From contig JAIQGA010000012.1 in NCBI GenBank assembly GCA_020072925.1, positions 1 to 37,546 on the forward strand: a stretch of 37,546 nt of DNA, in the 5' to 3' direction. Both the position numbers and the translations under genes were made by a program. Positions 1 to 37,546 of this stretch are shown here, piece by piece. The notes beneath the pieces were generated by a model, which saw only the letters and a program-made list of their open reading frames with translations, searched no databases and was not told where the DNA came from. Source of the DNA: Terriglobia bacterium. Lineage in GTDB: Bacteria > Acidobacteriota > Terriglobia > UBA7540. The first letter of the stretch is position 1; each line of letters opens with the position of its first letter.

Positions 1-25
1 ACCCTGATAAAAAGGAAGGCCGCCG

Positions 26-652
26 ATGAACTCGCGGTGGCCCGTCGAGAGGTTGTCGAGACACACCGGCGCGTATCCCATCTCCGACGAAGTCCAGGCG
101 CGCTTCGGCCGCACGGGCAAGAAGTGGTTCGGGATCGAGCACTGGAAAGTCGAACCGGATATCTTGACCTGCGCGAAAGGCATGGCCAACGGCATTCCCA
201 TCGGCTTGACCATCGCGCGGCCGGAAGTGGCGGACTCGTTCAAAGGTCTGACGATCTCGACCTTTGGGGGCAATCCCATCGCCTGCGTCGCCGCCAAGGC
301 GACGATTGATCTGATCGAAGAAGAGCGCTTGATGGACAACGCGCACGACGTGGGCGCGCATTTCCGCCAGGGGCTTGAGGCAATGAAAGAAAAGCACGCC
401 GCCATTGGCGATGTGCGCGGCATGAGCCTGATGCAGGGCATCGAGTTAGTGAAAGACCGCAAGACCAAGGAGCCGGCGCCGGAACTCGCCAATCAGATGC
501 TGGAGCGCACGCGCGCCCACGGCCTGCTGGTGGGCAAGGGCGGGCTTTACGCGAATGTGATCCGCATGTCCCCGCCGCTGAATATTTCCAAAGGCGATGT
601 GGACCAGGCGCTCAAGGCCCTCGATGAGAGTTTGACGGAAGCCACGAAGTAA
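26..652 (+). CDS. class III PLP-dependent aminotransferase, C-terminal part
   Basis: C-terminal half of a fold-type I, class III aminotransferase (AGXT2 / acetylornithine / 4-aminobutyrate group). The SDEVQ block at residues 20-24 supplies Asp21, expected to bind the PLP ring nitrogen. RFGRTG follows, and CAKG at 49-52 supplies Lys51, the expected PLP Schiff-base lysine. The STFGGNPIAC segment and the VRG/GLLVGKGG C-terminal motifs also fit. Family members have about 430 residues, so roughly half is missing. Stops TGA and TAA lie just upstream in this frame, while the +1 frame (from base 1, reading ..REVVE) is open to the window edge and looks like the expected residues before the SDEVQ block. 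A one-base frameshift near 58-66, in the genome or the assembly, is therefore likely, and the ATG at 26 is probably not the true start. Substrate cannot be told. Confidence 0.75.
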   Translation: MNSRWPVERLSRHTGAYPISDEVQARFGRTGKKWFGIEHWKVEPDILTCAKGMANGIPIGLTIARPEVADSFKGLTISTFGGNPIACVAAKATIDLIEEERLMDNAHDVGAHFRQGLEAMKEKHAAIGDVRGMSLMQGIELVKDRKTKEPAPELANQMLERTRAHGLLVGKGGLYANVIRMSPPLNISKGDVDQALKALDESLTEATK

Positions 653-708
653 TCCAAGCCGGGTGATCGTTGCTGTAGGCCGAAGGCCCTCGCAGCCGAA
701 GGAGGTCT

Positions 709-1548
709 ATGCACGGTATTCCGGTACTGCACGTCGAGGCGGACACGGTCGCGCGAGCCTGGGAGGAATCACTCATCCTCCTACATCAACAGGGCTGCGA
801 CATCCAGACGCAATACGACAAGCCGGGCGATCCTCCCAGCAAGGACGCCACCATGCTCATCACCGTCGCGGAGCCGCTCAAGGAGCCCATGATCCACAAG
901 GACTTTCCCGGCGGCCTCGAAGACCTTCAGGAATACGTCATGGAGGTCACGGAGGGCATCAAGGACCATCTGGTGCGCGACCGCCAGAACCCGCAGGACA
1001 CGCGCTGGGAGTACACCTACCACCAGCGCTTGTTCGCGTATGAAGTTCCCACGCTCCAGCCGCTCAACCAGATTGAGACGGTGTGCCGCAAACTCGCCGC
1101 GACGCCTTACACCCGCCGCGCGCAGGCGATTACTTGGAAAGTCTGGGAGGATAACGATTGCTACGACCCGGCGTGCCTGCAGAGCATCTGGTGCCGGATC
1201 ATCGAGCAGAACGGCGAACTGGTGCTCAGCATGAACGTGCGCTTCCGCTCCAACGACGCGTACAAAGCCGCGTTCATGAATATCTTTGCGCTGGTGCAAA
1301 TCCAGAAGCGCATCGCCGCGCGCGTTTTGGAACTTTCCGGCCGCCCGGTGCGCGTGGGCCGCTACTGCCACCTTGCGGACAGCTATCATATCTACGGCTC
1401 GTACTTCGAGGAGTTCCAGAGCCGCTTTCTGGGCGCACTCGCCAAGCGCACTTTCGAGCAGCGCACCATGCGCTACGAGGACGCCGCGGAAATCATGGAA
1501 GAGGCCCGGCCGGCCATCCTTGAAAAAGCACGGAAGATGGGTGCGTGA
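709..1548 (+). CDS. thymidylate synthase-fold protein (ThyA-like)
   Basis: A 279-residue protein that reads as a divergent ThyA-superfamily member (thymidylate synthase / dCMP hydroxymethylase fold). TRRAQAITW (135-143) matches the phosphate-binding Arg-Arg segment. DPACLQSIW supplies a candidate catalytic Cys156. RFRSND (178-183) matches the RSxD phosphate/folate motif, Asn191 the nucleotide-binding Asn, and HIY (227-229) the conserved His/Tyr pair. Length fits the family (about 260-310). The start is firm: AAGGAGGT at 699-706 precedes the ATG. The usual PPCH tetrapeptide reads DPAC-L, and the N-terminal 100 residues are unlike E. coli ThyA; archaeal-type ThyA is the closer comparison. The product probably methylates dUMP, but a hydroxymethylase or another pyrimidine role is possible. 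The gene follows the aminotransferase by 56 bases, and no dihydrofolate reductase is nearby. Confidence 0.68.
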   Translation: MHGIPVLHVEADTVARAWEESLILLHQQGCDIQTQYDKPGDPPSKDATMLITVAEPLKEPMIHKDFPGGLEDLQEYVMEVTEGIKDHLVRDRQNPQDTRWEYTYHQRLFAYEVPTLQPLNQIETVCRKLAATPYTRRAQAITWKVWEDNDCYDPACLQSIWCRIIEQNGELVLSMNVRFRSNDAYKAAFMNIFALVQIQKRIAARVLELSGRPVRVGRYCHLADSYHIYGSYFEEFQSRFLGALAKRTFEQRTMRYEDAAEIMEEARPAILEKARKMGA

Positions 1549-1557
1549 GCCGGGCGG

Positions 1558-2397
1558 CTATTTCTTCTCGCCCGGTTTGCCGGCGGGGGGAGCAGCCTTG
1601 TCGGCTGGTTTTGTTTCCGCACTTTTCCCGCCGGCCTGTGCGGCGGACTTGGCGTTAGCCTCGGGTTCTTTTGTCCGCCGATGGCGCGGATGCCCTTTGA
1701 ACACCGGCGCGACATTCTTCATAGGCGTCGCCCGCCCCATGCGGCCGTGCAGTGCGTACCCCAACTGGTTTTCGCAGGAGGCGAGATTCGTCTGTGTCGC
1801 GTAGAGGACCTGGTCGCGATTGCGCATCATGTAAGTCAGATAAGGCTGCAGGGCTTGCTGCAAGTCGAAAAGCTGGTTTTCCGCCTGGCTGTATTGCGCG
1901 CCTAGACTCGAGTTCTCGTTCTGCGATACACTCTTCGCCACGCCGTCCAGGCGCGGCAACAATGAATTCATCGCCACATAGAGCTCGTATCCCAGGTACA
2001 TGCTATCCGGACGTTGCTCGAACTGGCTCCGCCAGTCTTCCTGCGCCGCCAACCCTTTTCGGAGGTTGCCGAGCGTCTGGTTGAACGACTGGCGGGCGGA
2101 GTCGGAGACCTTCCAGCGCTCCGGCTTGACTTCGGTAAGCAGGTCATTGATGCGGTACTGCGCCAGCCAGACCTTATGCAGCAGCGCCTGGACCTGCGCG
2201 GGTTCCATGAACCCCGGCTCAGGGGAGGCGGTTGCCGGGGGAGGGGCCGTGGGAGGCGCGGTAATCCTCTCTGTGGCTGGCTCAGTGGTGGCCGGAGTGC
2301 CGGGCGGCTTCGGGGGCGCCTGCGCCTTGCGCGGCTGCTGAGCGGACGCCAGGGCGGAGCTTCCAACGACCAGAATGATGACGGCGACGAATCTCAT
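1558..2397 (-). CDS. secreted proline-rich protein of unknown function
   Basis: A 279-residue exported protein. Residues 1-19 form a signal peptide (hydrophobic core, ALASAQ cleavage region). A low-complexity linker rich in Pro, Ala and Thr follows to about residue 60. The middle (about 65-215) looks helical, with heptad-like stretches, and a Lys/Ala/Pro-rich tail ends in GEKK. No enzymatic motif is visible. The basic, disordered C-terminus may bind an anionic surface, but that is inference. It converges on the ThyA-like gene with only 9 bases between the two stop codons. An AAGGGG sequence a few bases before the ATG can act as ribosome binding site. Confidence 0.6.
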   Translation of the reverse strand: MRFVAVIILVVGSSALASAQQPRKAQAPPKPPGTPATTEPATERITAPPTAPPPATASPEPGFMEPAQVQALLHKVWLAQYRINDLLTEVKPERWKVSDSARQSFNQTLGNLRKGLAAQEDWRSQFEQRPDSMYLGYELYVAMNSLLPRLDGVAKSVSQNENSSLGAQYSQAENQLFDLQQALQPYLTYMMRNRDQVLYATQTNLASCENQLGYALHGRMGRATPMKNVAPVFKGHPRHRRTKEPEANAKSAAQAGGKSAETKPADKAAPPAGKPGEKK

Positions 2398-2458
2398 GAG
2401 TAACCCCTTCGGTGTCCTGGGAGTGCGCTTAGCCAGTTGCGGAGGAATTCTCGCGGGA

Positions 2459-2548
2459 TGTCATTCTAAGCGAAGCGAAGAATCCCTGCATTCTTAGAAT
2501 CGAGAAACTGCCGGGATCTTTCGTCGGCTTCGCCTCCTCAGGATGACA
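2459..2548. repeat. dispersed ~90-bp palindromic repeat, copy 1
   Basis: Starts TGTCATTCTAAGCGAAGCGA and ends CTCAGGATGACA, so its outer 12 bases are inverted repeats of each other with two mismatches. The same block occurs at 5013-5095 and 29582-29671. Ends and the inner GAAGAATCC / GGATC.TT arms are conserved, while the centre varies. It lies upstream of the secreted-protein gene, in a gap between genes. It resembles a REP/BIME or MITE-like element; no coding sequence fits inside. Confidence 0.8.
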
Positions 2549-2596
2549 ATCCGAACGGTTCACCAGCAACCTTTTAAGAAATCAGGATGGCAGGAT

Positions 2597-2938
2597 TCAG
2601 AGGGATTCGTCTACAAATTTTTCGAGGGCCTGACGGATGGTCGGATCGAGTTCGCGGAACTCGACACCCATGCCCCGCCCGGGGATCGAGTTGACCACCG
2701 TGCCCCGGCAGGTGAGAAGGGGGTCAGCGGCGTGGAGGTGAAACGAGAGTTCGACCTCCGCGCCGCTCGGCAAGGGCTTCGGCGAGCGGAGGAAAAGCCC
2801 ACCGGCACTGATGTCGCGCGTCACCAGCAGTTGCTTGTGTCCTGACGCCTCGCAGCGGACTTGCGCGACGATCTGCGCCCGGCGGTATTGCCGCCGCTCC
2901 ACCTGCGGCTTGACGTATTGCGCTTCGTCCTCGCCCAC
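2597..2938 (-). CDS. PilZ domain protein (cyclic di-GMP binding)
   Basis: A 113-residue single-domain PilZ protein. The two signature elements are present: an arginine cluster RRQYRR at residues 15-20 (RxxxR) and DISAGG at 42-47 (DxSxxG), at the usual spacing for cyclic di-GMP binding. The rest is the short PilZ beta-barrel ending in a helix. Such proteins act as cytoplasmic effectors on motility, pili or exopolysaccharide export. PilT lies elsewhere in the window, but no direct link can be shown. The assigned start is GTG with a weak ribosome binding site, and the true start may lie a few codons later. It sits 22 bases downstream of the 130-residue gene and is likely co-transcribed. Confidence 0.85.
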   Translation of the reverse strand: MGEDEAQYVKPQVERRQYRRAQIVAQVRCEASGHKQLLVTRDISAGGLFLRSPKPLPSGAEVELSFHLHAADPLLTCRGTVVNSIPGRGMGVEFRELDPTIRQALEKFVDESL

Positions 2939-2960
2939 GCGGGTCTCTCGCGGAAGGGGG

Positions 2961-3353
2961 TCAGTGAACCTCGAGCTCCTGAATTTCTACGGCGAACCTG
3001 AAGCGCGGGCGCGGATAGCCGCGTCCCCAGCGGTTGAGTTCCCAGCGCGCCTGCAGGTGTTGAATCTCCGGGCGCTGGCGCAGGTCGAGGGCCGCGGGCG
3101 CAGCGCCGCGGTAAAACTTCTGCGGATACCAGAACAGCGCCTGCGTTCCCCAGTCTTTCCCGTCGGCAGAACCCCAGATGGAAACGTGCAGCGATTCCTG
3201 CTCGATGATGTCCTCGATTCGGAGCACCAGGAGCAAGGGTCTGGCCTTGAGCGCGCCCAGCGCGAATGCGGCGCCGGCACCATTCGTTTCCACCGCGGTG
3301 CCGGGAGCAACCAGGTATTGCACCGCTGAGGGTGTTGCTGAATCCGTATTCAT
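2961..3353 (-). CDS. conserved protein of unknown function, upstream of PilZ gene
   Basis: A 130-residue soluble protein without signal peptide or membrane segment. It is rich in beta-prone stretches and aromatic residues (SIWGS, WGTQALFWYPQKFY, ARWELNRWGRG), which suggests a beta-sandwich. The pattern of LRIEDIIEQESLHVSIWGS followed by a FxPQKFYxG block looks like a family I have met in acidobacterial proteomes, but I have no name for it. It is read through an ATG with only a weak ribosome binding site and lies 22 bases upstream of the PilZ gene, so the two probably form a small operon. Function unknown. Confidence 0.55.
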   Translation of the reverse strand: MNTDSATPSAVQYLVAPGTAVETNGAGAAFALGALKARPLLLVLRIEDIIEQESLHVSIWGSADGKDWGTQALFWYPQKFYRGAAPAALDLRQRPEIQHLQARWELNRWGRGYPRPRFRFAVEIQELEVH

Positions 3354-3416
3354 TGCGCGTTGACCTGTCCAGATCGGAACTGAAGCGCTTCATCCTAACA
3401 CAAGCCGGGGAGGGCG

Positions 3417-3507
3417 GGAAATTGGAAATTGGAATCTCGAAATCGAAAATGGAAACTGGAAAATCAAAAACGGAAACTCGAAATTCGAAACTCGAAAATC
3501 GAGACTC
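3417..3507. repeat. degenerate 7-bp tandem repeat, 13 units (GAAANTC type)
   Basis: Thirteen consecutive heptamers without indels: two GGAAATT, then GGAATCT, CGAAATC, GAAAATG, GAAACTG, GAAAATC, AAAAACG, GAAACTC, GAAATTC, GAAACTC, GAAAATC, GAGACTC. The consensus is close to GAAANTC. It lies between the divergent 130-residue gene and the Gfo/Idh gene. Much more A-rich than its surroundings. See also 28637-28671, 33003-33030, 33493-33520 and 35190-35307, which have the same 7-bp period but other words. Confidence 0.85.
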
Positions 3508-3573
3508 GCCACGACGCGAGGGCGGGTGTATAGTTCGGCCCTTCGTTGCGGCGAGCTGGAAAGCGCGAGTCGA

Positions 3574-3641
3574 AAGTCGAAGGTCAAAGGTCGAGGGGTC
3601 CGCTTTCTCGCTTTCGACATTCGACCTTTGACTTTCGACTT
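3574..3641. repeat. heptamer-derived inverted repeat just before the oxidoreductase RBS
   Basis: The arm at 3574-3594 and the arm at 3621-3641 are reverse complements at 20 of 21 positions, separated by 26 bases. The left arm is built of 7-bp units (AGTCGAA, GGTCAAA, GGTCGAG), so it is a heptamer array followed by its own inversion. The right arm ends five bases before the Shine-Dalgarno AAGGAGGAGG of the next gene. The RNA would fold into a long hairpin at the end of the leader. Confidence 0.8.
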
Positions 3642-3657
3642 CTTCAAGGAGGAGGTC

Positions 3658-4986
3658 ATGGGAACCGCAAAGCTATCGCGTCGTGATTTCAACAAATCGG
3701 CCGCGCTGGGCGCAGTAAGCCTGGCGCTTTCAGCGGGCCCGGCGGTCCACAATGTTCTGGGCGCAAACGACCGCATCGGGATCGGGTTGATTGGTAGCGG
3801 TGGCATGGGCCGCGCCGATCTCCGCGACTTTCTGCGCACGGAGCAGGTGGATGCGATCGCCATTGCCGACCCCTACCAGCCGAACCTTGACGAGGGTCTC
3901 GGCATGACGCTAGGGAAGGCAAAGGGATACAAAGATTTCCGGCAGGTGCTCGACCACAAGGATATTGACGCGGTCATCGTCGCCACGCCTGACCACTGGC
4001 ACGCGATTCCCATGATCGCGGCCTGCGAGGCGGGCAAAGACGTCTATCAGGAGAAGCCGCTCTCGCACACGCTGCACGAAGGGCGGCGGATGGTGGAAGC
4101 CGCCCAAAAGCACAATCGCGTGGTGCAGGTGGGCACGCAGCAGCGTTCCGGCGAGCATTTCCAGAGGGCCGTGGAGTTGGTGCGCGGCGGCAAAATCGGC
4201 AAGGTGTGCTACGCGGACACCTGGATTTACGGCAATGAATATCCCGAGGGGCTCGGCAACCCGCCCAACACCGACCCTCCGGAGTGGCTGGATTGGGACC
4301 TGTGGCTTGGACCCGCGCCCAAGGTGCCTTTCAATCGCAACCGCTGCATCGGCACGTTCCGCTGGTTCTGGGACTACTCGGGCGGAACGCTGACCGACTG
4401 GGGCGTGCACCTGATCGATATCGTGCACTGGGCGATGGGCGTGGACGCGCCGCGCACGGTGGTGGCGGCGGGCGGCAAGTATCTGATCGAGGACAACCGG
4501 GAAACGCCGGATACCTTGCAGGTGGTCTTCGAATATCCGCCCTCGCCGGTGAGTGGCAAAGCGTTTGTGGTCCGGTTCGAGAACCGCGTGGTGAACGCCC
4601 ACGGCCCGGACGGGCACGGCTACGGCATCGAGTTCTACGGCACTGACGGCACCTTGTTCATCGACCGCAGCGGCTACACGCTCTGGCCCGAGCCGCTGCG
4701 CGTGGGGCCGGAGCGCGTCTCCACGTCCAACGTGGTCAAAGGCGAGGGTTCGGCGCAGCATTACCCGCACGTACTGAACTTCCTTGATTGCGTGCGCTCG
4801 CGCCAGAAGCCCAACTCCGACGTGGAAACGACGCACCGCTCGACGAGCGCGCCCTTGATCGCCAACGTCGCTTACAAGCTGGGGCGCAAGCTCACCTGGG
4901 ACCGCGACCAGGAGCAGTTTCCGGGCGACGCGGCGGCCAACCGGCTGCTCACCAAGGAGTATCGTAAGCCCTGGGTTGTGGCCTAG
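3658..4986 (+). CDS. Gfo/Idh/MocA family oxidoreductase, Tat-exported
   Basis: A 442-residue NAD(P)-dependent oxidoreductase of the Gfo/Idh/MocA family, acting on sugars, inositol or glycoside derivatives. The N-terminus carries a Tat signal (SRRDFNKSAALG, then a hydrophobic stretch), so it is probably exported folded with its cofactor. The Rossmann motif is GLIGSGGMG, and the family EKPLSH motif holds the conserved Lys. GTLTDWGVHLIDIVHW carries the conserved Asp and His of the C-terminal domain. The ATG at 3658 is chosen because AAGGAGGAGG stands just upstream and the Tat motif follows directly; the frame is open about 130 bases further up, but that part translates the heptamer repeat. It appears monocistronic. 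The substrate is unknown. Confidence 0.88.
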   Translation: MGTAKLSRRDFNKSAALGAVSLALSAGPAVHNVLGANDRIGIGLIGSGGMGRADLRDFLRTEQVDAIAIADPYQPNLDEGLGMTLGKAKGYKDFRQVLDHKDIDAVIVATPDHWHAIPMIAACEAGKDVYQEKPLSHTLHEGRRMVEAAQKHNRVVQVGTQQRSGEHFQRAVELVRGGKIGKVCYADTWIYGNEYPEGLGNPPNTDPPEWLDWDLWLGPAPKVPFNRNRCIGTFRWFWDYSGGTLTDWGVHLIDIVHWAMGVDAPRTVVAAGGKYLIEDNRETPDTLQVVFEYPPSPVSGKAFVVRFENRVVNAHGPDGHGYGIEFYGTDGTLFIDRSGYTLWPEPLRVGPERVSTSNVVKGEGSAQHYPHVLNFLDCVRSRQKPNSDVETTHRSTSAPLIANVAYKLGRKLTWDRDQEQFPGDAAANRLLTKEYRKPWVVA

Positions 4987-5012
4987 GAAGGCGCCGTGAA
5001 AGCCCCCGGCCT

Positions 5013-5095
5013 TGTCATTCTGAGCGAAGCGAAGAATCCCGGCATTCGTCAGAAGCAGGCAAATGCTGAGATCCTTCGTTGCACTCAGGATGACA
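5013..5095. repeat. dispersed ~90-bp palindromic repeat, copy 2
   Basis: TGTCATTCTGAGCGAAGCGA at the left and CTCAGGATGACA at the right, same family as 2459-2548 and 29582-29671. The centre reads CATTCGTCAG..CAAATGCTGAG. It lies in the 170-base gap between the Gfo/Idh gene and the nucleotide-sugar dehydrogenase, 27 bases past the stop codon, and could also act as a transcript-end hairpin. Confidence 0.8.
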
Positions 5096-5156
5096 GGTCC
5101 GAAGACGTTGTCGAACATAATCGGGCACAGGGCTTAGTGGACGAGGACGGCTTCCT

Positions 5157-6500
5157 ATGCGGATTGCCATTTTCGGGTTGGGATATGTCGGCAGTGTGAC
5201 GGGCGCGTGCCTGGCCCGCATGGGGCACCGCGTGTGCGGGGTGGATGTTTCCCCGGTTAAAGTGGAGATGATCAACGCCGGACATTCGCCGGTGCTCGAA
5301 CGCGGCCTGGAGAAGCTCATCACGGAAGAGGTCCGGCGAGGAGCGCTGCGCGCCTCGTGCGATGCGCGGGAAGCCATGCGCGGGGCGGAGTTGTCGCTGG
5401 TGTGTGTGGGCACGCCGGCGCGCCACGATGGCAACGCGGACCTGACACACCTTCGACGCGCGGTTCGGGAAATCGGGCGCGCCCTGGCCTTAGCGCACGG
5501 CTTCCACACGGTGGTCATGCGCAGCACGGCGCCTCCCGGCACCGTGCGGAACGTGGTGATCCCCGGGCTCGAGCGCGGCTCGGGCCGGCGTGCGGGACGG
5601 GACTTCGGCGCGTGCTTTCATCCGGAGTTCTTGCGCGAAGGGACCTCGATTCACGATTTCTTCCACCCACCCCTGAACGTGGCGGGCTGCGAAGTTCCGC
5701 GGAGCGCGCGACACCTGCTGGAGCTTTGGAAACCGCTCCGGGCGCCGCTCTGCCTGACTACGCTCGAGGTGGCGGAGATGGTGAAGTACGCCTCTAACGC
5801 TTACCACGCGCTCAAGGTGGCGTTCGCGAACGAAATCGGGACGCTCTCGAAGGGTCTCGGCATCGACGGCCGGGAGGTGATGAGAATTCTCGCCCGGGAC
5901 CGCAAGCTGAGCGTCTCGCCACTCTACCTGCGCCCCGGCTTCGCGTTTGGCGGCCCCTGCCTGCCGAAAGATGTGCAGGTGCTGGAGCGGCTGGGCCGGC
6001 GGCAAGGCGTCGAAGTCCCGCTGCTCTCCAACATCCTGGAGAGCAATGCGCGCCACCTGCGTCGTGCAGCCGACCTCGTCCTGGCCACCCGCAAAAAGCG
6101 TATCGGTGTGCTGGGGCTGGTGTTCAAGTCCCAGACGGACGACCTGCGGGGCAGCCCGGCGTGCGCGCTGGTGCAGCTCCTGCTGCGCGCGAACCGGCAA
6201 GTGCGCATCTACGAACCTCGAGTCGAAATCTCACGCCTGCTGGGCGCCAATCGCGCCTTCATCGAGAAAGCGCTGCCGCAACTTTCGCGGCTCCTGGTGA
6301 GTTCCCCGCAAGAACTTCTGTCGTTTAGCGAGGTTATCGTCCTGGCCGGAACCCACGGGGAATTCGCCCCGGTGGTGCGCAGCCTGCGGAAATCGCAGAC
6401 GCTGGTTGATCTGGTGGGATGGGCTCGAATGGGGCCGCCGGGAGCGAGCGGCTACCGGGGGATGTGCTGGGTTCAACCTGCCTATCGGCCAGCGTGCTGA
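5157..6500 (+). CDS. nucleotide-sugar 6-dehydrogenase, GDP-mannose (AlgD) type
   Basis: A 447-residue UDP-glucose/GDP-mannose dehydrogenase, which oxidises a nucleotide sugar to its uronate with two NAD+. The N-terminal Rossmann motif is GLGYVGSVTG (7-16) and Asp30 ends beta2. The VRxSTxPPG-like MRSTAPPGT and HPEFLREG segments are present. Lys210 and Asn214 (MVKYASNAYHALK) are catalytic. FGGPCLPKD holds the nucleophile Cys268. INAGHSPVLERGLE and the whole length resemble AlgD-type GDP-mannose dehydrogenase more than UDP-glucose dehydrogenase, so the likely product is GDP-mannuronate, but substrate choice cannot be proven by eye. The ribosome binding site before the ATG is weak (GAGG). No other polysaccharide gene is adjacent, so its role in exopolysaccharide is inferred. 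Confidence 0.85.
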   Translation: MRIAIFGLGYVGSVTGACLARMGHRVCGVDVSPVKVEMINAGHSPVLERGLEKLITEEVRRGALRASCDAREAMRGAELSLVCVGTPARHDGNADLTHLRRAVREIGRALALAHGFHTVVMRSTAPPGTVRNVVIPGLERGSGRRAGRDFGACFHPEFLREGTSIHDFFHPPLNVAGCEVPRSARHLLELWKPLRAPLCLTTLEVAEMVKYASNAYHALKVAFANEIGTLSKGLGIDGREVMRILARDRKLSVSPLYLRPGFAFGGPCLPKDVQVLERLGRRQGVEVPLLSNILESNARHLRRAADLVLATRKKRIGVLGLVFKSQTDDLRGSPACALVQLLLRANRQVRIYEPRVEISRLLGANRAFIEKALPQLSRLLVSSPQELLSFSEVIVLAGTHGEFAPVVRSLRKSQTLVDLVGWARMGPPGASGYRGMCWVQPAYRPAC

Positions 6501-6766
6501 GTGCCAAGCCCAGACTCTTGCGTTGATTCGGAGCGGGCCCAGAACGTGTGCGATGTGAGCGATCAGGAATGATCCCAGGTTATTGACTCGGCAAGCGGAC
6601 AATGGTAGCGAGCAATTCTCGGTCCATTGTGCGGGCCATGGAGGAGGGAAAATCCTTATTTTGGCCGCTTGTATCAAGCGTCCGTGCATCGCGGGGGAGT
6701 CTGGACGCATCCTATGAGAGGGCATAGGTGCGGCCGAGAGAGATCACAGAAATCAGAAAAAAGTTC
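6501..6766. other. non-coding gap before the FecR-like gene
   Basis: With the promoter and leader that follow, about 380 bases have no convincing gene. I see no repeat, tRNA or conserved ORF in this part. A short inverted pair, GCGTCC near 6677 and GGACGC near 6702, is the only structure noticed and is not strong. Confidence 0.5.
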
Positions 6767-6794
6767 TTGACAGGGTTGACGGCACGAATATAAT
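6767..6794 (+). promoter_or_regulatory. consensus sigma-70 promoter of the FecR-like gene
   Basis: Exact TTGACA (6767-6772) and exact TATAAT (6789-6794) with a 16-base spacer, a near-perfect housekeeping promoter. Expected transcription start is near 6801, giving a leader of about 78 bases to the ATG at 6879. It is the best promoter match in the window and predicts strong constitutive expression. Confidence 0.8.
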
Positions 6795-6878
6795 TTGGGC
6801 CACGCTGTTGGGGGAACTAAATTGCTTATTGGGTTTCGGGAGACCGGTTGGACCCGGCCCAGAAGAGGAGTAGCACAA

Positions 6879-7739
6879 ATGACCAGGAAAAATCTTAAAC
6901 TGCGGCTTTCTCTGTTGGTGCTGCTTGTAGGGGTGGTCGCAGCGGCGCCGGTTTTTGCCGGCTCTGCGGTGGTCGGGTCAGTGGCTGGGACCCTGAATGC
7001 CACGGTGGGTGGCCAAACACTTCTGCCCAACACAACGATTTTCAGTGGCGACAGCCTGCAAGTTCGCGACGGAGTAACCGTGGTGGCGATTGGGCAGGGG
7101 AGCCGTATGGTATTTGGCCGAGACACGGAGGCTTCGTTCCTGCGTGAGTCCAAGGACGTCACGGTCCTGCTCAGCCACGGCAACGTTTCCATGTTTCATC
7201 CCGAGGATACCGTTGCCCTGCGCGTGAAGGTCGGCGAGGTCTCGGTGGTGCCGGCGGCGGGATTCAAAACGCTCGGCGAAGTAGCCATGCTCAATGGCGC
7301 AGTAGTGGTCTCGACGAAGGAAGGCATGCTGCGCGTGGAAGGGAATGGCCCGGCGGTGACGGTGGCCAAGGGTCAGTCCATCACCCTGTCGCCGCGTACG
7401 GCGCGTGCGCCGCAGGCAGCGGGCGGGGCGGGAGCTGCGCGGATTTCTTCCAGCACCGGTCTGCAGATTGCCTCAGTCGCGGCGGGTGCGACCTCAGCGG
7501 TTGTAGCCGGCATCGCGGTTTCGCGTGCGGGTGATGCGAAGGATGCCGCGGCGGCTGCGCAAGCCACAGCGTCCAGTGCCGTTTCGGCGGCGAACGCGGC
7601 GAACACCAGCGCTCAGGCGGCAGGAGCAGCGGCAACAACGGCTGGGGATAATGCCAATGCGGTTGGCTGCGCGCTGAACATTTTCGCCAACGAACAGGGC
7701 ATGCCGAGCCCCTACACACCGCCTAGCGGCAGTTGCTGA
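6879..7739 (+). CDS. secreted FecR-like domain protein with Ala-rich tail
   Basis: A 286-residue exported protein. The ATG at 6879 is preferred over an upstream in-frame start because AGAAGAGGAG precedes it and a clear signal peptide follows (basic TRKNLKLR, hydrophobic LSLLVLLVGVVAAAPVFAGS). Residues about 30-180 resemble the beta-rich FecR domain: GTLNATVGGQTLLPNTTIFSGDSLQV, then repeated VxxGxVxV strands. There is no N-terminal zinc-finger-like or transmembrane part as in true FecR regulators, so a surface or periplasmic structural role is more likely than signalling. The C-terminal 90 residues are Ala/Ser/Thr-rich, with many small residues (AAAAQATASSAVSAANAAN), and end PSGSC. It is flanked by its own promoter and terminator, so it is a single-gene unit. 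Confidence 0.7.
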   Translation: MTRKNLKLRLSLLVLLVGVVAAAPVFAGSAVVGSVAGTLNATVGGQTLLPNTTIFSGDSLQVRDGVTVVAIGQGSRMVFGRDTEASFLRESKDVTVLLSHGNVSMFHPEDTVALRVKVGEVSVVPAAGFKTLGEVAMLNGAVVVSTKEGMLRVEGNGPAVTVAKGQSITLSPRTARAPQAAGGAGAARISSSTGLQIASVAAGATSAVVAGIAVSRAGDAKDAAAAAQATASSAVSAANAANTSAQAAGAAATTAGDNANAVGCALNIFANEQGMPSPYTPPSGSC

Positions 7740-7768
7740 TCCTCTGCCTTAGGCGCTAACCACATTCC

Positions 7769-7809
7769 AAGGGCAATGGTCGCTGAAAAAAGCGGCCATT
7801 GCCCTTTTT
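7769..7809 (+). terminator. rho-independent terminator after the FecR-like gene
   Basis: A 16-bp stem (7769-7784 with 7791-7806, starting AAGGGCAATGG) with one G-U pair, a GAAAAA loop and a run of five T at 7805-7809. It stands 30 bases after the stop codon and is the clearest terminator in the window. Confidence 0.92.
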
Positions 7810-7967
7810 CTGTTTTGCTCTTAGTTCCTGCCTGTCGCAATCCTGCTCATATTAACGGACCGTGATTATCGCTGCGGGGCAGTGTGGGGGTTGGGCTGTA
7901 GCCAGACTGCACAGAAAGGAGAGGGGATCGCCGCTCGGCGATCGGCGGGCAGGGAAGCACTCAGACC

Positions 7968-8705
7968 TCACTTGGCGCGGATGGCTTCAAACTGCTTGTC
8001 GGGAATGGCGACGCCCTGCAGATGATTGTGGCTGTCGATCCACAAATCAATGCGCGCCAACTCGGAGGTGACAACCAGGTGGCGAAGGTTTGCCGTGGTG
8101 TCGTCGCGGGACGCGGCTTCGTTTCCCGCATCTTCGACCGTCAGTTCTCCGGGCAAAGCTTCCTGCGGAATGAAGGCCTTGAAGGTCTGCTTCCCGCCGG
8201 AGGATCGGGCATAGCGGTCGACGATGAACTGGAAATGATGAATGACGTTGTCGTCAAGAACGATGACGTCCTGGGCGAGTACAACCTCCCGTCGGTCCTC
8301 AGGACCGTGTTCGGGCTTGCCCACGATATGTGCGGGTGAGGAGCGGAAATCTATGCTCAGTTGGTAGGCGGGCGAACCCTTTTGTGTCCAGGAATAGGTG
8401 AGGGGATTAAGCTGTGTATCCAGGGTGAGGTCGGGAGAATCCTGGAGGTCGTAGGTCTTGCCGTTCTGTTCGAGGTGGAGTTGGATTTGCGCGCGCGCCT
8501 CGATCTTGTCCGAAAAGGAGCGGATCTCGAAGTTCTCGGTGCCGACCGTGCGGCCCGCCAAGGAGAGCGTGAAAACCCCCTGGTCGAGGATTTTCCCGGA
8601 ATTGAAGTCGGAGGCATGCCGGGGAAGCGTAGCGCCAGCGGCCGAGGCGGAAAGCGGCAGCAATCCTGTCAACCAGATCCCAACCAGCCAACATCGCAGC
8701 GCCAA
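7968..8705 (-). CDS. secreted protein of unknown function, downstream of aroK
   Basis: A 245-residue exported protein. The start is a TTG with a strong ribosome binding site, AAAGGAG, seven bases upstream; the following residues form a signal peptide (WLVGIWLTGLLPLSASAAG). The mature part is beta-rich: GVFTLSLAGRTVGTENFEI and LTLDTQLNPLTYSWTQKG resemble the DUF3108/DUF6134 type of periplasmic beta-barrel-like domain, an uncertain match. No catalytic motif is visible. It begins 17 bases after aroK and is probably co-transcribed with it, though a functional link to shikimate metabolism is not evident. Confidence 0.6.
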   Translation of the reverse strand: MALRCWLVGIWLTGLLPLSASAAGATLPRHASDFNSGKILDQGVFTLSLAGRTVGTENFEIRSFSDKIEARAQIQLHLEQNGKTYDLQDSPDLTLDTQLNPLTYSWTQKGSPAYQLSIDFRSSPAHIVGKPEHGPEDRREVVLAQDVIVLDDNVIHHFQFIVDRYARSSGGKQTFKAFIPQEALPGELTVEDAGNEAASRDDTTANLRHLVVTSELARIDLWIDSHNHLQGVAIPDKQFEAIRAK

Positions 8706-8722
8706 GGTAATCTCCTTTATCG

Positions 8723-9235
8723 CTAGAAAAGGCCGAGGCGGAGAATCTGTTCGACGACCTCGGCGGGGTCACGGTTGTCCGTTGAGACGCGGAACTCAGC
8801 CTGACGGTAGTAGGGCAGTCGCTGGTTCAGCAGTTGCTCGAAGGACTCGGCGTCGCGGAACAGGGGGCGGTTGTTCATCGTAGCACAGCGCTGTCGCAGG
8901 ACCTCGAGGGCGCAGTCGAGCCACACGGTGATTCCTCCCGCTCCGCGGATGAACTCGAGGTTGGTCAACTGTACAAACGTCCCGCCGCCCAGCGCGATCA
9001 CCGCCGGTTCCGACTTGGACGCTTCTGTGAGCGCCGCGTGCTCGAGCTGGCGAAAGAAAGGCTCGCCGGAACGCTCGAAGATTTCGCGAATCGTCACACC
9101 CTGCCCCGCTTCAATGATGGCGTCCAGGTCGATGAAGGGCCATCCCAGCGCCTGGGCGAGCCGCTCGCCCACCGTGGTCTTGCCACAGCCCATGAAACCG
9201 ACAAGGTAGATCAGTTTTCGACGATGACGATTCAT
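8723..9235 (-). CDS. aroK: shikimate kinase
   Basis: A 170-residue shikimate kinase, which phosphorylates shikimate with ATP in the pathway to chorismate. The P-loop is GFMGCGKTT (13-21). The shikimate-binding DLD follows at about 36-38, then the ALGGGT motif and the lid sequence MNNRPLF with its conserved Arg. Length fits AroK/AroL (about 170). It is the first gene of a two-gene unit with the secreted protein downstream. No other shikimate gene is in the window. The ribosome binding site before the ATG (AGGA) is very close to the start. Confidence 0.95.
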   Translation of the reverse strand: MNRHRRKLIYLVGFMGCGKTTVGERLAQALGWPFIDLDAIIEAGQGVTIREIFERSGEPFFRQLEHAALTEASKSEPAVIALGGGTFVQLTNLEFIRGAGGITVWLDCALEVLRQRCATMNNRPLFRDAESFEQLLNQRLPYYRQAEFRVSTDNRDPAEVVEQILRLGLF

Positions 9236-9406
9236 TCCTGGAGTAATGACCGCCTGCCAAGTCTCCGCGTGGAATTATAGTTGTCCGATGGCGGACCGTG
9301 CAACTCTTGAACGCGCCGGATGGGGAGAAAAAATTGATACCCGTGCGAAATGCTACCCCGGGGCCAAGAAGGGGGAACGTTGCCACATTTCAGGGATCGC
9401 TGCAGA

Positions 9407-10309
9407 TTACTGTTGCGGGCGGATTCGGATGGTTCCGCTGAAAGAGGTCAGTTCCAAGGTGGCGCCGCCGGTGCGGTAAGTCCCCAGCAGGCTGTTTGCG
9501 GAGGATAGCGGGGATGCGGCGGGGTGGCGACGGTGCAGAGGCATAAGGTTGAGAAACTTGCCGTGGACCGTCCTGGCTTTCAATTCGAAGGACGAAGAAG
9601 TGGGGCAAATGACGTCCATTTCGCCACTGTAATCGGAGAGCCGGTAATCACCGCTGGGCGCAAAGTCACCCTCGTAAATGATGCGGCCGGAGGTTGTGCT
9701 GGCCTGAAGCTTAGATGTCGCCGGTGAAACGAAATGCAGGTTACCGGTAATGGAATAGGCCTCGACCCGGCCGGAAGGACGTACGATCTCGATGTCGCCG
9801 CCCACGGTGCGCACGGCCAGATGCCCCGAGCATTCGTTGATGTAGACGGCGCCGCCGACGGACTCGATCGAAGCGTCGTCGGCGTGCAGCCTTTCAAGGC
9901 GCACGCTGCCCTGTGGATTGCGGATTTCGACGCTCGTTCCGACTGGGACATCGAGCGTGTAATCGGCAGTTCGGGAACCGTCGTCTGCCATCGGATCCAA
10001 AACGTGAGTCGTGAACTGAAGCCTTTCCGCGGGGCCTGCCGGAGGAAGCGATTCCGTACCGACTTCCACGCGCGGCGAATGGGTTATGTAGATGACGTGA
10101 ACCTGGTCCCTGTCCCAACCGCGTATCACGATCTGCCCCGTCATGTTGCTAATGCTAATGCGGGGGTTATGACTGGTTTCGAAAGACTTCTCAACCCGCC
10201 CTTCGTTCCCGGCGCCCATCAAGACAGTCGCCGGAACCAGCAGGAGCGCCAAACCGCGGCACTTTCTGATCCAGGTTTTCAGGTCTGCAGTCCTCTCTCG
10301 CGTTGACAC
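9407..10309 (-). CDS. DUF4097-type beta-helical adhesin-like protein
   Basis: A 300-residue exported protein of the DUF4097 (putative adhesin) group. A hydrophobic N-terminal segment (GLALLLVPATVLMGAG) serves as signal. Repeated short strands follow, of the pattern IxIxNxxGxVxIxG (ISISNMTGQIVIRGW, VEIRNPQGSVRLERL, LAVRTVGGDIEIVRPSG, ASTTSGRIIYEG), which predict a right-handed beta-helix. The GTG at 10309 is chosen because it leaves 22 bases after the anti-sigma gene and has purine-rich GGGAGAGGG upstream; an ATG at 10405 would overlap that gene by 74 bases. As third gene of the sigma/anti-sigma operon it may sense or respond to envelope state, which is inference. Confidence 0.75.
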   Translation of the reverse strand: MSTRERTADLKTWIRKCRGLALLLVPATVLMGAGNEGRVEKSFETSHNPRISISNMTGQIVIRGWDRDQVHVIYITHSPRVEVGTESLPPAGPAERLQFTTHVLDPMADDGSRTADYTLDVPVGTSVEIRNPQGSVRLERLHADDASIESVGGAVYINECSGHLAVRTVGGDIEIVRPSGRVEAYSITGNLHFVSPATSKLQASTTSGRIIYEGDFAPSGDYRLSDYSGEMDVICPTSSSFELKARTVHGKFLNLMPLHRRHPAASPLSSANSLLGTYRTGGATLELTSFSGTIRIRPQQ

Positions 10310-10331
10310 AGTATCTGTTTCCCTCTCCCTG

Positions 10332-11024
10332 CTACCGGCCTCCGGACTCCAGCGCAGAGGAAAGAACCTCCGCCTTGCGGCTATAGGCGTCCATGAGGTA
10401 TTCATGCGCTAAGGCATTGTCGGGTTCTTGCTGCAAGGAAGCAAGCGATTCGCGAATGGATTCGTTCAGTGAGTCCAGGCCTTTATCATAACTAGCCTTG
10501 ACATCAGGGGCGAGGTTCTTCGAGTTCAACTGGTACGCGCTCTCCAGGTCCTGGATGGCCCGTGTCAGGTCCGCGGCCTGATTCGCGCCCAGCAGCGAAG
10601 CCACGGAAGTTGGCGGGGGACCGTACCGTCCTTCTGTGCGCGGGGGCGAAATGCGGGAGGTGGATGAGGCCATCAGGATAAAGACGCCCACCAACACGAC
10701 GCTGGCGAGCGCTCCCAGCGGGGCGGGATGAGGCCACACATGCAGCCGCCGCAACCAGGTCCATCCGGTCGTGCGCTCGCGCTGAATTCCTTCCCGCTCC
10801 AACCGGGCGTGAAGGCTGGCCCAGACGGCCGGTGAAGGCTCTTCCAGGGGCAGGGCTCGCGCGGCGGCGCAGAGTTGTTCCAGGTCGGCAAGCACGGATC
10901 CGCAAAACTCGCAGGCGCGCGCGTGCGCGCTCACAAATGGCCGGCTTTCGCCTTCCAGAAATGCTTCCAGTTCAGTTTCGAATTGGACGCACGCCAGCGG
11001 CTTTTCGTATCGAACTTCCTGCAT
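10332..11024 (-). CDS. zinc-finger anti-sigma factor, membrane-anchored
   Basis: A 230-residue protein. HARACEFC near residues 33-40 is the HxxxCxxC zinc-binding motif of ZAS anti-sigma factors (zf-HC2). One membrane segment (about 103-118, ASVVLVGVFILMA) divides it from an outer part that looks helical (DLTRAIQDLESAYQLN..). It should hold the ECF sigma factor encoded directly upstream at the membrane until a signal arrives. The ATG at 11024 is 7 bases after the sigma stop codon, with AGAGAGG upstream, so translation is probably coupled. The first Cys of the common HxxxCxxC context is intact. The outer helical domain is unlike classical RseA and resembles a TPR-like region. Confidence 0.82.
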   Translation of the reverse strand: MQEVRYEKPLACVQFETELEAFLEGESRPFVSAHARACEFCGSVLADLEQLCAAARALPLEEPSPAVWASLHARLEREGIQRERTTGWTWLRRLHVWPHPAPLGALASVVLVGVFILMASSTSRISPPRTEGRYGPPPTSVASLLGANQAADLTRAIQDLESAYQLNSKNLAPDVKASYDKGLDSLNESIRESLASLQQEPDNALAHEYLMDAYSRKAEVLSSALESGGR

Positions 11025-11031
11025 GTCCTCT

Positions 11032-11673
11032 CTACCTTTCCTGCTCCTGCCGCGTCGGGTCAACGCCCACCGGGGCAGCGGTCGCCACACTCTGCTGGTT
11101 ATCGCGGAGCCACTCTCGCAGCTTCATGCGCGCTTTGTGTAGCTGCGATTTCGAGTTGCCGACCGAGCACTTCATGATTTCGGCAATCTCGTTATGCTCG
11201 TATCCTTCCACGTCGTGCAGGATGAAAACCGCGCGGTACCCCGGGGGAAGTTCAGCGATAGCCCGCGTCAAGCTGATGCGGTCTACCGAGCCTAGTAGTC
11301 GCCGGTCGTCATCCCGATAATCGCGTTTAACCGGCTCTTCCTGGGACGTATCCATCTCGTCCAAGGAAACCTGCTGCAATCCCTTCTTCCGCAAGTGCAT
11401 CAGCACTACATTCACCGAAAGCCGGTGCAGCCATGTGGAAAAAGCAGATTCCCCGCGGAAGGTGGAGATCTTACGGAAGAGCTGGAGGAAAGCCTCTTGC
11501 GCCAGGTCTTCCGCCTCCGCGGTATTGCCCGTCATGCGCAAGCAAAGCGAATAGACCCGACGCTTATGGGCTTCGAACAGCGCGGAGAACGCTTCCTCGT
11601 CGCCCTGCTGCGCACGCGCAATCAGTTGAGTCTCGGACGCGGCCTTCGGCGGCGCGCCCTTCTGGGGGCTCAA
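11032..11673 (-). CDS. ECF-type RNA polymerase sigma factor
   Basis: A 213-residue group 4 (ECF) sigma factor. Region 2 includes [38 protein letters not shown] (core-binding region 2.1/2.2) and [20 protein letters not shown] (2.4). Region 4 includes [26 protein letters not shown] followed by [15 protein letters not shown], which recognises the -35 box. The assigned start is a TTG with a weak ribosome binding site; in-frame GTG codons 9 and 21 bases further up are alternatives. It is the first gene of the sigma / anti-sigma / DUF4097 operon and is probably autoregulated, though I could not read a clear ECF promoter upstream. Confidence 0.93.
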
Positions 11674-11804
11674 AGAATCTCACTCTGGGCCGCACCTCGA
11701 CTCGCTCAAATGAGATGCGGAGTCGTCTTCGGGAGTTGTATTCTCACCCGCGCCACGCGCCGGGTCGGGGAGGGGGCGGCAGGCCCAGACCTGGGCCCGT
11801 GCGA

Positions 11805-14087
11805 TCAAGGTTTCGCCTTGTCCTCACCCGAGACGTAGAGCACCGCTTTGCCGACCCCGGCGTTACCGGCGGTGTCGTAGGCTCGCAGCAGGATGATGTG
11901 CTCACCGGGGTCGAGCCTGGGAATCTTCACCGTGAAGGTTTCCCGGCGCGAGTCCACGATCCCGTCATCCGATAGGATATCGCGCCAAGTCTTTCCGTCC
12001 AGGGACGTCTCCGCGCTGCGCAATGGCGATGTGCTATCCTCTGCCAGGAAATGGACTTCCGCGCTCTCCCCGTGCAGGGTCTGCTTGGCTACCGTGACCT
12101 CGGGGGGCGTATTGTCAATCCAGAACGGTGCACTCAGAAGCTCCGAGCGGCGCGCCAGCTCGGGCGGATTGGACTCCGCATCGGAGGCAACCAACCGAGC
12201 CACATATTTGCCGTCGGGTAGGGTATTCGGTTCAATCGTGTAGCTTGCCTGCTGCAAATGGTCTTTCAGTAAATGCCAGGTCTGTTCATCGGCAGCCTTG
12301 ATATAGAGCGAATAGGTCAAAGTGTCACCGTTGGGGTCATCGGTCACCCAGTTTAGGGTTACCGGCGTCTTGCCAGGCTTCGTGGTCGTGGGGGTTGGGA
12401 GGCCGAAGCCCACCGAGGATCCTGCTGAGACGGAAATCGTTGCCCCAGGCGTAAGCGCGGAGGGTGTGCCGCCACCTGTGGGCCCGGTCCGCTCTCCCGA
12501 GGTGCTGACGCTCAAAGAGCGAATCTCCGGCGCCAGGTTCTGATTCAGGTAAGAGACTGTTACTTCATCCAGCACGGGGGTCTCACCGCCGGAGGAGTGA
12601 AAGACTGCCTTCCACTGGATATATCGGGCGGGGGGACTTTGAATGGCGGTGCTGTTGGCGCTGCGATAGGGGCCGGCCCAGTCGCTCCAGGTATTGTCTG
12701 GCCGCTCCGAGTTGCCCGACCGGGTGTAGAACTCCAGCGAAGTTTCGGCAGGAGCGTCCCCGCGCCACACCAGCATACCCCAATGGGAAATAAACTTTGC
12801 ATCCTTGACAGGCGACTCGTAGGTCCCCTCATGCGTGAGCGCAGTCTCGACGCGAAAGAGCTTGGCGATATTGCTGGTTGCTACGTACAGGTCTGAACCT
12901 GCCATCAGCAGCCGCGTGGCCAGCGATTCGTGTGTCTCGGTGAGCAAGGTGAGCTTGTCACCCTCCGGGTTGGGCACTAAATCGAAAATGCGCCCGTCGG
13001 AGTCCGTGGAGAACAGCACATGGCCGTCGCGCAGCGCCAACCCGAAGATGCTTTCGGTGTTGGAACTCCACAAGGTATCCGTGGTCGAGTCCGGTCGAAT
13101 CTCCACGATCTGGCCGCGGCCTTGTGGAATCTGGAAGCCAGGCATGGCCATGGCCGAAGGCGCAGGGCGATTGAAACTTGGTGTCGTGGCAGCCTCCGCG
13201 GGCGGATTCTGTCCTTTGGGCGCCTGCTTTGTGGCCTCTTCAGAGGCCGTCACCGTCACGGTGGTGACGCCCGCAGGAACCAGCCCGCTGGGCGTAGGTG
13301 GGAAAAGTAGTTCCGGTGAACCTTTCCCCAGGGCGCTGCCCAACGCCGCAGCGTAGATATGGCCTTGCGAATCAGTGGCTAACGCGTGGATCTCCGGCAG
13401 GCTCGCTTGGTAGATGACGAAAGCTCTCCCCTGCGGCGAAATGCGGTAGATCAGCCCATTGGGAACTGTGCCGGCCAGAAGATTTCCGTCCCGGTCGAGG
13501 GTCAGACACATCACATGATTCTGCTTAGAATCGTAAAACAGCCCCCCCTTTCCGGAGGGATCGACGCGAAAGATCTGGCCTTTGTCCCCTGTGGCTACGT
13601 ACAGGCGGCCCTCGCCGTCAAACGTCATCGCCCAGATGTATTTGGTATTGGGATCGTAGAAGACCTTGGAGTTGCCGTCAGGGGCGACACGGTAGACCTT
13701 CCCTTCGGGCGAGCTGCCCACGTAAACGGCGCCATCCGGCCCGACTGCCAACGCGAAGATGTCCGGTTCCTGTGCCGTGAAGAACAGCTTTGACCGATGA
13801 TGCGTGTCCATCCGGAAGACTTTGCCCTGGTGGCCAGTGCCCACGTACAGGTTGCCCTCTGGGCCGCGCGCGAGGGAAAGCGCCAGCGCCTCCTCGGGGC
13901 TGAAGACGACCTGTGAGGCCGGAGCCAGCCGCAGGTTGCCGTCCTGGCTCAGTGAGACACTGGAAAGCTTTCCCTGCAGGAATTCTCCGAACGATCCGAT
14001 CTGCCAGAATGAGGTCTCGACGGCCCAAAGTGGAGCGCTTAGGGCGAATGCCGTCACCAGAACCCAGCTTAGCCTGCATGGTTTCAT
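11805..14087 (-). CDS. secreted beta-propeller protein with C-terminal Ig-like region
   Basis: A 760-residue exported protein. The ATG at 14087 is preferred over an in-frame site 159 bases upstream because a signal peptide starts here (MKPCRLSWVLVTAFALSAPLWA) and AAGGTT precedes it. Residues about 60-400 contain repeated blade motifs of the type GxxGxLYVGTGxxGKVFRxD and DGEGRLYVATGDKGQIFRVD, which give a YVTN/SMP-30-like beta-propeller. A Pro/Ala/Thr-rich insert interrupts it. The C-terminal half has beta-sandwich modules: a TSxWSDWxGPY sequence, then TPVTLNWVTDDPNGDTLTY and FWIDNTPPEVTV, Ig-like or fibronectin-like. It lies 58 bases after the S55 peptidase gene and is likely co-transcribed. 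A surface binding role is inferred. Confidence 0.72.
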   Translation of the reverse strand: MKPCRLSWVLVTAFALSAPLWAVETSFWQIGSFGEFLQGKLSSVSLSQDGNLRLAPASQVVFSPEEALALSLARGPEGNLYVGTGHQGKVFRMDTHHRSKLFFTAQEPDIFALAVGPDGAVYVGSSPEGKVYRVAPDGNSKVFYDPNTKYIWAMTFDGEGRLYVATGDKGQIFRVDPSGKGGLFYDSKQNHVMCLTLDRDGNLLAGTVPNGLIYRISPQGRAFVIYQASLPEIHALATDSQGHIYAAALGSALGKGSPELLFPPTPSGLVPAGVTTVTVTASEEATKQAPKGQNPPAEAATTPSFNRPAPSAMAMPGFQIPQGRGQIVEIRPDSTTDTLWSSNTESIFGLALRDGHVLFSTDSDGRIFDLVPNPEGDKLTLLTETHESLATRLLMAGSDLYVATSNIAKLFRVETALTHEGTYESPVKDAKFISHWGMLVWRGDAPAETSLEFYTRSGNSERPDNTWSDWAGPYRSANSTAIQSPPARYIQWKAVFHSSGGETPVLDEVTVSYLNQNLAPEIRSLSVSTSGERTGPTGGGTPSALTPGATISVSAGSSVGFGLPTPTTTKPGKTPVTLNWVTDDPNGDTLTYSLYIKAADEQTWHLLKDHLQQASYTIEPNTLPDGKYVARLVASDAESNPPELARRSELLSAPFWIDNTPPEVTVAKQTLHGESAEVHFLAEDSTSPLRSAETSLDGKTWRDILSDDGIVDSRRETFTVKIPRLDPGEHIILLRAYDTAGNAGVGKAVLYVSGEDKAKP

Positions 14088-14145
14088 TCCAGAACCTTTC
14101 CGAAGAAACTCCCAATGGGGGGGCGTACGCCCTGGTCTCGCCTGG

Positions 14146-15990
14146 CTAGGTGCCTGGACCGACCACCTTGAGGAGGAGTGTCTTCTGGCCACGGATCGTA
14201 TAGGGGGACGGCTTCGTCTCAAAATCTCCCACCACCGACGTCCCACTGAACATCACGCTGGAGGACACGGCGGGGTCAGACAGGAAGGTTTGAATCAGGG
14301 AGGGCGGCGGCGAGGGATACTCATCGCCTTGCATCACAAACGAACGCTGCGGGGCCATCAGCAGGGCATAGAGGCGGTTGTTACGCCGCATGCGGTTCAA
14401 AGCCCGGATAAGCTGGTGAAGGTCACGGGGCGGCCCGGCCAGGGGCGTGAAACGCATCTGCAGCGCGTTGATGCTTGCTCCGCTGCCCACCACCAGCGAG
14501 AGCGTCTTGTCCGTAACGCTTTCCGGAATCTCCACTGGGATCTTCTGCGTCACCGTCTGTTCGCCCGGCAGACGCAGCAACGCCGTCACTTCCATGTGGT
14601 CGCCGGGGCGCACCTCCGATTGGGAACTCCACACTTGCTCCAGCGAAGCCACGCGTTTTTCGTTGTCGGACACCACGGATAGGTCGACGTCCTTGATGCG
14701 CAGGTTGGGCAGGTCTGCCCCCAGCAGATAAGTCAGCGGCGTGGCCGCCGCAGCCCCCACCAGCGCTGCCGTCCCCATATCTCCCGAAAGCACGTCCTCG
14801 ATTTTCACCGACTCGCCGCTCGTCAACTCAATCTTGCCGTTGATGTCCAGGGTTGACGGGCCCATTCGCCGCTCCGTGTTGCCTAGCGCCGAGACGGTCA
14901 CAAGGTTCAAGAGCAGTGGAGAAAGAAAAGTCTCCTGCACAATCTGGAAATTGTAGTCCGTCGATTTGCGCTGCGAAGAGGTCAGGTGAATGTGGATGGG
15001 AATCTGCGGGACCGACTTGTCGCCCACTACACCGTAGATGGCGCTGAAACCGTCCTGACGAATTGCCCCCACCACCGGCCCCGGAGTATCGACCTTGAAT
15101 GAAGACATGAGGCTGGGGACCGTAACGAGGACTCGTGAAGGCGCGAACGGGAAGGCTGCCGGCCCCGCCGACAGAACTTGGTGCCCGCAGGCGTACAGCT
15201 TGTCGCCTTCCCGAAACGTTACCGTGCAGTCCGCGTTAATCGTCAAATCGCCCTGGCACAACAACAGGCTCACCATGGAGCCCGGCTCAAGGTCGCTCTT
15301 GAAGGTAGCGTCGGTCCCTGAAATTCCCCCGCCCTGCATCGGTTCGAATCCCAGGCGGCGGAACAGCGGCATGAATTCTGCGGCCACATCGGTCGGAACG
15401 CCCCCGAGCTGCAAGGGCAAGCGGACTCCTGCGAGGGAGCCCCCGGAGGGCTCGGGAGGTAGAAAGCGGTCAAGGTTGCCCGTTGCCGCCTCCTCGTCGG
15501 GAATCAATCGCGCGCCGCCGGCAGCGCGGGTTATCCGGTAACTCAGGTCGGTTCCCGCTTGCTGGGCAGACTGGGGATTCGCCGAGGGAGTGACCTGCAG
15601 CATGTCCTCAATGGGCGTGATTCCGGCGATCGGCTCTTTCGAAAATGGAAACGAAATCGCTACGGCTCCCACCAGCTTGCCGTCAATGTAAACGGGGCTC
15701 CCGCTCATGCCCGCGATCACGCCCGATTTTGCCAGCGGACCTCCCGAGAGGCGCGCGAGCACCAGGTCTCGTTTGGGCGCCAGGGCGTTTTTCAGCACTC
15801 CGAGGATTTCGACTTGAAACGTCTCGATCTTGTCGCCTTCAAAGATTGTCCGCCCGATGCCCTTCATCCCGGGACGCAGTTCATTGGTCGGAAGTATGGC
15901 AGGGGTTTCCTGGCCCCAGCTACACGGCGCCAGCAAGAGACCCATCGCCAGAGCGAGGAGAATTCTCCGAGAGTGTCGGGCAACACGCAT
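14146..15990 (-). CDS. SpoIVB peptidase S55 domain protein, secreted
   Basis: A 614-residue exported protein. Signal peptide at residues 1-26 (ILLALAMGLLLAPCSWG). The S55 element GMSGSPVYIDGKLVGAV is at 94-110, with the catalytic Ser being Ser96 or Ser98. The other S55 half, with VTFREGDKLYACGHQVL, follows at 257-273 and holds His270, the best candidate for the general base. In B. subtilis SpoIVB the His comes before the Ser, so the two halves are in the opposite order here. KEPIAGITPIEDM after the Ser block is typical of non-sporulating relatives. The C-terminal 300 residues have beta-rich modules. It is a likely envelope serine protease or scaffold. No ribosome binding site is clear before the ATG. 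Confidence 0.8.
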   Translation of the reverse strand: MRVARHSRRILLALAMGLLLAPCSWGQETPAILPTNELRPGMKGIGRTIFEGDKIETFQVEILGVLKNALAPKRDLVLARLSGGPLAKSGVIAGMSGSPVYIDGKLVGAVAISFPFSKEPIAGITPIEDMLQVTPSANPQSAQQAGTDLSYRITRAAGGARLIPDEEAATGNLDRFLPPEPSGGSLAGVRLPLQLGGVPTDVAAEFMPLFRRLGFEPMQGGGISGTDATFKSDLEPGSMVSLLLCQGDLTINADCTVTFREGDKLYACGHQVLSAGPAAFPFAPSRVLVTVPSLMSSFKVDTPGPVVGAIRQDGFSAIYGVVGDKSVPQIPIHIHLTSSQRKSTDYNFQIVQETFLSPLLLNLVTVSALGNTERRMGPSTLDINGKIELTSGESVKIEDVLSGDMGTAALVGAAAATPLTYLLGADLPNLRIKDVDLSVVSDNEKRVASLEQVWSSQSEVRPGDHMEVTALLRLPGEQTVTQKIPVEIPESVTDKTLSLVVGSGASINALQMRFTPLAGPPRDLHQLIRALNRMRRNNRLYALLMAPQRSFVMQGDEYPSPPPSLIQTFLSDPAVSSSVMFSGTSVVGDFETKPSPYTIRGQKTLLLKVVGPGT

Positions 15991-16165
15991 TTGCGGCAGA
16001 CCCAGGCTAGAATTTCAGTTTAATGGCATTCCCCCCTAGCGTCAAGCAAACCGCACGCGGCGCGCCCTCTGCCGGCCACGGCATGTGCCGCAAGACATAT
16101 CCTGGCAGAGCGGGAAGAATTGGCGCATAATATGGAGGGGCACGTACTTTCCTTAGGAGCATCCG

Positions 16166-16396
16166 ATGGCGTATTACGGCGTATATGTTGGCCTGGTGGT
16201 TGGTAATCAGGACCCGACGAATGCGGGACGGGTTCAAGTCAGGCTGCCCATGATCGGCCAAACGGCCTGGGCGTTGGTTGCTTCCCCTCTCGGTTCTGCA
16301 CCCTCTGGCAGGGCGCAACCCGGCTCCAAAGTGGTCGTCGCGTTTGAGGGCGGAGACCCCTCACACCCCGTGGTCCTCGGCCGCGTGGGGCCGTAG
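16166..16396 (+). CDS. stand-alone gpV/gp5-type OB-fold protein
   Basis: A 76-residue protein that matches the OB-fold of phage baseplate spike proteins (gpV, gp5, VgrG base). The pattern runs YxGxVVGNQDPTNAGRVQVRLP, then WALVASP, then KVVVAFEGGDPSHPVVLGRVG. It is very short: the beta-helical spike that follows this domain in VgrG or gp5 is missing. The ribosome binding site (TTAGGAGC) and the ATG are clear. No other phage or contractile-injection gene is in the window, apart from two Clp-type ATPases. It converges on the ClpC-like gene, 32 bases apart. Function unknown; it may be a relic of or a part for a contractile system, or a binding protein in its own right. Confidence 0.7.
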   Translation: MAYYGVYVGLVVGNQDPTNAGRVQVRLPMIGQTAWALVASPLGSAPSGRAQPGSKVVVAFEGGDPSHPVVLGRVGP

Positions 16397-16428
16397 TTTA
16401 TCCCTGACCTTCCAGCGGAATCGCTGAG

Positions 16429-17916
16429 TTAAGGTTTATCCTGACTGGGTCCGGGTTCGCGGCGCTCTTGGCGGATGGTGGCAATCGGCACGCCCGTCCA
16501 GCGTGACACCACTTCCTCGATGTCTTCGAGCGTAACCCGGCGCGTTGCCGTCTCATCAAGGTGGTATTTCTCGCGAAGCAGACGCAGGTTTTCCCGCTCC
16601 TTACGTTCCTCATCCGAATAGAATCGCATCTTCTCAAATTCATGGTTGGCGATAGCGTTTTCCATGCGATTTACCGCAGACTTGATACGCTTCTGACAGT
16701 CAATTACCTCTTCGGGTAGGTGGGCAGCGCGTAGCACTACGCCCGCGCCGGCTTCGTCGATCAGGTCGATGGCTTTATCCGGCAGATGGCGCTGAGGCAT
16801 GAAGCGTTGGGAGTAATACACAGCGTGCTCGAGTGCGTCGTCAGCGTAAGTCACGCCGTGAAAGGTTTCGTAGCGGCCCTTAATGGCGAATAGAATTTGG
16901 ACGGCCTCGGCCTCCGTGGGCGGCGAGACCTCGACGGCCTGGAAATACTGCTCGAGCCATGGATACTTTTCGACGGCCTGGCGATATTCAGCCGGCGTGC
17001 CCGCGCCGAGACATTGGAGTTGGCCGCTGGAAAGCAGCGGTCTCAAGACTCCCGCGATGTCTACCGAGCCCTCCAGGCTCCCGGAGGCCAACAGTTCTTC
17101 AATGTAGACGAGAACGGGCGGCTCTTCCGCCAGTCCGTCCAGGAAGGCTGTGAGGCGTTTCGCGATCTGGCCGCTTCGCCGGGTAATGACCAGGAGGGTC
17201 GAAAAGTCGAAGGCCAGAAGCCGATGTGTGGCCAGACGCGGCGGAACATCTCCCTTTGCGATGCGCTGCGCCAGGCCGTGCACAATCGCCGATTTCCCCA
17301 CCCCCGGCTCGCCGATCAGTAAAGGATTGCTCCGGCTGCGGCGGCAGAGAATCTGCACCACGTGATTGAGTTCGTTCTCGCGGCCGAACAGTGGGTCAAG
17401 CTGGTTCTCCTGGGCCGCCTTGGTCAAGTCGCGGCTGAATTCCAAGAGAAGCGAAGAATCCTCTGCACGCGCGGGCGCACTTTCGGGCTTCTGTGCCTTG
17501 CTCACTTCCTCTCGCACCGTGGCGAGGGTCAGACCCCGTTCGTGGAGAATTTCCGCCGCGAGTGATTTTTCTACGCGCAGCAGGGCGAGGAGCAGGTGCT
17601 CCGTCCCAATGTGCTTGTGCCCGAGCCTGTCGGCCTCCTCAGGGGCGTACTCTAAGACGCGCTTGCACTCCTGGCTGATCGGCAAGTCCACCGAGGTCGC
17701 GACTTTGTCACGAATGGGCCTGCGCCCCTCGATTTCCTTGCGGATGGATTCAACGGAAGCTTGCCGGCGGAGAAAACTGGTAGCAAGGGTCTTGTCCTCG
17801 CGCAATAGGCCAAGCAACATATGCTCCGTCTCGATGTACGGGCTGCCGAACTGGCTTGCCTCGTAGCGGGCAAAGAAGATCGCGCGGCGCGCTTTCTCGG
17901 TGTATCGTTCGAACAT
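16429..17916 (-). CDS. ClpC-like ATPase with N domain and D1 only
   Basis: A 495-residue Clp/Hsp100 protein that ends after the first ATPase module. Two ClpN repeats lie at about 5-70 and 75-140. D1 follows with Walker A GEPGVGKS (202-209) and a ClpC-type middle region with a coiled coil at about 400-455, ending in VVSRWTGVPI, exactly where D2 should begin. D2 is absent, whereas ClpC is about 810 residues. D1 looks degenerate: Walker B reads YIEE (271-274) in place of IDE, the arginine-finger pair LERRFQ reads LEQYFQ (321-326), and the pore loop KYRG reads RRSG (246-249). It may bind ATP but is unlikely to hydrolyse or thread. The start is uncertain: the ATG at 17916 matches the family N-terminus, although the in-frame reading frame is open 48 bases further up. 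It reads like an adaptor or regulator. Confidence 0.82.
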   Translation of the reverse strand: MFERYTEKARRAIFFARYEASQFGSPYIETEHMLLGLLREDKTLATSFLRRQASVESIRKEIEGRRPIRDKVATSVDLPISQECKRVLEYAPEEADRLGHKHIGTEHLLLALLRVEKSLAAEILHERGLTLATVREEVSKAQKPESAPARAEDSSLLLEFSRDLTKAAQENQLDPLFGRENELNHVVQILCRRSRSNPLLIGEPGVGKSAIVHGLAQRIAKGDVPPRLATHRLLAFDFSTLLVITRRSGQIAKRLTAFLDGLAEEPPVLVYIEELLASGSLEGSVDIAGVLRPLLSSGQLQCLGAGTPAEYRQAVEKYPWLEQYFQAVEVSPPTEAEAVQILFAIKGRYETFHGVTYADDALEHAVYYSQRFMPQRHLPDKAIDLIDEAGAGVVLRAAHLPEEVIDCQKRIKSAVNRMENAIANHEFEKMRFYSDEERKERENLRLLREKYHLDETATRRVTLEDIEEVVSRWTGVPIATIRQERREPGPSQDKP

Positions 17917-18227
17917 ACTCCCCTTGCCTTGGTTAGGCTTGCTCATAATCTCGCGCACGGACACGCCGGAGTCAAGCAGGGACTTTCAGTGCGGAGGTGG
18001 AACCAAATGCCATTGATTCTTGAATGAGTGTACAATGCTCGCCCGACGACCAGACCTGTCCGGTGGCATTCGGAGCACCCCGCACGGGTCCCCGCAATAA
18101 TTGGACCTGCAGCGATTGGACCTACTTGCTTCGAGTTACACCTTTAGCGGAAAGCAACAATTGGTTCGAGTGGCCCGGGTCGGTCTGGCTTCACCCTGCG
18201 GCGAAGTGATCGAGTGAGGGTTCAAAT
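17917..18227. other. gap between ClpC-like gene and GH31 gene
   Basis: Divergent intergenic region of about 310 bases that must hold both promoters. A TACAAT at about 18031 could be a -10 for the rightward gene, but no -35 at good spacing is seen. No repeat or other gene is supported. Confidence 0.4.
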
Positions 18228-20696
18228 ATGAGCCAAGTTTTTCTCCGCATAGTTCAAGTTTTGATTCTTCTGCTTCTGTCGGGGAATGCCGGTCTTGCCC
18301 AATGGCAAAGCATCGGCAGCCTGGGCGCGTCAGAACCAAAGGGTAATCAAGAGACCTTCAGCAGCCGCCAAGCCACAGTGGTGGTGACCGTCCTCGCGCC
18401 CGATTTGATCCGCGTGCGGATGGTTCATGTAACCTCGCTGCCGCCGGACCACTCTTATGCCGTTGTCAAGACGGATTGGCCAAGCGCCCCGGCCGAGTTC
18501 TCCGGAGACAAGGAGACGCGCATCATCCGCACGCCCGAATTGGAGGTGCGCGCGCAACTTTCGCCCTTCCGCCTGGCTTTCTATGACCGGAAAGGGAACT
18601 TGATCTCCAAGGACGCTGATACCCGAGGAATGAGTTGGGACGGCCCGCGAATCCGTTGCTGGAAGTGGATGCCCGAGGACGAACACTATTATGGCCTGGG
18701 TGAAAAGAGCACGCCTCTCGACAAGCGCGGCCGCTCCTACGTGATGTGGAACCAGGACCCGGCGGGCTTCGATGCTTCCTCGGAACCGCTCTACCAGTCG
18801 GTGCCGTTCTTCATCGGCCTTCGCGAGGGCCGTGCTTACGGACTGTTCTTTGACAATACCTATCGGTCTTCCTTCGACATGGGTGCAGAGGATCGCGACC
18901 TGTATTCCTTCGGCGCCGAGGGCGGGGAAATGAACTATTACTTCTTTGCCGGTCCCACACCCAAGCAAGTGGTCTCACGATTCACGGAATTGGTGGGGCG
19001 CATTCCTCTGCCGCCGCGCTGGTCGCTCGGATACATTCAGAGCCGTTACAGCTACTATCCGGAGAGCAAAGTGCGATTCATCGCCCAGAATTTCCGGGAG
19101 CGGGGCATCCCCTGCGACGCCATTTTCCTGGATATTGATTACATGGATGGGTTCCGGATTTTCACCTGGGACAAGTCCCGCTTCCCTGATCCAAAGAAGA
19201 TGATGACGGAGCTGCGCAGGCAGGGATTCCGCTTCATCGCCATCGTCGATCCCTACGTCAAGGTTGATCCCGATTTCTGGGTATACCAGCAGGGGATCGC
19301 GAATGGCTATTTCTTGAAGAAGTCGGATGGGACGATCTTCGAGGGCAAAGGTTGGCCGGGCGCCAGCGCATTTCCAGACTACGCTTCGGAGAAGGTGCGC
19401 GAGTGGTGGGGGTCGCTTTTCAAGGAACAGTTGGAGCAGGGAATCTCCGGGTTCCTCACCGATATGAATGAGCCGACGGTTCTGGCCGATCGCGGCCTGC
19501 CGAAGACGCTGGACCTGAACATGATGCACGCCGCCGACTACGGCCCGCGCCCGCATGCTGAGATCCACAACGTATATGGAATGTTGGAGACCCTTGCCAC
19601 CCGTGATGGCATGCTGCGCGCGCATCCCAACGAGCGGCCGCTAATCATTACCCGCGCTACCTATGCCGGCGGGCAACGTTATGCGGCGGAGTGGAGCGGT
19701 GATAACTGGGGAACCTGGGACCATTTGCGCCTCAGCATGCCCATGCTCAATAACATGGGGCTTTCGGGATTCCAGTTTTTCGGGGCTGACATTGGCGGGA
19801 TCTTCCCCGTCCCCAGCCCCGAACTTTACGCTCGCTGGTTGCAGTCGGGAGTTCTGACGCCGTTCTGCTGGACGCATTCCGTCGGCCCGGGCAATCTCGA
19901 ACCGTGGGCCTTCGGGAACCAGTTGGAGGAAATCAACCGGAATTCCATCAAGCTGCGCTACCACCTGCTTCCCTATATCTATACCGCCTTCTGGGAGGCC
20001 GCGGAGACGGGAATTCCCATCATGCGCCCGCTCCTTCTCGAATATCCCGACGATTGGGCGGCCGTTGATAAGAACGACGAATACCTTTTCGGAGACGACT
20101 TGTTGGTCGCTCCGGTCACCAAGGACTACGACGCCGGCAGAGAAGTCTACCTTCCGCGAGGGATCTGGTACGATTACTGGACGGACCGCCGGTACACCGG
20201 GCCCGCGAATATCGCGGTGGCAGCCCCGCTGGAGCGCATGCCCCTTTTCGTGCGCGGCGGCGCCATCATCCCCAGCCAGCAGGATGTTGAGTACACGGAC
20301 GAGGCTCCCATCGATCCGTTAACCTTCGATGTCTACCCCGATGGGAATTCCTCTCGCGAGTACTATGAGGATGATGGAATCAGCTTCGATTATCAGCATG
20401 GCGTCTTTCTGCGCCAGCATTTGTCCGCCACCCAAGAGGCTCGCGGTGTGAGTGTGGAGATTTCCGCGCGGGAAGGCTCCTACACGCCGCACAAGCGGTC
20501 GCTGGTCATCAAGGTTCACGGCGAGAAACTCGAACCCCGGCAAGTCACCGTGGCGGGAAAGGACCTTGAAAGACAATCATCGCTGAAAGCCTTGCAGGCG
20601 GCCTCCGAGGGATGGGCCTATGATGAGGATGCCGGCGTCGTGTGGGTCCGAGTTCCTGACCGCGGCACGGCATTAAAGCTTAAGGCGCAACATTAG
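18228..20696 (+). CDS. glycoside hydrolase family 31, secreted alpha-glucosidase type
   Basis: An 822-residue GH31 enzyme that cleaves alpha-glycosidic bonds by retention (alpha-glucosidase, alpha-xylosidase or a relative). The signal peptide is at about 1-24 (VLILLLLSGNAGLAQ). The N-terminal beta-sandwich precedes the (beta/alpha)8 barrel, with GYIQSRYSYYPE and FLDIDYMDGFRIFTWD. The nucleophile is Asp412 in TDMNEP, and the general acid is Asp492 in WSGDN. A C-terminal beta domain follows (LPRGIWYDYWT, PLFVRGGAIIP). All catalytic motifs are intact. The start has GAGGG upstream. The secreted RraA-like gene follows in the same direction by 76 bases, so the two may form an operon for periplasmic sugar-polymer use. 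The exact substrate cannot be told. Confidence 0.93.
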   Translation: MSQVFLRIVQVLILLLLSGNAGLAQWQSIGSLGASEPKGNQETFSSRQATVVVTVLAPDLIRVRMVHVTSLPPDHSYAVVKTDWPSAPAEFSGDKETRIIRTPELEVRAQLSPFRLAFYDRKGNLISKDADTRGMSWDGPRIRCWKWMPEDEHYYGLGEKSTPLDKRGRSYVMWNQDPAGFDASSEPLYQSVPFFIGLREGRAYGLFFDNTYRSSFDMGAEDRDLYSFGAEGGEMNYYFFAGPTPKQVVSRFTELVGRIPLPPRWSLGYIQSRYSYYPESKVRFIAQNFRERGIPCDAIFLDIDYMDGFRIFTWDKSRFPDPKKMMTELRRQGFRFIAIVDPYVKVDPDFWVYQQGIANGYFLKKSDGTIFEGKGWPGASAFPDYASEKVREWWGSLFKEQLEQGISGFLTDMNEPTVLADRGLPKTLDLNMMHAADYGPRPHAEIHNVYGMLETLATRDGMLRAHPNERPLIITRATYAGGQRYAAEWSGDNWGTWDHLRLSMPMLNNMGLSGFQFFGADIGGIFPVPSPELYARWLQSGVLTPFCWTHSVGPGNLEPWAFGNQLEEINRNSIKLRYHLLPYIYTAFWEAAETGIPIMRPLLLEYPDDWAAVDKNDEYLFGDDLLVAPVTKDYDAGREVYLPRGIWYDYWTDRRYTGPANIAVAAPLERMPLFVRGGAIIPSQQDVEYTDEAPIDPLTFDVYPDGNSSREYYEDDGISFDYQHGVFLRQHLSATQEARGVSVEISAREGSYTPHKRSLVIKVHGEKLEPRQVTVAGKDLERQSSLKALQAASEGWAYDEDAGVVWVRVPDRGTALKLKAQH

Positions 20697-20772
20697 GCGA
20701 AAAGGATTGATTCCTCCTGAGTCGCCCCTATTCCCGAGGGCGCTCCTAAACCTTCACGTGTCGAGGTGCATA

Positions 20773-21585
20773 ATGAAATCCTTTCTTGTGGTCTTCTTCT
20801 CACTTTTGTGTGTCTCGGCGTGGTCTGAAGAACCCCCTTTTTCAAAGCAATACTTGGTCGGCATGCACTACTCGCAGGAGGAAAGCGAAGCGCTCGTCAA
20901 GCAGTTCCAGGGCCTGCGGGTGACCGATGTCGCGGACGGCTTGGACGTCGTGGGCCTGCAGGATGTGACCATCATGGACCCTGCCATCCGACCCTTGTGG
21001 CGGGACGAGCAGAAGTTTGCGCACCGCATTTATGGCGTGGCGGTCACGCTGCGCCTGGTGCCGCCGCAGGAGCGCGCGCCGATCTTTCCCTCCCATGAAG
21101 CTTTTTCGGAATGGGAAGGGAACTGGTATGAGCAGAAGATTCCGGGTGATTTCGAGAGCTTCCTGCGCGCGGACACGATTCTGGTGATCGACGCCTCGCG
21201 GACTCGCGAGGTGGGCTTCTGCGGCTCCAACAACGCGCTTGGCTGGATGGCGCGCGGCATGCGGGGAATCGTCATTGATGGTGGCTGCCGCGACAGTGAT
21301 GAGGTCATCCTGGAGCGTATTCCCGTCTACGAGCGTGGCGGAACGCGCGGCATCGATCCCGGCCGCATTCAGATCGAGTCGTACAACCAGCCGGTGAATG
21401 TGGGCGGGGTGCTCGTCATGGCGGGAGACGTGATCGTCGCCGATAACGACGGCGTGGCGGTCGTTCCCCGCGCCAAAGCCCCAGCCGTGGCCGCCGCCGC
21501 GCACCGCATTCAAGAGGCGGACAAGAAAGCGCGCCGCGACCTCTATGAGAAGACGCAACGCGCGAGGGACTTCACGGTCAAATAG
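20773..21585 (+). CDS. RraA-family / HMG aldolase-like protein with signal peptide
   Basis: A 270-residue protein of the RraA-like fold, which includes 4-hydroxy-4-methyl-2-oxoglutarate aldolase and the RNase E inhibitor RraA. The family block FCGSNNALGWMARGMRGIVIDGGCRD, with its conserved Gly-rich and Asp-Gly-Gly motif and the Arg-Asp pair, is present. VADGL resembles the N-terminal family motif TxxVxDAL. It is unusual in having a signal peptide (KSFLVVFFSLLCVSAWS). The ATG at 20773 is chosen because GAGGTG stands upstream and the signal peptide starts here. It lies after GH31 and its 3' end overlaps the convergent PIG-L gene by 8 bases. An aldolase or lyase on a sugar-derived acid is more likely than RNase control. 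Confidence 0.8.
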   Translation: MKSFLVVFFSLLCVSAWSEEPPFSKQYLVGMHYSQEESEALVKQFQGLRVTDVADGLDVVGLQDVTIMDPAIRPLWRDEQKFAHRIYGVAVTLRLVPPQERAPIFPSHEAFSEWEGNWYEQKIPGDFESFLRADTILVIDASRTREVGFCGSNNALGWMARGMRGIVIDGGCRDSDEVILERIPVYERGGTRGIDPGRIQIESYNQPVNVGGVLVMAGDVIVADNDGVAVVPRAKAPAVAAAAHRIQEADKKARRDLYEKTQRARDFTVK

Positions 21586-22354
21586 GTCTTGCGGGAAGGT
21601 CGACCCGCGGGCTCTGGACCTGGAGTACAAAGGCCTCCGCGCGTTCATAGCCGCAATCAATGCCCCGAAATTTGGCAACTTGGTCCTGGAGGGCATAGAA
21701 CCGGTCGGGGCTGGCCGAGGCGTGAGCATAGCAGGCGGCGCGTTTGCGGGGTTCCATCTCGGTAATGTCCACGTAATGGGTGGGAGAAAACTGGAGCGTG
21801 TCCTCCCCATTGGAAACTTCATAGTAATAGAGCGCAAATTTCTTTCCCATTTGCAGCCATGCATCGAACGCGAGAGAAGAAATTGCGCGGTGGTCGCGAT
21901 GCTGATCGATCGGCCACTGGGTGAAGAAGATATCGGGGCGCTCGTTCTCCACGAGCTTTCGGAACTCGTCGAAGTGGGCGGCGTCGAGGATGGCGTGGCC
22001 ATTGACTTGTCCCGCGTAGGCAGGCCGTGCCTTGAGTATCTCGGCGGCTTTACTGGCCTCGGCCAAGCGTACGTTCGCGGGTGCGCCCCCTTTGTCTTTC
22101 GGCCACTCTCCGTTGTTGAGATGAAGTAGAACCACTTCATGACCCATTCCGGTGTAACGAGCGATCGTCCCGCCGCAGCCGTATTCGGCGTCGCCCGGAT
22201 GGCCCCCGGCTACAATGATCTTCAACCTATGTGGCTGGGGATCGAGCGAGGTCTGGCTCGCGGCACTGGCGGACAAGGAGGCAACGGCAATCCCTGTCCC
22301 GACTCGACCGGCGCGGACAAGAATTTCTCTTCGTGTTACAGATTCCATTTCCAA
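21578..22354 (-). CDS. PIG-L/LmbE family deacetylase, Tat signal
   Basis: A 258-residue member of the zinc-dependent N-acetylglucosamine deacetylase family (PIG-L, LmbE, MshB). The twin-arginine TRREILVRAG plus a hydrophobic stretch suggests export. The first motif reads GGHPGDAEYGCGGT; the canonical AHPDD has the general-base Asp first, which is Gly here, while the zinc His and second Asp stay. The second motif HRDH, with the remaining zinc His, is intact (QWPIDQHRDH). So zinc binding is plausible, but the base residue is altered. GGAGG upstream of the ATG supports the start. Gene order beside a GH31 enzyme fits a role in breakdown of acetylated glycans, by inference. Confidence 0.85.
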   Translation of the reverse strand: MEMESVTRREILVRAGRVGTGIAVASLSASAASQTSLDPQPHRLKIIVAGGHPGDAEYGCGGTIARYTGMGHEVVLLHLNNGEWPKDKGGAPANVRLAEASKAAEILKARPAYAGQVNGHAILDAAHFDEFRKLVENERPDIFFTQWPIDQHRDHRAISSLAFDAWLQMGKKFALYYYEVSNGEDTLQFSPTHYVDITEMEPRKRAACYAHASASPDRFYALQDQVAKFRGIDCGYERAEAFVLQVQSPRVDLPARPI

Positions 22355-22593
22355 GCCTCCAGGAAGATTGTTTTGGATGAGATCCTATCACGCGGCGCAC
22401 CGTCCCGCGAAAACTTGGAGCATCTCGCGCAGTTGGCCACTCAATGGCTTTGGCTTGCGCGATGACGTGTTGCAGAAGCTCTACCACGATAACGCATTGA
22501 GTGTTTTCCAAAAAGCGCAGGACAACGCCGTGTGATCCCCTCACCTTAGCGGGCGCGCAAGCGAAACAGCGCGCCACGTGATGCGCCGGAGGC

Positions 22594-23723
22594 GTGAATC
22601 CAGCGCTCTTACTGCGAAAGTTCACCGTACCCGTGACCGAGCTGAGTTCATACGTAAGACGCAATCCGTGCGATTCCGTGGGGCTTTACGATCTGGCCCT
22701 TGCCGAGTCACTGCGGCAAAGAGACTTGGCAGTCCAGCATCTCAGCGAGGCATTGGCCCTGGACCCCAAAATGAGTTCCGCGCGACTGGCCCGTAGCGCC
22801 CTGTTGCGACAAGAGGGCAAGTTCGATGAAGCGATCAATGACTCGAAATTGATTCTGAATGGCGAACCCGACAAAGTGCCCGCGCTGGATCTAGTGGGCG
22901 ACACTCACCTTTCGGCGGGAAGAACAATGAGGCTATCGGTGTGTTGTCCAAGGCTTCACAGTTGGCGCCGGAGAATTCCCTGGTATTGCTGCATGATAGC
23001 CAAACCCTGATGCGCGCCGGACAGATGAAGTCGGCCCAAGCCATGCTTGCCAAGTTCAAGAGTGCTAGGGCGACCGAACGTGGGGCGAGACCTAGGAGGG
23101 CACGACCCCGCGTCTCAGCGCTGGGTTCCCCCGAACCGGTGCGTTCCGTGGCGAACCTCGAGAAACTCGTGGCTGCCAATCCCGGGATTTTTATCTGAAA
23201 GTGCAACTCGGTGGGCTTTTGCTCGCGGAGGGAAAGACAGCAGAGGCTCTGGAAGTGTTCCGGCAAGTTAAGGGCTCTCAATCTGCCCCGACGGAACTGC
23301 GTGAGTGCGGCAGGGCACTCTCGGAAGCCCAGGAGTTCAAAGCGGCGGGGGAATTTCTCAATGCCGCCTTGGCGGCAGACCCAGAATACGTCCAGGCGCG
23401 CATGGACCTCGCCACCGCGGAATCTCACGACCAAGGCCCGGAAAACACCCTCGCCGAGCTCGAGAAGATTCCGCCCGAGCAGCGTAAGGGGATTATTTCC
23501 TGCTCCGGCCGCCTTGCAGCATCTCAACACCGCCTTGGCGGTCTCGCCGGATATGGTTGAAGCCCATGAGACTCTCAGCGGGATCTACCGCGCCTTGGGG
23601 GAGAAGGATAAGTCGGCCGATGAATTGAAAGAGGTGTTGCGCATTAAGCAGCAGAGCCGCACGGCTGGGCAAGTTCCTCCTTTCCCAACCACCAGTCTGC
23701 TCTTTGCGGATCAGCCGCCCTAA
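22594..23723 (+). pseudogene. frameshifted TPR-repeat protein gene
   Basis: Four segments of one tetratricopeptide protein lie in successive frames. Segment 1 runs 22594 to about 22920 (LYDLALAESLRQRDLAVQHLSEALALDP, then DEAINDSKLIL). Segment 2 runs about 22920 to 23186 in another frame (NNEAIGVLSKASQLAPENS, MKSAQAMLAKFK). Segment 3 runs about 23186 to 23500 (DFYLKVQLGGLLLAEGKTAEALEVFRQV, NAALAADPEYVQARMDLA). Segment 4 runs about 23500 to 23723 (LNTALAVSPDMVEAHETLSGIYRALGEKDKSADELKEVLRI). The joins are one-base shifts near 22920, 23186 and 23500, and each reading frame continues the repeat register. The original was probably a secreted or lipoprotein TPR of more than 370 residues; the usual N-terminal signal is not seen. 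Three shifts suggest a decayed gene, although poor assembly is possible. Confidence 0.8.
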
Positions 23724-23975
23724 GCCTTCGGCGCTCAGCAAGGATGACCCACTCAGGCCACGTATGCGTGCTCGACACTCCCGAAGCACGCTCGCGTCGA
23801 CATCAAGGTTATCTCACGGGTTGTGCCGCTTGAAGAAGACCAATCGGAGGAACAGGCAAATCAATTCACTGGAGCGACTTCATCGTCGTGGTTACGTTCA
23901 TCTATGCCCGAGGCCGGAGGTTGAACGAATTGCTTCTCAATGTTAATCGGGTTACTGGCTAACCAATTGGAAAGC

Positions 23976-24051
23976 TGGAGCCGGCGAGCGGACTTGAACC
24001 GCTGACCCTCGGTTTACGAAACCGATGCTCTACCGACTGAGCTACGCCGGC
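23976..24051 (-). tRNA. tRNA-Thr (anticodon CGU)
   Basis: Complete cloverleaf on the minus strand: acceptor GCCGGCG paired with CGCCGGC, D arm GCTC/GAGC, anticodon stem TCGGT/ACCGA with loop TTCGTAA (CGT in the DNA), T arm AGCGG/CCGCT with TTCAAGT. CCA is encoded at the 3' end (23976-23978). 76 bases with the CCA. The CGU anticodon reads ACG codons. Confidence 0.97.
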
Positions 24052-24057
24052 GAACAA

Positions 24058-24110
24058 AAATGCTCACCCGGCAAAGTCAGCAACCTCGCCAAACCCCCGG
24101 GTGAGCATTT
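24058..24110 (-). terminator. hairpin with U-run between tRNA promoter and tRNA-Thr
   Basis: Perfect 11-bp stem, 24061-24071 (TGCTCACCCGG) with 24097-24107, extended by three A-T pairs. Read on the minus strand it is followed by TTTTT (24056-24060), only four bases before the tRNA starts. The loop is 25 bases. It could end transcription from the right, act as an attenuator for tRNA-Thr, or guide 5' processing. Confidence 0.55.
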
Positions 24111-24160
24111 CGAGAGGAGAATAGAATGGCGGACGCGCTCCGTCATCTAAACTCGTAGCG

Positions 24161-24189
24161 AGTCTAGAAAAACCTCCCAGTGATGTCAA
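24161..24189 (-). promoter_or_regulatory. sigma-70 promoter upstream of tRNA-Thr
   Basis: Minus strand: exact TTGACA (24184-24189) and TAGACT (24161-24166; 4 of 6) with a 17-base spacer. Expected start near 24154, giving a leader of about 100 bases before the mature tRNA. The leader contains the hairpin at 24058-24110. Confidence 0.6.
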
Positions 24190-24265
24190 GGGAATTCTAA
24201 GAAAAATTTAGACCATATAAGCCACTTATAATCAATAAGTTACACTCGATATTTGCCCTCAGAAA

Positions 24266-24308
24266 GGGGGCATCGAAAATCCTTGGGAATTGCCCGATTT
24301 CTGCCCCC
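24266..24308 (-). terminator. candidate terminator of the 24340-25419 gene
   Basis: GGGGGCA (24266-24272) pairs with TGCCCCC (24302-24308), and inside AAATC pairs with GATTT. On the minus strand a TTTC follows. It stands about 30 bases after the stop codon in an A/T-rich stretch. The U-run is short, so the call is tentative. Confidence 0.42.
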
Positions 24309-24339
24309 ACCAATTTGTAAACAATTGAATATAAGGGAT

Positions 24340-25419
24340 TTATTGCCTCTCAAGGTGAAGTTGGATGAGGGTTTCCTCGTCGGTGTGTCCCCATTGCCAG
24401 TCGGGAAACCACTTTGCGGCAACGCGTCGCGATAGGAACACCATAACTCCCCCCACCACGCACAATCCGATCAGGATGAGAATGAGAATGACATTCGCAA
24501 GGATCAGTTCGAGTACCTGCACGGCGAAAGGCTTATCGCCCGGGTAAGGCTCATCGCGCACGACCTGTCCTGCAACCCTAAACTCATCCATCAGCGCGTT
24601 AGCCGTGGCGGGAGAATCCGCGTTGAGAACCAGAAAGACGAACGACCCTTCACGCCGCCCGTAGATCGTTTGCGCACCTTGCACGCGATTAATTCCCAGG
24701 AAGTCCGTCATGGCGCCAAAACGAATGCGCGCAATCTGGGGTGTGGGATAACTCACGGCCAGCAAGCGTGAACGCGTTGCGCCGGTCTGATAGTCTCCCA
24801 CTTGCACTTCTCCGCCTTGATCGAACCCCAGGAGGTAAGCGCGGAAATCCGGTAGGACCTGCCGTGCGCCTTCAAGGCCCACGAGGTATTTAGAACTGCC
24901 GGGTACCAGATCCTTGGTGGGCATGGGGACGGGGAGCATCGTCAGAACCTGCGAGGGCGGTCGTGTGCCGCCCACGTAGATCAGCAGGGCGCGAAAATCA
25001 TCGTCCGAGAGCCCCGAATCGCGCGGGCGGAGGAAGCGAACGAAGTTCTTCCCGCGCGCCATAAGCGCGCCCTCCGAACACAATACTGCGAGCTGAATGC
25101 CTTTCTCCGGTTCCTGCCCCAGAGGGGAGTAGAAGGTGTAAAGCCCGTATGCCGCGGTGGCATCGGAGGCGGGTTCCACAATGACATTGACGTTGATCTT
25201 CCCGAGCTGATAGGTCCGCTGCTCCAGGTTCGTTACGCCGTATTCACGTTCCACGGCAGGGTCGCCGCCCCAATTCCGCAAGACGGTTAAGCCGAGTGGT
25301 TCGGAGGAAACCTGTCGCCAATTGGCGGCGGGCACCAACGGGATGGCCGTGGTCTGCCCGGCCGCAAATGACGCGCCTGCCAGCAGCACGATTATTAAGA
25401 GGGAGCTTTTCGCGAACAT
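24340..25419 (-). CDS. exported, C-terminally membrane-anchored protein of unknown function
   Basis: A 359-residue protein. Signal peptide at about 1-21 (LLIIVLLAGASFAAGQ), a long beta-rich outer domain, then one membrane helix (about 305-330, VILILILIGLCVVGGVMVFL) and a short basic cytoplasmic tail ending in HLERQ. The outer part resembles a family I associate with DUF6599 in acidobacteria, on the pattern WGGDPAVEREYGVTN and YGLYTFYSPLG; this match is weak. No enzyme motif is visible. The ATG at 25419 is preferred over a GTG three codons up. It lies 23 bases after the amidase gene and is probably co-transcribed, which places it in the cell-envelope group. Confidence 0.6.
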   Translation of the reverse strand: MFAKSSLLIIVLLAGASFAAGQTTAIPLVPAANWRQVSSEPLGLTVLRNWGGDPAVEREYGVTNLEQRTYQLGKINVNVIVEPASDATAAYGLYTFYSPLGQEPEKGIQLAVLCSEGALMARGKNFVRFLRPRDSGLSDDDFRALLIYVGGTRPPSQVLTMLPVPMPTKDLVPGSSKYLVGLEGARQVLPDFRAYLLGFDQGGEVQVGDYQTGATRSRLLAVSYPTPQIARIRFGAMTDFLGINRVQGAQTIYGRREGSFVFLVLNADSPATANALMDEFRVAGQVVRDEPYPGDKPFAVQVLELILANVILILILIGLCVVGGVMVFLSRRVAAKWFPDWQWGHTDEETLIQLHLERQ

Positions 25420-25442
25420 ACCCGCCACCAGTTCTTAGATTA

Positions 25443-27473
25443 TCAGAATTGTGGAGGGGTTGCTGAAGAAGTGCCCGGGGCTTGGGCTCGCTGCGCCACT
25501 TTGACACCTCCCAGGGTATTCACGTAATCGACCACTCCCTGATAGAGGGCCTCGGCGATCTTTTGCCGGTAGTCCGGCTTGCGCAGGAGTCGTTCGTCGC
25601 GCGGATTGGTGAGGAAGGAGATTTCCGCGAGAATCGAGGGCATGTTGGCGCCAATCAACACCACAAACGGCGCCTTCTTCACACCCCGGTCGCGCTGTTG
25701 CCCGCCGACCTTAATGATGCGCCGGTAAAGGTCGCGCTGAATCTGGTGGGCAAAATCCTGCGATTCCGTAATCTTCTCCGTCATTGCAATTTTCTTGATG
25801 AGGTCCTGGAGTTGATGCACCGATTCCTGGGAGGTGGCGTTTTCGCGCGCCGCCACTTCCAGAGCATCGGGGTTGGAAGTGAAATTCAGGTAATAAGTTT
25901 CAATGCCGCGCGCGCTGCGGTCCCGGCTGGCGTTGGCGTGGATCGAGACGAACAAGTCCGCGGCCTTCTCATTGGCAATGGCGGTACGTTCTTCGAGGGG
26001 GATAAACGTATCGTCGCTGCGGGTCATGACGACCTCGCAGCCGACCTTCTGCTCCAGGAGCTTACGCAGCCGCAGCCCGACATCCAGCACCACGTCTTTC
26101 TCCCTCAAGCCTGAGGGCCCAATGGTGCCCGTATCGTGTCCGCCATGGCCGGGGTCAATCACGATTCGCCCGATTTTGAGCCCCAGGGCGCGCGTAAGCG
26201 TGCGTGAGCCGGCCTCGGTCGGTGCGGCGGATTTGGGAGGCTTGGCTTCGGCCACTTCAGTCTTACCTGTGTCAGGTTTTCCAGATGATGCCTCCTCCGT
26301 GTCGGCAGGCGGCTTTGCGGTCGCGGTTTCCACCGGCTGAGGCGCCCCAGACTTGGCAGGCTTGCCAGATTTTGTTATTGCCGGAGCATTTTCGTCTGCA
26401 GCCTCGGGTTCGGGCTCGGCCTTCTGCTTTGATCCAGGACGCGACGCGGGCAAGTTATGCGCCGTCTGGCGGGGCGTCTCGTCAGCCGGCGCGCGGCGCA
26501 GACCAGATGGCGGCGTTTCGGCCTTCGCGGTGGTGGTTTCCGTCACGCCATGAATGTCGACAACCAGGCGGAATGGATTGGGCAGGGGAATAACCGAGTA
26601 GTCCTCGATCTTCTCGACATCCAGCACCACCCGCGTGACCGTTGGGGAGAACTGCGCTACGCGGACCTGGCGGAGGAAACCGTTCTCGACCGGGAAGGTC
26701 TTTCCCACCAGCGCCGGGCTGAGCCGGGTGTTTTGCAGGTCCAGGACGATGCGGTCAGGATTCCGCAATCGGCTGGTGTCAAACTTGACCTCGCCTTCCG
26801 TTCCGATCACGATGCGGGTGTAGTTCGGTCCCACCCAGTGGCGGATGGCCGTGACTTCCGGCAGCCCTCCGCTCCTCCGGGTTTCGATTTCCACCGTAGG
26901 GGGAGTTCCCTGGCTGGCGTTGCGTGCCGCAAGCATTTGCTCGATCTCTTTCAGCTTCTTTCGCGCTTCGCCTGCCTTTTCAGAGTGGGGATACTTTTCC
27001 AGGTATTTGCGAAACGATTGGCGAGCCGCCTCCGGGTCCTCCAGGTCGGAACGGTAAATCTCTGCGATGGTAAAGAGCGCGTCACCCGCGAGCCGGTGAT
27101 AGGGGTATTGATCGATGAGGAAGCCGTAAGCTTTTACGGAGTCGAGGTAGTAACGGTCGCTCGAAAAGACTCGACCCATCTCCTCCTCCAGCTCGGCAAT
27201 GGTGGAAAGCGCCACGGGCGCTTTACTGTAAGCCGGATTGAGCTGGTAAACCTCGCGGAAGGTGCGAATGACCTTCTCATAATCTGCTTTGGTCCGCTTG
27301 CTTTCGGGGCGGGACTGGAGCGTCGTCCGCATCCGCAAGGCGCGGTTGAAAGTGGCGATGGCACGCTCACGGCGTTCAGCGGAGACAGAAGGAAAACAGA
27401 AGGCGGGAAAGGCCAGAAGCAAGGCCAGGAGGAGTGCTCGTTGCCTCAGTGTACGTTGTGCGATCAACTTCAC
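25443..27473 (-). CDS. N-acetylmuramoyl-L-alanine amidase with AMIN and Amidase_3
   Basis: A 676-residue periplasmic peptidoglycan amidase (AmiC-type), which cuts the bond between muramic acid and the stem peptide. Order: signal peptide (ALLLALLLAFPAFCFPSVSA), TPR-like helices at about 30-200 (FREVYQLNPAYSKAPVALSTI, ARQSFRKYLEKYPHSEKAGEA), an AMIN domain at about 210-300 (RIVLDLQNTRLSPALVG), a Pro/Ala/Lys-rich linker of about 120 residues, then Amidase_3. The zinc site is IDPGHGG, an EER Glu, FVSIHANAS; ILAEISFLTNP holds the catalytic Glu. The start at GTG 27473 has GGAG upstream and a signal peptide, though the frame is open 96 bases further up. It is paired with the lytic transglycosylase gene upstream. 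AMIN suggests recruitment to the division site or the pilus complex. Confidence 0.9.
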   Translation of the reverse strand: MKLIAQRTLRQRALLLALLLAFPAFCFPSVSAERRERAIATFNRALRMRTTLQSRPESKRTKADYEKVIRTFREVYQLNPAYSKAPVALSTIAELEEEMGRVFSSDRYYLDSVKAYGFLIDQYPYHRLAGDALFTIAEIYRSDLEDPEAARQSFRKYLEKYPHSEKAGEARKKLKEIEQMLAARNASQGTPPTVEIETRRSGGLPEVTAIRHWVGPNYTRIVIGTEGEVKFDTSRLRNPDRIVLDLQNTRLSPALVGKTFPVENGFLRQVRVAQFSPTVTRVVLDVEKIEDYSVIPLPNPFRLVVDIHGVTETTTAKAETPPSGLRRAPADETPRQTAHNLPASRPGSKQKAEPEPEAADENAPAITKSGKPAKSGAPQPVETATAKPPADTEEASSGKPDTGKTEVAEAKPPKSAAPTEAGSRTLTRALGLKIGRIVIDPGHGGHDTGTIGPSGLREKDVVLDVGLRLRKLLEQKVGCEVVMTRSDDTFIPLEERTAIANEKAADLFVSIHANASRDRSARGIETYYLNFTSNPDALEVAARENATSQESVHQLQDLIKKIAMTEKITESQDFAHQIQRDLYRRIIKVGGQQRDRGVKKAPFVVLIGANMPSILAEISFLTNPRDERLLRKPDYRQKIAEALYQGVVDYVNTLGGVKVAQRAQAPGTSSATPPQF

Positions 27474-27650
27474 CCGTTTCGTCTCCGCGCCAAGCCTCAA
27501 CGCCCGCGTCCCCACGGGGCTGCGGGGTGGCTCCTGGGGACTAGTCCCGGTCCGGGTTGCTCCTCCCAAGGTGGCACAAGTTGCTTGGACCGGGCGGCGG
27601 ACCTCCGTCGCGACGCTGGCCGCGACAAGCGGGAACGGTCCTAGCCAAAC

Positions 27651-28349
27651 CTACTCGACGTTCGTGTAATGCACCACCCCTTGCGCATCGACGTAACGGA
27701 TTATAGGTGCTTTGGGCGGCTCTTCCGGCGTCCGGGCTTTGGCGGTTTTGACTTCCGCCGGCGGCTGGTAGATCTTCTTCACCTTGCGCACGTAGTCGCG
27801 CGTTTCGGTAAAGGCCGGGATGCCGCCCGACCGCAGCACGGAGTTTTCGCCGGCATTGTACGCTGCCAGCGAGAGCGTCAGGTCTCCCCCAAAAAGTTTC
27901 AGCAAGTCCTTCAGGTAATTAACTCCCCCTTCGATGTTTTGTTTTGGGTCAAAGGGATTATCGACCCCGTATCGCTGCGCGGTCGCCGGGATGAGCTGCA
28001 TCAGCCCCATGGCGCCCTTGCGTGAGACGGCGTTGGGGTTGTAATCGGACTCTACCGAGATGATGGCGTGAACAAGCCTGGGATCGACTTGCTGGCGGTC
28101 CGCGGTCTGCTCGACCAGATGTTCGATGTCCGCAGAAGGGGCGGCGGGCGTGAAGCTGCGGTGAGAGCGGAAACTGCGCGTCGCCCAGTCGACGCGGGTA
28201 GCGGGTTCGCCGGTGTTGATGTAGATCTTGTGGCCGTGCTCGTCGATGATCGCGACAATCTGGTCGGCGCGTGCCGGACAAACCAGCGCCAACACAATCG
28301 CCAGACCCCAACTGGCTGCGACGAGGTACGAATAGGTCTGCCTGCGCAT
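27651..28349 (-). CDS. lytic transglycosylase (SLT domain)
   Basis: A 232-residue periplasmic murein lytic transglycosylase of the Slt/MltE group, which cleaves the MurNAc-GlcNAc bond to give 1,6-anhydro products. Signal peptide at about 1-28. IVAIIDEHGHKIYINTGE and PIIRYVDAQGVVHYTN at the two ends are short DUF4124-like beta segments. The SLT core has ISVESDYNPNAVS (catalytic Glu), KGAMGLMQLIPATAQRYG, NIEGGVNYLKDLL and SLAAYNAG. All motifs are intact. The ATG has GGGAG upstream, inside a structured leader (28351-28379). It is followed by the amidase gene, so the pair forms a cell-wall cleavage unit. Confidence 0.93.
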   Translation of the reverse strand: MRRQTYSYLVAASWGLAIVLALVCPARADQIVAIIDEHGHKIYINTGEPATRVDWATRSFRSHRSFTPAAPSADIEHLVEQTADRQQVDPRLVHAIISVESDYNPNAVSRKGAMGLMQLIPATAQRYGVDNPFDPKQNIEGGVNYLKDLLKLFGGDLTLSLAAYNAGENSVLRSGGIPAFTETRDYVRKVKKIYQPPAEVKTAKARTPEEPPKAPIIRYVDAQGVVHYTNVE

Positions 28350-28350
28350 T

Positions 28351-28379
28351 GAGCTCCCGGCTCTGAAATCTCAGAGCTC
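28351..28379 (-). promoter_or_regulatory. leader with two mutually exclusive pairings at the RBS
   Basis: On the minus strand GCTCTGA pairs with TCAGAGC (28360-28366 with 28371-28377, loop of 4) just upstream of the CCGGGAG ribosome binding site (28354-28360). A second pairing joins GAGCTC at 28374-28379 to GAGCTC at 28351-28356, next to the start codon. The two share bases 28374-28377, so only one can form. The rest of the leader (28380-28512) is GC-rich and has further short hairpins such as GGACC/GGTCC. Riboswitch-like, but I could not match it to a named class. Confidence 0.5.
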
Positions 28380-28518
28380 TTTAGAACTCATCCCCCTCCG
28401 ACTTGACTCGGGCTTCAGCATCCTTTGCCCGGCCCTGGGACCTTGCCACCCCTGGCGACGCTGGCGCCTTCTCTCTCGCCCGGGTTCCGGACCACTCCGG
28501 TCCGTTGATCGTGTCGGG

Positions 28519-28548
28519 ATTATATCACTCGGCATACAGCAAGGTAAA
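28519..28548 (-). promoter_or_regulatory. promoter of the lytic transglycosylase leader
   Basis: Minus strand: exact TATAAT (28519-28524) and TTTACC (28543-28548; 4 of 6) with an 18-base spacer. Expected start near 28512, about 160 bases before the ATG at 28349. Confidence 0.55.
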
Positions 28549-28636
28549 TACGTGGAGTCACCGGCTTCTGACAAGCATTGTCAATTGGGCCGAGTGGGCA
28601 TCCATGCCTTCAACCGATTTGGCTCAGGTCGTCTCT

Positions 28637-28671
28637 TTGACTGCCAACTGTTGACTGTCGACTGTCAACTT
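28637..28671. repeat. 7-bp tandem repeat, 5 units (TTGACTG type)
   Basis: TTGACTG, CCAACTG, TTGACTG, TCGACTG, TCAACTT in a row without indels. It lies in the gap between gpmA and the lytic transglycosylase leader, about 90 bases upstream of that promoter and 27 bases after the gpmA stop codon. Same period as the arrays at 3417 and 35190. Confidence 0.75.
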
Positions 28672-28698
28672 GTGACAAGCAGACAGAAATGGCCAAGC

Positions 28699-29448
28699 CT
28701 AGGTCTTCCGCTTTCCTTGGTCGGCGACGGCTTGCGCGGCGCGCTTCACGGCTTCAGGATCGCCGAGGTAGAAGTGCCGAAGCGGCTTCAAGTCGTTGTC
28801 TAGTTCGTAGACCAGAGGAATGCCGGTGGGAATATTCAGCCCCACGATTTCCTGCTCGGAGACGTTGTCCAGGTACTTGACCAGCCCGCGCAGGCTGTTG
28901 CCATGCGCGGCAATGATCACGCGCTGGCCGGAGCGCACCGTGGGCGCGATGGACTCGTGCCAGTAGGGAAGCGTGCGGGCGATAGTGTCCTTGAGGCATT
29001 CCGTCAGAGGAAGTTCCTCGGCTTTGAGGTCAGCATAGCGCGGGTCTTTGCCCGGAAAGCGCGAGTCGTCCGGCGTGAGCTCCGGCGGCCGCACGTCATA
29101 GCTTCGGCGCCAGATGTGGACTTGCGCCTCGCCGTATTTCGCCGCGGTCTGCGCCTTGTTCAGGCCCTGCAACGCGCCGTAGTGCCGCTCGTTCAGACGC
29201 CAACTGTTGTGAATGGGAATCCACATCTGGTCCATCTCCTCGAGCGCCAGCCAGAGCGTTTTGATGGCGCGCTTCAGCACCGAGGTAAACGCCACGTCGA
29301 AAACATAACCCTCCTGGCGCATCGCGCGCCCGCCTTCAATCGCTTCCTGCGCGCCCTTCTCGCTCAGGCCGACGTCTGTCCAGCCCGTGAAAAGATTCTC
29401 CTTGTTCCAGATGCTTTCACCGTGCCGCAATAAAACCACCTTGTGCAT
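28699..29448 (-). CDS. gpmA: 2,3-bisphosphoglycerate-dependent phosphoglycerate mutase
   Basis: A 249-residue cofactor-dependent phosphoglycerate mutase, which interconverts 3- and 2-phosphoglycerate in glycolysis. [10 protein letters not shown] carries the phospho-accepting His. Then comes [12 protein letters not shown], and [14 protein letters not shown] holds the catalytic Glu and the substrate-binding Arg. The second His lies in [14 protein letters not shown]. All catalytic residues are intact and the length is normal (E. coli GpmA 250). The ribosome binding site GGAGAT is well placed. It is a single gene, with dispersed repeat copy 3 upstream. Confidence 0.97.
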
Positions 29449-29581
29449 GCATGATCTCCGTTCCTCAGCAATCCTGCTGATAAGATGACAAACGCACCAT
29501 TATATGCGGAAAGCTATCCGTGTAGGGGGTGAGTCCAGGCCCTGCAAGTGGCGAGCAGGCCGATGGAGAGGCCTCGGATCA

Positions 29582-29671
29582 TGTCATTCTGAGCGAAGCG
29601 AAGAATCCCGGCATTTGCAGAATCAGGCAAATGCAGGGATCCTTCGGCGCCTGCGGCGCCTCAGGATGACA
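29582..29671. repeat. dispersed ~90-bp palindromic repeat, copy 3
   Basis: TGTCATTCTGAGCGAAGCGA at the left and CTCAGGATGACA at the right, with CATTTGCAG..CAAATGCAGGGATCCTTCG in the middle. It is the most symmetric of the three copies: the arms GCATTTG and CAAATGC face each other, so nearly the whole unit folds on itself. It lies between the gpmA start and the coiled-coil gene. Confidence 0.82.
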
Positions 29672-29696
29672 GTTCGCTGAATATCTCATCGTGCCG

Positions 29697-30035
29697 CTAA
29701 GTTTTCCCAGGGGGATTGCCGTCACCTTTTTGAATGCCTTGGATGAAGGCATCCATGCGCTGAAGCAGACTGGTCAGTGCGCCGAGCATGACAGCCTGCT
29801 GGTCCTCCACTCTTACGAGCCGCTGCTCGTGCGCTTCCATTATCTCGACCATTTGGAGGAGTCGCTGATTGTGCGTTTCAGAAACCTTCGCTAATCGATC
29901 GGTGACTGTATAGAGGTCGTGTATCGCGCCAGCAAGATCCTCAACCCTTCGGTCAAGGCGGTCCAACATCTCTCCTTGCACGACGAGGTTGTCGGTCACC
30001 CGCTGAAGAGTACTCTCCATTTCCTGGAAGGTCAT
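29697..30035 (-). CDS. small coiled-coil protein downstream of alaS
   Basis: A 112-residue protein that is almost entirely heptad coiled coil (MESTLQRVTDNLVVQ, LDRLDRRVEDLAGAI, MEAHEQRLVRVEDQQA). It has no signal peptide or membrane segment and ends in a Gly/Pro-rich tail. The ATG at 30035 is preferred to an earlier in-frame start because AAGGA lies seven bases before it. It starts 36 bases after alaS and is probably in the same transcript. Many bacteria carry short coiled-coil proteins of this type without known role. Confidence 0.65.
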   Translation of the reverse strand: MTFQEMESTLQRVTDNLVVQGEMLDRLDRRVEDLAGAIHDLYTVTDRLAKVSETHNQRLLQMVEIMEAHEQRLVRVEDQQAVMLGALTSLLQRMDAFIQGIQKGDGNPPGKT

Positions 30036-30071
30036 GACAACATCCTTATCCCTCGCAAGCATACCACGACC

Positions 30072-32969
30072 TTACAGCATCTTCTCGATAATGGTTGGAA
30101 TGGCCTGGAGGGATTCTCCGAGCTTGGCGGGGTTCTTCCCACCGGCTTCCGCCAAGTCCTTTCGCCCGCCGCCCGAGCCTTCGACAAACGCCGCGGCCTG
30201 CTTCACGATTTTTCCGGCGTCGAGCTTGTTCGTCAGGTCTTGGGTGACGGCGGCGATGAGCGAGACTTTTCCATCCGCGACGCTGCCCAGAACAATCACG
30301 CCGGACTGGAGTTTGGCGCGCAAATCGTCCACCATCTGCCGCATTGCGGAGCGGTCGGTGACCTCGACCTGCGCGGCGATGACGCGCACGCCCTTCACGT
30401 CGCGCGCCTGCTCGACCAGTCGGCCCGCCTGCGAGGCGGCGCGCTTCATCTGCTGCGCCTCAAGTTCCTTGCGCAGCTTCTTCTCGGCTTCCGTGAGCTT
30501 CTCGGCCGCCTGAAGCAGTTCGTCCGGCTTGGCGCGCAGCGTGTTCGACAGTAGCGCCAGCGTCTCGCTGGCTTGCCGCAGTTGATGCAGCACGCCCGTG
30601 CCGGTCAGCGCCTCGATGCGGCGCGTTCCCGCCGCCACACTCGATTCGGAGGCAATCTTGAACAGGCCAATGTCGCCCGTGCGCCGCACGTGGGTGCCGC
30701 CGCAGAGCTCCTTGGAGAAACTGCCGTCCGCAATCGAGACCACGCGCACCTTGTCGCCGTACTTTTCGCCGAACAGCGCCATGGCCCCGGAATTGACGGC
30801 GCTGTCCAGGTCCATGACGTTCGTGACAACTTCTTCGTTCTTGAGCACGTGCTCGTTGACCAGGTCTTCGATGTCGAGCAGGTCCTGCTCGTCAAGCCCG
30901 GCGAAGTGGGAGAAATCGAAGCGCAACCGGTCCGGCGCCACCAGCGAGCCTGCTTGCTTCACGTGCGTGCCGAGCGTCGTTCGCAAGGCAGCATGGAGCA
31001 GGTGCGTGGCTGTATGATTTCGGCGAATGGCGTCGCGGCGTTCGGTGTCCGCCTTGGCCGTCACTAGGTCGCCGACGCGCAGCGTGTCGCGCGCAATGGC
31101 CTTGTGGACGATGAGCCCGCTCACCGGACGATAGGTGTCCGTCACGTGCGCCAGTTCGTGGTCGCTGCCGGGCGTGAAGAAAAACCCCGTGTCGCCCACC
31201 TGCCCGCCCGCTTCGGCGTAGAACGGCGTGTGATCCAGAATCACTTCGATTGCGTTTCCTGGCTTAGCTTCGCGAATGGTCTCACCCTTCCGCACTAGCC
31301 CCAGGATGCGGCAATCGCTCGAAGTCGTCTTGGTATAGCCCTCGAAGGCTGTTTCCCCCTCTTCGGCAAGGTGAAGGAAAATGGGCGGAGCGACTTTCCT
31401 TTCAGCGCCCTTCCAACTTGCCCGCGCGCGTTCGCGCTGCCGTTCCATCTCGGCGTTGTAACCATCCATGTCGACGTCGAGTCCGTAACTCACGACAACG
31501 TCACGGACAAACTCGGGCCGAAGCCCGAAGGTGTCGTGGAGTCGGAAGAGATCAGCACCATTAATCCGGGGAAGTCCCTCAAATCCAGGCCCAGGGCTGA
31601 GCCACGCGTCCTTGAGAGCGGCCACTAACTGCGCGTCCAGCGGATTTCTGCTTTCTTTGCCCAATTGGCCCACCTTATACTGCGCCATGCCCGTGCCAAG
31701 AGCGTGAGCGGAGGGGGAGAGATTGGGACCCAGAGTCTCCAAGGGTTCGCGCGTGTTCAAGACCTTTTTCAGCTCGGAGCTCGCGCCAGGATAAGATTCC
31801 TTGACGGCCCTGAAGGGCGCATGAAGACCCGAAGGGAAATACACTATCGCCGAATTCATCTCCTCCAAGCCCCGTCGCGTTGTTTGCGCATACCTCTCCT
31901 CCTCGATCTTGATCGCCTTGGCGACGTGCTGTTCAGTCTCAAGGAGTTCAGGGTAAGCGTCCTTTATCATCTGGACGACGTGAGCCGCCATCTTGAAGAG
32001 GAACGGCTCATTCAAGCCGAGGGTCTGGCCGTGGTAGAGGGCCCGGCGCATGATGAGGCGGAGCACGTACCCGCGGCCTTCGTTCGAGGGCAGCACGCCA
32101 TCGGAAATCAGGAACGTGGACGCGCGCGCGTGGTCGGCGATGATGCGCAGCGAGACATCGGTATCGTGATTCGCGCCGTACTCGACGTTGGCGAGGTTTG
32201 ACGCTTCCTCGATGAGGGGTTGGAAGAGGTCTGTATCGAAATTCGAGACCTTCCCCTGGAGGACGGCAGTCAATCTCTCGAGTCCCGCGCCGGTATCGAT
32301 GGAGGGGCGGGGCAGGGGAGTCATATTCCCTTGCTCGTCGCGATTGAATTGCATGAAGACGAGGTTCCAAAGTTCGACGTAGCGCCCGCAATCACAGGGA
32401 AACTTGCAGTCGGTGTGGCCGAGGTCGCTCGCCTCGGAGCCCATATCGTAGTGCAGTTCCGAGCACGGCCCGCAGGGGCCCGTCTCGCCCATGGCCCAGA
32501 AATTGTCCTTCTCATCCATGCGGAAGATGCGCTCGCGCGGCACAATCTTCGCCCAGAGTTCTTCCGCCTCGTCGTCCTCGCGGAACACTGTGGCGTAGAG
32601 CTTCGCGGGCAGGATACCGTAACCCTGCGTGATGAGTTCCCAAGCCCAGGGAATCGCTTCCTTCTTGAAATAGTCACCGAAGGAAAAGTTCCCGAGCATT
32701 TCGAAAAACGTGTGGTGGCGACGCGTGCGGCCGACCTGTTCGAGGTCGTTGTGTTTGCCGCCCGCGCGCACGCATTTCTGCGATGAGCAAGCGCGCGAGT
32801 AGTCTCGCCGCTCTCGCCCCAGGAATACGTCCTTAAACTGGTTCATGCCGGCGTTGGCGAAGAGCAGGGTGGGGTCGTTGGCCGGGACGAGGGAGGAGGA
32901 CGGCACAGCACGGTGGCCGCGCGTCTCAAAGAACTTTAGAAAGCCCGTTCTAATCTCGCTTGATTTCAT
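30072..32969 (-). CDS. alaS: alanyl-tRNA synthetase
   Basis: A 965-residue AlaRS, which charges tRNA-Ala and edits mischarged tRNA. The N-terminal class II core includes FFxxxGH (FFETRGHRAVPSS), GMNQFKDVFLG and RVG-like motif 2. The editing domain has the zinc motif HTATHLLHAAL, followed by CGGTHVRRTGDIG. The C-terminal DHHA1-like part ends in GGGRKDLAEAGGKNP. E. coli AlaRS has 876 residues. Most of the excess lies in one insertion of about 97 residues (372-468, bases 31566-31856) between RRGLEEM and INGADLFRLHDTFG, where normally a short linker sits. The insertion is in frame and has no stop. The four-helix-bundle gene lies just upstream. Confidence 0.95.
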   Translation of the reverse strand: MKSSEIRTGFLKFFETRGHRAVPSSSLVPANDPTLLFANAGMNQFKDVFLGRERRDYSRACSSQKCVRAGGKHNDLEQVGRTRRHHTFFEMLGNFSFGDYFKKEAIPWAWELITQGYGILPAKLYATVFREDDEAEELWAKIVPRERIFRMDEKDNFWAMGETGPCGPCSELHYDMGSEASDLGHTDCKFPCDCGRYVELWNLVFMQFNRDEQGNMTPLPRPSIDTGAGLERLTAVLQGKVSNFDTDLFQPLIEEASNLANVEYGANHDTDVSLRIIADHARASTFLISDGVLPSNEGRGYVLRLIMRRALYHGQTLGLNEPFLFKMAAHVVQMIKDAYPELLETEQHVAKAIKIEEERYAQTTRRGLEEMNSAIVYFPSGLHAPFRAVKESYPGASSELKKVLNTREPLETLGPNLSPSAHALGTGMAQYKVGQLGKESRNPLDAQLVAALKDAWLSPGPGFEGLPRINGADLFRLHDTFGLRPEFVRDVVVSYGLDVDMDGYNAEMERQRERARASWKGAERKVAPPIFLHLAEEGETAFEGYTKTTSSDCRILGLVRKGETIREAKPGNAIEVILDHTPFYAEAGGQVGDTGFFFTPGSDHELAHVTDTYRPVSGLIVHKAIARDTLRVGDLVTAKADTERRDAIRRNHTATHLLHAALRTTLGTHVKQAGSLVAPDRLRFDFSHFAGLDEQDLLDIEDLVNEHVLKNEEVVTNVMDLDSAVNSGAMALFGEKYGDKVRVVSIADGSFSKELCGGTHVRRTGDIGLFKIASESSVAAGTRRIEALTGTGVLHQLRQASETLALLSNTLRAKPDELLQAAEKLTEAEKKLRKELEAQQMKRAASQAGRLVEQARDVKGVRVIAAQVEVTDRSAMRQMVDDLRAKLQSGVIVLGSVADGKVSLIAAVTQDLTNKLDAGKIVKQAAAFVEGSGGGRKDLAEAGGKNPAKLGESLQAIPTIIEKML

Positions 32970-33002
32970 CGTTTATGCATAGCCGTTCTATTGGAGTTCT
33001 AA

Positions 33003-33030
33003 ATGGTGAATAGTGAATGGTGAATAGTGA
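33003..33030. repeat. left heptamer array of the four-helix-bundle cassette
   Basis: Four units: ATGGTGA, ATAGTGA, ATGGTGA, ATAGTGA, strictly alternating. The inverted counterpart is at 33493-33520. The two flank the four-helix-bundle gene on both sides, 17 bases from its stop codon at this end. Confidence 0.85.
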
Positions 33031-33047
33031 ATTGCCAATCCAACGAC

Positions 33048-33422
33048 TTAAGCGGCGAGCTTACGCTTCGTGTTGACGACAATGCGTGTCAGCACTGAAA
33101 CAATCTCCTCGGTTTCGTGGATCAGTGGCTTCAGTTTGGCATCTGTCACGATGTCGGACTCTGAAAGCAAGCGTAGCCAGTACAGGCTTTCCCTGGCTTC
33201 CTTTTGAGCGATTCCCAGTTTATGGATAAAGTCGGCGCGGCTTTCACTTGCCTGTGCTTCCTCGACGTTTGCACCCACCGAGCACGCCGCGCGCAAGTAC
33301 TGTTTGCCCAAGATCCACCCCGCTCCATCTTTCCCCTTTTGAAGGAACTGGTAGAGCCGTATGGCACGCAGGGCGTATTGAAACGAGCGCTCGCGTATGT
33401 CCACTGGATGCGCGTGTCTCAT
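33048..33422 (-). CDS. four-helix bundle protein (S23/IVS family)
   Basis: A 124-residue protein of the four-helix bundle family (TIGR02436, PF05635), known from intervening sequences in 23S rRNA genes of some bacteria and as Avd-like partners of diversity-generating retroelements. Motifs: RSFQYALRAIRLYQFL (helix 1), AACSVGANVEEAQASES (SIGANxxE motif), then HKLGIAQKEARESLYWLRLL (EA.E..YWL). The ATG at 33422 fits the family start (MRHAHPVDIRERSF), with AGGTG upstream; an earlier in-frame start adds 18 residues. No rRNA, reverse transcriptase or variable-repeat target is present. It lies between recX and alaS, which are neighbours in many bacteria, so it looks inserted. Role unknown. Confidence 0.85.
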   Translation of the reverse strand: MRHAHPVDIRERSFQYALRAIRLYQFLQKGKDGAGWILGKQYLRAACSVGANVEEAQASESRADFIHKLGIAQKEARESLYWLRLLSESDIVTDAKLKPLIHETEEIVSVLTRIVVNTKRKLAA

Positions 33423-33492
33423 GGAATTCACCTGATTGGACCCCGGACCCACTGAGATCCTCCTCCGCAATCTCACTTTTCACAGCTTCAAT

Positions 33493-33520
33493 TCACCATT
33501 CACTATTCACCATTCACTAT
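33493..33520. repeat. right heptamer array, inverted, overlapping the recX end
   Basis: TCACCAT, TCACTAT, TCACCAT, TCACTAT, which is the reverse complement of the units at 33003-33030. Over 23 bases the two arrays are identical when one is inverted. The last unit supplies the TAG stop codon of recX (33517-33519 on the minus strand). Confidence 0.88.
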
Positions 33521-34050
33521 TCCGACCCTTCCTTGACCTCGTCCATGTCCGCGGCGCTCACCTCCTCCGAAACTGGTTGCAGCTCCGGTCGTGATCGCAC
33601 GGCTTTCATAATATCATCGGCGCGGAATCCCTGGCGCAGCAAGCTCTGGCAGAGGGAGGCGAGACGGCTGGAGGTAACGGGCCGGCGCAGGGTGCGGATC
33701 TTCTTCTCCAGGGCGCGTGCCAGGAGGTCGGCCTCGGGGGTTTCCTCGAAGGCCTGATCGAGCGCGGGCTCGATGGCGCGGTAATCAACCAGCTTGGCTT
33801 TCAGCTCGCGCCGGACGCGGTACCGCCCGAAGCCGCGATGGCGCGCCAAGGCGGAAGCGTATTGTTCAGCAAACTTGCGATCGTCGAGGTAACCGAGTTG
33901 GCGAAGGCGGGCGAGAGCCGCGCCGACGCCCGCGTGGCCGGGGAATTTCCGCTCCAGTGCGCGCCGCAATTCCGCCACAGAATAGGCGCGGCGCGCCAGC
34001 ATGCGCAGCGCGGTGGCGTACGGGTCCGGCGCGGGTTTATTTCTTGCCAA
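33517..34050 (-). CDS. recX: regulatory protein RecX
   Basis: A 177-residue RecX, which binds and restrains RecA filaments. It has the three-helix repeat pattern: YATALRMLARRAYSVAELRRALER, VGAALARLRQLGYLDDRKFAEQYASAL, FGRYRVRRELKAKLVDYRAIEPAL. The start is a TTG that overlaps the pilT end by 14 bases, with GGAG upstream inside pilT. recA, its usual neighbour, is not in this position. The stop codon TAG is part of the heptamer repeat, so the C-terminal residues (MDEVKEGSE) may have been altered by the insertion of the cassette. Length is normal for RecX. Confidence 0.9.
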   Translation of the reverse strand: MARNKPAPDPYATALRMLARRAYSVAELRRALERKFPGHAGVGAALARLRQLGYLDDRKFAEQYASALARHRGFGRYRVRRELKAKLVDYRAIEPALDQAFEETPEADLLARALEKKIRTLRRPVTSSRLASLCQSLLRQGFRADDIMKAVRSRPELQPVSEEVSAADMDEVKEGSE

Positions 34051-35101
34051 ACCGGTCCACTCCGGCGCGGGCCTTTTCCATTTCCTCGCGAGCGGCGTCG
34101 GCGGAGAGGTCGTAGATCGACTGATCGAACGTCTGCATGCCGTACTGCGACGTGCCCTGGGCGATGGCGTCGTGGATCAGGCGCGTCTTATCGGGATTGA
34201 TGATGCAATCGCGGATGTATTCCGTGGCGATCAAGACCTCGACGGCGGGCACGCGCCCGATGCCGTCGGACTTCCGCATCAGCCGCTGGGAGAGCACGGC
34301 CTTGAGGGTGCTGGCCAACTGCAGGCGGATCTGTTTCTGCTCCGGCGGTGGAAAGACGGCGATGATGCGCTGCACGGTTTCCGTGGCGTCCAGGGTGTGC
34401 AAGGTGGAGAACACCAGGTGGCCGGTTTCCGCGGCCAGCAATGCAGTCTGGATGGTTTCCAGGTCGCGCATTTCGCCCACCAAGATGTCATCGGGGTCCT
34501 GGCGGAGGGCGGCGCGCAGTGCCGAGCCGAAACTCGGCGTGTCCACCTCCACCTCACGCTGGTTGACGAACCCTTTCTTGTCGCGGTGCAGAAATTCGAT
34601 GGGGTCCTCGATGGTGATAATGTGGTCGGTTCGCGTGGAGTTGATGCGATCGATCATGGCGGCCAGGCTGGTGGACTTGCCGCTGCCGGTGGTGCCGGTG
34701 ACCAGCACCAGGCCGCGATATTCCTGGCAGATACCGTCAATGACCTTGGGCAAATACAGTTCTTCCAGCGTGCGAATCTTGGTGGGAATGACGCGGAGCA
34801 CCATGCCGACGTTGCCGCGCTGCTGAAACACGTTGACGCGGAACCGGCCCAGGCCCGCCACGCCGTAGGCCATATCCAACTCGGCATTCTCTTTGAACTT
34901 CTGTTTCTGCCGGTTGGTCATCATGCTGAAGGCCATGTTCACCATTTCCTCGCTGGAGACGCGCGAGTACTGCGTCAGGGAACGAAGCTCTCCGTCCACG
35001 CGGAGGTAGGGATAGTTCCCGACTTTCAGGTGCAGGTCGGAAGCCTTGTTCTCGCAGGCCGTACGCAGAAGCGTGTCGATGTTCATGCCATCGGTGCTCA
35101 T
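34037..35101 (-). CDS. pilT: type IV pilus retraction ATPase PilT
   Basis: A 354-residue hexameric ATPase of the secretion superfamily, which powers pilus retraction in twitching motility. The N-terminal PAS-like region is followed by the core with Walker A GTTGSGKST, Asp box TIEDPIEFLH, Walker B LRQDPDDILVGEMRD and His box HLVFSTLHT. The C-terminal PilT motif reads AVEVLIATEYIRD. The ATG at 35101 is chosen because GAGGAA precedes it, although the frame is open 48 bases upstream. It overlaps recX by 14 bases, so the two are translationally coupled. PilZ at 2597 may be related. Other pil genes are not in the window. Confidence 0.96.
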   Translation of the reverse strand: MSTDGMNIDTLLRTACENKASDLHLKVGNYPYLRVDGELRSLTQYSRVSSEEMVNMAFSMMTNRQKQKFKENAELDMAYGVAGLGRFRVNVFQQRGNVGMVLRVIPTKIRTLEELYLPKVIDGICQEYRGLVLVTGTTGSGKSTSLAAMIDRINSTRTDHIITIEDPIEFLHRDKKGFVNQREVEVDTPSFGSALRAALRQDPDDILVGEMRDLETIQTALLAAETGHLVFSTLHTLDATETVQRIIAVFPPPEQKQIRLQLASTLKAVLSQRLMRKSDGIGRVPAVEVLIATEYIRDCIINPDKTRLIHDAIAQGTSQYGMQTFDQSIYDLSADAAREEMEKARAGVDRFGKK

Positions 35102-35189
35102 AGTGGGTTCCTCGCCAGGAAACGTCCCAGGTTGGCAAGAAGTTAGCACACGGCGGAGGGAGAGTCAAAGGCAGAAGTCGGGAGAAGGA

Positions 35190-35307
35190 AGTCAAAAGTC
35201 AAAGGTCAAAAGGCAAATGGCAAAGGGGAAGAAAAGAAAGCGTCAAAGATGAAAGCTGACGGCTGAGAGCTAAAGGCGCAACGCTGAAAGCTGTCAGCCG
35301 TCACCTG
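35190..35307. repeat. 7-bp periodic repeat in two sub-arrays (AGTCAAA and AAAGCTG types)
   Basis: First sub-array 35190-35231: AGTCAAA, AGTCAAA, GGTCAAA, AGGCAAA, TGGCAAA, GGGGAAG. Second 35252-35307: AAAGCTG, ACGGCTG, AGAGCTA, AAGGCGC, AACGCTG, AAAGCTG, TCAGCCG, TCACCTG. TGACGGCTGA (35257-35266) and TCAGCCGTCA (35294-35303) are perfect inverted repeats, so the second can fold. Lies between pilT and ilvE and ends four bases before the ilvE stop codon. Confidence 0.78.
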
Positions 35308-35311
35308 TCCT

Positions 35312-36259
35312 CTAGACTCTCCCCGCGGCGACGGGCTGGTTGCAGAGGGTCAGCCAGCCGTGCTTATCCTCGCTGCGGCCCTGCACGATGGCCAGGAAAC
35401 GCTCCTGGAGGCCTCGGGTAACCGGGCCAGGCTCGCCTTTCCCGACCACGATGCGGTCAACGGAGCGGATGGGAGTAATTTCGGCGGCGGTGCCGGTGAA
35501 GAACAGCTCATCGGCCAGGTAGAGCATTTCGCGCGTGATGGATTGTTCGGTCACAGAAATGCCGATTTCCTGGGCCAGCGTCATCACCGAGTCACGGGTG
35601 ATACCAGGCAGCACGCAGGAAGACAGCGAGGGCGTGATCATCTTGCCGTCTGTGACCATGAAAATGTTCTCACCACTGCCTTCGCTGACGTAGCCCGAGG
35701 CGTCCAGGGAGATGCCTTCGACGTATCCGTTGGTGAGGGCTTCCATCTTGATGAGCTGGGCGTTCATGTAGTTGGCGGCGGCCTTCGCCATGGCGGGCAG
35801 GGTATTGGGCGCGATCCGCTGCCAGGAGGAAACGCAAACGTCCACGCCCAGGCGGAGGGCTTCATCGCCGAGGTATTTTCCCCATTCCCACGCCAGCAGA
35901 TAGATCTCGATGGGATTCTTCATGGGGTTGACGCCAACTTCGCCGTAACCGCGAAAGACGATGGGCCGGAGATAGCAGTGCTTGATGTTGTTGACGCGCA
36001 CGAGTTCGATCAGAGCCTGCGAGATCTGCTCGCGCGTGTAAGGCAGCTCCATGCGATAAATCTTGCAGGAGTTCACCAGCCGGTCGGTATGCTCCTTCAA
36101 GCGGAAGATACTGGGGCCCTGCGGGGTCTCGTAGCAGCGGACGCCTTCGAAGAGGCAGGAGGCGTAACTGACCACGTGCGACGCCACGTGGATCGTGGCC
36201 TCGTCCCAGGGAATGAACTTGCCGTTGTGCCAGACTTTCGGGAAGTAGTTGACCGCCAT
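35312..36259 (-). CDS. ilvE: branched-chain amino acid aminotransferase
   Basis: A 315-residue fold-type IV PLP enzyme of BCAT type I, which transfers an amino group between glutamate and the branched-chain 2-oxo acids. VVSYASCLFEGVRCYET and RLKEHTDRL are N-terminal family motifs. PLP Lys lies in AMAKAAANYMNAQLIK. YVSEGSGENIFMVTDG and LPGITRDSVMTLAQE follow, then DELFFTGTAAEITPI near the end. All are intact, and length is normal (E. coli IlvE 309). GAGGAG stands before the ATG. It is convergent to nothing and precedes pilT across a repeat array. Confidence 0.95.
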   Translation of the reverse strand: MAVNYFPKVWHNGKFIPWDEATIHVASHVVSYASCLFEGVRCYETPQGPSIFRLKEHTDRLVNSCKIYRMELPYTREQISQALIELVRVNNIKHCYLRPIVFRGYGEVGVNPMKNPIEIYLLAWEWGKYLGDEALRLGVDVCVSSWQRIAPNTLPAMAKAAANYMNAQLIKMEALTNGYVEGISLDASGYVSEGSGENIFMVTDGKMITPSLSSCVLPGITRDSVMTLAQEIGISVTEQSITREMLYLADELFFTGTAAEITPIRSVDRIVVGKGEPGPVTRGLQERFLAIVQGRSEDKHGWLTLCNQPVAAGRV

Positions 36260-36753
36260 GGTGACTCCTCAATTGCGAATTCCACGCCCTGCGCGCTCGC
36301 TCGGGTCGCCTGCAAAAGGCCCTGAGCGTTGCGCGGAAAAATTATAGCATGGCGGTTTCGCCGGTCACGGGGAATTTCCCGTTGCGCGTGGAATTGGCTC
36401 TCTGTTTTCGCGCAGATTTGGCCGGGCAGGGCGAACCGGGGCCCGCAGGTTTGTCACCCGTCGAGCACGCACTCGCATAGAGTGAAATCCGCGCCGCACT
36501 CCAGGGTTTGCCACCGCCTACTTTAGAGGGAATTCCGCGAAGCAGGAACGAAGGTGTTCGCAAGCCGCTCGCAGCCCGGTCTTCAGGCGCTCCAATAGAG
36601 ACTCCATCCTATCCCTGTTCCTCACGATGCGCGCTCGCCGCCTCCAACTCACAGAAGATTTGTTTATGCTAGCAACCAAAATTTTCTTCTTGCATCTATG
36701 GAGAGTGTAGTGACAAAGTGTCCACTACGGTCGGAGACGGCAGGTCCGACGAC
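36260..36753. other. divergent gap between ilvE and the right-end small gene
   Basis: About 490 bases with no convincing gene on either strand. It must hold the leftward ilvE promoter (see 36341-36368) and a rightward promoter; TATGCT at 36665-36670 is a possible -10 for the latter. A frame that would add 12 residues to the small gene opens with a GTG at 36718. Confidence 0.45.
36341..36368 (-). promoter_or_regulatory. candidate promoter of ilvE
   Basis: Minus strand: exact TATAAT (36341-36346) with GTGACC (36363-36368; 4 of 6) 16 bases upstream. Predicted start about 75 bases before the ilvE ATG. Confidence 0.45.
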
Positions 36754-37176
36754 ATGGCTTTTATTCGAAAACGCGGCCAATCTTATTATCTCGTTCATAA
36801 CGTGCGGGAGCAGGGACGCATCCGCCAGATTCATCTGGCCTGTCTGGGCCGTCGGCCGCGCATCAGTGAAGACGTCATCGAGGGTGTCACATCAAAACAT
36901 CCGTTCGTGCGGGTTGATTGGAAGGAGTTGAAGGAGAAAACCTCGCGAGACTTGGTTCAGCCCTTCGAGAACAACTCGCAGTACCTCCGGGATTTGCTCA
37001 ATGCGGTGCGGAATCTTCATATGGATCTTGCGGATTTGCCTTTACCACTGTTGGAAATGACCAAAGACCGGGAAACGTCGGCGCATTTCGTTTCCGGCCT
37101 CAAGTTGCTACGAGCAACCCTGGATGTGAAGCTGAACCAGCTTCGCAAGGTGCGGACACCGCCCTATCGCGCTTAG
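36754..37176 (+). CDS. small protein upstream of a Clp-type ATPase
   Basis: A 140-residue protein. The N-terminal 30 residues (MAFIRKRGQSYYLVHN, then IHLACLGR) resemble the start of IS1634-type transposases and of other small proteins with the RKxxxxYYLV pattern, a DNA-binding-like hairpin. The rest is predicted helical (SQYLRDLLNAVRNLHMDLADL, LKLLRATLDVKLNQL) and no transposase catalytic residues follow. The ATG at 36754 is chosen because the recognisable N-terminus starts here; a GTG at 36718 with a purine-rich site upstream is the alternative. It precedes the ATPase gene by 26 bases, so the two are probably one operon. Confidence 0.55.
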   Translation: MAFIRKRGQSYYLVHNVREQGRIRQIHLACLGRRPRISEDVIEGVTSKHPFVRVDWKELKEKTSRDLVQPFENNSQYLRDLLNAVRNLHMDLADLPLPLLEMTKDRETSAHFVSGLKLLRATLDVKLNQLRKVRTPPYRA

Positions 37177-37202
37177 GCGGCTAGGGCAGGGAAAGGATGA
37201 TT

Positions 37203-37546
37203 ATGGGTGGACGTCAAACGATCCTCGATCCGTCTATGAATAGCCCGGAGGTACGGGACTTTGAGAAAGCGCTTCGCCAGCGAGTGGTGGGCCAGGAGCG
37301 CGCGGTCCGTCGACTGGCGCGTGTCTACCAGGTGTATCTGGCCGGACTCTCGACCACCGGACGGCCCATTGTCAACTTACTCTTCCTCGGCCCCACTGGT
37401 TCCGGGAAGACCCGGCTGGTGGAAGCGACAGCGGAAGTCTTGCTGGGGAACGTGCGTGCCGTGGTCAAGATCGATTGCGCCGAATTCCAGCATAGCCACG
37501 AGATTGCCAAGCTGATCGGCTCGCCTCCCGGATACCTGGGCCACCG
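37203..37546 (+). CDS. Clp/Hsp100 D2-like AAA+ ATPase, N-terminal part, cut by window end
   Basis: 114 residues are visible before the window ends. They begin directly with the linker and second ATPase module of ClpA/ClpB/ClpC: FEKALRQRVVGQERAVRRLARV matches the L-x-x-R-V-x-G-Q-D/E box that opens D2, FLGPTGSGKTRLVEA holds Walker A, and IDCAEFQHSHEIAKLIGSPPGYLGH matches the conserved xxMSEYxExHxVxxLIGxPPGYVG block. No N domain or D1 precedes it, since the ATG at 37203 stands 26 bases after the preceding stop. So this is a D2-only Clp protein. It complements the D1-only ClpC-like protein at 16429-17916 in the same window, although on the other strand and far away. Confidence 0.85.
   Translation, partial: MGGRQTILDPSMNSPEVRDFEKALRQRVVGQERAVRRLARVYQVYLAGLSTTGRPIVNLLFLGPTGSGKTRLVEATAEVLLGNVRAVVKIDCAEFQHSHEIAKLIGSPPGYLGH

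Follow-up and report, generated by a model that had tools for sequence, protein, structure and literature searches.

The window, by which we mean the whole 37,546-nt stretch of DNA analysed here, carries between recX and alaS an intergenic element in which a single small gene is enclosed by two inverted arrays of a tandemly repeated heptamer. The features of the locus are:

30,072–32,969, minus strand: alaS, the neighbouring gene of the element
33,002–33,522, minus strand: whole element (array, gene, array), 521 bp, with boundaries set by analogy with empty sites in plasmids
33,002–33,032, plus strand: alaS-side array, 3' of the gene, 4.4 units of AATGGTG/AATAGTG (CACTATT/CACCATT on the gene strand)
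33,048–33,422, minus strand: S23p gene, a four-helix bundle of 124 amino acids (PF05635, TIGR02436; fold of 2rld and 2gsc)
33,491–33,522, minus strand: recX-side array, 5' of the gene, 4.6 units of AATAGTG/AATGGTG on the gene strand, with the recX stop codon inside
33,517–34,050, minus strand: recX, whose last codon and stop extend into the array

This anatomy confirms the original prediction of an S23p-type gene between two inverted four-unit heptamer arrays, the right-hand one of which supplies the TAG stop of recX; the identity between the arms also held, though in the best-matching register it spans 25 bases and not the 23 first counted. Three consecutive units of AATRGTG occur four times in the window, always within these two arrays, and never in 100 dinucleotide shuffles of the window. 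Open reading frames and family profile matches between the arrays yielded the S23p gene only, and no transposase gene. Further period-7 arrays lie elsewhere in the window (3,417–3,508, 3,568–3,641, 28,637–28,670 and 35,189–35,224), that at 3,568–3,641 apparently being an inverted pair without a gene (AGTCGAA/CTTTCGA).

The gene matched PF05635 (23S_rRNA_IVP; 4e-20) and TIGR02436 (7e-25), and an alternative GTG start upstream, at 33,476, would lengthen its product to 142 amino acids. An AlphaFold2 model comprised four helices (pLDDT 93) and matched 2rld and 2gsc, both of them S23p structures, and less closely Avd, the accessory protein of diversity-generating retroelements (chains 4dwl and 8ub7, TM-score about 0.62–0.73 over the query). 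Neither the family matches, which were to S23p only, nor the folds, which were those of S23p and Avd, pointed to a Y1 (HUH) transposase; catalytic activity is neither known nor apparent in S23p, and a reading of the protein as its own transposase is not supported. Differences by codon position in the subclade of the window gene (0.30/0.18/0.63) indicate purifying selection on the protein. Crystal structures of S23p have reportedly been available without a function since 2006–2007; the structure 2gsc is that of XCC0516, an S23p of Xanthomonas campestris. The related S23p of Xanthomonas is a homopentamer, according to work cited in PMC4990558.

The layout extends well beyond this locus. Our sample of 159 S23p genes comprised 75 from relatives, six further orthologues from the recX site and, across many phyla, 78 from GTDB genomes. 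Both flanks, measured from the end of the profile match, carried arrays of period 7 or 8 in 68 of the 75 genes from relatives, in all six recX-site orthologues and in 63 of the 78 GTDB genes, a set gathered with a single-protein query and biased to one lineage. The stop codon of the ORF often lay inside the 3' array. The inverted-array layout, with a period of 7 or 8, is the rule of the S23p family (137/159), and the refuting case named in the original prediction, homologues elsewhere without heptamer flanks, did not materialise. When the two flanks of the 159 genes were matched, 137 agreed in inverted orientation, compared with 21 in direct and three in reversed orientation, and other lags gave both-flank array counts of 0–2 in the same set. 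Random positions in this genome returned 2–8 per 4,000 (0.05–0.2%); of 30 ParE toxin genes from the genomes sampled, 0 had arrays on both flanks. Chance or composition as a source of the arrays is ruled out by these random positions, by the other lags, by mispaired arms, by S23p-free genomes and by ParE. Within this genome, those S23p paralogues that were examined and uncut each had inverted arrays with a word of their own. Complete plasmids from cyanobacteria and one Azospirillum carried inverted arrays at 14 of 16 S23p copies, and metagenome assembly is therefore not their cause. Two copies, L002 (G000:C228) and L336, have an in-frame stop (TAG, TAA) with at least one array still flanking, and are probably decaying. 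Three elements (L294, L432 and L437) sit within CRISPR-Cas operons of cyanobacterial plasmids, twice at cas6/cas4 and once at cas10/cmr3.

Each array word tracks the lineage of the enclosed protein. Repeat-unit similarity between the two arms was 0.78 within a locus, 0.51 between loci and 0.50 between paralogues in one genome. Over 124 loci, word similarity rose with protein identity (Mantel rho 0.685, against a maximum of 0.21 in 500 shuffles), and among relatives alone, with words shuffled only among the copies of one genome, none of 1,000 trials reached the observed value. The lineage of locus L045 has mostly kept the word TCAGCNN across Acidobacteriota, Chloroflexota, Cyanobacteriota, Nitrospirota and Planctomycetota, and words in the lineage of the window gene (GAATRGT, GAATTMT, GAAGTRT, AAAGGGT and AAATGGT) conform roughly to RAAKNNT. 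This co-variation suggests that S23p recognises its own repeats, so that the earlier idea of a protein that binds such repeats survives as a reading. Mismatches between arms showed no G.U bias for RNA of the coding strand (192 vs 175, p 0.40), and in TCAGCNN the match between arms at the two free positions was only weak, which implies that the constraint acts on the word and not on a full stem; together, these two observations speak against selection on the arms as an RNA stem.

Arrays also occur without a gene. In this genome (G000), AATRGTG arrays were found at about 17 other places, several of them inverted pairs with loops of 35–95 bp, and the density of lag-7 arrays was 175 per Mb, compared with 132 per Mb in S23p-rich relatives and 19 per Mb in S23p-free genomes of the class. 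Compared with S23p words from other genomes, its own were closer to its gene-less arrays (median 0.64 vs 0.51–0.58). In the genus of G052 and G059, many gene-less loops are related copies of one another, and all 15 comparable gene-less sites of G059 also carried arrays in its sister species G052; at some of these, both arms have a different word, and some are doubly layered. Examples of orthologous gene-less sites with different words in both arms are L307:6946 vs L316:11410 and L308:16811 vs L321:13774; at L308:6396, two layers of different words are nested. Since all of these sites are occupied but some of their words differ, the sites appear to endure through joint replacement of the word in both arms, a pattern that does not look like frequent fresh insertion.

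Mobility is seen in complete Nostocales plasmids. The junction between operon genes B and C in Nostoc was filled in three plasmids and empty in five, the five empty junctions consisting of 3 bp (GTT or ATT) between the two genes. In C052_D and ATCC 53789_a the insert is a 420-bp array–S23p–array unit, and in pNPM1 it measures 602 bp, with a gene-less array element of 182 bp nested inside the S23p ORF. These elements are 98–99% identical between plasmids and their flanks 90–95%; the greater likeness of the element points to recent spread to the same spot, for which either repeated, site-preferring insertion or recombination near the edges of the element may be responsible. A different S23p element, with the word GGGAAAA, lies one gene further along in ATCC 53789_c.

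The B–C element recurs in Aulosira and in Trichormus/Scytonema, at sites unrelated to the first; its DNA identity there, 77–82%, ends at the arrays. At the Trichormus/Scytonema site, six plasmids of about 98% identity are without the element, and the two empty junctions that were read are both clean. GTAAT stands on both sides of the filled version there, TTCTA stands on both sides in two of the three filled copies at the Nostoc site, and the Aulosira site has no clear target duplication; an apparent 5-bp duplication is thus found at two of three sites, clear at one and probable at the second. An internally deleted derivative kept both array ends. That this class of element is mobile is shown by complete, nearly identical plasmids in which a given site is filled in some and empty in others, and the insertions in these plasmids are precise. 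The term 'uncharacterised mobile cassette' used in the original prediction thus survives for the class, but not as a recent insertion unique to recX-alaS.

The copy in the window has a long history at its site. Among 27 related genomes, the recX-alaS junction held an orthologous S23p element in seven (this one included), with its own words in both arms; these orthologues are 60–74% identical and represent at least seven genera. The remaining junctions held short inverted arrays only, other inserts or nothing. In G029, recX and alaS overlap (ATGA), and the end of recX corresponds to the first heptamer of the array in its congener G023, a remnant that we read as the footprint of a loss. Every apparently empty relative could be a loss: relatives without the gene were found, but no virgin empty site at recX-alaS. 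At least five sites in the family are occupied by the subclade of the window gene, most sites having a single subclade. Recent insertion at recX-alaS is ruled out by the orthologues in several genera and by the heptamer remnant of G029: on this evidence the copy is old and vertically inherited, with a protein still under purifying selection, and the picture of a recent insert found at this spot alone does not fit, given orthologues in at least seven genera and gene-less or deleted versions in others.

A second protein is associated with similar flanks. GxxExxY (TIGR04256/PF13366, PDDEXK_3) is a small protein unrelated to S23p whose genes, at loci L093 and L095 (recX-alaS of G009 and G002) and L371–L400, are flanked by inverted arrays of period 8–10, of CACAGAGG-, CACCAAGG- and ACAGGATN-type. 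An inverted flank match was obtained for 19 of 27, none of them at lag 7, against 0 of 30 for ParE, and GxxExxY apparently represents a second class of array-bounded elements. One such element occupies the same recX-alaS site as the S23p element. At recX-alaS of G015 (L087), inverted copies of a CACGGAG/CACAGAG-type repeat enclose no gene, and are probably a gene-less relative of the GxxExxY elements.

Our preferred reading, to which we assign a probability of roughly 0.7, is that the element in the window belongs to a widespread class of mobile DNA elements of small size (about 0.4–0.6 kb), each consisting of a single S23p gene, whose product is homologous to pentameric four-helix bundles, between inverted arrays of a 7-nt, or at times 8-nt, word that serve as its ends, with S23p probably recognising its own word and a borrowed enzyme presumably cutting and joining. 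For the class as a whole, comparison between genomes and plasmids establishes the general layout, the lineage-specific word, units with and without a gene that one copy of an otherwise identical site has and another lacks, ends that coincide with the arrays, and non-autonomous derivatives. Mechanistically, a ring of S23p would recognise its own word, perhaps with one repeat per subunit, which a homopentamer like that of Xanthomonas and arms of usually about 4–5 repeats would make possible, and would draw the two ends, or their hairpin, together; a host or co-resident enzyme would be borrowed for cutting and joining, and gene-less pairs would be moved in trans, in the way proposed for REPINs and RAYTs. 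On a wider reading, for which we consider the odds even, S23p elements would form a distinct mobile class in which a nuclease-free pentameric four-helix bundle reads tandem heptamer ends by a word specific to its lineage and directs their transfer, many of the intergenic heptamer repeats of bacteria that have long lacked an explanation would be accounted for, the intervening sequences (IVS) of 23S rRNA would be its rRNA members, and GxxExxY would drive a parallel class with words of 8–10 nt.

Other explanations share part of this evidence. The mobility could operate at the level of RNA, with an array-folded transcript packaged by S23p, as Avd does in diversity-generating retroelements, and copied into DNA by a resident reverse transcriptase; most predictions are common to this and the preferred reading, which differ in the intermediate. 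Both the Avd fold of S23p and the cleavage of the Coxiella IVS RNA at its array stem (PMC4990558) are consistent with it, but arms without a wobble-pair signature, an element that itself has no reverse transcriptase and an apparent 5-bp target duplication that is equally typical of DNA transposition make it unlikely. Distinctly improbable is a scenario in which the arrays are independent hairpin repeats, arising through slippage and palindrome-templated errors, into which S23p genes have come as passengers: gene-less pairs are indeed more numerous than genes, sister species keep their array sites even where both arms have changed word jointly, and the absence of a G.U bias would suit it, yet across phyla the word goes with the lineage of the protein instead of the genome, gene and arrays arrive together at array-free empty plasmid sites, and genomes without S23p have few arrays. 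Least credible of the three is a host function, with S23p as a regulator and the arrays as operators, terminators or processing hairpins, because, for all the purifying selection, the long vertical inheritance at recX-alaS and elsewhere and the tie between word and protein, the elements are multicopy, patchy, plasmid-borne and placed between operon genes with clean empty alternatives, and in pNPM1 a gene-less copy interrupts the S23p ORF itself.

Heptameric repeats in bacteria have been noticed for decades and, to our knowledge, no associated protein has been named. The tie of each S23p lineage to its own word gives the repeats and the protein alike a testable function, namely that of a pair by which dispersed hairpins are moved or maintained. 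Were S23p the recognition part, this would be a movement system whose sole encoded protein has no known catalytic domain, with a natural code of specificity that could be read off in thousands of genomes. The open-access literature searched contained no link between S23p and heptamer arrays, the Coxiella case apart. The repeats of Xanthomonas and Nostoc (PMC4692102) and the TAACTGA repeats of Beggiatoaceae (PMC4679880) resemble S23p arrays as tandem heptamers, and in Xanthomonas four units are most common and 70–75 pairs are convergent (inverted), with no cause given (PMC4692102); unlike the elements described here, they were reported without an associated S23p and without a named mobile element. 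Miniature inverted-repeat elements (MITEs) and small insertion sequences share inverted ends and deletion derivatives and, as far as the apparent duplication at two of three plasmid sites goes, a 5-bp target duplication, whereas S23p elements have no transposase and end in tandem arrays whose word varies by lineage. Avd shares the pentameric four-helix-bundle fold (4dwl, 8ub7), but the 521-bp element has neither a reverse transcriptase nor template and variable repeats, and we know of no tandem heptamer arrays for Avd.

Closest in behaviour are RAYTs and REPINs (PMC3116915), in which a gene is likewise flanked by its own class of repeat, non-autonomous inverted pairs are dispersed, several gene/repeat pairs occur per genome and the gene stays vertically for long periods. 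S23p elements likewise have a repeat specific to their protein, and this repeat also occurs scattered as non-autonomous inverted pairs. However, a RAYT is a Y1 (HUH) transposase and REPs are palindromic, whereas S23p lacks the fold of a transposase and is accompanied by heptamers in tandem. In anatomy, the nearest counterpart is the 23S rRNA IVS of Coxiella burnetii, a single S23p ORF between inverted repeats, with three GACAGAT heptamers and one GACAGAA directly before the ORF and a terminal stem of 28 bp (PMC4990558), which by our arithmetic is 4 × 7. The window element has the same S23p ORF and the same terminal inverted repeats around it, and differs in being intergenic, flanked by recX and alaS, where the IVS sits in 23S rRNA helices and is cut from the RNA by RNase III, and in belonging to a class with its own word per copy and dispersed gene-less copies. 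The original prediction was correct in placing the element outside rRNA; the family is nonetheless no stranger to the IVS, the Coxiella one being built alike. Intervening sequences of 23S rRNA look like a special case of the element class, lying inside rRNA, which would also explain their origin.
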